This document shows, one piece after another, positions 1 to 64,000 of a DNA stretch of 64,000 nucleotides (within the stretch, counting starts at the first letter, position 1; each line of letters opens with the position of its first letter). Source of the stretch: Nitrospira sp. (GTDB lineage: Bacteria; Nitrospirota; Nitrospiria; Nitrospirales; Nitrospiraceae). Both the position numbers and the translations under genes were made by a program. Under the pieces are notes generated by a model. It searched no databases and was not told where the DNA came from. It saw nothing but the letters and a program-made list of their open reading frames with translations. The DNA lies in contig JAFEBM010000025.1 in NCBI GenBank assembly GCA_018242685.1, positions 62,001 to 126,000 of the forward strand, written 5' to 3'.

Positions 1-12
1 ATAGGGAGAACC

Positions 13-753
13 GTGGAGCGAAGGGCCGCTTCTCCAACAGATACGCAGCATGTCGTGAATCTATCAGGATACGTGTGGGCGGCTCGCCAACTTGGACCGC
101 TTGAACAGCGGTGTGTCCTGGATCTTTCATGCGGTACCGGCTATGGCAGCGACTATTTGGGTGCCTGTGCCGGTCGAATTGTGGGGATCGATTGCGTTCC
201 CGACGTCGTCGCCAAGAGTCGGGCGGACTATCCCCGATCGAATGTCACGTTTCTTGCGATGGACGCTTGTGCTCTGGCCTTTCGAGATGCGTCCTTTGAC
301 TGCATCGTCTCACAAGACACCATCGAACATATCCAGGATGACAGCCGCTTCGTATCCGAGGTGACCCGAGTGCTGAAACCCAACGGCATGCTCGTCATAT
401 TTACCCCGCACGGGAAGGGCCGTGGTATTTCTCCAACGGATCCGTATCATATTCGAGAATATACGCCGGACGAATTTAAGGCTCTGCTGCAGCCGCATTT
501 CTCAATTGTCCGCTGGTACGGCCGTCGTCAGGGGCATCGTCTCAAGGCGGTTGAACGCTCCATGGACACCCTGCGCAATTTGGACCCGATTGGTCTTCGT
601 AATTGCGTTCCACGACCTATTCGTCATTGGCTTGGAAGCCTGATGAGCCAAGCGCAAGGAGGGCCTGCCTTACATGAACTTGTCCCAGACGATATCGAGT
701 ATCGCGAAGGGGTCGCGGACGACACCAATTTGATCGGGGTTTGCACCAAATGA
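13..753 (+). CDS. Class I SAM-dependent methyltransferase
   Basis: A 246-residue Rossmann-fold methyltransferase. Motif I (VLDLSCGTGYG, about residues 35-45) binds the methyl donor; an acidic residue in GIDC (about 60) and the FDCIVSQDTIEHI stretch (about 98-110) are the usual later motifs. The acceptor is unknown; as first gene of a glycan operon it could methylate a sugar or a lipid-linked intermediate (inference). The start is GTG with GGGAG a few bases upstream, but the frame is open to the window edge, so a longer protein is possible. The stop overlaps the next gene as ATGA, suggesting translational coupling. Confidence 0.85.
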   Translation: MERRAASPTDTQHVVNLSGYVWAARQLGPLEQRCVLDLSCGTGYGSDYLGACAGRIVGIDCVPDVVAKSRADYPRSNVTFLAMDACALAFRDASFDCIVSQDTIEHIQDDSRFVSEVTRVLKPNGMLVIFTPHGKGRGISPTDPYHIREYTPDEFKALLQPHFSIVRWYGRRQGHRLKAVERSMDTLRNLDPIGLRNCVPRPIRHWLGSLMSQAQGGPALHELVPDDIEYREGVADDTNLIGVCTK

Positions 754-2078
754 ATTGGTTTGATTCTCCAATCATAGGGAAACCCCAGATGCTTCTTCTC
801 TCCGCAACGGTTGCAGGTCTCTTTGCCCGAACCTGGGTCATTCAGCATGCCCCTGGCCATGCGTTTGCCGCCGATCAATTATTCGATACGTTGGCGTGGA
901 ATCTCGCGACCCTGCATCAGTTTACACTCGACGGAGTCAATCCGGCCGCGCACGTCGGCCCTCTCTATCCTCTGGTACTCGCCGGTTTCTATACCTTCGT
1001 GGGCCACCGCCCGGAATGGGTTCCGATGCTGCACGTGCTCTTCGATCTCGGCACCGCATGGTGCCTGTATCGAGTCGCGACAACATTGTGGGGTTCATGG
1101 ATCGGAGCTTGGACCGCTGCTCTCGTGTTCCTCTATCCTGCCTATTGGACATATGATCCAAGGATCAGGAGTGAAGCGCTTCTCACGCTCCTCATGAGCG
1201 TCTGGCTCTGGGCAACTGTCATCTCCGGTCAAAGTCCATCCAGCCGTCGATGTGCGTTCATGGGACTCGCGGCTGGCTTAGCTATCCTCTGCAAACCGGT
1301 GGTGCTGGTCCTAGCGCTGCTTCTCGCGGGACTCCTGTGGATCGACGGGGATCGACTTTCACGAAAGATCGGCTATGTGATCGTATACGGCGCAACCTGC
1401 GCCGTGCTCGTCATCCCTTGGTCACTACGAAACTAGATCGTCTTTCATCACATTATTCCCGTATCGGCCGGGATGGGGGCTGGACTATGGATGGGCAGTG
1501 ATCCGATTTCTCGCGGAAGCTGGCCCATGCCGGTGGAGCGGGAACAGGCCATCTGGGAAAGTGCCGGCATCACCCCGCTTCCCTATGCGCACGCGATGTA
1601 CGACGTGCAAACCGATCGGCTGTTACGTGAAAAAGGCCTGAGCCGGATCGCAGCCGATCCTATTGGCTATGTCGGTTTGACCTTCACAAGGGTGTGGGAT
1701 TTCTGGATCGGCAATTCGTTCTATTTGGCTAATGGGGAGGGGGTGACGCATGGATTGCAGACGGATGCGGCGGAGCGAGGATGGGCAGTAGCGATCTACG
1801 GGCTGTTCAAACGACTCCTCGTAGTGCCGGGCTTCATTGTTGTCGCCATATGCAGCGCCTGGGTTCATCGAAAACGCCGGCGTGACCTTCTGCCGCTCTA
1901 TCTCTTTCCTCTCGGACTTACGGCGGGCTACGTTCCATTCACGGTGGAAGCCGGTCGCTATGCTTTGCCTGTCTTACCATGCTTGATGATGCTTTCGGTG
2001 GCCCTCGTACCGCATTGGCAAGCAGTTCGATCGTCCTTTGCGCAGCGACACACTTCTCCACAGACCAGGACCCTGTGA
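750..2078 (+). pseudogene. GT39/PMT-type membrane glycosyltransferase, interrupted by in-frame amber codon
   Basis: One reading frame runs from ATG 750 to the stop at 2078 but is cut by TAG at 1434-1436. The two halves (to 1436, and from about 1437) are in the same frame, and the residues on both sides (PWSLRN, then IVFHHIIPVSAG) join into the conserved block of ArnT/PMT_2-like transferases, where a Tyr normally follows RN; a TAC-to-TAG change would explain it. The intact protein would be about 442 residues with many transmembrane helices and would move a sugar from a polyprenyl-phosphate donor on the periplasmic face. The second half could restart at ATG 1473 but lacks the catalytic N-terminus. 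It may be a real null allele, a readthrough codon or a sequence error. Confidence 0.8.
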
Positions 2079-2920
2079 TGGCGTATGAACTGACCAGACA
2101 TCGCTTTCTTGACCTATTAAGAACGTACCAGCCGTCTCCCTACGAATCGTTCGGGCAAGGTGACACACGCTTTACCATTCCCATGCACCATGCGATGAAA
2201 TGCCGAGACCGATTGCATGTGGCTTTGAAAAGCGGTTTGCGGAGATTGCCGTCTGAGAAACAGACGATCGTCGATTTAGGCCCGTTTCCCGGGAGCCTGT
2301 TGCGACTCTTGCGCAGGCTGAACTACACACACTCGGCTCGATTGTTTGGCGCTGGCCTGATGGTTTCAGACGAGTTCGTTCACTTCATGCATCGAGATGT
2401 GCAGGCGGACATACAGGCCGTCAATCTTGATCCTGCAGGAGGGCAGTTTCAGAGCAAAGGATATTCCGAGAAAGTGCCGCTTCCGGATAACTCTGTCCAG
2501 TTGGTCTTTGCGTTGGAAATCATCGAACACCTGAAGTCGCCGTTTCATTTGCTATCGGAAGCCCACCGCATATTGGGATCGGGCTGTCATGTCGTTCTGA
2601 CGACTCCGAACGTGACTCGGATCGGGAATGTCCTCAAGCTTTTGATCGGTCGGACACCGAACGATCGGCTTGCTCCACCGGGATACAACAATCCGGATGA
2701 TGAATGGAGGCCCCATGCCCGCGAATACGCCATGCATGAACTGGGCGAGATGCTGCGCCAAACGGGGTTCGACATCGCTGAGTCCCGGTTCTTTCTGGGG
2801 GAGGATACACAGCAATGCCGGCAGTCTGTGAGGCAGCACGGCATCAATTGGATGAAATGGCCGTTCTACGTCGTGCCCCATTTGCGCGGTAGCCTGTTGA
2901 TTGTGGGGAGGAAGCCGTGA
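2078..2920 (+). CDS. Class I SAM-dependent methyltransferase
   Basis: A 280-residue methyltransferase starting at ATG 2078, which overlaps the preceding TGA by one base (TGATG); the open frame further upstream lies inside the glycosyltransferase and is not used. Motif I is degenerate (TIVDLGPFPGS, about residue 63), while the FALEIIEHL stretch (about 145) and the following LLSEAHRIL segment match Methyltransf_11/23 proteins. The C-terminal half has HARE and other residues typical of glycan-cluster enzymes. Substrate unknown. Coupled by a GTGA overlap to the next gene. Confidence 0.8.
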   Translation: MAYELTRHRFLDLLRTYQPSPYESFGQGDTRFTIPMHHAMKCRDRLHVALKSGLRRLPSEKQTIVDLGPFPGSLLRLLRRLNYTHSARLFGAGLMVSDEFVHFMHRDVQADIQAVNLDPAGGQFQSKGYSEKVPLPDNSVQLVFALEIIEHLKSPFHLLSEAHRILGSGCHVVLTTPNVTRIGNVLKLLIGRTPNDRLAPPGYNNPDDEWRPHAREYAMHELGEMLRQTGFDIAESRFFLGEDTQQCRQSVRQHGINWMKWPFYVVPHLRGSLLIVGRKP

Positions 2921-4092
2921 AGTCGGTCGTTCTCGCAGAGCTTGCCGGCTCAGCTGGATACGGGGGGGGAGAACGGTATTTGGAATTGTTGTTTGATCGG
3001 TTGGACCGCACCAAAGTTTCTCCGCTCTTGATCTGTCCGGAACCTGGACCGTTTGTGGGAAAGATGAAAGCGAAAGGGATTCCGACCAACGTGGTGCGAT
3101 TAACACCGCTTTTCAACCTCGTGGCACTCATACGGCTGGCATACTTATTAAAGCGGAACGATGTGACGATTCTCCAAACTCACGGCGCCCGAGCGAACGT
3201 GTATGGGCGTATTGCCGCCTGGTTGGCCGGAGTCCCTTGCGTGGTATCAACCGTACACAACTCCATCAGAGATTATGAAGTCCATTCCATCTTGCGACAT
3301 CTCTACAGCGTCATCCTGCGCATAGTGCTGCCGCTGACAGATCGAATCATTTGTGTTTCGGAGGCGCTTAGGCAAGACGTCATTGCCGACTGTCCCGGTG
3401 CGGCACCGAAGACGGCCACGGTGTGGAATGGAATTGACCCTTCGCTCTTCTCCTGCAGGGGAGATCGCAACAAGATCAGAAGGGAGTGGTGGGTAGGCAG
3501 CGGGCCCGTGCTCCTCACTGTTGCCAGACTCACGGAACAAAAGGGCCATCGGTTTCTCATCGAGGCGTTACCCGCACTTATTGCTGAATGGCCGTCCCTC
3601 GTCTGCTTATTTGTCGGAGAAGGCGAATGTCGAGAATCGCTTCGAGCCTTGGCAAGAGAAAAGGGCGTTGAACAATCCTGCCGTTTTGCCGGAGCGCGGA
3701 ACGACGTGGTCGACTGGTATGCGGCGGCAGATGTGGTCGTGTTGCCCTCTCTCTCCGAAGGATTTCCTTTCGTGGTGCTTGAGGCTCTAGCCATGTCCCG
3801 CCCTGTCATTGCAACCAATGTCAACGGTGTCCCGGAGCTCATCCACGACGGCATTCACGGTTTGCTGGTGCCGCCGCGGAATCCCCAAGCATTGCACACA
3901 GCGATTCGGACCTTGCTTCATGATTCCTGTTTGGCTGCACGTTTGGGAATGGTGGGGCAACAAGAGGTTACAGCCCGTTTTACGTCAGAGAAGATGGTGC
4001 AAGATACGATCAGGGTAATCGAAGAAGCGCTGCCGGCGCTGTGCCGCTCAGCAGACTTCGCTCAGCGAGAGGTACAGAAGGAAGCGGCATGA
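2917..4092 (+). CDS. Family 4 glycosyltransferase (GT-B fold)
   Basis: A 391-residue cytoplasmic glycosyltransferase with the two Rossmann domains of GT4. The N-terminal acceptor domain begins with a Gly-rich loop (GYGGGERYLE, about residue 15). The C-terminal donor domain holds the E-x7-E signature (EGFPFVVLE, about residue 288) followed by NGVPELI and GLLVPP. It should transfer a sugar from a nucleotide-sugar to the growing polyprenyl-linked glycan. The start is GTG 2917 in a GTGA overlap with the upstream gene, and it overlaps the next gene by ATGA. Donor and linkage cannot be read from sequence. Confidence 0.9.
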   Translation: MKSVVLAELAGSAGYGGGERYLELLFDRLDRTKVSPLLICPEPGPFVGKMKAKGIPTNVVRLTPLFNLVALIRLAYLLKRNDVTILQTHGARANVYGRIAAWLAGVPCVVSTVHNSIRDYEVHSILRHLYSVILRIVLPLTDRIICVSEALRQDVIADCPGAAPKTATVWNGIDPSLFSCRGDRNKIRREWWVGSGPVLLTVARLTEQKGHRFLIEALPALIAEWPSLVCLFVGEGECRESLRALAREKGVEQSCRFAGARNDVVDWYAAADVVVLPSLSEGFPFVVLEALAMSRPVIATNVNGVPELIHDGIHGLLVPPRNPQALHTAIRTLLHDSCLAARLGMVGQQEVTARFTSEKMVQDTIRVIEEALPALCRSADFAQREVQKEAA

Positions 4093-4976
4093 TTACGGCA
4101 ATCGATCAACGAGAAGCTGTTATTGGGTGTCCCTGCGGAGCCGTTGAACAACTCGCTGAGGTATTTCATACCTCAACTCGACGATATGTTCGCTGTCCTG
4201 CGTGCGACCTGGTTTTTCTCTACCCTCGTCCGACCCGCAAATCGGTAGAAGACTATTTTTGTGAGGCCTACGACGGCGACTACGGGGCCGTTGAGGCGTG
4301 CGGTGATCGACAGCCGGTGTACCAGAGTGTGTTGAAGCACCTGTCCCTGTACCGGTCGTCGCCGGGGGCTTTGCTTGATGTTGGATGTGGAGACGGAAAA
4401 TTCTTACTGTTGTGTCGACGAGCCGGATGGGATTGTACGGGAATCGAGTTATCGGAGCAGGCCGCGACTCGTGCCGCCCGGAAGGGATTGACGATATTGC
4501 CGCTGCACGCGCTTCAGGGCGGTGAAGACGGTCGTCGTTTTGATGTTGTGGCCTTGATCAATGTGCTGGAAACCGTGGCTGATCCGTTGATCATGCTTCG
4601 GCAGGCGGCCGATCTCCTTACTCCCAGAGGGTTGGTGATTGTACGAGCCACAAACGGACTTTTCCATCTGCCGATGCGGGCGCCAGCCCGTTGGATCGGT
4701 TCGCGATATGACCAAGCGTTTCACTGGTATCTGTATACGACCAGGTCTTTGAAGACGCTCATGGAAAGTGTCGGTCTCAAGGTCATCAGTCTGCGCAATT
4801 CCAGACCGAGTCGAGGACCGCTTTCGCCCGTGCATCCCTGGTTCAGCCGATTGAAATGGACGGTAAGCCGCGCCTTGCTGTGGCCGCTTACCCAGACCCT
4901 ATACCACGCAACGGGCGGCCGCATCGTATGCGCGCCATCGTTTGAAATCGTCGCTCAACGATCAGGAAATGGGTGA
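4089..4976 (+). CDS. Methyltransferase with N-terminal Cys cluster
   Basis: A 295-residue protein. It opens with a small zinc-ribbon-like segment (CPCG about residue 14, then CPACDLVF about residue 42) and continues with a methyltransferase domain (LLDVGCGDGKF, about residue 98; VVALINVLETV about 155). This layout is common in Methyltransf_23 proteins of polysaccharide clusters, often acting on nucleotide-sugars or lipid-linked sugars. The start ATG 4089 is set by the ATGA overlap with the upstream glycosyltransferase. Acceptor unknown. Confidence 0.82.
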   Translation: MITAIDQREAVIGCPCGAVEQLAEVFHTSTRRYVRCPACDLVFLYPRPTRKSVEDYFCEAYDGDYGAVEACGDRQPVYQSVLKHLSLYRSSPGALLDVGCGDGKFLLLCRRAGWDCTGIELSEQAATRAARKGLTILPLHALQGGEDGRRFDVVALINVLETVADPLIMLRQAADLLTPRGLVIVRATNGLFHLPMRAPARWIGSRYDQAFHWYLYTTRSLKTLMESVGLKVISLRNSRPSRGPLSPVHPWFSRLKWTVSRALLWPLTQTLYHATGGRIVCAPSFEIVAQRSGNG

Positions 4977-5227
4977 TGAGTCACGATCCCACATACCGTC
5001 GGTCTTGGAAACGCACCCTGCGCGCGTGGGGGACGATTCTCTTCCTTTGTCTCTTAGGCGCGGTGGCGGCGCTCGGTGTGCGGGCACTACTTGAGTCGGT
5101 CGGAAGCGCCAGGCATACGCGGTACGAACCGGTGGACGTTCCACCTCAGGCGGTTTCGCCCCGTCATGAACGGGAACGAGAAGAATTGGAACGCCGTGAC
5201 CGTCTCGTGCTTGAAAGGGAGAAATAG
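4976..5227 (+). CDS. Small single-pass membrane protein, unknown function
   Basis: An 83-residue protein I do not recognise. A basic N-terminus (RRSWKRTLRAW) is followed by one hydrophobic helix (about residues 20-40), which suggests an N-in orientation. The rest is short and highly charged, ending in a heptad-like run rich in Glu and Arg (about residues 65-83) that could form a short coiled coil. ATG 4976 overlaps the preceding stop (TGATG), and the asparagine synthase gene starts 4 bp after its stop, so it is probably translated as part of the glycan operon. It may be a scaffold or partner of the neighbouring enzymes (inference). Confidence 0.6.
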   Translation: MSHDPTYRRSWKRTLRAWGTILFLCLLGAVAALGVRALLESVGSARHTRYEPVDVPPQAVSPRHEREREELERRDRLVLEREK

Positions 5228-5231
5228 TGAA

Positions 5232-7163
5232 ATGTGCGGCATCTGTGGAGTCATAGGAGAGGATGACGGTTCGGCACTCCAACCGATGCTGCGGCGTCTG
5301 ACCCACCGAGGCCCTGACGAAGAAGGAACCTATCGTCAGCCCGGAGTCGCGCTTGGTGCGCGAAGACTTCGAGTGATTGATCCGGTCGGGGGACGGCAAC
5401 CGGTCCGCAATGAGAGGGGGACTGTTTGGGCCGTCATGAACGGCGAGATCTATAACTATCGAGAATTGCGTCAAGAGCTCGTGAACAGAGGACATCGACT
5501 TGAGACCCGCTGCGATACCGAAGTCTTGGTCCACCTGTACGAGGATGAAGGATTCGAGGCCTTTCGCCGATTGCGAGGAATGTTTGCGGTGGCACTGTGG
5601 GATCAAGAGCGCCGCTCTGCGTGGCTGGTTCGTGATCGCCTTGGTATCAAGCCGCTGTACTATGCAACACGGTTGAACGAAGACGGTAGGGGACCTTCCG
5701 TCGTATTTTCATCCGAGATTCCATCTCTGCTCGAAGCCTTGCCCGATTGGCGGATCCGGCCGGAAGCAGTCGCCGAGTACCTGACGCACTTGTATGTGCC
5801 AGGGCCCGGCACGATGATCGCCGGCGTACACCAATTGCGTCCGGGCGAAGCAATGGGCATATCGGACGGACGAATGAAGTTGTTGCGGTATTACCGCCCT
5901 GAAGAAGCGTTCGATGACCATGAACCGTGGACGATCCAAGAGGCCGGCAGAGAGGTGTTGCATACATTTGAAGAGACCGTGCAAGCCCATCTGGTCAGCG
6001 ATGTCCCCTTGGGGTTATTTCTCTCAGGCGGTATCGACTCGGCATCGTTGTTAGCCATGATGGCGAAAGAACAGAGTGGATCGGTCAAGACCTTCTCGAT
6101 CGGGTATGAGCATCCTTCCGACCAATCATTCAGCGAGCTGGACTCGGCGCGATTGTTGGCAGATCACTTCAAAACTGTTCATTCGGAGACGATTCTGAGG
6201 CCGGATGCGGTCACGCTGATCGAAAAAGTGGTGGAGGGCATGGGGGAGCCATTTGCAGATTCGTCAGCCATCCCCACCTATCTGGTTTCGGAGGTCGCGC
6301 GACAGACCGTCACGGTTGCGCTTTCGGGGATCGGCGGCGATGAGCTCTTCGGTGGGTACCCTCGCTATTTGGGCCTCCGTACTGCCGCGCAGTATCAACG
6401 AATTCCTCTTGTGCTGCGGGAGCGCATGGCTCAATGGAGCAGGCGTATCGGCGAACATGGACAGGCTCGCGACCAAGCGGCCCGCCTGAAACGATTTCTG
6501 AGCAATGGGCATCTGCCGCTTCCCGAGCAATATCGCCGTTGGACCACCTTTATTCCCTCCGAGTGGGACGGTACCCTCTGGGGACGCCGATTGGAAGAGA
6601 TGCTTCTCAACAATAAGCTGTTGGGACGGGCTGAGGTTTTGTTCGATCAGTGGCCGTCGTCTGACCCGGCGGAATGTGCCATGGGTGTCGACCTACAAAG
6701 TTATCTGCCCGACGATCTTCTGCGCATGGCTGATCGAATGAGCATGGTGCATTCGCTCGAGTTGCGTGTCCCGTTTTGCGATCATCAGCTCTTGGCCGCA
6801 GCCTTGCGAATTCCCTCCCGGCTACGTCTGACCGGTTGGCAATTGAAAGGGTTTATGCGCCGAATGTTGCGAGGCCTTCTGCCGGATCGAGTTCTTCGCG
6901 CGCCCAAGCAAGGGTTCATGGTGCCCATGGCTCGATGGCTTCGCGAGGATCTTCGCGAGATGGCGCACGATCTGTTGACGGATGACGTGATCAAGGACCG
7001 TGGGTATGTCAAACCGGCTTACGTGCGGTGGTTGTTGGAGCAACATGAGAGCGGCCGCCGAAACTTTTCAGATCAATTGTATGCGCTGATGGTTCTGGAG
7101 CTTTGGCATCGAGGTTTGCGCGCCGACCCTTCTGAACGGAGGGCACTGATGGCCACCTCATGA
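5232..7163 (+). CDS. asnB: Asparagine synthase (glutamine-hydrolysing)-like amidotransferase
   Basis: A 643-residue AsnB-family enzyme. The N-terminal class II glutaminase domain starts with the catalytic Cys directly after Met (MCGICGV), which fixes the start at ATG 5232. The synthetase domain carries the ATP-pyrophosphatase loop SGGIDS near residue 265 and the GIGGDELFGGYPRY block. It could make asparagine or, as often in exopolysaccharide/exosortase-type clusters, amidate a sugar uronic acid or other glycan carboxylate (inference from context). It overlaps the next gene by ATGA. Confidence 0.9.
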   Translation: MCGICGVIGEDDGSALQPMLRRLTHRGPDEEGTYRQPGVALGARRLRVIDPVGGRQPVRNERGTVWAVMNGEIYNYRELRQELVNRGHRLETRCDTEVLVHLYEDEGFEAFRRLRGMFAVALWDQERRSAWLVRDRLGIKPLYYATRLNEDGRGPSVVFSSEIPSLLEALPDWRIRPEAVAEYLTHLYVPGPGTMIAGVHQLRPGEAMGISDGRMKLLRYYRPEEAFDDHEPWTIQEAGREVLHTFEETVQAHLVSDVPLGLFLSGGIDSASLLAMMAKEQSGSVKTFSIGYEHPSDQSFSELDSARLLADHFKTVHSETILRPDAVTLIEKVVEGMGEPFADSSAIPTYLVSEVARQTVTVALSGIGGDELFGGYPRYLGLRTAAQYQRIPLVLRERMAQWSRRIGEHGQARDQAARLKRFLSNGHLPLPEQYRRWTTFIPSEWDGTLWGRRLEEMLLNNKLLGRAEVLFDQWPSSDPAECAMGVDLQSYLPDDLLRMADRMSMVHSLELRVPFCDHQLLAAALRIPSRLRLTGWQLKGFMRRMLRGLLPDRVLRAPKQGFMVPMARWLREDLREMAHDLLTDDVIKDRGYVKPAYVRWLLEQHESGRRNFSDQLYALMVLELWHRGLRADPSERRALMATS

Positions 7164-8382
7164 ATATTCTGCTGTTGGCTGAAGTGTCGGCGGAGCGAGT
7201 CCTCGGCGGAGCGGAACGGGTTCTTCGCAACCAAGCCCTCGGATTGGCGATGCTGGGACATCACGTGGAGCTGCTGACGCGGGCTCCTGAGCATGCATCG
7301 GAGGGCGTACTGGAGATGGCCGGAATTCGTGAATGGCGTTATTCGGTCAGTCGCAAACATGAAGCGGCGTTTCTCTGGTCTTCAGTACGCCGCTCGGTTG
7401 AGCGGTTTGATCGCTTATGTGCGACCGAACCGCTGGATGCCGTCATCATTCATCAGGGGCTGGCCGGACTCGGCCCGATTCTGGCTCGTCGTCAAGCGGT
7501 ATCACGATGGATTTATATGTGCCATTCTCTTGCTCATGAGGAGTATGAGACGAGGCAAGATCCGACTCGTTCATCCCTGGCAAACTTGCGTCGGCACGCC
7601 AATCTTCGGGCTAGGCGCTCCGTAGAATACGCGGTGATGTCCCGATGTCACCATGTGGCCGTCCTCAGTCAATTCATGCGTCAGCGGGTCGTAGGAACCC
7701 ACGATATTTCGGTCGACCGTTTGGCACTCATCCCGGGGGCGGTTGATCCTCATACCTTTGTGCCGTTCGAGGATCGGGGACTTGCAAAGACAGCACTCAA
7801 TCTTCCGAGCAATCGTACGATTCTCTTTACCGTTCGAAACCTTGTGCCAGGATGGGTCTGGACAATCTGCTGTGTGCGATCGAGATGCTGAACAGGGCAC
7901 AACACAAGCTGATGTTGGTGATCGGCGGGGAAGGACCGTTGCGTGAACAACTCCAAGCAGACATACAGCGGAGGAGACTCAGCGATGTCGTGCGTCTGAT
8001 CGGGTTTGTTCCCGAATCTCAGCTCGGTCACTACTACCAGGCCGCGGACCTTGTCCTGATGCCGAGTCTTCAGTTAGAGGGGTTCGGTCTGGTGATGGTC
8101 GAAGCCATGGCCTGCGGGACACCCGTGCTCGGGACGCCGGTCGGGGCGATTCCGGAGATCTTGAACCAAGTTGATCCCATCTTGGTCGCGGAAGGAGTCG
8201 ATGGTCCGTCGATTGGACGGGCGCTTGAACGGGTCTTGAGACGCTTACAAGAACCAGGCGAGGCGAGTCGTTTGGCAAAAAAGGGTCGCGCCCTGATTGA
8301 GCGTCGGTACAATTGGACACAACATTGCAACCAGTTGGTCGACTTATTGGATGGCCCAAAGCAGGTTCGGCTCGCGGCATAG
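7160..8382 (+). pseudogene. Family 4 glycosyltransferase broken by a one-base frameshift
   Basis: Two frames encode the two halves of one GT4 enzyme. The first (from ATG 7160, ATGA-coupled to asnB) carries the N-terminal domain to FTVRNLVP, then runs into a meaningless tail ending at 7891. The second starts at about 7852 (MGLDNLLCAIE) and carries the donor-binding domain with EGFGLVMVEAMA. Homologues read NLVPRMGLDN straight through. Adding one base between 7849 and 7852 (CCA GGATG to CCA xGG ATG) would restore a 407-residue protein, so a single-base deletion explains it. As written, no active enzyme is made unless ribosomes slip; a sequencing error is possible. Confidence 0.82.
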
Positions 8383-8399
8383 CAGGCCATTGAAAAACT

Positions 8400-9590
8400 A
8401 TGATGGCTGCCCGAAAGGTCGTTCATATCATCACTCGGCTGGATCAGGGTGGATCTGCTCGAAACACCATGCTCACGGTGCTAGGGCATGACCGCACTCA
8501 GTTCGAGCCGCTTGTGGTTACCGGACAAGCGGATATGTGGAACGCGCAGGGGGGGCTCGCGGCAACAATGGAAAATCTTCGGCTCTTGGAGAAAGACTCG
8601 ATCCGTTACCACCTGGTTCCGTCGCTGGTTCGTCAGATCAGTCCTAAGGCTGATCTGTCGGCGTTGTGGAAACTGATTGTCCTGTTGCGACAGGAACGAC
8701 CCTACATCGTCCATACGCACACATCCAAAGCCGGAGTGCTGGGGAGGCTGGCCGCGTGGATCACGGGTGTTCCTAAGATTGTTCACACACCACACGGGCA
8801 CGTGTTCTATGGCCACTTCGGTTCGATCTCCTCCCGGATATTTGCACAGATCGAGCGCGCACTGGCATGGATCACTGATGAGTTGATCGCGCTGACATCG
8901 TCCGAAAAGGCCGAGCATCTTGAGCGAGCCATCGGGTGCGCGGATCGGTTTGCCGTCGTACCAAGCGGTATCGACATCGATCGTTTCAAGCAGGCTCGGA
9001 CGTCCGGAAAGGTGATGCCGGAGTGGTTCGATTGCCCGGCTGACGCGACCGTCATCGGCTCCGTCGGTTGGTTGACGGATATCAAGGGGCATCGATTTTT
9101 GGTCGACGCCGTCGCTCACTTGAAACAGGAGCATCCTCATCTGCACCTCGTCATTGTCGGCAGTGGGGATCAACATGAGGAGTTGCTGCGCAAGGCACGT
9201 AAAGCCGGAATCAGCCAGGCCGTGCATTTGGTAGGTCGTCGAGAAGATGTCGAACGTGCCCTGGCTGGGATGGATTGTTTCGTCTTGCCGTCCCTCAATG
9301 AGGGGATGGGGAGGGCCTTGGTTGAGGCGATGGCAGCGGGACTTCCGGTGATTGCCAGTCGAGTGGGGGGAGTTCCTGCTCTGATTGAGGATGAGAAAAA
9401 CGGCCTCCTTGTGCCGGCAGGAGACAGTCTCGCGCTGGCCGCCGCGTTGCGGCAGATATTGTCCGATCCTCTACGAGCCCGTACATTAGGACAGAACGCG
9501 ATGCAGAGCATCGGAACAGGCTTCGGAGTTCCCGCCATGGTTCGGGCCATTGAATCGATTTACAGGGAAGCAGCGGTGAGTTATGCGTAG
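8400..9590 (+). CDS. Family 4 glycosyltransferase
   Basis: A 396-residue GT-B enzyme with an N-terminal Glyco_transf_4 domain (IITRLDQGGSARNT, about residues 9-22; VHTHTSKAGVLGR about 103) and a C-terminal donor-binding domain with NEGMGRALVEAMAAG (about residue 300) and GGVPALIE. It resembles CapM/Pel-type transferases with a helical TPHGH segment. ATG 8400 or 8403 can start it; it follows the broken glycosyltransferase by 17 bp and overlaps the next gene by 8 bp. Sugar specificity unknown. Confidence 0.88.
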   Translation: MMAARKVVHIITRLDQGGSARNTMLTVLGHDRTQFEPLVVTGQADMWNAQGGLAATMENLRLLEKDSIRYHLVPSLVRQISPKADLSALWKLIVLLRQERPYIVHTHTSKAGVLGRLAAWITGVPKIVHTPHGHVFYGHFGSISSRIFAQIERALAWITDELIALTSSEKAEHLERAIGCADRFAVVPSGIDIDRFKQARTSGKVMPEWFDCPADATVIGSVGWLTDIKGHRFLVDAVAHLKQEHPHLHLVIVGSGDQHEELLRKARKAGISQAVHLVGRREDVERALAGMDCFVLPSLNEGMGRALVEAMAAGLPVIASRVGGVPALIEDEKNGLLVPAGDSLALAAALRQILSDPLRARTLGQNAMQSIGTGFGVPAMVRAIESIYREAAVSYA

Positions 9591-11190
9591 AGCCGGTCGT
9601 CAAATTGCGATCGTACTGTTTGCTGTCGCGATGGGTCTGGCGGAAATCGCAGCTGGTTCAGCTGCTGTACCAGTCACGGGACCCTACTCTCTGCGGGCTG
9701 CCGTTCATGTACACAGTACGATGAGTACAGGATCGCTCAGCTTGGAATCGTTGGCCGGAAGAGCCGAGGAGCAACAACTGGACGCCCTCATTCTCTCCGA
9801 AAACTTCACGTTGCGATATGACTATGGCCTCCCGCCGTTCGAAGGATTCCTCAAGTACCATGTCACATTTCCCTCCGTCATGGAGTACGGCGTCCAACGA
9901 TTTTTGGATGAGGTTCGCGCAGTACAGCGCCGTCACCCGAATCTGATTATTATTCCCGGGGTCGAGGTCGCCCCACATTACTACTGGACCGGTTCACTGC
10001 TGCACGGAGATCTCACGATGCACAACGCCCAGCGGAATCTCCTGGTCATCGGGCTGGAAAAGGCCGAGGATTATGAGCAACTTCCTTCTCGGGGAAATTC
10101 TTCCTCGTTCGTATGGGGCCGGCAGAGTGTGGTCAATGGACTCCCACTGGTGCTGTTGGCTCTCGTCGTCTGGCTGTGGAAACTTCAAGACTCGCGATGT
10201 CCCGATTGGAGAAGGCCTGCATTCGGTCTTCGGTCTGTTCTCGTCATCTTTCTCGTGATCACCTGTCTTGTTCTGATGATGAATGCCTGGCCGATGAAGA
10301 CGCCTGTTTACAGCGCTCATGACGGACAGGTCGGCTACCGGCCGTATCAAGCCTTGATTGATCGAGCGGTTGAACGGGGTGCGTTGGTGTTTTGGTCGAT
10401 GACAGAGGCTCGCGATTTCAGCCGCCATTCATTCGGTCCAATGGGAACTATCACGATTCAGACTGAACCTCACCCCGAAGCCTTGGTCTTGACACGAGGC
10501 TATACAGGGTTCGGCGGATTGTACCAAGACGTCAGGCGAGTGGTCGCGCCGGGTGGCGTATGGGATCAACTGCTGGGATCAAGATCAGTAGACGATCAGG
10601 ACAGGTTCCCCTCACTGATCGGAGAGGTGGCATTCCATGGAACCACAGATGCCGGAAAGGATTTGGATCGGGTGTATACGGTCATCCAGACATCCGAGCG
10701 AACCGCAGCCGGCATCATGGCTGCGCTCAAGCAAGGTCGAACCTATGCGGTGGCAAGGGGTGATCAGAATATTCTGCTTCGGCTCGACGAGTTTCGCCTG
10801 TTGAGCAACGGGCAGTCCGCTGGAATCGGGGAGACGCTTCGCGGAAGTGGGAACGGCGACATCATCGTCCGTGTCGGAGTGTCCGCCATCGATGGAAAGC
10901 CATATGCGGCAAGGCTTCGTGTCATTCGATCAGGTCGGGTCATCAGACTGATCGAAGGCCAGACGCCGTTGCGGATAGAACTCGCGGACCGTGAGGCACA
11001 GCGGGGAGAGCGGCTGAATTATCGAGTGGAAGTAGTCGGCAAGGGAGGGGAATTGCTCAGCAATCCGATCTATGTCTCACCGATGGACAGCGTAAACACA
11101 ACCGGACTTCAACGAATGACCCTTCCATCCGGAACAGTCGCTCAGAGCCGCGTCGCACAAGCTGAGAGTCGGGGGCAAGCATGCGCGTGA
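9583..11190 (+). CDS. PHP-like (metal-dependent phosphoesterase-like) membrane protein
   Basis: A 535-residue protein with a signal-like N-terminus (residues 1-28) and a PHP-type domain. The H-x-H motif is present (HVHST, about residues 41-45) and so is the PGVEV glutamate motif (about 125). The usual TDH motif reads LSENF, and the later IAHP motif reads FWSMTEA, so several metal ligands look missing. Two transmembrane helices (about residues 183-202 and 217-235) interrupt the domain. The C-terminal part (about 400-500) looks like beta-rich PHP-associated sequence. The catalytic parts should lie in the periplasm (inference). It may be a non-catalytic or altered hydrolase acting in glycan export or regulation. 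Confidence 0.65.
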   Translation: MRRAGRQIAIVLFAVAMGLAEIAAGSAAVPVTGPYSLRAAVHVHSTMSTGSLSLESLAGRAEEQQLDALILSENFTLRYDYGLPPFEGFLKYHVTFPSVMEYGVQRFLDEVRAVQRRHPNLIIIPGVEVAPHYYWTGSLLHGDLTMHNAQRNLLVIGLEKAEDYEQLPSRGNSSSFVWGRQSVVNGLPLVLLALVVWLWKLQDSRCPDWRRPAFGLRSVLVIFLVITCLVLMMNAWPMKTPVYSAHDGQVGYRPYQALIDRAVERGALVFWSMTEARDFSRHSFGPMGTITIQTEPHPEALVLTRGYTGFGGLYQDVRRVVAPGGVWDQLLGSRSVDDQDRFPSLIGEVAFHGTTDAGKDLDRVYTVIQTSERTAAGIMAALKQGRTYAVARGDQNILLRLDEFRLLSNGQSAGIGETLRGSGNGDIIVRVGVSAIDGKPYAARLRVIRSGRVIRLIEGQTPLRIELADREAQRGERLNYRVEVVGKGGELLSNPIYVSPMDSVNTTGLQRMTLPSGTVAQSRVAQAESRGQACA

Positions 11191-11888
11191 CGATTCACCA
11201 ACCGCAGTTCCTGCCATGGCTCGGCTATCTCGACAAAATCGATCAGACCGATGCGTTTATCATGCTGGATACCGTCCAGTTCAAGAAGAACGAATGGCAG
11301 AATCGTAACCGCATTCGGACCGCCAAGGGATGGCAGTGGTTGACGGTTCCGGTATTGCAACAGTTTGGTCAACGTATCGACGACGTTCTGATTAACCCAA
11401 CCACCGCATGGAAAACCCAGCACCTCCGAGCGCTGGATATCCATTATGCTCGGGCGCCATACCGCGACCGATATCTTTCTGAGTTGCGGGAACTGTACGC
11501 TCGACCCTGGTCCAGGCTGAATGATCTCAACAAGGCGACCGTGCAATGGCTGCTCGCGGCCTATGGAATCACCACACCGGTCCATAACGCCGCTGAATAC
11601 GCGGCTCGCGACGAGCCGACTGACCGGTTGATCGATCTCTGTCGGGCGGTCGGCGCTTCGCAGTATCTTGCCGGACCAGGTGCCGAACACTATATGGACA
11701 AGCCGCGATTCGAATCCTCAGGTGTGAAGATAAAAGTACAGGTGTTCCAGCACCCGATCTATCGTCAGATGTACGAGCCGTTTGAGTCGAATCTGTCCGC
11801 GCTTGATCTCTTATTGATGCAAGGCCCTAATGCCATCACGACACTGCGCCGGGCGCGATCGATGGATTTGTCAATGACCAGCGTCTAG
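11181..11888 (+). CDS. WbqC family protein
   Basis: A 235-residue WbqC-like protein. It is recognised by the N-terminal block VTIHQPQFLPWLGYLDK, DTVQFKKNEWQNRN, and the conserved LAGPGAEHYM and YEPFESNLSALDLL segments. Family members sit in O-antigen and exopolysaccharide clusters; some are thought to add acyl or amino-acid groups to sugars, but the reaction is not firmly established. ATG 11181 overlaps the end of the preceding gene by 10 bp. The next gene follows after 11 bp. Confidence 0.85.
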   Translation: MRVTIHQPQFLPWLGYLDKIDQTDAFIMLDTVQFKKNEWQNRNRIRTAKGWQWLTVPVLQQFGQRIDDVLINPTTAWKTQHLRALDIHYARAPYRDRYLSELRELYARPWSRLNDLNKATVQWLLAAYGITTPVHNAAEYAARDEPTDRLIDLCRAVGASQYLAGPGAEHYMDKPRFESSGVKIKVQVFQHPIYRQMYEPFESNLSALDLLLMQGPNAITTLRRARSMDLSMTSV

Positions 11889-11899
11889 GAGGATCAGCC

Positions 11900-12547
11900 A
11901 TGGGGAGCGCCAACGTCAATGAGCCGATGCGCATTCTTGCACTGGGAGCCCATCCTGACGATATCGAAGTCGGGTGTGGTGGAACATTGATCAAGTATGC
12001 GGAGAACGGCCATCGCATCTTTCTTATGGTGATGACACAAGGCGGGGCGGGCGGCAACGTGTCGGTTCGTAAAAGAGAACAAGAGCGGTCGGCCAAACTC
12101 CTTCAAGCCGAAGAAGTGTTCTGGGGAGGCTACCAGGACACGGAAGTTCCCCTTGGACGAGATCTGATCCAAACCGTCGAGGAGATCGTGCGGAAGATCG
12201 AGCCGCATTTTATCTTCGTGCACTACCATGATGATACCCATCAAGACCACCGGAATTTGGCGATGAGCACGATTACCGCCACGCGGTACACCAAAAATGT
12301 GCTGTTTTACGAAGGACCAACCACGCAGAACTTCGCGCCCACGGTTTTTGTGGATATTCAGCACGCGTTGGATCGAAAAATCCAGGCACTGGAAGCGCAT
12401 GCCTCCCAAGTGAAGAAAACCAATATCGAAGGGATCGGCATCGCGGATCTCGTGCGGTCGTCGGCGCATTTTCGCGGGATTCAGGGGCGGGTGAAAACCG
12501 CCGAAGGCTTTTTGCCCTTACGATTGTTCATCAATATCGGAGTATGA
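11900..12547 (+). CDS. PIG-L/LmbE family deacetylase
   Basis: A 215-residue zinc-dependent N-acetyl sugar deacetylase. The hallmark HPDD (residues 18-21) supplies zinc ligands and the catalytic aspartate, and HYHDDTHQDHRN (about residue 110) supplies a further zinc ligand and the catalytic His. It would deacetylate a GlcNAc-like sugar or its lipid-linked form. A strong ribosome binding site (AGGAGG, 11888-11893) precedes ATG 11900; an internal ATG at 11927 is a weaker alternative. It overlaps the aminotransferase gene by ATGA, which suggests a sequential role in amino-sugar formation. Confidence 0.88.
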   Translation: MGSANVNEPMRILALGAHPDDIEVGCGGTLIKYAENGHRIFLMVMTQGGAGGNVSVRKREQERSAKLLQAEEVFWGGYQDTEVPLGRDLIQTVEEIVRKIEPHFIFVHYHDDTHQDHRNLAMSTITATRYTKNVLFYEGPTTQNFAPTVFVDIQHALDRKIQALEAHASQVKKTNIEGIGIADLVRSSAHFRGIQGRVKTAEGFLPLRLFINIGV

Positions 12548-13623
12548 CGACGGTCGCCACGATGGTTCCTCACTCACGACCCTCTATCGAAACTGATGAG
12601 CTCCAGGCGGCGATCGAAGTATTGCGATCTCGCCGATTGGCCCAAGGGGGCATGGTCGAGCAATTTGAGCGTGGAATGGCAGCTTATTTGGGATCGGCCG
12701 GCGGAGTCGCCGTAAGCTCCGGGACAGCGGCGCTGGAAGTTGCGCTTCGAGCATTGGGAATCGGACCGGGCGATGAGGTTGTCCTTCCCAGTTATGTCTG
12801 TGCGGCTCCTTGGTTGGCCATCCAGCGTGTCGGAGCCATGCCGCGAGTAGTCGATATCGATCTGGAGACGTTTGCGATCGATCCGGAAGCAGCGCGACAG
12901 GCCCTCACATTGAGGACCAAGGCCATAATCGTCCCCCATCTGTTCGGCCTTCCCGCTGACCTGACGGCCCTTGAACGGTTGGGAGTGCCGATCATTGAAG
13001 ACTGTGCGCAGACACTGGGCGCCATGGAACGGGGAAGAGCGGTGGGATCAGTCGGTCTTTTAACGATTTGCTCCTTTTACGCGACAAAGCTGCTCTGTAC
13101 CGGTGAGGGAGGAATGGTCCTGTCCCGCGACGAAAGTGTGTTGGAACGAGTGCGCATGCTGAGGGAATACGACGAGGCGCCGTCCCTCCGCTCGGGAGCG
13201 ACCAATGTAAAGATGACCGATCTCCAAGCCGCGATCGGTTTGGTGCAACTGAGCCGCATGGCATGCTTCCTCGAACGGCGAAGCCGGCTTGCGGATGAGT
13301 ACCGAGCGGCGCTGGATGGCACTGGACTCGTGCAGCCGATCGTACCGGCCGGCCGTACGCATGTGTACTATCGGTTCGTGGTGCGCATGCCGGATCTGCA
13401 TAACCAGGTGAACGGCGTGAGTAGTGTGATCGCACGATTTGAAGACCGTGGGGTCCAATGCCGGAAACCGGTGTTCCGCTCGCTCCATCGCTATCTGGAT
13501 TTGGATGGATTTCCCGCTTCGGAAGAAGCGGAGCGTACTGCGCTCTCGATCCCGCTGTTCCCCTCGCTCACGGACGAAGACGTGGCCCAGGTGCATGTGG
13601 CGCTGCGTTCGGAGTGGTCATGA
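12544..13623 (+). CDS. DegT/DnrJ/EryC1/StrS family sugar aminotransferase
   Basis: A 359-residue PLP-dependent aminotransferase of the DegT family. GTAALEVALRALGIGPGDEV (about residues 60-79) is the cofactor phosphate and ring region, EDCAQ (about 156) holds the PLP-binding Asp, and SFYATKLL (about 177-184) holds the Schiff-base Lys. Such enzymes convert a keto-sugar nucleotide to an amino-sugar nucleotide. It overlaps the deacetylase (ATGA) and the downstream transferase (ATGA). Confidence 0.9.
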   Translation: MTTVATMVPHSRPSIETDELQAAIEVLRSRRLAQGGMVEQFERGMAAYLGSAGGVAVSSGTAALEVALRALGIGPGDEVVLPSYVCAAPWLAIQRVGAMPRVVDIDLETFAIDPEAARQALTLRTKAIIVPHLFGLPADLTALERLGVPIIEDCAQTLGAMERGRAVGSVGLLTICSFYATKLLCTGEGGMVLSRDESVLERVRMLREYDEAPSLRSGATNVKMTDLQAAIGLVQLSRMACFLERRSRLADEYRAALDGTGLVQPIVPAGRTHVYYRFVVRMPDLHNQVNGVSSVIARFEDRGVQCRKPVFRSLHRYLDLDGFPASEEAERTALSIPLFPSLTDEDVAQVHVALRSEWS

Positions 13624-14786
13624 AGACACTCGAAACGGAACTGACTCCTCCATTCTATGCCACGACGTGGCGCTGGATGACGCCGGTTGTGTCCGGAGTA
13701 GCACTTGGGGCCATTGCCCTGACCATTCCTCCTGTTCGAGAGATCTTTCAGCTTGAAGGTCTGCGATGGCTGCATGTCTTTCTCTTTGCGTTTCTCGGCA
13801 CCGGAGCCATGACCCCGCTGATGGTCCGGATCGGCCATCGATGGAACCTTGTCGATACACCTGCCGATCGAAAGATTCATATAACCCCAACCCCGCGGCT
13901 TGGTGGTCTTGCGCTGTATGGCGGATTTATCGGCTCCGTGCTGTTGAACTCGATCGTGCCAGATTGGATGGTTGCTGTGTTGGTGGCCGGCTCTCTATTG
14001 TTGATCATCGGCGTCATCGATGACATTCGAGAGCTGCCGGCCTGGGCAAAACTATGTGGACAATTGCTGGCGGCGGGTATTGTGATTGCCTCGGGCAAGA
14101 TCTTGACACTCTTTCCGGCCGGACTACTCGGAGATGCAGCCAATATTCTTCTGACCCTTTTTGGGATCGTTGGAATTACGAACGCCTTCAATTTCTTCGA
14201 CGGCATGGATGGATTGGCCGCCGGTCTTGCCGTGCTGATGGCAGGATTCATGGGCATCGTGGCATTTGAAACCGATCAGGCAGGGTTGGGCTGGCTGGCG
14301 ATCGCCATGATCGGAGCAGGCCTTGGCTTTTTGCCGTACAATTTTCGAGGGACAAAGCCAGCCGTCATTTTTCTGGGCGACGGCGGTTCGACGTTCATTG
14401 GATTCACGCTGGCCTGTCTGGCCGTGAAGGGCAACTGGGCGGATTCCAGTCCGATCGTGTCGTTCAGCAATCCGTTGCTGATCTTCGGAGTACTGATCTA
14501 TGACATGGTCCATATTACCGTGGAGCGTGTCATCACAGGAAAGGTCAAGTCCGTGAGAGAATGGCTGGACTATGTCGGAAAGGATCATCTCCATCATCGC
14601 CTGGAACGGGCCCTCGGTTCCCGACAGGCCAGTGTTGCCATGATTTTTCTCTTCACAATCTGCCTTGGGCTGGCGGCATTGGCGCTCCGGCATGCCGGTA
14701 CGATGGAGGCGGTGTTGCTCCTCATACAGGCTGGTTTGGTCGCCGCGATGATCACCGTACTGGAAATCAGCGGTCGCCGCAGATAG
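13620..14786 (+). CDS. WecA/TagO/MraY-type polyprenyl-phosphate sugar-1-phosphate transferase
   Basis: A 388-residue polytopic membrane enzyme. The cytosolic motifs are visible: DTPADRKIH near residue 80, [10 protein letters not shown] near 122, [15 protein letters not shown] near 186 and the C-terminal DHLHHR. It transfers a HexNAc-1-phosphate from the UDP-sugar to undecaprenyl phosphate and thus starts lipid-linked glycan synthesis. ATG 13620 is chosen because of the ATGA overlap with the aminotransferase; an upstream open frame lies inside that gene. It is probably the last gene of the glycan operon. Confidence 0.9.
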
Positions 14787-14826
14787 GGCTTGCACTCCTT
14801 CTCTGTTCCCGTTAGAAGATTTCACC

Positions 14827-15858
14827 ATGGTTCCCACCGTTGAATGGAAAGACGGCGCCGTCCGCCTGCTCGATCAAAGCCGGCTCCCGGAAACAGTGGA
14901 ATTTCTCGACTGCCGGGACTACCAGACCGTCGCAGATGCGATCCGTACTCTGAAAGTTCGTGGCGCGCCGGCGATCGGCGTGACGGCAGCAATGGGTGTT
15001 GCCTTGGGCGCACAGGCGACTAAGGCGACGGACTATTCTTCCTTTGCACCGGCAATCGTGAAAATCTGCGATGAACTGGCGGCGACCAGGCCGACTGCGG
15101 TGAATCTGTTCTGGGCGATTGAGCGAATGAAGCGGAAGCTGGAATCCTTACGGGCTCAGCCGATCTCAACGATCAAGCAGGCGCTTATCATAGAATCTCA
15201 AGCGATACTTGAAGAAGATATTCGTCTCTGTAAAACCATGGGGCGCCATGGAGCGGAATTAATTGGGGACGGACAGACGGTTTTAACTCACTGTAATGCC
15301 GGCTCACTCGCCACGGCAGGGTATGGGACGGCACTCGGAGTCATTCGCGCTGCCTGGGAACAGGGTAAGAAAATCAAAGTGATCGCCGATGAAACTCGTC
15401 CTGTGCTTCAAGGTGCGCGGCTCACGGCTTGGGAACTGATGCAGGACCGGATACCGGTCACGCTCATCACGGACAATATGGCCGGTTCACTCATGAGGCA
15501 GGGGAGAATCCATCTCTGTGTCGTCGGCGCCGATCGGATCGCAGCGAACGGGGATGTCGCCAATAAGATCGGGACCTATTCCGTGGCGGTCTTGGCAAAA
15601 GCCCACAACATTCCCTTCTATGTCGCCGCGCCCTATTCGACCATCGACCTGAAAACGAAATCGGGGGCTGATATTCCGATTGAACAACGAAATCCATTAG
15701 AGGTGACAACCATCCACGGCAGCCATCCAGTCGCACCCAAAGATGTCCCGGTCTACAATCCAGCCTTCGACGTGACCCCAGCCGACCTCATTACCGGGAT
15801 CATCACCGAACGAGGCGTCTTCAAACCTGATGCGATCGTGTCACAGTTTCAATCATAG
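14827..15858 (+). CDS. mtnA: S-methyl-5-thioribose-1-phosphate isomerase
   Basis: A 343-residue methionine-salvage enzyme that converts methylthioribose-1-phosphate to the ribulose form. Visible family motifs are [13 protein letters not shown] (about residues 40-52), the catalytic-Cys segment [10 protein letters not shown] (about 157), and [17 protein letters not shown] (about 235) with the catalytic Asp. The C-terminus [17 protein letters not shown] is the conserved end. Length is normal. It lies 40 bp after the glycan operon and may be co-transcribed with it. A second decayed copy of its 3' end lies just downstream. Confidence 0.95.
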
Positions 15859-16021
15859 ATAGTTTGGGTGTTCTCGATAGTTACCGTACTCGCGTGCGGC
15901 GTCTCCAATCTTTATCTCCCGCAGAATGATTTTTGCCAGGCATCGCGCGCCGGCGGACTTCGAGTTGTCGGCGTGTCAACTGCTGTCTAGTCCAGACGCT
16001 GTATTTTGATGAGACCACAAC
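15859..16021 (+). other. Intergenic spacer between mtnA and its 3'-end relic
   Basis: No gene, RNA or clear promoter can be supported here. The stretch separates the intact mtnA stop from a second decayed mtnA end and is therefore probably the left junction of the island that follows. Confidence 0.4.
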
Positions 16022-16126
16022 GATCCTGCCTCTGACGTGATCCCAGCCGAACGTATTACTGCCATCATCACCGAGCGAGGTGTCTTCAAACCTCAAGAGA
16101 TTGGTGAACATTTCTCCCTGTCATAG
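16022..16126 (+). pseudogene. mtnA: Relic of an mtnA 3' end
   Basis: Read from 16022, 34 codons give a C-terminus ending at TAG 16126 with DPASDVIPAERITAIITERG then VFKPQEI. It aligns with the last residues of the intact MtnA upstream ([27 protein letters not shown]). About 60 bases of the core are close to 80-85% identical by eye. No start codon or remainder of the gene precedes it. It is not a simple tandem duplication of the neighbour, because the two ends are diverged. It may mark an integration or recombination junction. Confidence 0.75.
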
Positions 16127-16245
16127 GCTCCAAACTTACGTTCAGCAAGAAGCTTTTCCGTTACCTGTCTGACTCCGGAAAGCCGATCTTGCCTTTCAAA
16201 CGTATCTGATCGCTGCCGATCAAGGCGTAACGTCATTCATGCCGA

Positions 16246-16299
16246 TTGATTTTGTGTATACGATGTGCTTACAATAACGTGTAGTGTTTGTATACACAA
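16246..16299 (+). promoter_or_regulatory. Promoter and inverted-repeat operator of the TacA/TacT-type module
   Basis: A -35-like TTGATT (16246-16251), an 18-bp spacer and a -10-like TACAAT (16270-16275) precede the antitoxin gene. A perfect 10-bp inverted repeat, TTGTGTATAC (16252-16261) and GTATACACAA (16290-16299), flanks the -10 box. Ribbon-helix-helix antitoxins of this class bind such repeats and repress their own operon, so autoregulation is likely (inference). AAGGAGA at 16298-16304 is the ribosome binding site. Confidence 0.6.
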
Positions 16300-16313
16300 G
16301 GAGACAGTCAATT

Positions 16314-16604
16314 ATGGCCACTATGGCAAGAGAGACAGGGCGGGGAGAGACGATCAATCTGCGAGCCAGTCAAAAACAGAAGGTGATGATCGACCGAGCG
16401 GCCGACGTGCTTGGACGAAGCCGATCGGAATTCATGCTGGAAGCGGCATGCAGAGCAGCCGAAACGGTCCTGCTCGATTGCCGATATTTCGGGCTCTCTC
16501 CGGAGGCATTCAAGCGCTTTACGGCTATGCTCGATAAGCCTCCTGTGAGTAACTATAAACTGCGACGACTCCTCCTTCAGACCAGGGCGCCGTGGGAAGA
16601 ATGA
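16314..16604 (+). CDS. DUF1778 (TacA-like) ribbon-helix-helix antitoxin
   Basis: A 96-residue DUF1778 protein. The N-terminal RHH segment (ETINLRASQKQKVMIDRAA, about residues 11-29, then GRSRSEFMLEAA) binds DNA. The C-terminal segment with the conserved LLDCRYFGLSPEAF stretch wraps the partner acetyltransferase and blocks its active site. ATG 16314 follows AAGGAGA; an open frame reaching back to 16284 has no ribosome binding site. It overlaps the toxin gene by ATGA, the normal order for TacA/TacT pairs. Confidence 0.9.
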   Translation: MATMARETGRGETINLRASQKQKVMIDRAADVLGRSRSEFMLEAACRAAETVLLDCRYFGLSPEAFKRFTAMLDKPPVSNYKLRRLLLQTRAPWEE

Positions 16605-17125
16605 AGGGCCCTGTTCCTGACATCTCTCCACCTGAGAAACTGACCGCCGGGCATGATATTTTGGGGTTTGATTCGGGGGTGCCGGTCTTGGATGACTGGC
16701 TTCGCCGGCGTGCCCTTGCAAATGAAGACAGCGGATCGTCTCGCACCTATGTGGTCTGTGTGCAAAAGAGTGCGGTTGGGTATTTTGCCCTCGCCGTCGG
16801 CGCTGTTGCCCATGCCGGAACGCCGGGACGTGTGAAGCGCAACAGTCTCGATCCCGTTCCCGTCATCGTGCTTGGGCGACTTGCCGTCGATAAGAGCTTC
16901 CAAGGTCGCGGAATCGGCAATGGACTGTTACGCGATGCCGTGTTGCGTACCGTTCAGGCTGCCGAGATCGCCGGCATCCGTGCCATCGTCGCCCATGCGA
17001 TTTCTGAAGCCACAAAACGTTTCTATCAGGGATACGGGTTCATTTCCTCGCCGATCGATCCGATGACGGTGATGATCACGATTGCAGAGGCGAGAAAAAT
17101 GTTGGGCGAGAAGGGTCAAACATAA
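16601..17125 (+). CDS. GNAT-family acetyltransferase toxin (TacT-like)
   Basis: A 174-residue GCN5-type acetyltransferase. VIVLGRLAVDKSFQGRGIGNGLL (split around residue 90-110) contains the acetyl-CoA pyrophosphate-binding Q/R-x-x-G-x-G/A loop, and FYQGYGF (about 141) holds the catalytic Tyr typical of TacT/AtaT toxins. Family members acetylate the amino group of aminoacyl-tRNA and stop translation. ATG 16601 is set by the ATGA overlap with the antitoxin. The target tRNA cannot be read from sequence. Confidence 0.9.
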   Translation: MKGPVPDISPPEKLTAGHDILGFDSGVPVLDDWLRRRALANEDSGSSRTYVVCVQKSAVGYFALAVGAVAHAGTPGRVKRNSLDPVPVIVLGRLAVDKSFQGRGIGNGLLRDAVLRTVQAAEIAGIRAIVAHAISEATKRFYQGYGFISSPIDPMTVMITIAEARKMLGEKGQT

Positions 17126-17355
17126 CCTTCACCTTTCATTTCCGTTCGCGCATAAGCGAGAAGCTCGCCTCGCAGCGAGGACTCAACTCTCAATATGGTC
17201 TCACGGCCCACAGTCAGCGCCCTTCGGCAGTGCTCAGGGTAAGCTCAGCACTTCCCAGATGGAAACGTGATTTCTCTCAGGGAAACGGGTAAGCTGCGGC
17301 CAATTTGCCAAAATGCTGTTGTAAGCATTCCTTCTAAATCAATCGGAGAAAGTGC

Positions 17356-18942
17356 ATGCCGAAATCGAAGAGGGAACCAGCGAAGCCAAAGAACGGCGAA
17401 TCAGCAGGACTTGAGGCGAAGCTCTGGGCCGCCGCCGATGCGCTGCGGAACAACATGGACGCGGCGGAGTACAAGCATGTCGTGCTCGGCTTGATCTTTC
17501 TCAAGTACATCTCGGACGCATTCGAAGCAAAACACGCCGAGCTTGAGACGGAAAAGAAACATGGGGCCGATCCGGAAGATCCGGACGAATACAAGGCCGC
17601 GAGCATCTTCTGGGTGCCCAAAGAAGCGCGCTGGTCCCACCTCAAGGCGAGTGCTCCGCAACCGACCATCGGCACGATCGTCGATGACGCAATGAGCGCC
17701 ATCGAGCGGGATAACCCATCGCTCAAGGGAGTCCTCCCAAAAGACTATGCCAGGCCGGGCCTCGACAAGCAGCGGCTTGGTCAGCTCATAAATTTGGTGA
17801 GTGATATCGGTCTCGGCAGTCCGGCTGATCGAGCCAAAGATATTCTGGGTCGGGTTTACGAATACTTTCTTGCTCAATTCGCCAGTGCCGAAGGCAAGAA
17901 GGGCGGACAGTTCTATACGCCATCGCGAGTCGTCCGCGTGCTGGTCGAAATGCTGGCTCCATACAAGGGTCGTGTCTATGACCCCTGCTGCGGGTCCGGC
18001 GGCATGTTCGTGAGTAGCGAAAAATTTATCGAAGCCCACAGCGGCAAGCTCGGCGACATTTCTATCTATGGCCAGGAGTCGAACTATACCACCTGGCGAC
18101 TGGCGAAGATGAACCTCGCCATCCGTGGGATCGATGCGCAGATCGCGCATGGCGATACCTTTCACAACGACAAACACCCAGACCTCAAGGCCGACTATGT
18201 GCTGGCCAACCCGCCCTTCAACGATAGTGACTGGCGCGGTGAGCTGCTCAAGGACGACAAGCGCTGGGTCTATGGTACGCCGCCCGCAGGCAACGCCAAC
18301 TACGCCTGGGTACAGCACTTCATCCACCACCTGGCGCCCACCGGTGTTGCCGGTTTCGTGCTCGCCAATGGCTCGATGTCGTCGAACCAATCGGGCGAGG
18401 GCGAGATCCGCAAGGCCATCATTGAAGCCGACCTCGTGGACTGTATGGTGGCGCTACCGGGTCAATTGTTTTACTCGACACAGATTCCGGTCTGCCTGTG
18501 GTTTCTTGCACGCAACAAGAAGAATGGAAGATTCAGAGACCGGCGCGGCGAGACGCTCTTCATCGATGCGCGCAAGCTCGGCACCATGATCGACCGTGTG
18601 CACCGTGAGCTGACCGACGCCGATATCGCCAAGATCGCCGGGACGTATCATGCCTGGCGCGGCGACTCCTTCGATCGTCATTCCCGCGAAAGCGGGAATC
18701 CAGTTCCATATTCAGACATCCCTGGTTTCTGTAAAGCGGCAACGTTGGACGATATCCGCAAGCACGGCCATGTGCTCACGCCCGGCCGCTACGTCGGGGC
18801 GGAGGCCGCCAAGGAGGACAGCGAGCCGTTCGAGGAGAAGATGAAGCGGCTCACCGCGACGTTGCGTGAACAGCAGACCGAGGGCGCGAAGCTCGATGCT
18901 GCGATCGCCGTCAACCTAAAGGAGCTCGGGTATGGTGGGTGA
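17356..18942 (+). CDS. hsdM: Type I restriction-modification system, DNA methyltransferase subunit
   Basis: A 528-residue N6-adenine methyltransferase. The N-terminal helical HsdM domain (about residues 15-140) is followed by the catalytic domain with [15 protein letters not shown], motif [11 protein letters not shown] (about 209-218) and the catalytic NPPF (about 285). It modifies the host recognition site and is also part of the restriction complex. ATG 17356 follows GGAGA. Near residues 441-450 the sequence [10 protein letters not shown] is the translation of a dispersed palindromic repeat (18677-18703) inserted in frame. The stop lies 11 bp inside hsdS. Confidence 0.95.
18677..18703 (+). 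repeat. Palindromic dispersed repeat inside hsdM
   Basis: A perfect 8-bp inverted repeat, ATTCCCGC / GCGGGAAT, with a GAAA loop (18680-18699), flanked by GTC and CCAG. This is the core of a REP-like element known from many bacterial genomes, usually between genes. Here it lies within hsdM and keeps the frame, adding roughly [10 protein letters not shown] to the protein. Confidence 0.8.
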
Positions 18943-20254
18943 GTCTGCTGCTGTCCATATTCCTTCAACAGCTGTGCCCCTGCCGCCTGATTGGCGATGG
19001 GATCGACTGGACGAAGTGTGTGACGGCGTCTTTGATTGCCCGCACTCGACACCCCTTTTGACGGAGGGTGGCCCTTTTGTTGTTCGTTCACAAGACATGA
19101 GAACCGGCGTTTTCCGTTTGGAAAACGCTGGCCATGTATCGGAGGACATCTATCGAGAGCGAATCGTTCGGGCAGAGCCGAGAAACGGTGATCTCTTCTA
19201 CAGCCGTGAAGGGACTTATTTCGGAATTGCAGCTGAGGTACCAGCTGGCGTTCGTGTTTGTCTCGGGCAACGGATGGTTCTCCTCCGCCCCAAGGCATCT
19301 GAATGCAATCACCGTTTTCTTCGTTACTGGCTGAACTCCCCTGTAATGGCTTCCCATACGCAAGGCCATAGAGACGGCACAGTGGCGGAACGGCTAAATC
19401 TTCCGACGATCCGCCAACTGCCTGTGGTTGTTCCGCCGCTTCCTGAACAGCGCGCCATCGCCCACATTCTCGGCACGTTGGACGACAAGATTGAGCTGAA
19501 CCGGCGGATGAACGAGACCCTGGAGGCGATGGCGCGGGCGCTCTTCAAGTCGTGGTTCGTGGACTTTGACCCAGTCCGCGCCAAAGCCAAAGGCCACGAC
19601 CTCGGTCTGCCCAAGTCCCTTGCTGATCTGTTTCCGGATTCGTTCGAGGACTCGGAGTTGGGAGAAGTTCCGACGGGATGGAAGGTGGCAACTCTTGCCG
19701 ATTTCTCCCTATTGAATCCGGAAGTATGGTCGAAGGAAACACGGCCCGCTGTCATCAACTATGTCGATCTCTCTAATACAAAATGGGGACGAATTGATGC
19801 GGTCATTGCCTATTCGCAACAAGACGCGCCAAGTCGAGCTCAGCGCGTACTGAGGCAAAAAGATACCATCGTTGGCACCGTGCGGCCCGGCAATGGCTCC
19901 TATGCCTTTATCACTGAGGATGGACTGACGGGCAGTACAGGTTTCGTGGTCCTCCGTCCGCGTAGAGTCGATTTTGCGGAGTTCGTCTACTTGGCAGCGA
20001 CCGCAACGGAGAACATCGAAGCCCTATCCCACTTAGCAGACGGTGGTGCCTATCCTGCGGTTCGCTCGGAGATCGTCACCGCAACGCAAGTCGTCCGAGC
20101 CAATGACAAGATCCTCGCTGAATTCAGCAAGCGTGCTGCCTCGCTGCTTGCAAGGATGGCGCAAAACGAAAGCGAATCCTGCATCCTCGTCGCCATACGC
20201 GACACGCTGCTGCCCAAGCTCATCTCCGGCGAGCTGCGTGTGAGGGTGGGCTGA
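18932..20254 (+). CDS. hsdS: Type I restriction-modification system, specificity subunit
   Basis: A 440-residue HsdS. It has two target-recognition domains (about residues 10-150 and 240-390), each followed by a conserved helical region. The first helical region reads [24 protein letters not shown] and leads into [15 protein letters not shown] (about 205-220). The second domain starts at GEVPTGWKV (about 243). The protein defines the bipartite DNA site recognised by HsdM and HsdR. ATG 18932 overlaps the hsdM stop. The stop at 20254 overlaps, as TGATG, the start of an hsdR relic. Confidence 0.93.
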
Positions 20255-20358
20255 TGATGTTTTTTGATGGTAGGGGCGCCGCTCTCGGCTGGCTCGAAGC
20301 GCTGGGCTACTGCTGCTTAGGTCTGTGGAAACTAACGAATAGCCGACAGGGATATTAG
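20254..20358 (+). pseudogene. hsdR: Relic of an hsdR 5' end
   Basis: A 34-codon frame begins at ATG 20254, overlapping the hsdS stop as TGATG, exactly where hsdR normally starts in hsdMSR operons. Residues 9-19 (AALGWLEALGY) match the N-terminus of the intact HsdR downstream ([11 protein letters not shown], about residues 13-23); 28 of 33 bases agree by eye. After that the frame loses similarity and stops at TAG 20358. This is best read as the remaining start of an earlier hsdR, cut off by the incoming abiE-hsdR segment. Confidence 0.7.
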
Positions 20359-20393
20359 CGTTCAGCCGCTCAAAAGACTTGCATTCAGCCCTG

Positions 20394-20428
20394 TTGCTTT
20401 TGTTCGGTAATTGTCATTATTTACCGAA
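20394..20428 (+). promoter_or_regulatory. Promoter and inverted-repeat operator of the AbiE module
   Basis: An 8-bp perfect inverted repeat TTCGGTAA (20403-20410) / TTACCGAA (20421-20428) with a 10-bp spacer lies just upstream of the AbiEi gene. TTGCTT (20394-20399) and TATTTA (20418-20423), 18 bp apart, could be the -35 and -10. AbiEi-type antitoxins are known to bind inverted repeats at their own promoter, so negative autoregulation is likely (inference). This promoter would also drive hsdR. Confidence 0.5.
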
Positions 20429-20445
20429 ACTATGTAACATGGTGC

Positions 20446-21048
20446 ATGGTGAGATCCATGGAAGGTCGTCTGAGGAAGGTGCTTCGCAAGGTAGGCGCCG
20501 CGCGCACGCGCGAGCTGGAGCAGGCTGGGATCACCCGTACGCAGATCGTGCGGCTGGTGTCGGCGGGACAGCTGCAACGGATCGGGCGCGGGCTGTATGC
20601 GCCGGCGGACTATCAGGGGACTGAACACAGCGCACTCGTTGCCGTGGCCAAGCGGGCGCCGAACATCGTGTTCTGCCTGCTCACCGCGCTGCGCTTCCAC
20701 GAGATTACGACGCAATCGCCGTTCGAGGTGTGGATCGCCATCGCGAACAAGGATCATCCGCCCCGCCTCGACTATCCGCCGCTGCGGACCGTGCGCTTTT
20801 CCGAAGCCTCGCTGCGGTACGGTGTGGAAGTGAGAAAAGTGGAAGGTGTGGCGCTGCGGATTACCGGCCCGGCGAAGACGGTGGCGGATTGTTTCAAATT
20901 CCGGAACAAGGTCGGGCTCGACGTCGCGCTCGATGCGCTCAGGGAAGTGTTGCGCGAACGAAAGGCGACGGCCGACGAGCTGTGGCGCTGCGCGAAGGTG
21001 AACCGTGTTGCCAATGTGATGCGCCCGTACCTGGAGGCGACCGCGTGA
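20446..21048 (+). CDS. abiEi: AbiEi-family antitoxin / transcriptional regulator
   Basis: A 200-residue AbiEi-type antitoxin. The N-terminal winged helix (about residues 5-60) includes the typical TRELEQAGITRTQIVRLV and RIGRGLYAPAD segments. The C-terminal domain (about 65-190) has FCLLTALRFHEITTQSP and the KTVADCFKFRNKVG block. The N-terminal domain binds the operator and represses the cassette. ATG 20446 is used; ATG 20458 is also possible. It overlaps the toxin gene by GTGA. The cassette is visibly richer in G and C than the hsd genes around it. Confidence 0.9.
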   Translation: MVRSMEGRLRKVLRKVGAARTRELEQAGITRTQIVRLVSAGQLQRIGRGLYAPADYQGTEHSALVAVAKRAPNIVFCLLTALRFHEITTQSPFEVWIAIANKDHPPRLDYPPLRTVRFSEASLRYGVEVRKVEGVALRITGPAKTVADCFKFRNKVGLDVALDALREVLRERKATADELWRCAKVNRVANVMRPYLEATA

Positions 21049-21914
21049 AGGCAGACCTTGCCGCCTCCATCCATGCGCGGCTTTCCACCCGCGCGAAGGC
21101 GCGCGGCGAGATCTTCCAGGAGGTGCTTACCCGTTACGGCATCGAGCGCTTCCTCTACCGGCTTTCCTGCACCCCCGCACGCGATACACTGTGGCTCAAA
21201 GGCGCGCTGCTCTTCGACTTGTGGTTCGACGTACCCCATCGACCGACGCGCGATGCGGATTTCCTGGGGTTCAAACCGGCGGATCAAGACGCGTTGGAAT
21301 CCATGGTTCGCGAGGCGTGCGCGATCGACATGCCGGACGGCATGAGCTATGAGCCGGCTTCGATGCGGGTCCGCGAGATCCGGGAAGATGCGCGCTACGC
21401 AGGATTGCGGGTCACGCTGACGGGCAGGTTGAAGAATGCCCGCTGTCCGGTGCAGCTCGACGTTGGTTATGGCGATGCGGTCACACCGGGGCCGGAAGAG
21501 GCGCTGTATCCGACGCTGCTCGACGATCTTCCCGCACCGCGATTGAAGGTGTATCCGCGCGAGACGGTGATTGCAGAAAAGCTTGAGGCGATCGCAACTC
21601 TCGGCATAGCCAACAGCCGGATGAAAGATTATTTCGATCTGCTGGCGCTTGCGCGCGAAGGTGCCATCGACCCGCGCGTTCTGTCCGAGGCGATTCGCGC
21701 AACGTTCGAAAGGCGCCGCACGCCGTTACCGGCGAGCATGTTGTTGGGACTGGAGGATCAGTTCGCCCGTGACAAGGTCAAGCAGGCTCAGTGGAACGCA
21801 TTTCTCGCTAAGAATCGTCTGGAAGGACCGCCCCTGGAAGTCGTGGTGCGCGAAGTGCGCGCGTTTCTCCAGGCGCCGCTCAGCCAGGCATCGAAGCGAC
21901 CGGAGATGCGATGA
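21045..21914 (+). CDS. abiEii: AbiEii-family nucleotidyltransferase toxin
   Basis: A 289-residue AbiEii/AbiGii-type toxin of the DNA polymerase-beta-like nucleotidyltransferase fold. [11 protein letters not shown] (about residues 46-56) and TRDADFLG (about 64-71), with the metal-binding D-x-D, form the active site. [13 protein letters not shown] and [12 protein letters not shown] (about 175-205) form the conserved C-terminal motifs. Related toxins (AbiEii, MenT) transfer nucleotides, in MenT to tRNA. GTG 21045 is the start, set by the GTGA overlap; a longer upstream frame lies inside abiEi. It overlaps hsdR by ATGA. Confidence 0.9.
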
Positions 21915-24900
21915 CTGCATTCACCGAGTCCGTTGTCGAAGATGCAGCCCTCAGCTGGTTCGAAGTGCTGGGCTACCGGGTGCTGCACGGGCCGGACATC
22001 GCCGCGGGTGAACCCGCCGCGGAGCGCAGCGACCCGAACTACCGCGATGTGGTGCTGGAAGGCCGCCTGCGCCAGGCTCTGGTGCGCCTTAACTCCGACC
22101 TGCCGTCCGAGGCGCTGGAAGATGCCTATCGCAAGCTCACGCGGAATGATGCGACGACGTTGCTTGAGCGAAACCGTGTCGTTCATCGGATGATGGTGGA
22201 TGGCGTGAACGTCGAATATCGCAGGAGTGATGGCTCGATCGCCGGGGCACAAGCCCGGGTCATCGACTTCGACAGGTCAGTAAACAACGACTGGCTCGCG
22301 GTAGATCAGTTCACGGTATCGGAAGGACAGCACACCCGCCGACCGGACGTTGTACTGTTTGTGAACGGGCTGCCTCTCGCAGTCATTGAGCTGAAGAATC
22401 CCGCAGATGAGGACGCCACGATTTGGAGTGCCTACCAGCAGCTCCGAACCTACCAAGCACAGATTCCCTCCTTCTTCTCGACCAATGCGGCGCTGATCAT
22501 TTCTGACGGTGTCCAAGCTCGTATTGGGACTCTTGGCGCTGGAAAGGAATGGTTTAAGCCCTGGCGTACGATCGCAGGAGTTCAAGACGCGGCCCCCACG
22601 ATGTCTGAGCTACAAGTTGTCCTGGAAGGAGTCTTTGAAAAACGACGGTTTCTGGACCTTGTGCGCCATTTTATCGTCTTCGAGGACGAGGGCCATGGAA
22701 AGCTCGTTAAGAAGATGGCGGGCTACCATCAGTTCCATGCGGTGAATGTGGCTGTCGAGGAAACCTTGCGGGCATCTCGTCGTACGGTAGAACATCGAGC
22801 CGCCGACCTCTTGAGGCAATACCAGTCCGGGCATCAGCCGGGTGGTGAACCAGGCGATCGTCGGGTGGGTGTAGTGTGGCATACCCAGGGCTCCGGCAAG
22901 AGCCTCACGATGGCCTTCTATGCGGGGCGGGTCATTCTCCATCCGACGATGGCCAACCCAACCATCGTCGTGCTCACCGATCGCAATGACCTTGACGATC
23001 AACTTTTCGGCACCTTTGCTCGATGCTGCGACCTGCTCCGCCAGGACCCAGTTCAGGCGAACGACCGGGCTGACTTGCGCGCGAAGTTGACGGTGGCTTC
23101 TGGAGGCCTGGTATTTACCACCATTCAGAAGTTCTTTCCTGAAGAGAAAGGCGACCGGCATCCGGTACTGTCTGATCGCCGCAACATCGTCGTGATCGCG
23201 GATGAAGCCCATCGGAGCCAGTATGACTTTCTCGACGGCTTTGCACGGCATATGCGGGATGCGTTGCCGAACGCCTCGTTCATTGGTTTCACCGGAACAC
23301 CGATCGAAAAGACCGATGCCAACACGCGAGCGGTCTTTGGCGACTACATCAGCATTTATGACATCCAGCGGGCGGTCATCGATAAGGCGACCGTTCCCAT
23401 CTACTACGAGAGCCGGCTCGCGAAGCTTGAGCTGAAAGCGTCCGAGCGGCCAAAGATCGACCCGAGGTTTGAAGAGGCAACCGAGGGGGAGGAAGTCGAA
23501 CGCAAGGAGAAGCTCAAGACCAAGTGGGCGCAGCTGGAAGCTGTGGTGGGGTCGGAGAATCGGATCACATTGATTGCTCGAGACCTCGTCGATCACTTCG
23601 AAGATCGCCTCGCAGCGATGGATGGCAAGGCGATGGTGGTGTGCATGAGCCGACGAATCTGCGTGGAGCTGTACCGAGAGATTGCCGCCCTGCGCCCGCA
23701 ATGGCATGCCGATGCGGACGACCAGGGCTCGATGAAGGTGATCATGACCGGCTCGGCGTCCGATCCTATTGAATGGCAAGGCCATATCCGAAACAAGAAA
23801 CGTCGAGAGGACATGGCGCTGCGGTTCCGTGCTCCCAAGGACCAGTTCAGACTCGTGATCGTTCGTGACATGTGGCTGACTGGGTTTGACGCGCCGAGTC
23901 TCCATACGATGTACCTCGATAAGCCGATGCGCGGGCATGGGCTGATGCAGACCATTGCGCGTGTGAACCACGTGTTCACAGATAAGCCTGGTGGATTGGT
24001 CGTGGACTACCTCGGCCTGGCCGATGAACTGAAACAGGCGCTTGCGACCTACACAGAAAGCGGTGGGACGGGCAAGACGGCGATTGACCAAGCCGAGGCT
24101 GTCGCGGTGATGCTGGAGAAGTATGAAATCTGCCGAGGTCTGTTCCACCGATTTGACTGGTCACTCTGGATGACCGGCAAACCGCAAGAGCGACTTTCGG
24201 TGTTGCCTGCTGCACAGGAGCATATTCTGAAGCAGCCAGACGGAAAAACGCGGCTCCTCCGTGCCGTGACGGAGCTTTCACAGGCTTTTGCGCTGGCTGT
24301 GCCGCATGAGGAGACCTTCCGGATTCGAGATGATGTGGGCTTTTTTCAAGCCGTTCGTGCGGTGCTGGCGAAGAGCACGCCGGGCGAGCAGAAGACCGAT
24401 GAAGAACTCGACCATGCCATTCGCCAGATCATTTCAAAGGCCGTGGTGTCCGACAAGATCGTGGATATCTTCGCTGCTGCCGGGCTCAAGAAGCCGGATC
24501 TCTCGATCCTCTCTGATGAGTTTCTCGCCGAAGTGCGAGAGATGCCGCAGAAGAATCTTGCTGTCGAACTGTTGCGGAAGCTGCTGAGCGGCGAGATCAA
24601 GGTACGCTTGCGCAGAAATGTGGTGCAGGCGAAGTCGTTTGCAGAGTTGTTGGAGCAGGCGGTGAGGAAGTACCAGAACCGGGCGATTGAGGCAGCACAG
24701 GTCATCGAGGAAATGATCGGCTTGGCTAAGGACATGCGCCGAGCCCATGAGCGAGGGGAGCAGCTTGGTCTGACCGAGGAAGAGATGGCGTTCTATGATG
24801 CGCTCGAAACCAACGACAGCGCGGTGAAGGTGCTCGGAGACGAGACGTTACGAACGATCGCTCGTGAGGTAGCGGAGGCTGTTCGCAAGAATGTCACGAT

Positions 24901-25054
24901 CGACTGGACCGTTCGGGAGAACGTGCGAGCCCAGCTCCGAGTGATTGTAAAGCGGATTCTCAGGAAGTACGGCTATCCGCCGGATAAACAAGAAAAGGCG
25001 ACGCAGACGGTGCTAGAGCAAGCCGAAGTTCTTTGCAGTGAGTGGGTCGGATAA
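21911..25054 (+). CDS. hsdR: Type I restriction-modification system, restriction/translocase subunit
   Basis: A 1047-residue HsdR. The N-terminal nuclease domain has the PD-(D/E)xK elements PDVVLFVNG and VIELK (about residues 147-162). The motor domain has Walker A TQGSGKS (about 325-331), DEAH (about 431-434), the TGTPI motif and the late helicase motif [12 protein letters not shown]. The C-terminal part (about 750-1047) is the helical subunit-assembly region. It translocates and cuts foreign DNA as part of the HsdR2M2S complex. It is separated from hsdS by the AbiE cassette and overlaps abiEii by ATGA, so its translation is coupled to the toxin gene. Confidence 0.95.
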
Positions 25055-25267
25055 GGTTACAGGGAGAAGAAGAGGAAACAGGCAGGCTTTTCGCAGGAAC
25101 GACTTTTCAAGCGGGGCGAAGTTCCATGCTTCGCTCGTGACAGTAATAACTTCGGGGCTCAAACGGATTCGAACTTTGTTATGGCGGCGACTTGACTCGG
25201 AGGCCTATGACAAGGCGTCTCGACAGTGGGGAGGGATCGTGACAGCACAGGAGATCAGACCTGGCGC

Positions 25268-25828
25268 TTATTTGAACAGTGCGGCGAGCGGAAGGCTCAG
25301 GGCCGGCAGCAACGGTGTGGTGAGAATCTCTTGGGCTTCTAGGCTCAGGACCGAGGCTTGGCCATAGTGGCTGTCGGTAAGACGGTAAATTTTTATCTGA
25401 TCCAAGGCCGGATCGATGATCCAATATTCGGGGATGCCGTAATGCTCGTACCGTTGGCGTTTGATCGTCTCGTCCAGCTTTCGGTTACCCTCGGACAGAA
25501 TTTCAACGACCAAGGTTGGAATTCCACGAATGTTCGCCTCTGTCACGATTGCAGCTTGTGCCGTGGCGACAAAAATCAGATCGGGCTGCACGACATCGAA
25601 GTCGGACAGGACGACATCGTAGGGCGCGATGAAGATCTCGCCCAAGGGATACTCTCGGAGAAAGTTCGTCAAAGCGGTCAAGAGCGCTCGAGCTATGCGT
25701 TGATGCTTGGTTTTGGGCGATGGCGACATGACATGCTCCCCATCGATTAACTCATGGCGTTTCCCGTCGTCCGGGATAAGCCGGTAGTCTTCGTACGTCA
25801 GTCTCAGATGACCAGTCTGGGTCGCCAT
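25268..25828 (-). CDS. Uma2 family (DUF820) PD-(D/E)xK nuclease-like protein
   Basis: A 186-residue Uma2-type protein. It has the family blocks LTYEDYRLIPDDGKRHELIDG (N-terminus), VVQPDLIFV (about 85), PTLVVEILSEGN (about 105) and YGIPEYWIID. The D...E-x-L/I arrangement belongs to the PD-(D/E)xK fold, but no biological role is established for the family. The start is taken at MATQTGH (25828); five more codons upstream are open. It faces hsdR across about 210 bp without a recognisable gene. Confidence 0.88.
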   Translation of the reverse strand: MATQTGHLRLTYEDYRLIPDDGKRHELIDGEHVMSPSPKTKHQRIARALLTALTNFLREYPLGEIFIAPYDVVLSDFDVVQPDLIFVATAQAAIVTEANIRGIPTLVVEILSEGNRKLDETIKRQRYEHYGIPEYWIIDPALDQIKIYRLTDSHYGQASVLSLEAQEILTTPLLPALSLPLAALFK

Positions 25829-26049
25829 ATGCACCTTGCGCATTGCTCAATTAGCGTGATGTCCAACCTTAACAAGGACAAGACCAAATCGCAAGATTCG
25901 CAAAGGATACGCGCCAAGAAATTACAAATGTCGTCTTGGGAGAGATGACAGCGACCGCTGGTTTTCAGCCGGTGCAGAGATTTTGGAAGTTTAACCAACA
26001 AGGCTTGATTGGTAGTATCGTCTTCAGTAGTGAGTGTGATGCCGATCCA

Positions 26050-26472
26050 TCATCCTTTCCCGCAAGCCGCTTCCCACAAGCCTTCATTGAGCGTTCCCGG
26101 CTCAATGGCAACCCATTGGCCTTCGCTCGTGTTGCTGCCGCCACCAATCACTTCGCCTGTCCCCATATGGCCGTAGAAGTCCGTGGCCGCAAGTGAGCGG
26201 ACCTGTTTCTCTGCGCAATCCAACTGCTTGGTGATTGTGGTGGAGTAAAAGCGAGTGGGCGCTCGTCCGCCCTGCATCGCTTTCCAGTCGACCAAGGCCG
26301 AGACCACGACCAAGTGACCCTCTCGGCGGATGGTATCGGGGTCGATGTAGGCCGTTTGCAATGGATGTGATTGATAGCGAGCATCAATGGCCACCCATTC
26401 GGCCCAGACAGGTCCGTGAGCCAGGAACAGCGCTGCGAGCAAGATCCAGGAACCAACTCGGTACGTGAACAT
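26050..26472 (-). CDS. Secreted protein, surface-adhesin E-like domain
   Basis: A 140-residue protein with a clear signal peptide (ILLAALFLAHGPVWA, cleavage about residue 24). The mature part starts WVAIDARYQSH and contains ALVDWK, a Cys pair and a GTLNEGLWEAACG end. This pattern resembles the small beta-rich surface-adhesin protein E-like domain found in many secreted proteins of Gram-negative bacteria. The role is unknown. It stands alone, upstream of the radical SAM gene's stop. Confidence 0.65.
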   Translation of the reverse strand: MFTYRVGSWILLAALFLAHGPVWAEWVAIDARYQSHPLQTAYIDPDTIRREGHLVVVSALVDWKAMQGGRAPTRFYSTTITKQLDCAEKQVRSLAATDFYGHMGTGEVIGGGSNTSEGQWVAIEPGTLNEGLWEAACGKG

Positions 26473-26581
26473 GGCTGTTCCTCCCCGAGGAGCGTATTGT
26501 ACCAGCCTCGCTCTAGCGCGTGAAATGGACGCACCGCGGTGATTGGGAGTGTCGATCAGCCTGAAGCGGACTCCGGCTCTA

Positions 26582-28057
26582 TCAGCATTTATTGATCCTC
26601 GGTCTCGGCTGCACCTTTGAACGGATCTGGTCCAGTCGATCGGTGATAAAGCTGAATCGTTTCTTCGGTGGATAGGGGAACCGATAGGCGATCGGCTCCG
26701 CTTGCGGCGGCAGGTGGTTCATGTCGCGATAGACATTGACCGGCGCCGAATCTGCCGCCAGGTGAAACATGGAACGGTAGCCCAGTCCACAGCCGGTGAT
26801 GTTGAGCAGCTCGCCGAATCCATTTTGAGAGGCTCGCTGGATCGCCCGCTGCCCGATCGACTTATACGAGTAAAATTGCCCCTTGGCCCACTTGTGGCCC
26901 CAGTACAATTGTTCCACAGTCATCTTGGCCGGCTTATACACGACATGCTCACCGGTGTAGGCGGTCCAATTCTCCGTGAGGATCCGCCCGGCTGCTTTGA
27001 GTTCCGCAAACTGCTTGGTGCCGGGATAGGGGGTCATAATGCGCCAGAGCGCTCCTGCCAACCCCATCTTCGTCGCCCATTCGGCAGTGCGCTCGAAGTC
27101 AAAGACATCTTCATGGTCCAGACCGCAGATAAATCCTGCATGAATATCGATTCCCTGGTCGTGAATGCGCTTGATCATCTCCTCATACAGCTTCGCCTGA
27201 TTTTGTTTATCGACGGACCTGAGCGACTCTTGATTGATCGATTCGATGCCCATGAACATCGCCGAACAGCCGGCTTCTTTCAGCGTCTTGAGCAATTCCG
27301 GATGGTGCGCGACGTACGTGGCGCTCATCTGGCTCATCCACTTCTTTCCGAGCGGCCTCATGGCCTCACAGAGCTCGCGCGTATAGGCCGGGTCCGACAA
27401 CAAATCGTCGTCCCAAAACATCACCATCGGTCCGTTCATCTTCTCGACTAGTTTGACCACGTCCGCCGGTGGCTTCTTCCGGAAGCCGTAGGCGCCGCCT
27501 CCTAAGGCCAAATGAATCGAACAGAATGTGCAGCGATAATTACACCCTCTGGTCGCCGTGAGCGCGTCTCGAAACATATAACCCTGTGGTAACAGATCCC
27601 AGCGGGGAGGCTTTGCATCCCATTGCTCGACCATATGGGGCATGCGGTACTGCGGTTGCATCTTGCCTTTCTTGAAATCCTCGATCAGCCGTGGGACGGT
27701 CAGCTCTCCTTCTCCAATGACGATGGAGTCAGCGTACTGGACTGCTTCGTCAGGCATGGCCGATGGATGAAGACCACCAAGCACGACCTTGGCGCCGCGC
27801 TCGCGGAAGAGACGAGCCACTTCGTAAGCCCGTACAGCCACGACGGTGGTCACGGTGATGAACACCAAGTCGTAGTCACGTGTAAAATCCAGGGGCCCGA
27901 CGATTTCGTCTTGAATCTCGATGTCCCACTCATCTTCAGGTATGAGGGCGGCAAGCGTCGGGAGGTTCAAATTGGGCGTACGGAATAGTTTCCAGACCGA
28001 ATCCCATTTCTGATCTTCAGGATGTGGAATAATGAGACCGATCTTGCGGTGCCCCAT
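26582..28057 (-). CDS. B12-binding domain radical SAM protein
   Basis: A 491-residue protein. The N-terminal cobalamin-binding Rossmann domain (about residues 1-140) includes VVLGGLHPSAMPDEA and VIGEGE. It is followed by a radical SAM domain with the 4Fe-4S motif CNYRCTFC (about 172-179). The remainder is a C-terminal domain of unknown specificity. Relatives catalyse methylations or other radical reactions on lipids (for example hopanoids) or natural products; the substrate is not evident. A GGAGG-like site precedes ATG 28057. The gene is monocistronic. Confidence 0.88.
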   Translation of the reverse strand: MGHRKIGLIIPHPEDQKWDSVWKLFRTPNLNLPTLAALIPEDEWDIEIQDEIVGPLDFTRDYDLVFITVTTVVAVRAYEVARLFRERGAKVVLGGLHPSAMPDEAVQYADSIVIGEGELTVPRLIEDFKKGKMQPQYRMPHMVEQWDAKPPRWDLLPQGYMFRDALTATRGCNYRCTFCSIHLALGGGAYGFRKKPPADVVKLVEKMNGPMVMFWDDDLLSDPAYTRELCEAMRPLGKKWMSQMSATYVAHHPELLKTLKEAGCSAMFMGIESINQESLRSVDKQNQAKLYEEMIKRIHDQGIDIHAGFICGLDHEDVFDFERTAEWATKMGLAGALWRIMTPYPGTKQFAELKAAGRILTENWTAYTGEHVVYKPAKMTVEQLYWGHKWAKGQFYSYKSIGQRAIQRASQNGFGELLNITGCGLGYRSMFHLAADSAPVNVYRDMNHLPPQAEPIAYRFPYPPKKRFSFITDRLDQIRSKVQPRPRINKC

Positions 28058-28352
28058 AGTCGCCCTCCTCCAAGTGGTGAGTGAATGCTTCTATTTTAAA
28101 AAGTCTCCTTGATGGTCTATCCGTCCGCTTGCTTGTATCACCCGATCGTATGTTCATTATCTGGTAATTTCCCTAGTGATATGCAGGAAGCCGTGGTCGA
28201 TTCAAGAGTGGAGAAAGGCTGAAGATGCCGGCGAGTAGGAGTCTCATCGCACACCAACTAGATCAGTAGGTGCTAGACTAGCCCGTTCAAGTGAACGGAA
28301 TCAAGAGTCATGATGACGATGGGGGAAAATATACGCAAAAACTCGAAGGGAC

Positions 28353-29807
28353 TTACCTGATCTCATGGAGCTTCAGCAAGTTCGTGCCGCCTATTTGTGC
28401 CGCCATGGTTCCGGATACGATCACAACCTTGTCCCCTTTATTGACCAGTCCTTCCGCTTTGAGCCGTTGTTCGGCCTCACGGATGTGCGGATCGGTTTCT
28501 CCGATACGCAACATGATGAACGAACGGACTCCCCAATAAAGCGCCAGGCGCCGTTTAATGGGCTCGGCATGCGTGAAGGCCAGGATCGGAGCGTTCGGTC
28601 GTTGTTTGGAGATCAACCGAACCGTAGTCCCGCTTTCGCTGAACGCCACGATTGCGGTGGCATCGGTGGCTCTCGCCGCAAAAGAGGCGGCGGCACAGGT
28701 GGCTTCCGAGATCGAAAGATGTTCCAAGTCCGCTTGACGTTTGAGCACGACTCCCGGTTCGGCACCTTCTTCTGCCGCGCGAATAATCCGATCCATGACT
28801 TGAAGGGCTTCGATCGGATGAGCGCCGACGGCTGTTTCGGCCGAGAGCATCAAGGCGTCGCTGCCGTCGAAGACGGCATTGGCAACGTCCGACGCTTCCG
28901 CTCTCGTCGGACGGATGGCCTGCGTCATCGATTCCAGCATCTGAGTGGCGGTGATGACCAGCCGACGGCGACGATTGGCCTCTCCAATGATCCGCTTCTG
29001 CAGAAGCGGCACGGCTTCGGGCCCTATTTCGACACCCAGATCTCCTCGTGCGATCATCACACCGTCCGCCTGCTCCAAGATCTCATCTAACGCAGCCACG
29101 GCTTCGGCCCGTTCGATCTTCGCGATGATCGACGTGTTGAGTCCGTGCTCCGCCAGCACAGCTCGTGCCGCGCTGATATCTTGAGGGCCCCGTACAAAAG
29201 AAAGTGCTACATAATCCACACCCTGTTCGGCTCCGAATCGAATGTCCTCCCGATCCTTGTCAGTCAGGGTAGGAGCGCTCACGGCAGTACCAGGAAGATT
29301 GACGCCTTTGTGTGAGGTGATCGTGCCGCCGGCAAGCACAGTGCACTCGACAAGATCATCGACGATGCGCTCGGTGATGAGTTCAACGAGTCCGTCGTTG
29401 ATCAACACTCGCGCTCCTCTTCGAAGATCGCGCGCGAGCGACGAATAGGTAACCGGAATTTCGAGAAGAGGGGCTGACGCGGTGGATTGTGCATCACGGT
29501 GTTCATGAGATGGAATCGATGACCGTAGGTGTACCGTCTGACCGGGCTTTACCTCGATTCCTGCGTTCGGAAGAAGACCCACTCGGATTCTTGGGCCTTG
29601 AAGGTCTTGGATGATCGCCACTGCCGCGCCTTGACAAGCTGCTGCCTCGCGGATCGTGGTAATCGCCGTAGCATGAGATTCATGAGTGCCGTGAGAAAAA
29701 TTCAGCCGAGCGGTATCCATGCCGCTCTCAATCAATCGATGTATGATGGCCGGGGAACTACTCGCCGGCCCGATGGTACAGACGATTTTGGCTTTTCGCA
29801 TGCTCAT
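28353..29807 (-). CDS. pyk: Pyruvate kinase
   Basis: A 484-residue glycolytic enzyme making pyruvate and ATP from phosphoenolpyruvate. Visible motifs are KIVCTIGPAS (residues 5-14), RLNFSHGTHE, AKIERAEAV (the active-site Lys region, about 218), MIARGDLGVEIG (about 239) and TATQMLESM. The C-terminal regulatory domain is present, giving normal length. ATG 29807 is preceded by GGAGG with a 9-bp spacer; the frame stays open for 75 more codons upstream, but those lack family similarity. Confidence 0.95.
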   Translation of the reverse strand: MSMRKAKIVCTIGPASSSPAIIHRLIESGMDTARLNFSHGTHESHATAITTIREAAACQGAAVAIIQDLQGPRIRVGLLPNAGIEVKPGQTVHLRSSIPSHEHRDAQSTASAPLLEIPVTYSSLARDLRRGARVLINDGLVELITERIVDDLVECTVLAGGTITSHKGVNLPGTAVSAPTLTDKDREDIRFGAEQGVDYVALSFVRGPQDISAARAVLAEHGLNTSIIAKIERAEAVAALDEILEQADGVMIARGDLGVEIGPEAVPLLQKRIIGEANRRRRLVITATQMLESMTQAIRPTRAEASDVANAVFDGSDALMLSAETAVGAHPIEALQVMDRIIRAAEEGAEPGVVLKRQADLEHLSISEATCAAASFAARATDATAIVAFSESGTTVRLISKQRPNAPILAFTHAEPIKRRLALYWGVRSFIMLRIGETDPHIREAEQRLKAEGLVNKGDKVVIVSGTMAAQIGGTNLLKLHEIR

Positions 29808-30047
29808 GTGGAAGCGCCTCCAGGTTCTCGTCCAAAAGAGAAGCAGAGGGGGAGAGAATATCATAGATCCATTCATCGGATACCTCATAGACGACGAATT
29901 GGTGTAGGGGAGGCGCCGTGACTTGAATCTATCTTGAGCCGGTGTTCCCGTGTAGGCGAGCGGCGACGTGGCCATTCGGAATCGTGCATTTCCTTTTCTT
30001 TTGTCTGCCAGCCGGTACAATAACTTCGTCACGAAAGGAGAGACGCA

Positions 30048-31121
30048 GTGGGAACGCTCATTTCAGTGGCATCCGGCAAGGGCGGTGTGGGTAAGAGCGT
30101 GGTTTCAGCCAATCTTGCGTTGGCGTTGGCGAAGGGCGGACGACAGGTCATACTGGTCGACCTCGACGTCGGTGGGGCCGATGCCCATATCATGTTCGGA
30201 GAATTGAATCCGTCGGCGACCTTGACGGACTTTCTGAACAAACGGGTCGGCCGGCTGGACGAAGTCGCTATTCCCGTCCTCATTCATCCGAACCTCCGTC
30301 TCATTGCCGGCACCGGCGATACCTTGGCGACCGCCAACATGGCCTATGCCCGCAAGAAGCGGCTGATGAAACAATTCCGTGATCTTGCGACCGACATCGT
30401 GGTGCTCGACATCGGGGCCGGCACCAACTTGCACGCCCTCGACTTTTTTCTGATGGCCGACATTCATCTGGCCGTGGCCACTCCCGAGCCGACGTCTGTG
30501 CTGGATCTCTACCGATTCATTAAGCTGGCCGCGATCCGGCGTGTATTAGCCTGTTTTCTTGCACGAAGCCCGATGTCGGAGATTCTCTCCAACCGAGACT
30601 TCACGAGTGTGGAGGAGGTCATGGAAATTGCGGGTGCTGCCGACGCGGAAGGGCGTGATGCAGCGGCGACGGTGTTGCAATCGTTCCGGCCCGGGTTAAT
30701 CATCAACCGGGTATCCGACAGTCCTCAGGTCAATGTCCTATACCTTCGCAAGATTCTCCATCAATATGTCGGTGGGGACCTGACGCTGCTCGGTGAGATC
30801 CCTGACGACCCAGCTGTGAGCCAGGCGGTTCGGAAGTTTCTCCCGGTTATTGAAGCGGCTCCGGAGTCCCCAGCCGCCAAAGGTCTGTTGGCCGTCTCCG
30901 CCGCCGTTGAGCAATTAGTCTCGGCGTCCGCCGACAAAAGCAAAACGGAGGTCAAACAATCGGAAAAGAAGCAGACAAGAGTGCTCCTCTCCAATCCGAC
31001 CTGTTCCCAAGACCCCCAGACCTCGATTCCCCTGAAACCGGCGGTTCAGTCCCCTTCAATCGAACCGAAACCGCCTGGTTGTACTAATTCGGCCCAAAAT
31101 ACCAGCGGGCTCGTTGCCTAA
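30048..31121 (+). CDS. MinD/FlhG-type P-loop ATPase
   Basis: A 357-residue ATPase with the deviant Walker A SGKGGVGKS (residues 9-17), VDLDVGGADAH (about 37-47) and VVLDIGAGTN (about 118). After VATPEPTSVLDLYRFIK comes a longer insertion (about residues 160-210) than in MinD, then NRVSDSP. The last 70 residues are low-complexity and rich in Ser, Pro and Lys. Relatives place flagella, pili or division machinery; here the target is unknown. GTG 30048 follows AAGGAGAG. The gene is divergent from pyk. Confidence 0.82.
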   Translation: MGTLISVASGKGGVGKSVVSANLALALAKGGRQVILVDLDVGGADAHIMFGELNPSATLTDFLNKRVGRLDEVAIPVLIHPNLRLIAGTGDTLATANMAYARKKRLMKQFRDLATDIVVLDIGAGTNLHALDFFLMADIHLAVATPEPTSVLDLYRFIKLAAIRRVLACFLARSPMSEILSNRDFTSVEEVMEIAGAADAEGRDAAATVLQSFRPGLIINRVSDSPQVNVLYLRKILHQYVGGDLTLLGEIPDDPAVSQAVRKFLPVIEAAPESPAAKGLLAVSAAVEQLVSASADKSKTEVKQSEKKQTRVLLSNPTCSQDPQTSIPLKPAVQSPSIEPKPPGCTNSAQNTSGLVA

Positions 31122-31435
31122 GGCAGTGAAGGTGCGGAGCGGTGTAGAGGTACCGTCCTACCTCCGCCATTAGTCCATAGCGGTGTTCGCCACCTATCTA
31201 TTAGGGATGTCCATCCGTCAGCTCGGAACGGAGGTACGAGGCCATTGAGGGCGTCGATGCAGGAGCAGGCAATGAACGTAGGAAGAGGGGGAAGTGTCGA
31301 CTCCGGTTTCATAAAGACCTCCGGGATGGTGTTAAGCATTGCTCTCAAAATAGGTGAGAGTCAAGGCGGAGCAAATCAGCACAGGATGCGGCTTCGTACG
31401 AATCAACAGGAAGATCGAGAGTCTCGAGTATAGGA
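31122..31435. other. Intergenic region without a recognisable gene
   Basis: 314 bp between two convergent genes. I see no conserved frame, tRNA, repeat or strong hairpin with a T-tract. Confidence 0.5.
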
Positions 31436-32170
31436 TCAAGGAAGCTCTAAGCCGATCGGAAAGGTCGCCACGTAGCCACCGTTCGTTGCGGAAGGATTCA
31501 GCATTAATTGGTCGCCGCCGTTACGGAAAATGAAATCGTGCTGATTCCGTACTCGACGCCGTCCTTTCGATGAGTAGGGGAGGTCGGTATGAACGCGGTC
31601 CGTCAGTTCGTCGGGAAAATACAATTGCGAGGTAAACTCGAAGCTTCTTCCGGCGATCGCTGTCGTGCGAACCTTGAAGTGAATATGCACGGTTCTGATC
31701 GGATACCAACCTGGGTAAATCGTGAGAAACCGTGCTTCGCCCTGGGCATTCGTCACCTGGTACCCGCGCAAAAACTTTTGGCCACGTGTGCTGAAACCTG
31801 GATCGTCCACATCAGAATAGACACCCTCGGCGTCGCACTGCCAAACATCGATCTGTGCCTCTGGTATGGGGCGACAGTCTCCGGCATGGAGGCGCATCAC
31901 TTGAAATGTCAACGTCAACGGCGCACCAGGTCTCGCTTGCCCATTAGCCGGGTCGGTGCGAATGTCGGATCGATGCAGTCGTTCATCCACAAAATACGGA
32001 CCTTCGGTTTGTTCTGGTCGGACAATGCATAGAGGTCGAAGTGTGTCGGGAACAGCCTGTGCTTTGTTTGGCCATCCACCTGCCAGCAAACCTGCACCAG
32101 TGGTACCCATCAACACAAGGGCTTCACGGCGAGAGAGACCATATCTGATTTGCTTATCTTTCTCGTTCAT
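31436..32170 (-). CDS. Exported intradiol ring-cleavage dioxygenase-like protein
   Basis: A 244-residue protein of the protocatechuate 3,4-dioxygenase / hydroxyquinol dioxygenase fold. A twin-arginine signal (LSRREALVLMG, residues 12-22) suggests Tat export with bound iron. The core has EGPYF, DVWQCDAEGVYS (first Tyr ligand), then PGWYPIRTVHIHFKV with the second Tyr and two His ligands. It should cleave catechol-type rings or act on a related aromatic substrate in the periplasm. Single gene; no aromatic pathway genes are nearby, so the substrate is uncertain. Confidence 0.85.
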   Translation of the reverse strand: MNEKDKQIRYGLSRREALVLMGTTGAGLLAGGWPNKAQAVPDTLRPLCIVRPEQTEGPYFVDERLHRSDIRTDPANGQARPGAPLTLTFQVMRLHAGDCRPIPEAQIDVWQCDAEGVYSDVDDPGFSTRGQKFLRGYQVTNAQGEARFLTIYPGWYPIRTVHIHFKVRTTAIAGRSFEFTSQLYFPDELTDRVHTDLPYSSKGRRRVRNQHDFIFRNGGDQLMLNPSATNGGYVATFPIGLELP

Positions 32171-32216
32171 TCGGTCAGGCCTTTTTTCCCTGTGAAAGTA
32201 GTCGAGCCATCAAACA

Positions 32217-32915
32217 TCACCTGCCCCTGAGTCGTGGGTGAACGCTTGGCGGAGGGGGCGGTGGAGATGACGGTCCAGGAGAAAACGACCTTGGACCGAA
32301 ATAGTAGGGTCGATAGAAACCTGGTCCACCCCAATAACTGTAAGGAAAGGCACCATAAGGGTAGAAGCCTGCGCCGCCATAGGGTGGATAGTACGAACCA
32401 TAGTACAAGCTCCTATCTCTGGTCCGAGTCTCGAGACTCTTCCAGTCGATAATATGTTTCACTTCGACGACCGGATAGACATAGTCGCTTTCATCCAGCT
32501 GTCTTGTTGTCACGCCTTTCACGGTGCCGATGACCGTAATGGGCGTGCCTTCGGGGAGACTGGCAGGATCGAGAAACGTTTCTCGGACGGCCAAGAACCG
32601 CCCTTCGGACCGAAGACGATCTTCCGTCAATCTCCCTTCTTCCTCGGTCGGCCGTTGCAGAACCTCCAGTTCGGTGCCCTCCTTTGTTCGTTTCCCTTTG
32701 ATGACCGTGCCGCCCAGCATGACGGTTCGTCCGGTATATTCGCTGGGAGCTTGTTGCAAATCTGCGAAACGCACCGTCCTATCGATCTCGTTCTCTAACT
32801 CAAGTGGTATACCAAGCGACTCCGCAGTTCGTTGAACCTGGTGGATGGATTCGGCGCAGGCAGGCAAGATCAACAACCCACAGAGCAAGGAAAAGAGCGC
32901 AATCATGCGGGACAT
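32217..32915 (-). CDS. Slp family outer-membrane lipoprotein
   Basis: A 232-residue lipoprotein. The signal peptide ends in the lipobox LPAC with Cys at residue 20. The Slp domain follows (about 30-160), with FADLQQAPSEYTGRTVMLGG and VIGTVKGV. The last 65 residues are rich in Tyr, Gly and Pro and end in a polyproline run, an extension not found in the shortest Slp proteins. Slp is linked to stationary-phase and acid-stress envelopes in enterobacteria. ATG 32915 is preferred because AGGGTGG lies 5 bp upstream; a GTG three codons earlier is possible. Confidence 0.82.
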   Translation of the reverse strand: MSRMIALFSLLCGLLILPACAESIHQVQRTAESLGIPLELENEIDRTVRFADLQQAPSEYTGRTVMLGGTVIKGKRTKEGTELEVLQRPTEEEGRLTEDRLRSEGRFLAVRETFLDPASLPEGTPITVIGTVKGVTTRQLDESDYVYPVVEVKHIIDWKSLETRTRDRSLYYGSYYPPYGGAGFYPYGAFPYSYWGGPGFYRPYYFGPRSFSPGPSSPPPPPPSVHPRLRGR

Positions 32916-32930
32916 ATACGCCACCCTTTC

Positions 32931-33587
32931 CTAGAAGTGATAGGACAACCCGCCAAGCACATACTGTGCTCTGTAATTGCCGCTGAAACCACCCAGGTCA
33001 CCGAAGGCTTGATCGAATTTCAAGGTCGCACCGACGTACTTATACTCTCCAAAGATGGCGATCTTGGGTGTGATAAACGCGCGCAGGCCGGCAAGCACAT
33101 TCCATGCTGCTGCTACATCACTGTCGCTGCGTACGGTCGGCGTGTTGCTGATGTGGACGATCGCCGCTCCTATGCCGGCCCCGACGTATGGCTGAAATGT
33201 TCGACCTGGATAGCGAGCGATAAAGTTGGCTCCCACTGTAGTCACTCTCATATGGATCCCTGGGTCGGAGTCCAGTTGTTTGATGTGCGGCGTGGTACTC
33301 AAGACTTCTCCTTCAATTCCATACCAACGGTGTCCAGGAAAATATCCGACCTTTGCTCCATAGGCGATCGAATTTTGAAGGTCAAAGTCAGGATTGGGGG
33401 CAGGATTGAAGTCTGGAACTCCTGCAGAGGGGCCTGTTCCTGCGATGCTGTTAATACGATCCGCAAAGTTCACCCCTGCGGTTCCAGCGACATACATTTC
33501 TGCTGAGGCTCTGTGCGCAGGCCAGAGTGTTGCCAGCGAAAGACCTACGGTCAAAAGGCCGGTGATGACCGAGGTGATTGTTTGCAT
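32931..33587 (-). CDS. Outer-membrane beta-barrel protein
   Basis: A 218-residue protein with a signal peptide (cleaved after about residue 29, ASA), then alternating hydrophobic strands (MYVAGTAGVNFA, YVGAGIGAAIV, YVLGGLSYHF). It ends in Phe, the signal for BAM insertion. It fits the OmpA-like eight-strand barrel (outer membrane protein beta-barrel family). Function unknown. It lies 15 bp upstream of the Slp-like gene in the same direction, so both may form one envelope operon. Confidence 0.82.
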   Translation of the reverse strand: MQTITSVITGLLTVGLSLATLWPAHRASAEMYVAGTAGVNFADRINSIAGTGPSAGVPDFNPAPNPDFDLQNSIAYGAKVGYFPGHRWYGIEGEVLSTTPHIKQLDSDPGIHMRVTTVGANFIARYPGRTFQPYVGAGIGAAIVHISNTPTVRSDSDVAAAWNVLAGLRAFITPKIAIFGEYKYVGATLKFDQAFGDLGGFSGNYRAQYVLGGLSYHF

Positions 33588-33895
33588 GCTCGTGACTCCC
33601 TTCGAGATATCATACCAAAAGTTTGCTCAGACGACGCTTCGCCAAAATCGAGCGGCATCGGACGACGATGCGTGAGCCGCAACATATTCTGTTTCCTTCG
33701 TATTATGATCGCGCCATGCGATAACTAGGTGCGGATTCTTGAGGATAATCAATGGAGTGTTTCTGCAGATTTGGCCTTTCTATCGGCTGCGCCGGCTTGG
33801 ATTGTTGATCGTGTCTGTGCTACATCCTCATGCGATAGAAGGCAATTTGAGAGAGTTTTCAAACATACCGGTTACTGTACGGAAGGAGCCGACCT
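33588..33895. other. Divergent intergenic region
   Basis: 308 bp between the barrel gene and the YidB-like gene. It must hold both promoters, but I could not find boxes good enough to place them. AAGGAG at about 33882-33887 is the ribosome binding site for the plus-strand gene. No other gene is seen. Confidence 0.4.
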
Positions 33896-34297
33896 ATGGG
33901 ACTCATGGATCAGTTGGGGCAAGCAGTGGGTGGCATGATGGGAAGCCAAGGTGGTCAGAATCCTCTTCTGCAGGCCTTGACCAGCCTCCTCGGAAAGGAC
34001 AGCGCCATCGGTGGCCTGGACGGCCTCGTCCAGGCTTTTCAAAAAAATGGTCTGGGCGACATCGTGAATTCATGGGTGAGCACAGGACAGAATCTGCCCG
34101 TCACACCGAGCCAGATCGAGCAAGGGTTAGGGGGCGACCTGCTGAGCCAAGTAGCGGGCAAAGCGGGACTCTCTTCCAGTGCGGTCAGTTCACAGCTGGC
34201 CGGCCTTCTTCCTGATCTCGTCGACAAGCTGACACCGAACGGAAAGATCGAAGCCGGTGGACTCGAACAGCTCTTGAAGTTCGTGCAAGGAAGGTGA
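33896..34297 (+). CDS. YidB-like (DUF937) protein
   Basis: A 133-residue DUF937 protein. It starts MGLMDQLGQAVGGMMG and has the repeated amphipathic segments LGGDLLSQVAGKAGLS and LAGLLPDLVDKLTPNG, with the conserved end GGLEQLLKF. The biochemical function of the family is unknown. There is no signal peptide. ATG 33896 follows AAGGAG. The cytochrome-like gene follows within 26 bp and may share the transcript. Confidence 0.85.
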   Translation: MGLMDQLGQAVGGMMGSQGGQNPLLQALTSLLGKDSAIGGLDGLVQAFQKNGLGDIVNSWVSTGQNLPVTPSQIEQGLGGDLLSQVAGKAGLSSSAVSSQLAGLLPDLVDKLTPNGKIEAGGLEQLLKFVQGR

Positions 34298-34322
34298 ATA
34301 CGTACGCAATACAGGGTGTCTA

Positions 34323-34862
34323 TTGAGTATCGATTCCGGCTCGATGACGCCTCCTCCCGTACAGCGGAAATTTCTGACACGGCCACAAGATCGAGTGGCC
34401 ATTCTGGTGACGGTGAGTGTGGTCTTAGCGACCGTCGTCTGGACGTTGCGAGAGCCTCCTCCCTCTCGACCTCGAACAGACGAGACAGCCACCGGTGCTC
34501 TCAAACAGGAAAAAATTCCACTGGTCACCGGCGATGAATCACTTGTCGATATTTTTACCAGACCCGGCTGCCCGGTGTGTCACATCATCCCCGGGATCCC
34601 CGGTGCGACCGGCCAAGTCGGACCTCCGTTGGTACTCGGTACGACAGGCGTGCAGCGACTGAAGGATCCAGGGTATCGGGGATACGCCAAGACGGTGCAT
34701 GAGTACATCATGGAATCAGTGTTGGAGCCCCAGCGATTTGTGGTACGTGGGTATCCAGGTGACACGATGCCGACTTGGTATGGATCCAAACTGAGTGCGC
34801 TGGCTCTTGAAAAGATCGCGGCGTATCTTGAACGTCAAACCGAAGAGAGGTCAGTCCCCTGA
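34323..34862 (+). CDS. Membrane-anchored cytochrome c-like protein
   Basis: A 179-residue protein with one N-terminal membrane anchor (about residues 24-44) and a small c-type domain facing the periplasm. CPVCH (about residues 84-88) is the heme-binding motif and TMPTW (about 150) offers the Met axial ligand. The spacing fits a monohaem class I cytochrome, so it should carry single electrons near a respiratory complex. TTG 34323 is a weak start with AGGGTG upstream; ATG 34344 is the alternative. Confidence 0.78.
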   Translation: MSIDSGSMTPPPVQRKFLTRPQDRVAILVTVSVVLATVVWTLREPPPSRPRTDETATGALKQEKIPLVTGDESLVDIFTRPGCPVCHIIPGIPGATGQVGPPLVLGTTGVQRLKDPGYRGYAKTVHEYIMESVLEPQRFVVRGYPGDTMPTWYGSKLSALALEKIAAYLERQTEERSVP

Positions 34863-34876
34863 GAAGATTGAGACAC

Positions 34877-36052
34877 TTATCGTTTTCGAAGCGGAGTCAC
34901 GTTTCCAGAAGAGCTCCCTTGAATTTTAAAGGCGCCGGTATCACCCCTGCCCATCTGCTTATCGAGCAAGACGTTCACGGCCTCGTCCCCTTTGAGTCCT
35001 TCAAGTTTGATTTTCAGGCGGAGGTTGTTCGCGCTATCGGCGTTGATAAGAGCTTGCTCCAGCGAGATCTTGTTCTCTTTGTACAACTGAAACAGTACGT
35101 GATCGAAGGTTTGGCAGCCTTCGTCCAACCCCTGTTCCATCGCTTCTTTCAACGTATCGACCTCCGCTTTTTTGATCAGGTCCTTGATGCGCGGCGTGTC
35201 CAGCATGATTTCCAAAGCCGGGACGCGTTTGCCGTCGACCGACGGAATCAATCGCTGCGAGATGATCGCGCGCAAATTCAGAGATAGTTGCAGATAGATC
35301 TGCGCATGGCGCTCGACTGGAAAAAAATTCATGATGCGCTCGATCGCTTGGTTGGCGTTGTTGGAGTGTAGAGTGCCGATGCACAGGTGACCGGTCTCGG
35401 CAAAGGTAATCGCCGCTTCCATGGTTTCCGTATCGCGCACCTCACCGATCAGAATCACATCCGGAGCCTGACGGAGCGTGTTCTTCAGCGCGTTTTGGAA
35501 AGTTAAGGTGTCGAATCCGACTTCGCGCTGCGTGATGATCGACTTCTTGTGCTGATGAACGAACTCGATCGGGTCTTCCACGGTAATGATATGACCCGGG
35601 TGGATGGTGTTGCGATAGTCGATCATGGCGGCCAACGATGTCGATTTTCCCGAGCCGGTGGCGCCCACCACCAGCACGAGGCCGCGTTTGGTCATCGCGA
35701 TGTCTTTGATGATCGGAGGAAGCTGCAACTGCTCGACGGTCTGAATGTCCGCTTTGATGTGACGGAAGACCAATCCGACATTCCCCCTCTGTCTGAAGAT
35801 ATTGACGCGGAACCGACCCAATTCCTTGTAGTAGAGCGCCAGGTTCATCTCCATCTTTTCTTCGAATTCGCTTCGCTGTTGACCGCGCATCAAGGCTAAC
35901 GCCAGTGCTTCGAGTTGCTCGTTGGTGAACGGGGGCACGTCGGTCGGCTGGGTGGCGCCATGGATGCGGTAGATCGGCGAAGCGTCGACAGTCAAATACA
36001 AGTCCGACGCTTCGCGGTCCACCATGACTTTGAGGAGACTTCGAACATCCAT
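34877..36052 (-). CDS. pilU: PilU-like type IV pilus retraction ATPase
   Basis: A 391-residue PilT/PilU-family hexameric ATPase. Walker A is GATGSGKST (about residues 132-140), the Walker B/Asp box includes LIGEVRDTETM (about 207) and the His box is THE-like GTLHSNNANQA. The GCQTFDHVLFQLY segment (about 325) and the longer tail are PilU-like, rather than the AIRNLIRE-type motif of PilT. It assists pilus retraction beside PilT, whose gene lies 26 bp upstream on the same strand. Confidence 0.88.
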   Translation of the reverse strand: MDVRSLLKVMVDREASDLYLTVDASPIYRIHGATQPTDVPPFTNEQLEALALALMRGQQRSEFEEKMEMNLALYYKELGRFRVNIFRQRGNVGLVFRHIKADIQTVEQLQLPPIIKDIAMTKRGLVLVVGATGSGKSTSLAAMIDYRNTIHPGHIITVEDPIEFVHQHKKSIITQREVGFDTLTFQNALKNTLRQAPDVILIGEVRDTETMEAAITFAETGHLCIGTLHSNNANQAIERIMNFFPVERHAQIYLQLSLNLRAIISQRLIPSVDGKRVPALEIMLDTPRIKDLIKKAEVDTLKEAMEQGLDEGCQTFDHVLFQLYKENKISLEQALINADSANNLRLKIKLEGLKGDEAVNVLLDKQMGRGDTGAFKIQGSSSGNVTPLRKR

Positions 36053-36078
36053 CAGACGTGCTCCGTATTGTGTGCGTT

Positions 36079-37137
36079 CTAGGCCGCGCCGGTCATCGAT
36101 GCACCGAAGAGATTGGGGTTCATGCTGCGGGACTGGGCTTCGGCTTTATGGACGATTCCACGCGTTGCGAGTTCGACCAACGCCATGTCCATCGTTTGCA
36201 TGCCGTCTTTTTGGCTGGCCTGCATGATCCCCGGAATTTGGTGCAGCTTGGCTTCACGAATGAGATTGCGCACTGCCGTTGTCGCCACCATGACTTCGAG
36301 TGCGGCGACACGTCCGCCGGTTTTCTTCTTCAGCAGCGTTTGGGTGATGACGGCTTCCAACGCCTCCGATAGCTGGGTTCTGATTTGCGCCTGCTGGGCC
36401 GGCGGAAATGCGTCGATGATGCGATCAATCGTTTTGGGTGCGCTCGAGGTGTGAAGGGTGCCGAAGACCAAGTGTCCGGTTTCTGCTGCGGTCAATGCCA
36501 GTTGAATGGTGTCCAAATCTCGCATTTCGCCCACCAGCACGATGTCGGGATCTTCGCGAAGCGCCGACTTCAGGGCGTTGGCGAAGGATAATGTGTGAAC
36601 ACCGAGCTCGCGTTGATTGACCAGGCATTTCTTGGATTTGTGGACGAACTCGATGGGATCCTCGATGGTGATGATGTGACCTTCAAACGTGTTGTTTAGA
36701 TAGTCCACCATCGCGGCAAGCGTGGTGGATTTTCCGGATCCGGTCGGTCCGGTCACCAAGATCAATCCCTTTTCCTTGTCGCACAGTTGCCGAAGAATCG
36801 GCGGCATGCCGAGTTTTTCCAACGGAAGAATGGTGGTCGGAATATTCCGAAAGACCGCGCCGAGTCCTCGCTGTTGCACGAACACGTTGACGCGGAAACG
36901 GGCGATGTCCCCGAGTTCAAACGAGAAGTCACATTCACGCTTCTCTTCGAAGGTCTTCCGCTGAGCGTCATTCATCATGTCGTAGATGAGCGCGTGTGTT
37001 TCGTCGGGAGTCAGGTGAGGGTGGTCGAGTTTTTTGAGATCCCCGTGAATGCGAATCATCGGGGGTTCACCGGCACTAATATGACAGTCCGAGGCGCCTT
37101 CCTTGACCGAGAACGTCAGCAGCTTGGAAATATCCAT
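36079..37137 (-). CDS. pilT: Type IV pilus retraction ATPase PilT
   Basis: A 352-residue hexameric motor that depolymerises pili (twitching motility, DNA uptake). Motifs: Walker A GPTGSGKST (about residues 130-138), Asp-box LVGEMRDLDTI (about 200), His-box GTLHTSSAPKT (about 225) and the diagnostic C-terminal VRNLIREAKLHQI (about 290), which is the AIRNLIRE motif. The stop lies 26 bp before pilU. The pilin gene pilA lies elsewhere in the window (48792), so pilus genes are split. Confidence 0.93.
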   Translation of the reverse strand: MDISKLLTFSVKEGASDCHISAGEPPMIRIHGDLKKLDHPHLTPDETHALIYDMMNDAQRKTFEEKRECDFSFELGDIARFRVNVFVQQRGLGAVFRNIPTTILPLEKLGMPPILRQLCDKEKGLILVTGPTGSGKSTTLAAMVDYLNNTFEGHIITIEDPIEFVHKSKKCLVNQRELGVHTLSFANALKSALREDPDIVLVGEMRDLDTIQLALTAAETGHLVFGTLHTSSAPKTIDRIIDAFPPAQQAQIRTQLSEALEAVITQTLLKKKTGGRVAALEVMVATTAVRNLIREAKLHQIPGIMQASQKDGMQTMDMALVELATRGIVHKAEAQSRSMNPNLFGASMTGAA

Positions 37138-37252
37138 TACCCGTGATCCTCAATGATATGGGTTGCTCGTGAGGTGAAAGTCTCCCGTGCATCATGCCAT
37201 AGCAAAGCCCGAAAGCAAGAAAATAGCCGGAAGGCGCGTGCCGATCACCCTG

Positions 37253-38371
37253 TTAGAGGAGGCCGGTCTCACGACCCGCGAGGTCAAGAGCACGAAGCGC
37301 TTCGTCGATCTGCCCAGTCGTGTGTTCGGATGTCACCGTGAAGCGTATGCGGCTGGTTCCGTCCGGAACGGTCGGCGGGCGGATTGCGGAAGCGTAGATG
37401 CCGTGTGTGAGCAGTCGTTCGGCTAATGCTGATGCAACGACTGCGTCGCCCACCAGGATCGGAAGAATCGGACTGACGGTCTGAGTCATCCGAAAACCGA
37501 GCTGCCGCATTCCATTGAACAGCCGTTGTCGATTCGACCAGAGCCTCATCCGACGTTCCGGTTCACGCTGAATGACCGAGACCGCAGCCGAAGCAGCCGC
37601 CGCGATCGCGGGTGGAAGCGCTGTTGTAAAAATGAATGGACGGGTCACGTTGATCAAATACTGAATCAAATCGTTGGGCCCGACGATGTAGGCTCCATGG
37701 CTCCCCAGTGCTTTACTGAGCGTCCCCATGTGAAAGGGGATCCGATGTTCCAGACCGAAATGTTCGATCGTTCCCCGACCGGTCGGTCCCATGATGCCGG
37801 TCCCATGGGCATCATCGACATACAATGTTGCATCATACTGCTCCGCCAGCGATACCAGATCAGACAACGGAGCAAGGTCGCCGTCCATGCTGAAGATCCC
37901 TTCTGTGATGATGAGCGTGGGGCGATTCGCTCGCCGCCGTCGCAGCAATGACTCCAGATCGGCACAATCTCGATGACGGAATATCCGAAAATCGGTGCGA
38001 CTCAATCGACATCCATCGATGAGACTGGCATGACACAAGCGATCCGCCAGGATCAGGCCTCCTTGCCCGATGAGGTTCGGAATGACGCCGATATTGGCTA
38101 AATAACCGGCTCCGAACAGAAGGGCGGCTTCCGTCCCTTTAAACGTCGTGAGGGAGGTTTCGAGGTGCGTATGGGGAGGGAGCGTTCCACTGACCAGTCG
38201 AGAAGCTCCGGACCCAGTCCCATATTGTTCCGTTGCATGTATCGCGGCGCGGATGACTTCCGGATGGGTCGCAAGTCCCAGGTAATCGTTAGAGGACAGC
38301 AAGATGACGTTCCGTCCTGCATATTGGATGATCGGCCCTGTGCCTGATTCCAATGGAGACAAGCGACGCAT
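37253..38371 (-). CDS. bioF: 8-amino-7-oxononanoate synthase (or related alpha-oxoamine synthase)
   Basis: A PLP-dependent enzyme of biotin synthesis, joining pimeloyl thioester and alanine. SSNDYLGLATHP, GSGASRLVSG, VDDAHGTG (about residue 190) and GTLSKALGSHGAY with the Schiff-base Lys (about 220) are clear. The first standard start is ATG 38371. However, 16 further codons encoding homologous sequence (STFRSKLKELADRSL) precede it, headed by ATC at 38417-38419, which has GGGAG six bases before it, and closed by TAA. True translation may start at ATC, or the ATG was lost. Glycine C-acetyltransferase is an alternative identity. Confidence 0.85.
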   Translation of the reverse strand: MRRLSPLESGTGPIIQYAGRNVILLSSNDYLGLATHPEVIRAAIHATEQYGTGSGASRLVSGTLPPHTHLETSLTTFKGTEAALLFGAGYLANIGVIPNLIGQGGLILADRLCHASLIDGCRLSRTDFRIFRHRDCADLESLLRRRRANRPTLIITEGIFSMDGDLAPLSDLVSLAEQYDATLYVDDAHGTGIMGPTGRGTIEHFGLEHRIPFHMGTLSKALGSHGAYIVGPNDLIQYLINVTRPFIFTTALPPAIAAAASAAVSVIQREPERRMRLWSNRQRLFNGMRQLGFRMTQTVSPILPILVGDAVVASALAERLLTHGIYASAIRPPTVPDGTSRIRFTVTSEHTTGQIDEALRALDLAGRETGLL

Positions 38372-38574
38372 GAGCGATCGGTCAGCGAGTTCTTTGAGCT
38401 TGCTTCGAAACGTGCTGATTTGAAACTCCCGTTAGCGCTTCGCAGAGCCTCGGCAGGCCGTGACTGCACAATGAGTGTGTTCTGATTGCATTGACAATGG
38501 GAATTCATCCTTAGTATAAAGCAAAGGTTCTGGCGCAGAAAGCCGAGTTTCAACAGTGAAGTAATAGATGTCTC

Positions 38575-39354
38575 ATGACGTACCGAATTAAAGTTCCACC
38601 ACGGACATTGCCGGTGGACGAGGCTCACCTGGTGAGTGGGCTTGAACACTGGATGCTCCGTCTGGCGAACTACCGCTGGTCGATTTTGGTTGGGTTCCTA
38701 CTTCTCCTTTTGATGGGGGGAGGAATCTGGGGCGTCTTCTGGTATGACGCACAAAATGCCGACAAGGCTCAGGAGTTGGAACGAGAGGCGACTCTCCATC
38801 TCTTTACACGTGCGGCCAATGATCCACAGAAGGCTGCAGTTAATCTAAAGGAAGCGATTGTCCTGTATAAGAGGGTCGTCGACGAGTATCCTCGGACTTC
38901 CACGGCCCCGCTCGCACAGTTCAGTCTCGGGAATGCCTATCTTCAGTCGAATGACCTCGCTTCAGCGATCGAGGCCTATAACAAGTTTATCTCTACCTAT
39001 GGGTCTCATGTTTCGCTTCTCGGGCTCGTACAGCAAAAACTGGGTTATGCCTATCTGCTCAAGGGAGATCTGGATCAAGCGGCCAAGGCCTACTCGACGG
39101 TTCTTGAGATCCCTGGCGCAATGAATCGGGATTACGCCCTCTTTGAACTTGCCAGATTGGAAGAGAATCGCTCTAAGCCCGATGAAGCCTTGAAGCATTA
39201 TCAGAATCTGATGAAAACCTTTCCAAATTCTTCCTTGACGAGCGAAGCCGCCATGCGTGTGAAGGTGATCGAAGCCAAAAAAACTCCTGATCCGTCTCCC
39301 GCTGCAGCAACTCCCGCTCCTTCTTCCAATCCGTCGAAGCCATCCAAGCCGTAG
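38575..39354 (+). CDS. Membrane-anchored TPR protein (YfgM-like)
   Basis: A 259-residue protein with one transmembrane helix (about residues 36-58) after a short cytoplasmic N-terminus. The periplasmic part has about four TPR units (from about 70 to 225: AIVLYKRVVDEYP, AIEAYNKFISTY, AAKAYSTVLEIP, ALKHYQNLMKTFP). The tail is Pro/Ser/Ala-rich. The layout resembles YfgM-type proteins that work at the Sec translocon or with outer-membrane assembly; the exact role is unknown. It is divergent from bioF and converges on the lytic transglycosylase gene. Confidence 0.75.
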   Translation: MTYRIKVPPRTLPVDEAHLVSGLEHWMLRLANYRWSILVGFLLLLLMGGGIWGVFWYDAQNADKAQELEREATLHLFTRAANDPQKAAVNLKEAIVLYKRVVDEYPRTSTAPLAQFSLGNAYLQSNDLASAIEAYNKFISTYGSHVSLLGLVQQKLGYAYLLKGDLDQAAKAYSTVLEIPGAMNRDYALFELARLEENRSKPDEALKHYQNLMKTFPNSSLTSEAAMRVKVIEAKKTPDPSPAAATPAPSSNPSKPSKP

Positions 39355-39409
39355 ATACGCTTCTCTGCCTTGACGTGCAGGCCTCCCACTCGTTCAAGGT
39401 CGGTGCGTA

Positions 39410-40723
39410 CTAACGAGTGATCACGAGGAACTCTCCCGCCTTAATCGCCGGACTGGACAGATTGTTCAACGCTTTGAGGGTTTTGAGAGGAATGTGAAAT
39501 CGTCGAGAAACCTTCTCAAGCGTGTCACCCATGCGGACCCGGTATCGGCGTGCAGTATCAATTTTGACATGCCGACTTTCGGCGCGCAGGGGAGGGAACT
39601 TATAGGTAGGGACTCGATTGATTAGTTCGACTACTTTGGCGCTGGTTCCCACCGGGACCTTCAGATGATACGCCGAGTCGTAAGGAGGTGTCGCATCTCG
39701 CCGCAGCTCAGGATTCAGTAATCGGAGCTCGGCGTACGGAATCCCCGTCACGTTGGCAATTGCGCGGAAGTGCAAGGGGCGGGTCACCACGACCTCCTCA
39801 AATTGGTGAAGAGGGACGGGATCTTGATTGAACCCGTATTGGTCGAGGTTCTTCGCAATAATGGTTGCAGCCATAATCCGGGGAACGTATTGCTTTGTCT
39901 CCAGCCTGATGAGCTTCGTTTCTGAGATTTCTGAGAAGGACTCCGCCTGAGCCTTCCGAAGGGCCCGCAGGACCTTCCCTTCGCCTGCATTGTACGCTGC
40001 CATCGCCAAGGGCCAAGCGCCGAATAAATCGTAGAGGTCGCGCAGATACCGCGCCGCGGCGACGGTGGATTTGATCGGATCACGTCGTTCGTCAACATAG
40101 TGATCGATCCGCAACCCATAGAGCTGCCCCGTCCCTTTCATAAACTGCCATGGACCCGTGGCTTTTGCTCGTGAATAGGCGTAAGGGTTGAAGCCGCTCT
40201 CAACAAGGGAGAGATTCACGAGGTCGCTCGGAAGGTCGAATTCGGCAAAGATATTTTCGACCAGCGGACGATAACGGCTGAAGCGCAGGAGCCATTGCTC
40301 AAACCTATTTCGAATTGAGATGTTGAAAAAATGAATATGGCTTTGCACGTTCTGATCGATGACGACGGGAATGTTGTACAGCGGACCTTGAGCATCCGCA
40401 CCCGTCGTGCCTGAAGCATCCAGAGCGGTCTTATCAGGTGTCTGTTCAGATAGCTCTACAATGCCGTCCGTCGATGGGGGCTCAGAAGGAGAAACCGTCA
40501 GCTCAGGCTCTAGCTCAGGTTCTAAAGGGACCAGGTTTGAATCAATACCATCATCTTCTTGAGGCGATTTTATTTCGCCGGTAGGTTCACCGGTAGGATT
40601 GTTCTGTTCACCAGCAGGATTACCCTGGGCTCGACTCTCGAATGGCGACCATAGCAGAACGGCACTCAGTACTGCCGCGGTCGTCGCTTGGATCCCCCAC
40701 TGCCTCGCATACATTGTCATCAT
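39410..40723 (-). CDS. LysM-containing lytic murein transglycosylase (MltD-like)
   Basis: A 437-residue exported enzyme that cuts peptidoglycan glycan strands. A signal peptide (about residues 1-32) is followed by a Pro/Glu-rich linker. The SLT domain has the catalytic Glu in SLVESGFNPYAYS, then KATGPWQFM and AMAAYNAGEG. A LysM domain at the C-terminus (YRVRMGDTLEKVSRRF, ending EFLVITR) binds the cell wall. I choose ATG 40723, which has GAGGG 5 bp upstream; a TTG 33 bp earlier is open but lacks a site. Confidence 0.88.
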   Translation of the reverse strand: MMTMYARQWGIQATTAAVLSAVLLWSPFESRAQGNPAGEQNNPTGEPTGEIKSPQEDDGIDSNLVPLEPELEPELTVSPSEPPSTDGIVELSEQTPDKTALDASGTTGADAQGPLYNIPVVIDQNVQSHIHFFNISIRNRFEQWLLRFSRYRPLVENIFAEFDLPSDLVNLSLVESGFNPYAYSRAKATGPWQFMKGTGQLYGLRIDHYVDERRDPIKSTVAAARYLRDLYDLFGAWPLAMAAYNAGEGKVLRALRKAQAESFSEISETKLIRLETKQYVPRIMAATIIAKNLDQYGFNQDPVPLHQFEEVVVTRPLHFRAIANVTGIPYAELRLLNPELRRDATPPYDSAYHLKVPVGTSAKVVELINRVPTYKFPPLRAESRHVKIDTARRYRVRMGDTLEKVSRRFHIPLKTLKALNNLSSPAIKAGEFLVITR

Positions 40724-41008
40724 GGATACCCTCGATGATGGCCTTGATCGCATCAAAGACTATCGACCCACCACATACTTGTCAAGGAACTGAGATCCGC
40801 GAAGACGCTGGTACGTTTGTGTCATGTTGGGCAGAGAGAATCGTGGGTGGAAGACCCTAGCTTCTAGAGCGTCACTCGCAAAAGGAAAATTCCTGATACA
40901 GTCGTCGTTTACGCGGTCGATTTCTTGACAGTCTCCCAGCGCAAATGATAGCGTACCGCTCTCCTAGTGGCACCCCACCAGAATCGCATTGTAAGGAGGT
41001 TCGTTCCG

Positions 41009-42151
41009 ATGTTGAAGCGCTATCTCTTGGCTCCTGGCCCGACGCCCGTACCGCCGGAAGTGTTGCTGGCGATGGCTCGTCCGATGATCCACCATCGTGC
41101 ACCCGAGTTTGATCCGATCTTCGCTGAGGTACGCGAAGGATTGAAATGGTTGTATCAAACACGCCACGATGTCCTGATGCTGGCGGCATCCGGAACAGGT
41201 GGCATGGAAGGCGCGGTCTCAAACTTTTTGTCTCCCGGTGACAAAGCCCTCTACGTCAACGGAGGCAAATTTGGAGAGCGCTGGGGCAAACTCTGCAAGA
41301 CCTTCGGGGTACAGGCAACCGAGATCAAGGTTGAATGGGGACATGCGGTGAATCCTCAGCAAATTGCTGATGCACTCAAAAAAGATCCTTCGATCAAGGC
41401 AGTGTATGTGCAAGCCAGTGAAACCTCGACGGCCGTCGCGCATGATGTCAAGACGCTCGGCGAGATCATCAAGGATTATGACAATACGATTTTGGTGGTC
41501 GATGCCATTACAGCGCTTGGTGTATTTGACATCAAGACTGATGCATGGGGTCTGGATGTCGTGATCACCGGTTCCCAGAAGGCCCTGATGCTGCCTCCCG
41601 GCATGGCGTTCGTCAGTGTCAGCGACAAAGCGTGGGCCTTGGCCGACAAGGCCAAAAATGCCGCCTTTTATTTCAACTTCAAAAAGGAACGTGAAAACCA
41701 GATCAAGAATCAGACTGCCTTCACCCCGGCAGTCTCGCTTGTGATCGGCCTTCAAGAGGCCTTCCGAATGATGAGGGCGGAAGGGCTGGAAAAAATGTTT
41801 GCGCGGCAGGGACGGTTGGCTTTGGCGATGAGAGAAGGCGTGAAGGCCGCTGGGATGGCGCTGTTCCCGAAGGAGTCGCCCAGCGATGCCTTGACGGCGG
41901 TTTGTGCGCCGGATGGAATTGACGGGCAGGCGATCTATAAGAATCTGCGTGTGCAATACGGCATGACGGCTGCCGGTGGCCAAGATCACCTGAAGGGGAA
42001 GATATTCCGACTGTCTCATATGGGGTATGCGGATACGTTTGACGTGATCGCAGCATTAGCCGCGACCGAGATGGTTCTGAAAGGGCTTGGCCATCCGGTG
42101 AAATTGGGAAGCGGTGTCGGAAAAGCGCAAGAAATCTTATTGGCGAAGTAA
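41009..42151 (+). CDS. Class V aminotransferase (alanine/serine-glyoxylate type)
   Basis: A 380-residue PLP enzyme. LAPGPTPVPPEVL is the typical N-terminus, GTGGMEGAVSN (about 60) binds the cofactor, DAITALG (about 166) holds the PLP-ring Asp and TGSQKALMLPPG (about 187-198) holds the Schiff-base Lys. The AAGGQDHLKGKIFRLSHMGY end is conserved. It probably moves an amino group between serine or alanine and glyoxylate, or acts as phosphoserine aminotransferase for the adjacent serA (inference from position). AAGGAGG precedes ATG 41009. Confidence 0.9.
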   Translation: MLKRYLLAPGPTPVPPEVLLAMARPMIHHRAPEFDPIFAEVREGLKWLYQTRHDVLMLAASGTGGMEGAVSNFLSPGDKALYVNGGKFGERWGKLCKTFGVQATEIKVEWGHAVNPQQIADALKKDPSIKAVYVQASETSTAVAHDVKTLGEIIKDYDNTILVVDAITALGVFDIKTDAWGLDVVITGSQKALMLPPGMAFVSVSDKAWALADKAKNAAFYFNFKKERENQIKNQTAFTPAVSLVIGLQEAFRMMRAEGLEKMFARQGRLALAMREGVKAAGMALFPKESPSDALTAVCAPDGIDGQAIYKNLRVQYGMTAAGGQDHLKGKIFRLSHMGYADTFDVIAALAATEMVLKGLGHPVKLGSGVGKAQEILLAK

Positions 42152-42168
42152 CCACGGCGAGGGCGCAC

Positions 42169-43767
42169 ATGGCCGCAGCGGGAATGAAAATTTTGATCAG
42201 CGATAGCTTGTCGAAACATGGCGTCGAGGCGCTCGAGAAGGCGGGATTCACCGTGGTGGTGAAGTCTAAAATGCCCAAGGACGAGTTGCTCAAAGAGATC
42301 AAAGACGCCGATGGGCTCATCGTGCGATCCGGCACCAAGGTGACGGCAGAACTGATCGCTGCAGCGGAGAAACTTAAGGTCGTCGGAAGGGCCGGGTCCG
42401 GCCTGGACAATGTCGATACCCCTGCTGCGACTCGTCGAGGCATCGTCGTCATGAATACTCCGGGGGGCAACACCGTCACGACCGCCGAGCACACGATGTC
42501 GATGATCTGTGCGATGAGTCGGCGCATTCCCCAAGCCACCGCCTCGGTGAAGGCGGGCAAATGGGAAAAGGACAAATTCATGGGTGTCGAGCTCTACAAC
42601 AAGGTGCTCGGCATCATCGGCGCCGGACAGATCGGCAGTCACCTGACCAAGATGGCGCAAGGGATCGGCATGAGCGTCGTTGCGTTTGACCCGTACCTGG
42701 CGCCGGAGCGGGCCGAGCGAATGGGCGTGATGATGCTGGACCTCGAAGAACTCTTCCGGCAGGCGGACGTGATTTCGGTCCATACGCCGCTCACGCCGGA
42801 GACGCGCGGGATCATCAATGCACAGGCCATTGCCAAGATGAAACCCGGTGTCCTCATCGTGAATTGTGCCCGGGGTGGCATCATTAATGAACTTGATTTA
42901 TGCGAAGCCTTGAAAACAAAGCGTGTCGCCGCTGCGGCCTTCGACGTGTTTGAAGAAGAGCCGGTCAAGCCTGACAATCCGCTCCTTGCCTTGGATAATT
43001 TTATCTGCACCCCCCACATCGGAGCCCAGACGGCCGAGGCTCAAGAAAACGTCGCGATCGGAATTGCGGAACAGATCGTCGACTATTTCACCAAAGGAGT
43101 GGCCAAGGGTGCCGTGAATATTCCGTCGGTCGCTCCAGAATTATTGCCTCGCTTACAACCCTTTCTGACGTTGGCGGAGAAGCTCGGTATGCTTCAAACT
43201 CAACTCGTTCAAGGAGGAATCGAGCGAGTCACGGTGGAGTACAGCGGGGAAGTCGCCACGCTCTCCATTGCGCCCTTGACCATCGCCGTCCTCAAGGGGC
43301 TGCTCACTCCTATTATGGAACACCCGGTGAATTACGTGAATGCCCCTATCGTGGCGAAAGAGCGAGGCATCGAAGTCAAAGAAGTGAAGAGCACGAATGC
43401 AGGGGATTTCACAAGCCTGATCCGGGTTCAGGTCGAGGCCGGCAAGGTGTCGCACCAAGTTGCCGGGACGCTGTATCACAAGAAAGAAGCGCGTGTCACG
43501 GAGATCAATCAATTTAAAGTCGAAGTTGTGCCGGAGGGGCATATGCTGTTGATTCACAATGTCGATCGCCCTGGAGTCATCGGCATGGTCGGAAAGGTGC
43601 TGGGAGATCAGGGAATCAACATTGTGCGGATGCAATGTGCCTTGGAAAAGCGGGGAGGGGATGCATTACTGATCATCGGTTCCGATACGGAATTTCCATC
43701 TACTGTCCTGGATCAGATCCGTTCCAGCTCGAATATTCTGTCCGTCAAGGTCGCCAACCTTTCCTAA
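42169..43767 (+). CDS. serA: D-3-phosphoglycerate dehydrogenase
   Basis: A 532-residue NAD-dependent enzyme of serine synthesis. It has the NAD-binding GIIGAGQIGSHL (about residues 145-156), the catalytic Arg, Glu and His of the 2-hydroxyacid dehydrogenase fold (RGGIINE, TPHIGAQTAEAQ), an intervening allosteric domain (about 320-450) and a C-terminal ACT domain (about 455-530; DRPGVIGMVGKVLG). This is the long form, usually sensitive to serine. It follows the aminotransferase by 17 bp in the same direction. Confidence 0.95.
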   Translation: MAAAGMKILISDSLSKHGVEALEKAGFTVVVKSKMPKDELLKEIKDADGLIVRSGTKVTAELIAAAEKLKVVGRAGSGLDNVDTPAATRRGIVVMNTPGGNTVTTAEHTMSMICAMSRRIPQATASVKAGKWEKDKFMGVELYNKVLGIIGAGQIGSHLTKMAQGIGMSVVAFDPYLAPERAERMGVMMLDLEELFRQADVISVHTPLTPETRGIINAQAIAKMKPGVLIVNCARGGIINELDLCEALKTKRVAAAAFDVFEEEPVKPDNPLLALDNFICTPHIGAQTAEAQENVAIGIAEQIVDYFTKGVAKGAVNIPSVAPELLPRLQPFLTLAEKLGMLQTQLVQGGIERVTVEYSGEVATLSIAPLTIAVLKGLLTPIMEHPVNYVNAPIVAKERGIEVKEVKSTNAGDFTSLIRVQVEAGKVSHQVAGTLYHKKEARVTEINQFKVEVVPEGHMLLIHNVDRPGVIGMVGKVLGDQGINIVRMQCALEKRGGDALLIIGSDTEFPSTVLDQIRSSSNILSVKVANLS

Positions 43768-43789
43768 CGCTTCTCGCGATCAGGTAATT

Positions 43790-45184
43790 ATGGCCTCTGC
43801 TCCTCCGATGCGCAGGACTTCTTCGGGGCCGTTCCCTCTTTTGCGCGAGCACTCACTGGTTCCGGTCGGGATGGCCACCATCCTGCCGGGAGCCGCTCGC
43901 CACGTTCGGCATCTGGAAGCCGAATTGTTGACGTACTTCAATCGTTTCGGGTACGACGAAATCATCCTTCCGACGTTCGAGTATCTTGATGTGCTGGCGC
44001 CCGGCCTCGAACCGACGCTGTTAGAGAACTCTTATAAGATCGTAGATCGGACGACCGGCCGTATTCTCTTGTTGCGGCCCGACGTCACGGCACAAATTGC
44101 CCGTACGGTAGCGATGGGCATGCTGGGCGCGCATTTTCCGTTGCGCTTGTCGTACCGGGCGACGGTCTTTCGGCATGAACCGGAACATGCCGGTCGAGAT
44201 CGAGAAATCTTTCAAGTAGGCGCCGAGCTGATCGGGGCTGATGATCCGTCCGCCGATAGTGAAATCATCATGTTGCTGATCGAGTGTTTACGGCAGGTCG
44301 GGTTGTGCTCATTCAAGATTTCATTGGGGCATGTCGGGTTTTTCAAAGGCCTACTCATTCGTGCGGGACTCTCTCCGGAAGGGCGAAGGCGGGCTGAGCA
44401 AGCTGCGGCAAGAAAAGATGTATCGAGGCTGACGGAGATCCTGTCGCAAGAGCGAGTGACTAAAAGGTCGGCGCAGAGAATTGTGGAAGCGTTGGAACTG
44501 TGCGGACAAGCTGACGTTCTCTCGAAAGGGCGCGCATTGGCGAAGGGTGAGAAGCCGTTGGTCCACGCATTGGATCGACTGGCGAGTGTCTATCGCCTGC
44601 TCTGCGCGACTGGATTTCAAGAGGCCGTCTTGTTGGATCTAGGAGAGTTCAGAGGATTCGACTACTACGACGGCATCGTCTTTGATGTCTTTACCGATGG
44701 TATAGGGGTGGAGTTAGGCGGCGGTGGACGCTACGATCACTTGATTGGACGATTCGGTCGAAACCTTCCGTCGACCGGATTTGCCCTCAGTGTCGACCGG
44801 CTTTTCAAAGGGCTGAATCTTTCCGAGAGGACGAAGTCCGTGGGACCGGAGGTGTTGGTCGTGGCACCGCGAGGGCTGTCGACGCGAGTGGTTTCGGTCG
44901 CTCAACAACTTCGCCAAGCGGGGATACGAACAGTTCAACGGATCGTGGATCGATCGGGACGGGGCTTGATCGGCGCCGCGGTCAAAGCCGGTCTTGAAGC
45001 AGAAGTCGATACCATTGTTGTCGTCGGCGTGGACAGTCCCACATCCGAGCAGGTTGTTGTGCTTCATCGGGGCGACCGGCGGCGCGTGGCGGGATCGACC
45101 GGCCACGCTCGTGTTCGCAAAAGGACCGTGTCGATCGCCGGTCTCCTCGCAAGTCTACGTGCCGACCTTGAAGGGGCGGTATGA
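43790..45184 (+). CDS. hisZ: HisZ-like ATP phosphoribosyltransferase regulatory subunit with extra C-terminal domain
   Basis: A 464-residue class II synthetase-like protein. The catalytic-like fold is present (LPGAARHVRHLEAEL, LLRPDVTAQIAR, RATVFRHEPEHAGRDREIFQVGAELIG), and the diagnostic segment is EFRGFDYYDGIVFDVF, as in HisZ. HisZ normally ends near residue 330-390. Here a C-terminal domain (about 345-430, VLVVAPRGL to TIVVVGV) resembles the HisRS anticodon-binding domain. It would activate short-form HisG in histidine synthesis. It overlaps dnaB by ATGA. A divergent HisRS paralogue is an alternative. Confidence 0.75.
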   Translation: MASAPPMRRTSSGPFPLLREHSLVPVGMATILPGAARHVRHLEAELLTYFNRFGYDEIILPTFEYLDVLAPGLEPTLLENSYKIVDRTTGRILLLRPDVTAQIARTVAMGMLGAHFPLRLSYRATVFRHEPEHAGRDREIFQVGAELIGADDPSADSEIIMLLIECLRQVGLCSFKISLGHVGFFKGLLIRAGLSPEGRRRAEQAAARKDVSRLTEILSQERVTKRSAQRIVEALELCGQADVLSKGRALAKGEKPLVHALDRLASVYRLLCATGFQEAVLLDLGEFRGFDYYDGIVFDVFTDGIGVELGGGGRYDHLIGRFGRNLPSTGFALSVDRLFKGLNLSERTKSVGPEVLVVAPRGLSTRVVSVAQQLRQAGIRTVQRIVDRSGRGLIGAAVKAGLEAEVDTIVVVGVDSPTSEQVVVLHRGDRRRVAGSTGHARVRKRTVSIAGLLASLRADLEGAV

Positions 45185-46533
45185 AATCCACCGGGACAGT
45201 GGATCTTTCTCAACCGAAACTCCCTCCCCAGAACTTGGAGGCGGAGCAGTCGGTGCTTGGCGCCATTCTCCTGGATAACGCCGCCATGCCGAAGGCGATG
45301 GAACTGCTGGTGGAAGAGGATTTTTATCGAACGGCGCACAAAAAAGTCTATCAAGCCATGCTCGAGCTGTCCGACACAGGAGAAGTGATCGATCAGATCA
45401 CGCTGACCGAGCGATTGAAATCTCGCGGTGAACTTGAGGCCATCGGAGGCGCGGCCTTTCTCGCCGAACTCGTCCAGATCGTTCCCAGTTCCGCCAATAT
45501 TCGGTATCACTGCAAGATCGTTCGGGACAAGGCGGTGGCCCGTCAGTTGATCAGCACCTCCACCGAGGTGCTGACCAGGGGCTATGAAGGCACTGCCTCA
45601 ATCGATGACCTGCTCGATTTTGCCGAGCGGTCGGTCTTCAGCATTGCGCAAGGCAAACTGGAACGGTCGTTCAGCCCGATCAGTCAGGTGATTAAGGAAA
45701 GTCTGGATGTCATCGATAAACTTTCGAAGCGAAAGGAACATGTCACGGGGGTGCCGACGGGGTACTACGACCTCGACGATATTACCGCAGGGCTTCAGGC
45801 CTCGGACTTGGTGGTGGTGGCCGGGCGGCCGAGCATGGGTAAGACGAGCCTCGCCTTGGGGTTTGCGACGCACGCCGCCATTCACGCCAATACGGTGGTG
45901 GGAGTCTTCAGCTTGGAAATGTCCAAGCCGCAGATCGTCCTCCGTATGCTCAGTTCTGAAGCGCGAGTCGATTCCCATGCGCTGCGGACTGGGAAGCTTC
46001 AAAAAGAGGATTGGTGGCGGTTGGCGGAGGCGGCCGGCCGATTGGAACAAGCGCCGATCTATATCGACGACACGGGCGGCATTACCGTCCAACAGATGCG
46101 AGGCAAAGCCCGCCGACTCAAAGCAGAGAAAGGACTTGATCTTCTTATCGTGGATTACCTCCAGCTCATGCAAGGGCGAAGCGATTCGGAGTCTCGCCAG
46201 CAAGAAATCTCCGATATTTCCCGCTCGTTAAAAGCATTGGCGAAAGAACTGAATGTGCCGGTTGTGGCGCTGTCTCAGTTGAGTCGCGCGGTGGAGGCTC
46301 GTAAGCCGCCGATCCCCATGCTGGCCGATCTGCGAGAGAGCGGAGCGATCGAACAGGATGCCGATGTGGTCATCTTCATTTACCGAGAAGACGTGTATGA
46401 CCAGAATTCGGAGCGCAAAGGAATTGCCGACATCATCGTCAGTAAGCATCGCAATGGTCCCATTGGGAAAAAGGAGTTGTTTTTTCAGGACCGATTCGCC
46501 AAATTCGAAAGCCTCGATCTTCGCGAAGCATAG
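45181..46533 (+). CDS. dnaB: Replicative DNA helicase
   Basis: A 450-residue hexameric 5'-3' helicase of the replication fork. The N-terminal helical domain (about residues 10-115, PQNLEAEQSVLGAILLD) is followed by a RecA-like motor: Walker A GRPSMGKTSLA (about 213-223), Walker B LLIVDYLQLM (about 318-327), and SQLSRAVE with the DnaB signature RESGAIEQDADVV. Length is usual, with no intein. It overlaps hisZ by ATGA, so its expression is tied to the serA-hisZ group. Confidence 0.96.
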   Translation: MKSTGTVDLSQPKLPPQNLEAEQSVLGAILLDNAAMPKAMELLVEEDFYRTAHKKVYQAMLELSDTGEVIDQITLTERLKSRGELEAIGGAAFLAELVQIVPSSANIRYHCKIVRDKAVARQLISTSTEVLTRGYEGTASIDDLLDFAERSVFSIAQGKLERSFSPISQVIKESLDVIDKLSKRKEHVTGVPTGYYDLDDITAGLQASDLVVVAGRPSMGKTSLALGFATHAAIHANTVVGVFSLEMSKPQIVLRMLSSEARVDSHALRTGKLQKEDWWRLAEAAGRLEQAPIYIDDTGGITVQQMRGKARRLKAEKGLDLLIVDYLQLMQGRSDSESRQQEISDISRSLKALAKELNVPVVALSQLSRAVEARKPPIPMLADLRESGAIEQDADVVIFIYREDVYDQNSERKGIADIIVSKHRNGPIGKKELFFQDRFAKFESLDLREA

Positions 46534-46546
46534 CCGGGAGAGTCGT

Positions 46547-46575
46547 TTGCGCATCGACTCGACACTCGGTATAAT
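46547..46575 (+). promoter_or_regulatory. Sigma-70-type promoter for the TPR lipoprotein gene
   Basis: TTGCGC (46547-46552), a 17-bp spacer and a consensus TATAAT (46570-46575) lie between dnaB and the next start codon at 46634. The ribosome binding site AGGGGGA follows at about 46619. Confidence 0.6.
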
Positions 46576-46633
46576 CATTTCTATTGACCCGCCACCCTTT
46601 GTCCTGACGTACGGTATTAGGGGGAACACACGA

Positions 46634-48466
46634 ATGGTCTTGTACGGTCGGCCGCTTAGACGAAATGGTATGCGCTCAGTGATGACGATGCTGATCTCCC
46701 TGTTCCTCTCCGGTGCCATTGTCGCCTGCGCAGCCTCCCCCCAGCCTAAGACAACGCTTTCTCCACCTGCCACAGCAGCGCAGCCTCCACCATCGGCTCC
46801 TGAGTCGGATGCCACCTACCACTTTATGATGGGGCATCAAGCGGAACTTGCTCAGGACCTGGACGCCGCGTTGAAGGAGTATCATACAGCCCTGAAAGTC
46901 GACCCCAAATCCCGTGAGGTCAAATCTCGTTTGGCCGCGCTGTATTTCGCGTTGGGTGATGTGACTCAAGCGGTGCAGTATGCGGATGAAGTCGGAGAAG
47001 GAACGGGGCAAGAACCGCAAATGCTGACCCATATGGCCGGTATCTTAGCCAGTGCGGGGAAGCCGGAGCGCGCCTTGGAGTTATTGGACAAAGCCATCGA
47101 GAGCGATCCCGAACGAGGCGAATCCTACTTTCCGAAGGGGCTCATTCTCCTGAACCAAAAACGAGTTGCCGAAGCGGAACAGGTCGTCAAGAAAGGATTG
47201 CAATATACCTCTGATTCGCCGATCGGCTACTATTATTTGGGCCGTATTTCGATGGAGGCGGGAAATCCTGAACAGGCTGTGGTCAATTTCGATCGGGCCA
47301 TCGCCGTGAACCAGGCGTTCGAACCTGCGTATTTGGCACAAGCGTCAGTCCACGAATCACGCCAAGAGAAGGGCAAGGCCATCGCGGTCCTTCAAAAGTA
47401 TCTCCAGCAGGTGAATCCTCGTAACAGGGACATTCGACAACATCTCGTTCAGTTGTATATCGCAACCAAAGACTATGCCGGTAGTCTTGCGGAGTTAGAG
47501 AAGTTGTTGGAAGACAATCCCGGCGACCTCGATGCGCAGTTACGCATGGCGCTGATTTATGGAGAGAAGAAGGAGTTTACAAAGGCGATCAGCCAATTGA
47601 CCGAGATCTTGAGGGCCAAGCCGGCTGAATTGAAAGTGAGAGATTACCTTGGGTACTTGTACGAGGAAACCAAGGACTTCCCAAAGGCGATGGAAACCTA
47701 TCGCTATAATATTCATCTGGATCCAAAGTTTCCCGACAGTCATGTTCATCTGGGTGTGCTCCTCTATCGGCTCAAGCAATTCCCGGAGGCGGTGACCCAT
47801 CTCGATGAAGCTGTCCGCCTCACGCCGAAACAGCCTGAACCATATATCGTCCTAGGGTTGGCACATTTCCAGAGCGAGCAATTCGAAAAGGCGTCACAGG
47901 CGTTTGAGGAGGGGATTCGACACAATCCAAAGAGCGCCGATCTGCATTTCAACCTCGGCACGGCCTACGACAAACTGAATCGGTTTGACGAAGTGGAGCG
48001 CGCCATGGAAACCGCGCTCTCCCTCGACCCTCATCACGCCGATGCCTTAAACTATCTCGGCTACAGTTATGCGGAGCGTGGCATCAAGATCGATCAAGCC
48101 TTGTCCCTGACGAAGCGGGCGGTGGCGCTCAAGCCGGAGAACGGCTACTATGTTGATAGTCTCGGGTGGGCCTTTTACAAATCAGGCATGCTGACCGAGG
48201 CGCTCACGGAGATCAAGAAAGCCGTGGCGTTGGTGGGCGATGACCCCGTCATCTATGAGCATTTAGGGGAAATCTATTTGAAGCAACAGAAAGTTGCCGA
48301 TGCTCGTGAAGCCTGGCTCCACTCACTTGAGATTGACCCTTCCAATGAAAAACTGCTCCAACGTTTCCGCGAGAAGGGCCTGGCTAACCCGACCTACGAA
48401 GACCGTATCCAACAGGCCAAGCGCCGGGTGTCGGAGAAGGCACAGACTCAACAGGCTATCCCGTAA
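46634..48466 (+). CDS. Large TPR-repeat lipoprotein
   Basis: A 610-residue lipoprotein. The signal peptide ends at IVAC, with Cys at residue 32 as the lipid anchor. Next come a short Pro/Ala linker (about 35-55) and some fourteen TPR units up to about residue 590, for example AALKEYHTALKVDP, AVVNFDRAIAVN, AMETYRYNIHLDP and AVTHLDEAVRLTP. It should sit in the outer or inner membrane as an assembly scaffold. ATG 46634 follows AGGGGGA; the upstream open frame lies inside dnaB. Its partner is unknown; pilus assembly (PilF/PilW-type) is possible because pilA is next. Confidence 0.82.
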   Translation: MVLYGRPLRRNGMRSVMTMLISLFLSGAIVACAASPQPKTTLSPPATAAQPPPSAPESDATYHFMMGHQAELAQDLDAALKEYHTALKVDPKSREVKSRLAALYFALGDVTQAVQYADEVGEGTGQEPQMLTHMAGILASAGKPERALELLDKAIESDPERGESYFPKGLILLNQKRVAEAEQVVKKGLQYTSDSPIGYYYLGRISMEAGNPEQAVVNFDRAIAVNQAFEPAYLAQASVHESRQEKGKAIAVLQKYLQQVNPRNRDIRQHLVQLYIATKDYAGSLAELEKLLEDNPGDLDAQLRMALIYGEKKEFTKAISQLTEILRAKPAELKVRDYLGYLYEETKDFPKAMETYRYNIHLDPKFPDSHVHLGVLLYRLKQFPEAVTHLDEAVRLTPKQPEPYIVLGLAHFQSEQFEKASQAFEEGIRHNPKSADLHFNLGTAYDKLNRFDEVERAMETALSLDPHHADALNYLGYSYAERGIKIDQALSLTKRAVALKPENGYYVDSLGWAFYKSGMLTEALTEIKKAVALVGDDPVIYEHLGEIYLKQQKVADAREAWLHSLEIDPSNEKLLQRFREKGLANPTYEDRIQQAKRRVSEKAQTQQAIP

Positions 48467-48690
48467 GTCTATACATCAATTCCTCCGTAGACCGCTCTAA
48501 TTTCCAGTGTCATCCGATTCGTAACGCCACCTCTTTACCATCGACAAAGAAGGCTGCCCCTGAGAGTGCCAATTCTCGGCCTTCCGGAGCAGATTACGGA
48601 AGAAGCGCCGCCCCTTTCATGGCCCCGTACTCGTCGATTTCTCATAAGTTGTTGCATAGTCAAGGATCAATGTTACGCTAGGCCTTGTCA
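48467..48690. other. Intergenic region upstream of the pilA promoter
   Basis: No intact gene is seen. On the minus strand, about 48500-48630 reads as two short runs of protein-like sequence split by one TAA (GAMKGAALLP, then GAAFFVDGKEVALRIG). This may be a decayed gene piece, but the similarity to any family is not clear to me. Confidence 0.25.
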
Positions 48691-48695
48691 TTGAT

Positions 48696-48711
48696 CGGCA
48701 CCAAACCTGCT
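48696..48711 (+). promoter_or_regulatory. Sigma-54-type promoter of pilA
   Basis: CGGCACCAAACCTGCT (48696-48711) fits the -24/-12 pattern: GG at 48697-48698 and GC at 48709-48710 are exactly 10 bases apart, and GGCAC and TGC match the consensus. It lies about 80 bp before ATG 48792. pilA genes in many bacteria are read by sigma-54 with PilR, so a PilR-type activator is expected. Confidence 0.6.
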
Positions 48712-48791
48712 CTAGAGGCTGGTAGGCGGCAACAGGGCGCCGCGGATGATCCAGGGGGCCGTCAGTGAACCATCAACAAGGAGGCAGCACG

Positions 48792-49412
48792 ATGTTTAAG
48801 TCGCTCCGGAAACAAGAGGGGTTCACCCTCATTGAGTTGATGATCGTCGTAGCGATCATCGGGATCCTGGCGGCCATCGCCATTCCCAACTTCTTGCAGT
48901 ACCAAATGAAGTCTCGGCAGTCGGAGGCCAAGAGCAACATCGGTGCTATTAGAACGTCACTGATCTCCTTCTCAGGGGAACGTGGATGTTTTATTGGCTT
49001 GGGATTGTGGCCAACTCTAGCGCCTTTTCCACCTGCAACAGGTCAGAAAACTGTCTCGGTAAGCTGGTCACCTGCAGCGAACCAGCCCGGGCCGCCTGCT
49101 TCGAACCCCGTTGCGCCTGGATTCTGCGCCTCTGGCGGAACGTTTACCGGCACCTTCACGGATATCGGTTTTGTGGCAAGTGGGAACGTCTACTACCAAT
49201 ATGCGGGGGAAGCGAAGGCATACGGTTCCACCCCTGTTCCTGCATGTGTGGGCACAGGCCTTGCGGCTGTTCCAGCAGGCGGGACTGGCGTGACGCCCCA
49301 AAATGGGTTTGTAGTCACTGCCATGTCGAACTTAGATGGCGATGGTGTCCTGTCGTACTGGTCGGGCAGCAGTGATAATGGTGTAGCTGACTGTACTGTG
49401 GGACAATTCTAA
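48792..49412 (+). CDS. pilA: Type IV pilin (major pilin-like)
   Basis: A 206-residue type IVa pilin. Prepilin peptidase would cut after Gly10 in KQEG/FTLIELM, leaving mature Phe1 with Glu5, then the hydrophobic helix IVVAIIGILAAIAIPNFL. The globular head (about residues 45-206) is rich in Gly, Pro and Ala, and contains Cys residues that could form disulfides. ATG 48792 follows AAGGAGG; the frame upstream is not conserved. It is driven by a sigma-54-type promoter and ends at a strong hairpin. Confidence 0.93.
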   Translation: MFKSLRKQEGFTLIELMIVVAIIGILAAIAIPNFLQYQMKSRQSEAKSNIGAIRTSLISFSGERGCFIGLGLWPTLAPFPPATGQKTVSVSWSPAANQPGPPASNPVAPGFCASGGTFTGTFTDIGFVASGNVYYQYAGEAKAYGSTPVPACVGTGLAAVPAGGTGVTPQNGFVVTAMSNLDGDGVLSYWSGSSDNGVADCTVGQF

Positions 49413-49431
49413 GGGACCGAGCATCAATCTC

Positions 49432-49461
49432 CTGGCCCGTCTGTTAAAACAGGCGGGCCAG
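49432..49461 (+). terminator. Strong hairpin after pilA
   Basis: CTGGCCCG (49432-49439) pairs with CGGGCCAG (49454-49461), and CTGT (49441-49444) with ACAG (49449-49452), joined through one T-G wobble around a TAAA loop: a 13-pair stem. There is only a weak T-run after it, so it may work as terminator, attenuator or mRNA-stabilising structure. Confidence 0.65.
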
Positions 49462-49468
49462 GCTGTTT

Positions 49469-50416
49469 GTGATAGATGATTCTTCCATGTGGTTCTCGTC
49501 AACGCCTAGCAGGGACTACACAATACAGATGAGCGCCATAGTTCGAGCCGGATTACTGACCACCGGATTGATCTCGGCTGTTGTTCTTATCATTCAATTC
49601 CAACAGCATCTCGATGATCGCATCGATCAAGGTCATACCCAAATCGAACAACTAGCTCAGTTGCCTCGTGCAGAGCACCTAAAACCGGCGTTGCTCGGCT
49701 ACGACAATCTTGGAGCTGATATTCTGTGGCTTCGATTATTGCAGGTCGTAGGACAGAAACGGATCACGGCTGAGGAATATGAGTGGATCTATCATGCCAT
49801 GGATGTCATCACGACCCTGGATCCTCAGTATGACTACATCTATTACGTCGGTGGTGTGGTATTAACCAATCTGGCTAACCGGGTAGATCTAAGCAATCGC
49901 TTGTTAGAAAAAGGATTCAAGGAAAACCCGACTATTTGGAACATCCCATTCTTGTTGGGATACAATTATTATTTCATTGTTGGCGATGCGGCTAAGGCTG
50001 CTGAATACATAGCCGCATCAGCGCGGCTACCAGGAGGCCCAGCGTATCTGCCTGGCCTTGCGACACGCATGTATGCAGAGGCGAACAACCCTGAAACTGC
50101 ACTCCAACTTCTGGAAGCTCTCTGGCGCCAGACTCAAGACACTGAAACGCGTGAAGTCCTGGAAAATCGGGCGAAGGAGATCATGATCGAACGAGATATT
50201 CGTCTGTTAGAATCAGCGGTCCGACAATATCAAACCGACCATGGCAGCCTTCCAAGAGCGCTACAGGACTTACTTTCCAGCAGACACCTCACCCAGCTTC
50301 CTCAAGAACCTTTTGGTGGGAGATATGAACTGGATTCCAAGACTGGAAATATTTCAAGTTCAACACATCCCAATCGACTCAGGGTCTTCAGACTAGATAA
50401 GCAAGGTCGCGTGTAG
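49469..50416 (+). CDS. Membrane-anchored protein between pilA and ABC exporter (PilG-like position)
   Basis: A protein of up to 315 residues with one transmembrane helix (about residues 24-44, from SAIVRAGLL). The rest is helical, with TPR-like segments (AMDVITTLDPQYDYIY, AAKAAEYIAASARLPGG, ALQLLEALWRQT). A C-terminal segment (RDIRLLESAVRQYQTDHGSLP, about 250-270) resembles the end of pseudopilin-type domains. I do not recognise a named family. In Myxococcus the order pilA-pilG-pilH-pilI places an accessory protein here. The start is uncertain (GTG 49469, ATG 49487 or ATG 49529). The ABC gene begins 16 bp after its stop. Confidence 0.65.
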   Translation: MIDDSSMWFSSTPSRDYTIQMSAIVRAGLLTTGLISAVVLIIQFQQHLDDRIDQGHTQIEQLAQLPRAEHLKPALLGYDNLGADILWLRLLQVVGQKRITAEEYEWIYHAMDVITTLDPQYDYIYYVGGVVLTNLANRVDLSNRLLEKGFKENPTIWNIPFLLGYNYYFIVGDAAKAAEYIAASARLPGGPAYLPGLATRMYAEANNPETALQLLEALWRQTQDTETREVLENRAKEIMIERDIRLLESAVRQYQTDHGSLPRALQDLLSSRHLTQLPQEPFGGRYELDSKTGNISSSTHPNRLRVFRLDKQGRV

Positions 50417-50431
50417 TTGAAGGCAGAAGCC

Positions 50432-51400
50432 ATGGATGAAGTAGCCAAACCGATCGTCAAAATTCAAAACTTGCGCAAAGTCTTTCGTGTCGGCTTTTGG
50501 GGCCGGCGCGTGATGGCGGTTGATGGAGTATCGCTTGAGGTGCAGCGAGGCGAGGTTTTTGGATTTCTTGGGCCGAATGGGGCAGGGAAGACGACGACAA
50601 TCAAGATGTTGATGGGGTTGATCTATCCCACTGAGGGAACAGCATCTCTGTTTGGACGACCTATTGGCGATCCATCCGGAAAAGCTAAAGTCGGATTCCT
50701 TCCGGAATCACCGTATTTTTATGACTATCTCACCAGCCGAGAATTCTTGCGATTCTACGGCCATTTCTTTGGGCTCTTGGGAACTGCCCTCGACAAACGT
50801 ATTGACGAATTGTTGAGCCTGGTCGGCATGACGCATGCCTGCGATCTCCAGTTGCGAAAGTTTTCGAAAGGCATGTTGCAGCGGGTAGGGATCGCTCAGG
50901 CCTTGATCAATGATCCGGAGCTGGTCATCTTGGATGAACCGATGTCGGGACTGGATCCGATCGGGCGAAAAGAAGTGCGTGACCTGATTCTGCGCCTCAA
51001 AGAGTCTGGTAAGACTGTCATGTTCAGCTCACACATCTTGCACGATGCGGAACTGCTCTGCGATCGTGTGGCCATGATTATGAAGGGAAAGTTGGTCGCC
51101 TGCGGGCATGTATCGGAACTGATTGCAGGGGATACCACCCACGAGGTCGAGATGGTGATCGACCGGCTGCTTCCCGAGGCGCTCGAACGGATCAAACCCC
51201 TGGCCGGCAAAGTCGTGCTACAAGGGGAACGGGTCATGGTGGTGCTGTCCAGCCAGCAGGCGGTGGATCAGGCGCTCGAGGTGATTCGGTCGGCCAAGGC
51301 GAAGCTGGTGGCGCTTACGCCGCACAAGGCCTCGCTTGAAGATCTGTTTATTCGTGAAGCCAAAGGGATACAGTCGGCGGTGGGGGCGAGGGTTTCATGA
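50432..51400 (+). CDS. ABC transporter ATP-binding protein (PilH-like position)
   Basis: A 322-residue ABC ATPase of the ABC-2 exporter type. Walker A GPNGAGKTTT is at about residues 48-57, the Q-loop region is GFLPESPYFYDYLT, the signature is FSKGMLQRVGIAQ (about 145), Walker B is LVILDEPMSGLDP (about 165) and the H-loop follows. It powers the permease encoded next (ATGA overlap). ATG 50432 is chosen; TTG 50417 directly after the preceding stop is possible. Substrate unknown; the pilA neighbourhood suggests pilus export as for PilH (inference). Confidence 0.9.
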   Translation: MDEVAKPIVKIQNLRKVFRVGFWGRRVMAVDGVSLEVQRGEVFGFLGPNGAGKTTTIKMLMGLIYPTEGTASLFGRPIGDPSGKAKVGFLPESPYFYDYLTSREFLRFYGHFFGLLGTALDKRIDELLSLVGMTHACDLQLRKFSKGMLQRVGIAQALINDPELVILDEPMSGLDPIGRKEVRDLILRLKESGKTVMFSSHILHDAELLCDRVAMIMKGKLVACGHVSELIAGDTTHEVEMVIDRLLPEALERIKPLAGKVVLQGERVMVVLSSQQAVDQALEVIRSAKAKLVALTPHKASLEDLFIREAKGIQSAVGARVS

Positions 51401-52158
51401 AGATCTTCTCGATCGCGTTGAATACCTTTCGCGAAAATCTACGAGATAAGCTGCTCTACAATCTGTTGATCTTCGCGCTCTTGATGATCGGCAGTTCTCT
51501 GATCTTGATGCAATTGACGCTGGGGGAGTTTCATCGCTTGATCTTGGATATCGGGCTCGGGAGCATCAATTTCTTCGGTGTGCTGATCGCGATCTTCGTC
51601 GGTATCGGCTTGGTCAGCAAGGAAATCGAGAAGAAAACGATCTACACGATCGTGTCCAAGCCCGTCGCCCGCTATCAGTTCCTCTTAGGGAAGTATCTCG
51701 GGCTCAGTCTCACGCTGGTGATCAATACGGCGATCATGGCTGCGGGCTTGTTGGCGGTGTTGTATTTTCAGGATGTTCCTGTTCATGCCGTGCTCTTCAA
51801 GGCGCTCGGGATGATCGTACTGGAATTTATGGTCATCACAGCGGTGGCGCTCCTGTTTTCCACTTTCTCGAGCGCGACGCTCAGCGCGATCTTTACACTG
51901 GCAATATATGTGATCGGCCATCTGACGACGGATTTGAAAGCGTTCGGTCAGAAAATGGAAGGTGCGGGGCGATCTGTGTTGGAAGGCATGTACTATATCC
52001 TGCCGAACCTGGATCGATTCAATCTCAAGGGGAATGTAACTCATCAGCTCGACGTGCCCGCGGGTGATCTGCTGATGATCGCCGCCTATGGATTGGCCTA
52101 TACGGCGTTCCTTCTGATGCTCGCGTCAGTCATCTTTCAGCGACGAGACTTCCGCTAA
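51397..52158 (+). CDS. ABC-2 type transporter permease (PilI-like position)
   Basis: A 253-residue membrane protein with about six helices. It begins FSIALNTFRENLRDKLLYNLLIF and has the conserved cytosolic stretch GLVSKEIEKKTIYTIVSKPVARYQFLLGKYLG typical of ABC-2 permeases. It partners the ATPase encoded just upstream with an ATGA overlap. It faces ilvD, whose stop lies 7 bp away. The cargo is not shown by the sequence. Confidence 0.88.
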   Translation: MKIFSIALNTFRENLRDKLLYNLLIFALLMIGSSLILMQLTLGEFHRLILDIGLGSINFFGVLIAIFVGIGLVSKEIEKKTIYTIVSKPVARYQFLLGKYLGLSLTLVINTAIMAAGLLAVLYFQDVPVHAVLFKALGMIVLEFMVITAVALLFSTFSSATLSAIFTLAIYVIGHLTTDLKAFGQKMEGAGRSVLEGMYYILPNLDRFNLKGNVTHQLDVPAGDLLMIAAYGLAYTAFLLMLASVIFQRRDFR

Positions 52159-52165
52159 TTCTCTC

Positions 52166-53857
52166 CTAATTCGTCACAGCTCCTTCCGAGGCAGACGAGA
52201 CGTGTCTGGCATATTTCCCCATCACGCCGGAGGTGTAGTGCGGTACAGGCGGTTTAATCTTTTTCAGCCGAGCGACGATTTCTCGCTGTGATAAATCGAC
52301 ATCGAGGCGTCGCTTGGGGATATCGAACGTAATCGTGTCTCCGTTCTTGACCGACGCAATCGGCCCTCCCTTCGCAGCTTCAGGAGCGACGTGTCCAGCC
52401 ATCAATCCATGGGTCGCTCCAGAGAATCGGCCGTCAGTGAGCAGTGCGACAGAGTCGCCGAGGCCTGCACCCACAATTGCCGCCGTCACACCCAGCATTT
52501 CGCGCATACCTGGTCCTCCTGCCGGACCTTCGTACCGAATGACGACGACATCACCAGGTTTGATCTGCCCAGCCTTCACCGCCACGAAGGCATCTTCCTC
52601 CCGGTCATAGACCTTGGCCGGTCCTGTAAATTTCGTCATCGAATGGCCGGCTACCTTCACCACGCAACCTTCCGGCGCCAAATTGCCCTTCAAGATTACG
52701 AGGCCGCCTGTTGGTTTGATGGGATGGGAGAGGGGACGCAAGACTTGTTGTCCGGGCGTCTCACGAGCCTGTGATGCCTCTTCGCCGATCGTTCGTCCTG
52801 TGACGGTAGGCTGATTGCCGTGAAGCAGGCCGGCATCGAGTAATCGTCTGGCGACTAAGATTGTCCCGCCTGCAGCATAGAGGTCTGCCGCGGCAAACCG
52901 GCCTCCCGGCTTGAGGTCGGCCAGCAAGGGGACTTTGCGATTGATCTTGTCGAAGTCGTCGATGCTCAGCTTGATCCCGGACTCACGGGCGATGGCGAGG
53001 AGATGCAGCACGGCGTTTGTCGAGCCCCCGGTTGTGGCGACGGCAGCAATGGCGTTCTCCAACGACTTTCGGGTAATAATCTGACGCGGACGCAGATCTT
53101 GTTTTACGAGTTCCATCACCATCTTGCCGCATTCAAACGCGACATCGTCTTTCCGACCGTCCATGGCAGGAACCCCATTGCGACCCATCGGTGAAATGCC
53201 GAGGAATTCAAACGCAATGGCCATGGTATTGGCCGTGAACTGGCCTCCGCAGGCTCCTGGTCCAGGGCACGCGTGATCTTCCAAGTCCTTCAACTCGGCG
53301 TCGGTCATCTTTCCCGACGCATGTTTGCCGACTGCTTCAAAGACATCCTGAATGGTCACGTCATGTCCCTGAAACCGTCCCGGCATGATCGAACCGCCAT
53401 AGAGCATGAGTGACGGCACGTTCAATCGGGCGAGGGCCATGACGGTTCCCGGAATTGTTTTATCGCACCCGGACAGCGCGACGACGGCATCGAACAAGTG
53501 TCCTCGGGCGACGAGCTCGATCGAATCCGCGATGACCTCCCGACTGATCAGCGAAGCCTTCATCCCTTCGGTGCCCATCGAGATTCCATCGGACACCGCG
53601 ATGGTGTTGTATTCAATTGGAGTACCGCCGGCCGCTCTGATCCCGGCTTTCACTCGTTCGGACAGCCGCCGCAAATGAAAATTACACGGCATGACCTCGA
53701 TCCAGGTATTGGCCACGCCGACGAGAGGTTTCGACAGGTCATCGTCCGTAAAGCCGACGGCTTTTAACATGGCCCTCGCCGGGGCACGGCCAGCTCCGAC
53801 CAGAAGATCATGACTCTGGAGCCGCACTTCTTTTTTCATCGGTCTTTGTGATCCCAT
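52166..53857 (-). CDS. ilvD: Dihydroxy-acid dehydratase
   Basis: A 563-residue iron-sulphur enzyme of valine, leucine and isoleucine synthesis. SGCDKTIPG (about residue 130) and [15 protein letters not shown] (about 198-212) provide Fe-S cysteines, and GRFSGATHG lies near the C-terminal active-site Ser. The sequence begins [22 protein letters not shown] after MGSQRP. The start ATG 53857 uses the last A of the upstream TAA (TAATG), so the two genes are likely translationally coupled. An internal ATG six codons later is possible. Confidence 0.95.
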
Positions 53858-54519
53858 TACTGCACAGACATGTTACTGGGTGGTGTAGGGGATACGGTCT
53901 CATGGGGGTTCTTGCCGTGTGGAGTAGAGCCATGCGGATTTGCACCGTGAGGGCTACCACCATGAGGATTCATGCCATAGGGTACCGCGCCTCCATGGGG
54001 AGTGCCATACCCTTTGTGCTGCTGCATCGCCTTCTCGTGCTCGGAATTTTCCTTCGCACGTTGTTCCGGGGTCAGTAAGCCCATCACATCGCGACGTGTC
54101 TTGATGGACGTCATCCGTAGCCCAACTTGCAGATCTTCGCTTTGTCTCAGCTTGGTTTCGACTGCCGTGAGGTCGGACTGCTCATTTTCTGTCAGTGCCT
54201 TCAGTTCGCGCTCCGCGATTTGGATATCGGCTTCGGCCTTGATACGGGCTTTGTCGAGATTGAGTTGGATATCTTTCAGCTTGGTGACTTGATCGGCTGT
54301 GAGTCCGATATCCTTTTCGTGTTTCAATAGATGTCGGATCAGATGGCCGGTCCCGCTGTGCATCATCCCTTTTCCATAGCCATGTCCTCCCCAAGCACCA
54401 TGTCCTGCTCCAGCATGGCCATAGCTCGGATCATTTGCCATTAGATTTGGTATACCTGCCACCAACAGACATGCCGATGCTACGGCGAGAGCAGTCGTCG
54501 TCTTGGTTATAGACATCAT
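53857..54519 (-). CDS. Spy/CpxP-like periplasmic protein with Pro-His-Gly repeats
   Basis: A 220-residue exported protein with a signal peptide (cleaved about residue 28, LMA/ND). A His/Gly-rich stretch (about 32-58) is followed by the helical Spy/CpxP domain with [10 protein letters not shown] (about 74) and LTPEQRAKE (about 150), the two LTxxQ motifs. The C-terminus (about 172-210) repeats PHG units ([25 protein letters not shown]), a possible metal-binding tail. Spy-type proteins are stress-induced periplasmic chaperones. It is coupled to ilvD by TAATG, an odd pairing. A GGAGGAA site precedes the start. Confidence 0.82.
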
Positions 54520-54631
54520 GAATTCCTCCTTGGTTGAGAAGCCATGGAATTAAAGCTTGCCACAGCAGTCAGCGCAACGCAAGCGAGTCTCTTGACTCAC
54601 AATTCGTTGCCGATGCAGATCGTGTTTCGGT

Positions 54632-55690
54632 TCAATGCCGTCGAGCGCTATAGAGCAGCTCGGTTCGCGGGTCCGGATGCCGGTGTTTGCTCAAACGTTC
54701 GTACAACACCCGTTCGTCGTCGCTGATACCGGCCGGCATGACAATTTGCAACGTCAGAAAAAGATCGCCATGGCCACCGGTTGCCGAAGGAAGCCCCTTC
54801 CCCTTGAGCCGTAGTTTTCCGTCGGCCTTGCTGCCTGGCGGAACTTTGACTTTCACCGGCTCCGCTAAGGTTGGCGTGGTCACTTCGGCCCCGAGAATGA
54901 CTTCCCAAGGATAGACGGGCAGGGTGACATGCAAGTCCGAACCTTGCCGACGAAAGATGGGGTCCGAGAGAATGACCACATGAAGATACAGGTCCCCGCG
55001 TTTTCCGCCGTTTGTTCCAGGCTGACCCTTTCCGGCAACCCTCACACGTGTTCCGTCTTGCACTCCGGCTGGAATTCGCACTTCTATGGTTTTGTATTCG
55101 GTCGTCATCCCGGTTCCCTGACAGATCGCGCACGGTCCGCCACGCACGGTACCGCTCCCTTGACAGGTCGAACACGTCCGGGGTTCACGCAGATTCACGC
55201 GCTTGGTGACACCGGCTAACACTTCCCGCAACCCCAGCTGCACTTCGGTCTCGATGTCCTCTCCCGGCATTCCAGGACTCGTGCGTCCGGCTCCGCTGCG
55301 TCCGCGGTTTCCAAAGATGCTTTCAAAAAAATCGGAGAAGTGATCGTTTCCGGATCCGCTACCGCCTTGACCGGTATAGTCTCCTTCGGAACCCCATGGT
55401 CCGCCGAACCCTTGTGCCCTGGCCTGTTGACGGGCCTTCTCGAAGGCTTGTGCTTGATCCCAATCGGCCCCGTATTGGTCATACTTCTTTCGTTTATCTG
55501 GATCAGTCAGAACCTCCTGTGCTTCATTGAGCTCTTTAAATTTCTTTTCCATTTCGGCCTTCTTCGCACCCGCGTGAAGATCGGGATGGTACTGGCGAGC
55601 CAGGCGTCGAAAGGCTTTTTTGATCTCGTCGGGCGAGGCGGTTCGGGGGACGCCCAGAATGTGATAGTAGTCTCGCGGGGTCGTAGCCAT
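54632..55690 (-). CDS. DnaJ-like co-chaperone with reduced zinc finger
   Basis: A 352-residue J-domain protein. The J domain (residues 7-72) has the HPD triad at 35-37, followed by a Gly-rich linker (about 92-125). Only two CxxCxGxG repeats are present (CSTCQGSG and CAICQGTG, about 170-195), where DnaJ has four. A full CTD1/CTD2 region follows ([33 protein letters not shown]). It stimulates DnaK and binds unfolded clients. Its place between classical DnaJ and zinc-free CbpA is unusual. Confidence 0.9.
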
Positions 55691-55768
55691 AGATGATACG
55701 AGATGAAAAACGTGATGTTCTAGATCAGCTTACGGAGTGTAGACGCGGTTTGCAAGAGCTGAAATGGG

Positions 55769-56716
55769 TCAACGAGCGGTTGAAGTTTTTGCCCGGGCCA
55801 TAAGCCTACAGTAGGAGCAGATCTCGGCCGTGGTCGGCTGGCTACAGAGGGAACAGGGATGCAAGGCCGAGCGATCTTTTTCCATGATGGTGGTGGGTGT
55901 CCCGGCTGGACGAGACTTCTCTAGAAACCCCCAGTAAAACATCTGCTTGGTGCCGGGCGATTCAGTTTCCAGGCGATTCAGAACCTCCTTGTAGAGAAGG
56001 GTGCGCGCTCCTGGCGCCATTGGACATTCCTCCACAACATAGTCGATCTTATTTAGGACGCAATAGGCTGCTAATTCGCGTTCAGTCAGGCGATACAGGG
56101 GTTTCACTTTTTTAGCGAATCCATCGACGGAGGCGGGAAGGCTGGGACCTTGCTTCTCAAGGTATTCGTGCTGCCAGTGCAGCACGTTCCCGAGTAGTCG
56201 GGCTGCTTCATCATCCAGATTATGTCCTGTCGCCATGACATCGTACCCATGCTGGATTGCAGCATGATTGAATTGATAGCGTTTGATCGTACCGCATGTT
56301 GAGCAAGTCGGACGGTGGGCCATCATGGCGAGCTCACGAATTCCGGCTCCTTCATGTCGTTCGACGGTATGAACATGGAGCGCAGCGCCGTATCCCACTG
56401 CCACGGTCTCGGAAAAGTGCACAACTTTTTCTTGTGATGATTCGGAATAATCTCCGATCCCAAGGTTCACATACAGCGCATCGGTTTTGTAGCCCAGTTT
56501 CAGAAGAATGTTCCAGAGAGCCAAACTATCCTTGCCGCCTGAAACGGCAACAAGGAGATGGTCATTCTTTGCGAACATCTCCTGAGATCGAATCGCTTTA
56601 TGAACCTGATCATGTATGAAACTGTTAAAGCAATCCTTGCAAAATGCTGCATTGTGACGTGGCAACTTGAGAACGGCTTTGGTCTTACATCTCGTGCAGT
56701 TCATTGTTTTGATCAT
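55769..56716 (-). CDS. tRNA 2-thiolation enzyme (TtuA/Ncs6/CTU1-like)
   Basis: A 315-residue PP-loop ATPase. An N-terminal zinc ribbon (CxxC at 7-10 and CxxC at 26-29), the SGGKDS adenylation loop (about residues 53-58), a catalytic CSTCG pair (about 142), GHNLDDEA (about 168) and a C-terminal zinc finger (CSLC and CSYC, about 285-305) are all in the order of the TIGR00269/CTU1 family. It should thiolate a tRNA uridine (position 54 in TtuA, 34 in Ncs6) with ATP and an Fe-S or sulphur carrier. ATG 56716 or 56704 starts it. Confidence 0.85.
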   Translation of the reverse strand: MIKTMNCTRCKTKAVLKLPRHNAAFCKDCFNSFIHDQVHKAIRSQEMFAKNDHLLVAVSGGKDSLALWNILLKLGYKTDALYVNLGIGDYSESSQEKVVHFSETVAVGYGAALHVHTVERHEGAGIRELAMMAHRPTCSTCGTIKRYQFNHAAIQHGYDVMATGHNLDDEAARLLGNVLHWQHEYLEKQGPSLPASVDGFAKKVKPLYRLTERELAAYCVLNKIDYVVEECPMAPGARTLLYKEVLNRLETESPGTKQMFYWGFLEKSRPAGTPTTIMEKDRSALHPCSLCSQPTTAEICSYCRLMARAKTSTAR

Positions 56717-56944
56717 ACGAGCGTAACCGAGGTGATTGCAAATCGGCTCCGTCACGGCATGAGGCAAGAGGCGGCATGGTGGGATCGACGATTAGAGATG
56801 TCATCAACGATAATAAGTTCCTGTGCGATTGACCTTCGACTCATGATCGGCTATGAAGGTACTGACGAGAGAGTAGCTAGAAAAGGACGGTAGGCGGGTC
56901 ATGGACGCAGGCATGTGAGTTGACATAATACGGCTTATCAGACT

Positions 56945-57592
56945 ATGACGTTCGAACTTCTTGGTCGTGTACATAAAGAACTTTCAATTACCGGACATGC
57001 GTTCTACGAAACCATTCTTTCTATTTCTGAGCTGGTCAATCGGAAGGTTCAGATTATTCGTCTCCATGGGCAGGCTTCCACGTTGTTTCAGCACATCGAC
57101 GATATGACGGCCACGGTCGGTCAACAAATCGTCGCGCAAGTTTCTGATCGACTTCTGTATCAGAGTCATCCCGATTCGGTCGTCGGTGCGATCGATCAGA
57201 TGCTTGCGGATGCCGTCTCTCGCGTTCAAGAGTTGAAGCGATCGTTGAGCGAGGTTGATGCTCAGATTCGCGAGTTCAAAATCGAGACAGTCCATCAGGA
57301 CTTGCTCTCCCTCCAACGTGAGTTGGCGCTTCGTTCTGGGGGTATTGAACGGGTAATCGTCCTTCGTGGTGCTGCCGCAGCTGGACAGCCACTCAGTGCG
57401 CTTCCACAGTATTCATCCGCATACGTGGCGGCGGTATTACGAGGGCCGTTTCTGTTGACTCCGACCAACGATCTCCTGTTTCGCCCCGGCGACATCGTGG
57501 TCCTAATCGGTGCTCAAACAGAACTCAATCAACTCGTCTCATGGTTTACCAGTCAACGTTCCCTGACAACCTCCTTCACGAGATCGGCATAA
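56945..57592 (+). CDS. Cytoplasmic protein with C-terminal TrkA-C (RCK_C) domain
   Basis: A 215-residue protein. The N-terminal two thirds are helical, with a probable coiled coil (VSRVQELKRSLSEVDAQIREFK, about residues 90-115). The C-terminal 75 residues are a TrkA-C domain (GQPLSALPQYSSAYVAAVLRG, DLLFRPGDIVVLIGA). No TrkA-N nucleotide-binding domain, signal or membrane segment is present. TrkA-C domains bind small ligands and regulate ion transport; an orphan copy may be a ligand sensor. Its partner is unknown, and there is no K+ channel gene in the window. Confidence 0.7.
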   Translation: MTFELLGRVHKELSITGHAFYETILSISELVNRKVQIIRLHGQASTLFQHIDDMTATVGQQIVAQVSDRLLYQSHPDSVVGAIDQMLADAVSRVQELKRSLSEVDAQIREFKIETVHQDLLSLQRELALRSGGIERVIVLRGAAAAGQPLSALPQYSSAYVAAVLRGPFLLTPTNDLLFRPGDIVVLIGAQTELNQLVSWFTSQRSLTTSFTRSA

Positions 57593-57634
57593 GAGAGTAG
57601 GCACATAGACAGAGATCAGATACAATAACGCTTG

Positions 57635-59026
57635 ATGTTAGTCGTCGCATTCTCCTCATCACGTATTCTGCTCTGTTTTGTCGCTCTCCTCCTATCCGCT
57701 GTCATCGGAAGCGTCCCAGCCGTTGCATTATCGGCAGATGCACCCGGCATTCGGATGCTGGAGGAGATCCAAACCGTCATTACTGAACTTGCTGAGCAGG
57801 CTAGGCCTTCTGTCGTCAACCTGTTCCCCGTCCCTAGCGCGGGTAAGCTTCGCGAAGGGCTCGGCGAGCGTACGCCGAATGCGTCTGGCTCCGGTTCGGG
57901 CCTGATTATCGACCATGAAGGCCATATCGTCACGAACAACCATGTGATCGGCGATGCGACTGAAATTGAAGTGCGGTTCTCCGATAAGACGAAGCTGATT
58001 GCTCATGTGATCGGCAAAGATCCGGACACCGATTTAGCGGTGCTCAAAGTGACCACCGATCGGCCGCTGCCCAGTGCTCGATTCGGTGATTCCGCCGGCG
58101 TCAAGGTCGGTCAATGGGTGTTGGCTGTCGGAAATCCGTTTGGGTTGGACCGGACGGTGACGCTTGGGGTGGTCAGTGGCATCGGTCGAGAGAACATCAA
58201 CCTTTCACGGTACGAAAACTTCATTCAAACTGATGCCTCGATCAACCCTGGAAATTCTGGAGGCCCGCTCTTTAATCTCCGGGGTGAGGTGATCGGTATC
58301 AATACGGCGATCATCAATTTTGCCCAAGGTATTGGATTCGCCATTCCCTCGAACATGGCCAAGCAGGTCATCGAACAGTTATTGGCCAAGGGCAAGGTCG
58401 TGCGGGGATGGCTCGGTGTCGGGATTCAACCGTTGACCGCAGAGTTGGCGAAAAAATTCGGAGTCGCCGAAGGCGAAGGAGTACTCGTGAACGAAGTGTT
58501 CGAGAAAGATCCTGCAGCCTTGGCAGGGATCAAGCCTGGCGATGTCATCGTGCGGATCGACGGTGCTGTCGTTGATTCACCGAATAAGCTGTCTCGTCTC
58601 ATCGCGACGCTGACTCCGGGTGCGACCTCAAAGATAGAAATTGTTCGGGATTTGAAACACCTGATGCTGGACGTGCCCCTCACTGAGCGTCGCGATACCA
58701 CCGTCACCGCATCGATTCCTCACCATGAGGAGAAGGTAGGGAGCAGACTGGGTCTTGACCTCCAAGACCTGACGTCCGCTCTGGCGGAGAAGTTCAAGCT
58801 CCGTGAGTCGAAAGGTGTGTTGATTGCAAAGGTTGAACCCAACGGTCTTGCTCAAGCCGAAGGCCTCCGGGAAGGCGACCTCATAAAAGAGGTCAACCGT
58901 ATGGAAGTGTCCTCCGTAGGAGAATTTACCTCAGCCATTGCGCGGTCCAGACGTGGTGACACGCTGCTGCTTCGCGTGCTTCGAGAAAACCGCGCCTTTT
59001 ATGTGGTGCTTAAATCCTCCGACTGA
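57635..59026 (+). CDS. degP: Periplasmic serine protease of the HtrA/DegP family
   Basis: A 463-residue trypsin-like protease with a signal peptide (about residues 1-33). The catalytic triad is visible: His in TNNHVIG (about 106), Asp in DTDLAVLK (about 133) and Ser in NPGNSGGP (about 207). Two PDZ domains follow (about 255-345 and 365-460; GWLGVGIQP, LGLDLQDL). It degrades or chaperones misfolded envelope proteins. ATG 57635 or the TTG one codon upstream can start it. It converges on the EF-G-like gene with a 5-bp gap. Confidence 0.93.
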   Translation: MLVVAFSSSRILLCFVALLLSAVIGSVPAVALSADAPGIRMLEEIQTVITELAEQARPSVVNLFPVPSAGKLREGLGERTPNASGSGSGLIIDHEGHIVTNNHVIGDATEIEVRFSDKTKLIAHVIGKDPDTDLAVLKVTTDRPLPSARFGDSAGVKVGQWVLAVGNPFGLDRTVTLGVVSGIGRENINLSRYENFIQTDASINPGNSGGPLFNLRGEVIGINTAIINFAQGIGFAIPSNMAKQVIEQLLAKGKVVRGWLGVGIQPLTAELAKKFGVAEGEGVLVNEVFEKDPAALAGIKPGDVIVRIDGAVVDSPNKLSRLIATLTPGATSKIEIVRDLKHLMLDVPLTERRDTTVTASIPHHEEKVGSRLGLDLQDLTSALAEKFKLRESKGVLIAKVEPNGLAQAEGLREGDLIKEVNRMEVSSVGEFTSAIARSRRGDTLLLRVLRENRAFYVVLKSSD

Positions 59027-59031
59027 CGATT

Positions 59032-61134
59032 TCAATGGGCCGTAGCAGTTTGTCCTTCTGCCTTATGTCGCTCGATGACCTTTGCAGCTAACTCTCGTGG
59101 CACTTCATCATACTGCGCGAAATCCATGACATAGCTGCCTCGTCCTCCGGTCATGGCGTTGAGGGCCGTCGCATATCGAAGCAGCTCAGCGAGTGGAACC
59201 AAGGCGGTAATCTGCTCCGCATGATCTTGCGCGTTGACGGCCACGATTCGACCTCGTCGAGCGCTCAAGTCTCCCATGACCGCTCCGACTGCATCGGTCG
59301 GTATGTCGATGTCGACTGTCATGACAGGCTCAAGCAACACGGGATGCGCGGTCTCGATCGCTTTCTTAAATGCCATCGATCCCGCGATCTTGAACGACAT
59401 CTCGGATGAATCAACCACATGATAGGATCCGTCATAGACGGCTACCTGCACATCGACGACCGGAAACCCGCTCAACGGTCCTTCCTGCATGGCGTCGATG
59501 ACCCCTTTTTCCACGGCGGGAATGAAATTTCGAGGAATCACTCCTCCGACCACGCGATTCTCAAACACATATCCATTGCCATGCGGGAGCGGCGCCACTT
59601 CAAGCCAGCAATCGCCGTATTGCCCATGACCCCCGGTTTGTTTCTTGTACTTGCCCTGGGCCTGTGATTTCGTCTTGATCGTTTCACGGTACGGGACCTT
59701 CGGCGTATGAAGCATGACATCGGCTCCGAACTTTCGATGAAGTTTCTCGAGGGCCAAATCGATGTGGAACTGCCCCATGCCGCTGAGCACCATCTCCTTG
59801 GTTTCGGCATTGCGTGCGAATTCCAGCGTGGGGTCTTCTTCGATGAGTTTGTGAAGGCCAAGGCTGACTTTATCGATGTCCGTCTTGGACTTGGCTTCAA
59901 TCGCGAACGACAAGATCGGCTTTGGGAGGCTCAGCATGGGGTAACAGATGGGAGCATTCTCTTGACACAGCGTGTCACCGGTATGCGTGTCTTTGAGTTT
60001 GCCGATTGCCACGATCTCTCCCGTTTTTACAGAGTCGATGGCCACGTGACGTTTGCCCAAGACCATGTAAAAATGGCCGAGTTTCTCCCGCACATGCTTG
60101 GAAGCATTCAGCACCGTCGCATCGGCATGGATTGTTCCCGACAAGACTCGGCAATAGGACAGCCGACCGATGAATGGGTCGATGATGGTCTTAAAGACAT
60201 TGGCTGAAAACGGCTCCTGTACACTCCCCTTCCGCTCACCGGCTTCGTGAGTCTCTGGGTGAATGCCGTGCCATGGATGGGCTACACCACGCTCGAAGGG
60301 TGACGGCAATAAGGCCACGATAGCGTCCAGCAGGGACCAGATTCCGACATTCTGCATCGCGGATCCGGCATACACGGGAAGAAATTGATTCGTCTGGATG
60401 TCGCGTCGGAGTCCTTGAAGAAGGTCTTCCTGGTTTAACTCGCCCTGAGTCAGGTAGGTCTCCAATAAAGTTTCCCCGCTCTCCGCGACTGCCTCCACGA
60501 GCTGCTTGCGCGCTTCGCTGAAAACTCTTTCCAGGTCGTTTGAAATCGATAGGTGTTCGACTTGCGCGGAACTCGATCCAGACCGTACAAATTTTTCATG
60601 TCGTACATCAATTACACCGTCTAAATTATTGCCAGATATGATCGGCACCGTCATAGGGATTGGAGCACGACCGAGTTGTTGACGGCAGGTCTCCAGAGCG
60701 TTCTCGAACGATGCGCCTTCCTTATCAAGCCCGTTCACGAATACCAGACAAGGAAGATCCAACTCTTTGATTCTTGTCCACAGCCGTGCCAGCTCCGTCC
60801 TCACCCCCATGTTTCCGCTCAGAAGAAGGATGACCGCATCGACGGCATGCAAGGCCGCGAGCGGCTCGCCAAGAAGATCGAGGGCGCCGGGAGGGTCAAT
60901 TAAATTAATGTTGGTGTGATTCCATGAGAACTGAAGGAGGCTAGTACTTGTCGAATTGCGATGACGAAGCTCTTCCGGTTCGAAATCAGAAACAGTGGTA
61001 CCGTGCGTCACGGAACCAAGCATGGAGATCGCTCCACCGGCATACAGCAAGGCCTCACTGAGAGAGGTCTTGCCCGCGCCGGCGTTGGATACGATCGCCA
61101 CGTTTCTGATGGGCTCCAGACGGGCTGTTTCCAT
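59032..61134 (-). CDS. EF-G-like translation factor GTPase with altered G motifs
   Basis: A 700-residue EF-G/EF-2-type protein with all five domains: the GTP-binding domain (1-270), a beta-barrel domain II (VLSGTIHADATVLN), and domains III-V with GMGQFHIDLALEKL and GAVMGDLSARRGRI. The P-loop reads NAGAGKTS (residues 17-24), G3 reads DPPGA (80-84) in place of DTPGH, and the G4 site is NGLD (134-137) in place of NKxD. The His in DTPGH that triggers GTP hydrolysis is therefore missing. This matches the EF-G-like/EF-G2 paralogues rather than housekeeping EF-G. Confidence 0.88.
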   Translation of the reverse strand: METARLEPIRNVAIVSNAGAGKTSLSEALLYAGGAISMLGSVTHGTTVSDFEPEELRHRNSTSTSLLQFSWNHTNINLIDPPGALDLLGEPLAALHAVDAVILLLSGNMGVRTELARLWTRIKELDLPCLVFVNGLDKEGASFENALETCRQQLGRAPIPMTVPIISGNNLDGVIDVRHEKFVRSGSSSAQVEHLSISNDLERVFSEARKQLVEAVAESGETLLETYLTQGELNQEDLLQGLRRDIQTNQFLPVYAGSAMQNVGIWSLLDAIVALLPSPFERGVAHPWHGIHPETHEAGERKGSVQEPFSANVFKTIIDPFIGRLSYCRVLSGTIHADATVLNASKHVREKLGHFYMVLGKRHVAIDSVKTGEIVAIGKLKDTHTGDTLCQENAPICYPMLSLPKPILSFAIEAKSKTDIDKVSLGLHKLIEEDPTLEFARNAETKEMVLSGMGQFHIDLALEKLHRKFGADVMLHTPKVPYRETIKTKSQAQGKYKKQTGGHGQYGDCWLEVAPLPHGNGYVFENRVVGGVIPRNFIPAVEKGVIDAMQEGPLSGFPVVDVQVAVYDGSYHVVDSSEMSFKIAGSMAFKKAIETAHPVLLEPVMTVDIDIPTDAVGAVMGDLSARRGRIVAVNAQDHAEQITALVPLAELLRYATALNAMTGGRGSYVMDFAQYDEVPRELAAKVIERHKAEGQTATAH

Positions 61135-61216
61135 AGTCTGCCCTCCTTGTTGAGTAGGGGTTTAGGCCATTCGCTTCCTCATATTCCTCGGTGCGCTGGT
61201 TTCGATCGACATGATT

Positions 61217-61942
61217 TCAGAGGGCTTCACACTCATTTTTCTGTGCTGTCATCCATCCTTCGTCAGCAAAGCTCACGTATCGACCATCTCCAATAATGAC
61301 ATGGTCCAAGACGCTGATCCCCAATAGCTTGCCGGCCATTGCGAGTCGATCGGTTAATCGCCGATCCTCCGGGCTTGGAGTTGGATCTCCGCTAGGATGA
61401 TTGTGAAGAAAAATGACGGCGGCGGCCGATTCGCGTACCGCGAGGGCAAAGACCTCACGTGGATGCACGACGCTGAGCGTGAGGCTTCCCTCTGAGACCG
61501 TGACCTCTTTGATCACGATATTTTTTGCGTCCAGCAGCACGACCTTGAAGAGTTCGTGCTTCACATCGCGGAGTACTGGGTGAAAATGTTTGAATAGATC
61601 CGCACTTGAGGAAATACGAGTGCCAGTGGACATTGGAGCGGCCAGCGACCGTCGCCCTACTGCCAACGCAGCCTTGAGTTGGGCTGCTTTGGCGAGACCA
61701 ACGCCCGGTATGGCACAGAGTTCTTCAATGCCGCAGGCCGCCAATGCTCCTAGCCCACCTACATGGTCGAGAAGTTCAATGGCCACCTGCACGGCGGACG
61801 AATCGCGGCGACCGGTTCTCAAGAGGATGGCGAGAAGATGGGCATCGGATAAGGCCTCAGATCCCTTGGCAAGAAGGCGCTCACGGGGACGTTCGGCTTT
61901 TGGCCAGCGCGCAATCCCTTTTCTCCGTCCTTGGCCTGCCAT
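61217..61942 (-). CDS. radC: RadC family protein (JAMM-domain)
   Basis: A 241-residue RadC. An N-terminal helix-hairpin-helix region (PGVGLAKAAQLKAAL, about residues 75-90) is followed by the JAMM/MPN metalloprotease-like domain with FLHNHPSGDPTPSPED (about 178-193), the His-x-His and Asp zinc ligands. It was once linked to DNA repair, but the real function is unsettled; relatives occur in mobile and defence contexts. It stands alone, 75 bp upstream (in the direction of transcription) of the EF-G-like start. Confidence 0.92.
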   Translation of the reverse strand: MAGQGRRKGIARWPKAERPRERLLAKGSEALSDAHLLAILLRTGRRDSSAVQVAIELLDHVGGLGALAACGIEELCAIPGVGLAKAAQLKAALAVGRRSLAAPMSTGTRISSSADLFKHFHPVLRDVKHELFKVVLLDAKNIVIKEVTVSEGSLTLSVVHPREVFALAVRESAAAVIFLHNHPSGDPTPSPEDRRLTDRLAMAGKLLGISVLDHVIIGDGRYVSFADEGWMTAQKNECEAL

Positions 61943-62065
61943 GAAGACCCTCAGATGACAAAAAATTGACGGTCCGGACTGTTTTGTACCGACAAATAAG
62001 AGGAAATTACCGACCTAAGACAAATACGTAATTCATAACTCATTGAAATACTGAAATATGACAAA

Positions 62066-62083
62066 TTGGTGCAGCTCTTGCTT
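62066..62083 (+). promoter_or_regulatory. Possible sigma-54-type promoter upstream of the zinc-ribbon gene
   Basis: TTGGTGCAGCTCTTGCTT (62066-62083) has GG and GC exactly 10 bases apart (62068-62069 and 62080-62081) and a good -12 TTGCT. The -24 half is a weaker match than at pilA. The start codon lies about 45 bp downstream at 62128. Confidence 0.35.
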
Positions 62084-62127
62084 AACTTTGCCACCAGCTG
62101 TGAACGTAGCCACCTTGGGAGGGATCA

Positions 62128-62301
62128 ATGGAATGTCCGAAGTGTAAAGGTATGATGATGTTGGAGCGGTTCTCTGATTTCTTTCTCGTGTTCTATGCAT
62201 GGAAATGCATCAACTGCGGTGCTATTATTGACCGCACTATCTCTAACAACCGCAGAAAGAGTCTAGCGGCCCGCGAATCTCAGACCGTCGCGACTCGGTA
62301 A
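62128..62301 (+). CDS. 57-residue zinc-ribbon protein
   Basis: A small protein with CPKCKG (residues 3-8) and CINCG (27-31), spaced as a rubredoxin-like zinc ribbon, with a hydrophobic middle (FFLVFYAW) and a basic tail (NNRRKS). GGGAGGG (62117-62123) lies 4 bp before ATG 62128, a strong ribosome binding site. No signal peptide. Such mini zinc-ribbons may bind RNA or proteins; I cannot assign a function. It is monocistronic, between radC and rsmD. Confidence 0.75.
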   Translation: MECPKCKGMMMLERFSDFFLVFYAWKCINCGAIIDRTISNNRRKSLAARESQTVATR

Positions 62302-62418
62302 ATCATACTCTTTTATGCTCGGAGCCCCGGCCTCTTGCTGAAGGCCTGCTCAGACTCATAGGGCGGTCGTGCCTTCTCTGACGTACCAGGAGACAACGAT
62401 CGTATTATAGTCTTCCGC

Positions 62419-62453
62419 AAGAGGACGGTCAAAAGAGTACCGATGGTCCTCTT
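62419..62453 (+). repeat. Inverted repeat in the leader region before rsmD
   Basis: AAGAGGAC (62419-62426) and GTCCTCTT (62446-62453) are perfect inverse copies, and CGGT/ACCG pairs inside the loop allow an extended but bulged stem. It lies upstream of the proposed rsmD promoter, so it may be an operator or a terminator of the small zinc-ribbon transcript. Confidence 0.3.
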
Positions 62454-62500
62454 CCGCTCGATCGCGACTCATACGGTCGGCTCTATTCTCTCTGCATTTC

Positions 62501-62530
62501 TTGACCCCTGCAAAAACGCTATGTTAGAGT
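62501..62530 (+). promoter_or_regulatory. Sigma-70-type promoter for rsmD-coaD
   Basis: TTGACC (62501-62506) and TAGAGT (62525-62530) are separated by 18 bp and stand about 20-30 bp before the candidate start codons. This places the transcription start very close to the coding region, with a short leader. Confidence 0.45.
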
Positions 62531-62558
62531 TTGACACATCGAGACGATGTTGTTTGGT

Positions 62559-63128
62559 ATGCGTGTGATCGCCGGGACCCTCCGAGGTCGTCGGCTCTAC
62601 GGGCCGCAGAAACTCGCTGTTCGTCCAACCTCTGACCGGGTTCGAGAAGCCCTGTTTTCAATTCTCGGTAATCGGCTTGCGAACAGCCGGTTTTTGGACC
62701 TCTACGCCGGGACTGGAGCAGTGGGGATCGAAGCCGTCAGTCGTGGTGCTGCGCACGTGACCTCCGTCGAGTCGAACCGGGATGTATTGAAACTGTTGCA
62801 GCAAAACCTGGCGCTCTGTCATATCGGAGAAGAGATAGCCATGCGTGGCCTGACCGTCCAACGATTTCTAGACCATCCCTATCAGTGGAATGGTCCCTAT
62901 GATATCGTCTTTGCCGATCCACCCTACGCCGAGGCATCGGAGCTTCCATCGTTGCTTTCTGGGCCAATGGCCGATGGCCTGTTTGCCCTGGACTCATGGC
63001 TGGTCATCGAACATGCCACGAAGACTTCTTTACCCATGGCGGTGGGGTGCACCAAGTTTTTGCGCCAATATCGCTACGGTGATACGGCCCTATCCCTCTA
63101 CTTCCGTTCCCACACTGTGCAGGCATGA
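62559..63128 (+). CDS. rsmD: 16S rRNA (guanine(966)-N2)-methyltransferase
   Basis: A 189-residue RsmD. The N-terminus MRVIAGTLRGRRLYGP is typical, followed by RPTSDRVREALFSIL, the SAM loop FLDLYAGTGAVGIEAVSRGA (split around residues 47-65) and the catalytic DPPY (about 125). It methylates G966 of 16S rRNA in the 30S decoding region. ATG 62559 gives the conserved N-terminus; ATG 62547 adds four residues. It overlaps coaD by ATGA, a common neighbour. Confidence 0.92.
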   Translation: MRVIAGTLRGRRLYGPQKLAVRPTSDRVREALFSILGNRLANSRFLDLYAGTGAVGIEAVSRGAAHVTSVESNRDVLKLLQQNLALCHIGEEIAMRGLTVQRFLDHPYQWNGPYDIVFADPPYAEASELPSLLSGPMADGLFALDSWLVIEHATKTSLPMAVGCTKFLRQYRYGDTALSLYFRSHTVQA

Positions 63129-63613
63129 AAATCGGTATCTACCCTGGCACCTTTGATCCCATTACGCATGGTCATACCGACATCATCACGCGCAGTCTCC
63201 GCGTGTTTGATAAGGTGGTGGTGGCCGTCGCTCCGAATCCCTCTAAGCATCCGTTCTTTAATTTAGCGGAACGCCTTGACATGGTGAAGCTGGTCATGAA
63301 GGATGTAGGACAGGTCGAGGTCACACCGTTCGACGGATTGCTCGTCGATTATGTCGAGCGTTCAGGTGCCCATGCGATCATCCGTGGCTTGCGTGCTATT
63401 TCCGACTTTGAACATGAGTTTCAGATGGCGCTCGTCAATCGAAAACTTGCGAAGACGGTGGAGACTGTGTTCTTGATGCCCAGCGAAGAGTACTCGTACT
63501 TGTCCTCAACGATCATCAAAGACGTGGCCCAGCACGGTGGAAATTTAATCGACTTTCTTCATCCGGAGGTGGCCCGGCGCCTACAAACTCGTATCCGGAG
63601 TCTCAAATCATGA
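63125..63613 (+). CDS. coaD: Phosphopantetheine adenylyltransferase
   Basis: A 162-residue enzyme making dephospho-CoA from phosphopantetheine and ATP. The nucleotidyltransferase motif GTFDPITHGH (residues 8-17) binds ATP, and GLRAISDFEHEFQMALVNR (about 90-107) and PSEEYSYLSSTIIKDVA (about 119-135) are diagnostic. Normal length. It overlaps rsmD and the next aminotransferase gene by ATGA, so the three are likely one operon. Confidence 0.97.
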   Translation: MKIGIYPGTFDPITHGHTDIITRSLRVFDKVVVAVAPNPSKHPFFNLAERLDMVKLVMKDVGQVEVTPFDGLLVDYVERSGAHAIIRGLRAISDFEHEFQMALVNRKLAKTVETVFLMPSEEYSYLSSTIIKDVAQHGGNLIDFLHPEVARRLQTRIRSLKS

Positions 63614-64000
63614 AATTGGCAGCCCGTGTCGGTCGTATTGCACCCTCTCCGACGCTAGCCATGGCTGCCACCGCCAAGGCTATGGCCGCACAAGGATTGG
63701 ACGTCATCGACTTTTCAGCCGGAGAACCGGATTTTGATACCCCGGAGCCGGTGAAGACCGCGGCAGAAGCCGCCATACGCGAGGGTTTTACCAAATACAC
63801 ACCGTCGTCAGGGATCGATGAGTTGCGGAGTGCAATCGCTGACAAGCTTCACGCTGAACTTGGGCTACGATATGAGAAGTCTCAAATCCTCGTCTCCTGC
63901 GGAGCAAAGCACTCGCTCTACAATGTGGCAGAAGCCTTACTCGAAGCGGGTGACGAGATTATCATACCCATCCCCTACTGGGTTTCCTATTCGGATCAGA
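63610..64000 (+). CDS. Aspartate/aromatic aminotransferase family protein, 3' end outside the window
   Basis: The first 130 residues of a class I/II PLP aminotransferase. It begins MKLAARVGRIAPSPTLAMA, then VIDFSAGEPDFDTPEPV (about residues 38-53), KYTPSSGIDELR (about 72), SCGAKHSLYN with the cofactor-binding loop (about 98) and PIPYWVSY (about 118). The pattern is that of AspC/aspartate aminotransferases of the I-gamma type. The start overlaps coaD by ATGA. The catalytic Lys region lies beyond the window, so exact specificity cannot be judged. Confidence 0.9.
   Translation, partial: MKLAARVGRIAPSPTLAMAATAKAMAAQGLDVIDFSAGEPDFDTPEPVKTAAEAAIREGFTKYTPSSGIDELRSAIADKLHAELGLRYEKSQILVSCGAKHSLYNVAEALLEAGDEIIIPIPYWVSYSDQ

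Follow-up and report, generated by a model that had tools for sequence, protein, structure and literature searches.

The cassette and its distribution

The window, a stretch of 64,000 nucleotides, lies on a 127.8-kb contig of a 4.2-Mb Nitrospira genome, and contains six genes encoding, in order, a GT4 glycosyltransferase, a PHP-fold protein split by a membrane hairpin, a WbqC family protein, a PIG-L deacetylase, a DegT-family aminotransferase and a WecA-like phosphoglycosyltransferase (Table 1). The PHP ORF overlaps the end of the GT4 gene by 8 bases at its start and the start of the WbqC gene by 10 bases at its end, an arrangement that suggests translational coupling. Upstream of the window on the same contig are genes for SLBB export, Wzz/kinase, O-antigen-ligase-like (Wzy_C) and Wzx-like flippase proteins, which places the cassette in a surface polysaccharide cluster, and these neighbors, together with the cassette genes themselves, bear out the glycan-operon setting proposed in the initial annotation. 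A protein search of the genome found no second match to the PHP protein.

Table 1. Genes of the cassette and features of the PHP-fold protein (aa, residues of that protein; position, PHP ligand position)
Feature	Coordinates	Strand	Basis
GT4 glycosyltransferase	8400..9590	+	Pfam/NCBIfam matches
Membrane-split PHP-fold protein, 535 aa	9583..11190	+	ORF; weak PHP and CehA/McbA matches; model; fold match
Hydrophobic signal peptide or anchor, aa 1-27, end approximate	9583..9663	+	Helix 2-25 in model
H-x-H, H42 and H44, positions 1 and 2, retained	9706..9714	+	
N74, replacing the TDH histidine (position 4)	9802..9804	+	
E128 of GVE, position 5	9964..9966	+	Identical in 59/59 rows
N152, replacing the motif-III histidine (position 6)	10036..10038	+	Type B (n=3) has H
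Transmembrane helix 1, aa 180-200	10120..10182	+	Model and hydropathy
Short basic loop, aa 201-213, predicted cytoplasmic	10183..10221	+	K/R exceeds D/E in 59/59 rows
Transmembrane helix 2, aa 214-233	10222..10281	+	Model and hydropathy
WSMTEARD, aa 271-278; M273 replaces the AHP histidine (position 7)	10393..10416	+	
EVAFH, aa 348-352; A350 replaces Asp (position 8), H352 is position 9, E348 invariant	10624..10638	+	
C-terminal beta-sandwich, about aa 398-500	10774..11082	+	Model; Ig-like matches, Z up to 8.9
C-terminal tail without constraint, aa 501-535	11083..11187	+	pLDDT below 50 from 503; dN/dS about 1.05
WbqC family protein, model resembles BshC	11181..11888	+	Family match and model
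PIG-L deacetylase; best NCBIfam match BshB1, below cut-off	11900..12547	+	
DegT-family sugar aminotransferase; best NCBIfam match PseC, below cut-off	12544..13623	+	
WecA-like phosphoglycosyltransferase, start uncertain	13458..14786	+	Pfam/NCBIfam matches

Homologues were found in other glycan clusters, as the initial annotation had proposed to look for. When ORFs were named by the best-matching window gene, with only such ORFs considered and near-copies counted separately, the order GT4-PHP-WbqC-PIG-L-DegT-WecA was present at 36 of 44 loci. Five of the eight remaining loci reach contig ends (L006, L018, L022, L023 and L028) and a sixth breaks inside WbqC (L017), leaving L081 and L082 as real variants of gene order. 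Two loci of the divergent type B described below, L083 and L132, have the six-gene order, and the type B locus L082 reads PHP-WbqC-PIG-L-WecA. Three further loci (L084, L085 and L086) are without such a PHP gene and are not among the 44.

The wider distribution was assessed in a sample of 395 genomes drawn from Nitrospirota only. PHP matches at E 1e-3 occurred in 65 genomes, from which 18 with weak partial matches were dropped, and the remaining 47 were counted as full or near-full, including one (G270) in which the gene is in three pieces. Each of these 47 genomes also has a WbqC at 47% identity or higher, a cut picked after the list had been seen, and in 45 of them WbqC is adjacent to and downstream of the PHP gene. 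In the two exceptions, either the contig breaks (G032) or the locus is split, with WbqC-PIG-L-DegT-WecA on another contig (G381). One further genome, G041, passes the WbqC cut with an 80-residue fragment at 48% identity but gave no match to PHP; its fragment stops no more than 5 bases short of a contig end, on the side where the PHP gene would lie. The next WbqC matches, at 44%, are in G397, where the contig begins 141 bases ahead of WbqC, and in G343, where there is no PHP gene. For scale, WbqC of any kind is found at E 1e-20 in 87 of the 395 genomes. Among 59 near relatives, PHP was found in 20, a count that includes partial matches in G046, G049, G019 and G047, and WbqC in 21, the extra genome again being G041.

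G343 and G358 have a GT4-WbqC-PIG-L-WecA cassette that lacks DegT, apart from a weaker DegT match upstream, and the stretch gave no match to PHP. The existence of these PHP-less cassettes implies that the core pathway does not need the PHP protein, which looks like an addition to it. The PHP protein is conserved and travels with one specific surface-sugar gene set, and it is probably a working part of the pathway, with an unusual active site.

Predicted fold and membrane topology

Known PHP proteins are mostly soluble three-metal phosphoesterases. Resemblance of the window protein to this family is real but weak: Pfam PHP (PF02811) matches residues 41-130 with 22.9 bits (E 1.2e-4), not reaching the cut-off of 26.4, and of five relatives L043, at 38% identity to the window protein, scores above the cut-off (29.5), and L081, L082, L083 and L095 score below it. 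The H-x-H and GVE motifs, on which a PHP assignment had originally been proposed, correspond to H42/H44 and E128. The best NCBIfam match is CehA/McbA (NF038032), with 44.5 bits against a curated cut-off of 80 and a best stretch at residues 351-498, spanning the barrel end and the C-terminal domain; the top score among five relatives is 63.7 bits, for L083. Single-sequence searches with the window protein found no solved relatives, a profile search being needed and its matches weak, and the type B protein L082 alone found just weak matches to unrelated chains among solved structures. On the viral and plasmid side, none of 13 pattern stretches in viral contigs encodes a relative, plasmids held no match to the type B relative L083, and one PHP-named phage protein in a viral structure library (5.7e-9) was taken as fold likeness only.

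An AlphaFold2 model was built from 25 sequences (mean pLDDT 68.7, pTM 0.68), with pLDDT below 50 in stretches such as 45-50, 83-91, 275-289 and 353-358 and in several loops near the site. Foldseek ranked PHP proteins top for this model (3e38 at 1e-7), and VIA-align gave a Z of 21.1 against 2anu_A (rmsd 2.6, 213 aligned, model range 34..396), 18.4 against 3e38_A (rmsd 2.9, 213 aligned, model range 33..435) and 14.7 against PsfC 7rty_A (rmsd 3.1, 205 aligned). In the model, the two halves build a single PHP barrel, with a two-helix hairpin inserted between them and a beta-sandwich after the barrel. This answers the question raised initially of whether the halves make one barrel, since the match to 2anu runs across both, and the unrelated fold that was to count against a PHP assignment did not appear.

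The closest fold, TM0559 of Thermotoga maritima (PDB 2anu), aligns over 213 of its 224 residues, so that a hairpin insert is not to be expected in it. The HxH and GVE motifs align between the two proteins, but the stretches that align also show SDG, TDH and AHP in TM0559, residues that the window protein lacks. BVU_3505 (PDB 3e38), at 22% identity, shares with the window protein a PHP barrel followed by a C-terminal domain; by weak local alignments, however, it has SDG, TEH, NHP and DxH (GTSDIH) where the window protein has T49, N74, M273 and A350. Members of the CehA/McbA family hydrolyze esters or carbamates, and the window protein differs from that family in its replaced ligands, its hairpin and its location in a glycan operon.

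The two membrane helices that had been noted in the middle of the domain are present in the model and appear as hydrophobic segments in the aligned relatives, with 19-residue hydropathy medians of 1.54 and 2.14; two control regions had medians of 0.96 and 0.88 and did not exceed 1.33 and 1.15, respectively. Both segments reach at least 1.3 in 47 of 59 rows, and the lowest value, 1.09 in L081, is within the control range. Hydropathy of the N-terminus was left unused, because the ORFs had been trimmed there in the alignment. The N-terminal hydrophobic helix of the window protein, the hairpin and the basic loop between its helices together predict that both PHP halves lie outside and the loop inside. 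The location outside the cytoplasm suggested in the initial annotation is thus supported as a predicted topology, and the protein probably faces the periplasm.

Given the below-threshold Pfam score, it could be argued that the resemblance to PHP, or the hairpin, arose merely from misannotation, a frameshift or a dying gene; nearby genes in the window are split by apparent frameshifts, and the PHP gene itself is broken in G270 and G019. Such an origin is very improbable, because an open frame of matching length is found in dozens of genomes, the fold match reaches a Z of 21.1, and dN/dS is well below 1. In 10 pairs with the window, the median dN/dS of the PHP gene was 0.205, the highest of the six cassette genes, with the five neighbors ranging from 0.041 to 0.139. 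By segment, taken as the ratio of medians, the first PHP half was at 0.085 and the second at 0.160, so that both evolve under purifying selection; the hairpin and the sandwich had values of 0.268 and 0.273, and the signal region (aa 1-34) and the tail reached 0.459 and 1.054.

Metal-ligand positions and their conservation

The PHP consensus provides nine ligands for three metals, given in PMC3666897 as H, H, D/H, H, E, H, C/H, D/N and H. The corresponding residues of the window protein are H42, H44, T49, N74, E128, N152, M273, A350 and H352, such that four of the nine ligands are retained (H42, H44, E128 and H352) and five are replaced, and the full set of an active trinuclear PHP phosphoesterase is absent. 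The 'SDG' aspartate has become T49, TDH has become SEN (N74), AHP has become SMT (M273), and the DxH motif has lost its aspartate to A350 and kept its histidine as H352. The replacement of TDH and IAHP and the lack of several metal ligands, both pointed out in the initial annotation, therefore hold in the mapping. Positions were assigned by alignment with 2anu, 3e38, a distant PHP protein in which SDFH is retained (L104) and the type B relatives. Positions 1 to 5 come from the best-scoring stretch (2anu, 20.6 bits), position 6 is assigned solely from type B, and positions 7 to 9 fall in stretches that score weakly with solved chains (-3.4 to 6.3 bits), so that their assignment depends on L104 and type B.

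Conservation was read from an alignment of 59 full-length rows, consisting of 58 distinct sequences and a copy of the window protein (present twice, as query and as L001), with rows containing X or with short cover excluded. A pattern termed type A, with T/S at 49, M/L at 273 and A/V/G at 350, is found in 56 rows. The other three (L082, L083 and L102), termed type B, are distant relatives with a different ligand set, reading H, D/Q, variable, H/K, E, H, H, D and a gap at positions 1 to 9. In a tree that carried warnings on long branches and letter make-up, type B forms one side of a branch with support of 100/100. H42, E128 and E348 are among the residues that do not vary in any of the 59 rows, and in the 55 distinct type A rows, the window included, H44, N74, H147, N152, E275, D278 and H352 are also fixed. 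These 55 rows reach down to 36% pairwise identity and have 57 invariant columns of 464. Retention of the residue pattern over such distances makes chance unlikely, and the fixed replacements, together with purifying selection, speak for a site that has been remodelled and not one that is decaying.

One alternative is that the protein is an ordinary PHP phosphoesterase, whose metal centre is completed by other residues and is hard to recognize by sequence. The conserved H147, E275, D278 and E348 are possible extra ligands, and type B relatives retain the ligands at positions 5, 6, 7 and 8. However, the window protein has non-ligand residues at positions 3, 4, 7 and 8 relative to solved PHP proteins, even if the stretches at 7 and 8 are the weak ones, and at position 6 relative to type B, making this alternative quite improbable.

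Possible roles of the protein and the cassette

One question regarding such a protein is what a PHP barrel with fewer than half of its canonical ligands would do at the membrane. From the residues that survive, we infer that H42, H44 and E128 may come close together in space and could bind metal as a single 2-His-1-carboxylate site in place of the three-metal centre, perhaps assisted by E348 and H352. The protein would be an inner-membrane protein in which a CehA/McbA-like PHP barrel and the C-terminal beta-sandwich sit on the periplasmic side, with the hairpin, which follows the fourth barrel strand by our count, holding the barrel at the membrane surface. Its substrate may be a flipped, lipid-linked amino-sugar glycan made by the GT4, WbqC, PIG-L, DegT and WecA proteins. 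This favored reading, of a periplasmic, membrane-anchored PHP/CehA-like protein that has a reduced metal site and acts as a hydrolase on such a glycan, is put at about an even chance, its action on lipid-linked sugars being suggested by its neighbors and its topology.

Several observations count against the hydrolase reading. In the PHP domain of DnaE1, two zincs are bound by E73, and water activation has been proposed for D226 (PMC5636811); by our mapping, E73 would correspond to position 5 (E128) and D226 to position 8, which is D in type B and A350 in the window protein. The PHP domain of E. coli DNA polymerase III (PDB 2hnh), a fold match to the window protein with a Z of 10.2, has itself had five of nine ligands replaced and, according to PMC3666897, shows no nuclease activity, yet is conserved and structurally important. 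That inactivity also weighs against a hydrolase, as do the moderate confidence of the model, the highest dN/dS in the cassette and the PHP-less cassettes.

By analogy with the polymerase, a serious rival is that the window protein has been kept for its shape, as a non-catalytic, membrane-anchored scaffold in the periplasm that binds or docks the lipid-linked glycan or proteins of the pathway. Five of nine ligands are gone, including the one mapped to the water-activating aspartate of DnaE1; H42 and E128 are the only canonical ligands among the 32 positions that are invariant in all 59 rows, others being Y81, W135, Q256, W271, T294, T304, W327 and D328; and types A and B hold different ligand sets, such that a function common to both may need neither. 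This rival seems somewhat less likely than the hydrolase. Against it, H42, E128 and E348 have stayed constant in all rows and H44 and H352 throughout type A, and the lost ligand positions became fixed residues instead of drifting. The replaced positions are 1, 4, 5, 7 and 9 in the E. coli domain, which is part of a DNA polymerase, and 3, 4, 6, 7 and 8 in the window protein.

The neighboring genes offer some hints at the chemistry of the cassette. The PIG-L protein matches BshB1 in NCBIfam with 110.2 bits (cut-off 182.5), and BshA is among the matches of the GT4 protein, with 113.1 bits (cut-off 273.7), the best being the XrtA-system family TIGR03088 (217.6 bits, cut-off 409.05). The genome has one WbqC copy, whose model (pLDDT 60.6) aligns in VIA-align with BshC 4wbd at a Z of 10.0 (rmsd 3.8, 205/235; next row 6.8); the Foldseek match of the model to BshC has an E of 0.046 only, nothing was found at 0.001, and a WbqC profile searched against the PDB gave no match. 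BshC makes the last amide of bacillithiol, and the BshC-like model is a hint that WbqC forms an amide on a deacetylated amino sugar.

The bacillithiol pathway as such was considered and rejected, as this genome has no match to the BshC family (PF10079) and the cassette includes WecA and a membrane protein; the likeness appears to extend only to a shared logic. An unlikely extension of the hydrolase reading combines these points: a PHP barrel reduced from three metals to one, and tethered by a hairpin that runs through its catalytic domain, could carry out a new hydrolysis or transfer in the periplasm, its substrate being an aminoacylated amino sugar on undecaprenyl that a bacillithiol-like trio (BshA-like GT4, BshB-like PIG-L and BshC-like WbqC) would make. 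Among the titles and abstracts listed for PHP, CehA/McbA, WbqC and PIG-L, covering few subscription journals, none names the protein or the cassette; a paper on an exopolysaccharide locus (PMC5532660) reportedly mentions WbqC.

The PHP protein is a marker of one particular cassette of six glycan genes, found in Nitrospira and its relatives, and the BshC-like model of its neighbor suggests a testable function for the WbqC family. Furthermore, a PHP family that threads the membrane in the middle of its domain, and whose ligands have switched in concert, would show how a metalloenzyme barrel can be rebuilt for the membrane surface.

Variant and apparently damaged PHP genes

The PHP gene of L100, a locus of the Nitrospirota genome G270, has a short hairpin region and its C-terminal part lies in a different frame, so that the gene appears, from its sequence, to be damaged. 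L117 (genome G472) holds a second, contig-cut relative that has lost both histidines of the HxH motif. It retains SDG and TDH, the glutamate of GVE, the histidine of motif III and an SHP histidine; these predicted ligands constitute a third pattern, beside types A and B. At L134 and L137, loci of two other Nitrospirota genomes, the cassette reads GT4-WbqC-PIG-L-WecA, and because PHP and DegT are both absent from within it, there is a hint that PHP is linked to the DegT aminotransferase.

Split and neighboring genes

Because a single ORF in each of L002, L003, L009 and L010, loci of other genomes, is matched by both GT4 pieces, the split in the window is likely a frameshift or an assembly error. 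Both PMT_2-type pieces likewise match one ORF, in L009. Further along lie genes that, judging by their translations, we take to resemble HsdM, HsdS and HsdR of a type I restriction-modification system, with what is presumably an AbiEi/AbiEii-like pair between them.

Coordinates of the genes discussed (window positions unless a locus is named)
Feature	Pieces	Whole
GT4 glycosyltransferase, two overlapping ORFs	7160-7891, 7852-8382	7160-8382
PMT_2-type membrane glycosyltransferase, seemingly split	741-1436, 1473-2078	741-2078
WbqC family protein		11181-11888
Restriction-modification-like genes		17356-25054
PHP gene, L100		4167-5602

WbqC and neighboring chemistry

In structure alignment of a low-confidence model, the closest fold to the WbqC family protein is that of BshC, the bacillithiol synthase (Z 10.0), and in the same model class I aminoacyl-tRNA synthetases rank second. 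Given this BshC-like, low-confidence model and the adjoining PIG-L and GT4 genes, WbqC and these neighbors look like candidates for bacillithiol-type amide chemistry.
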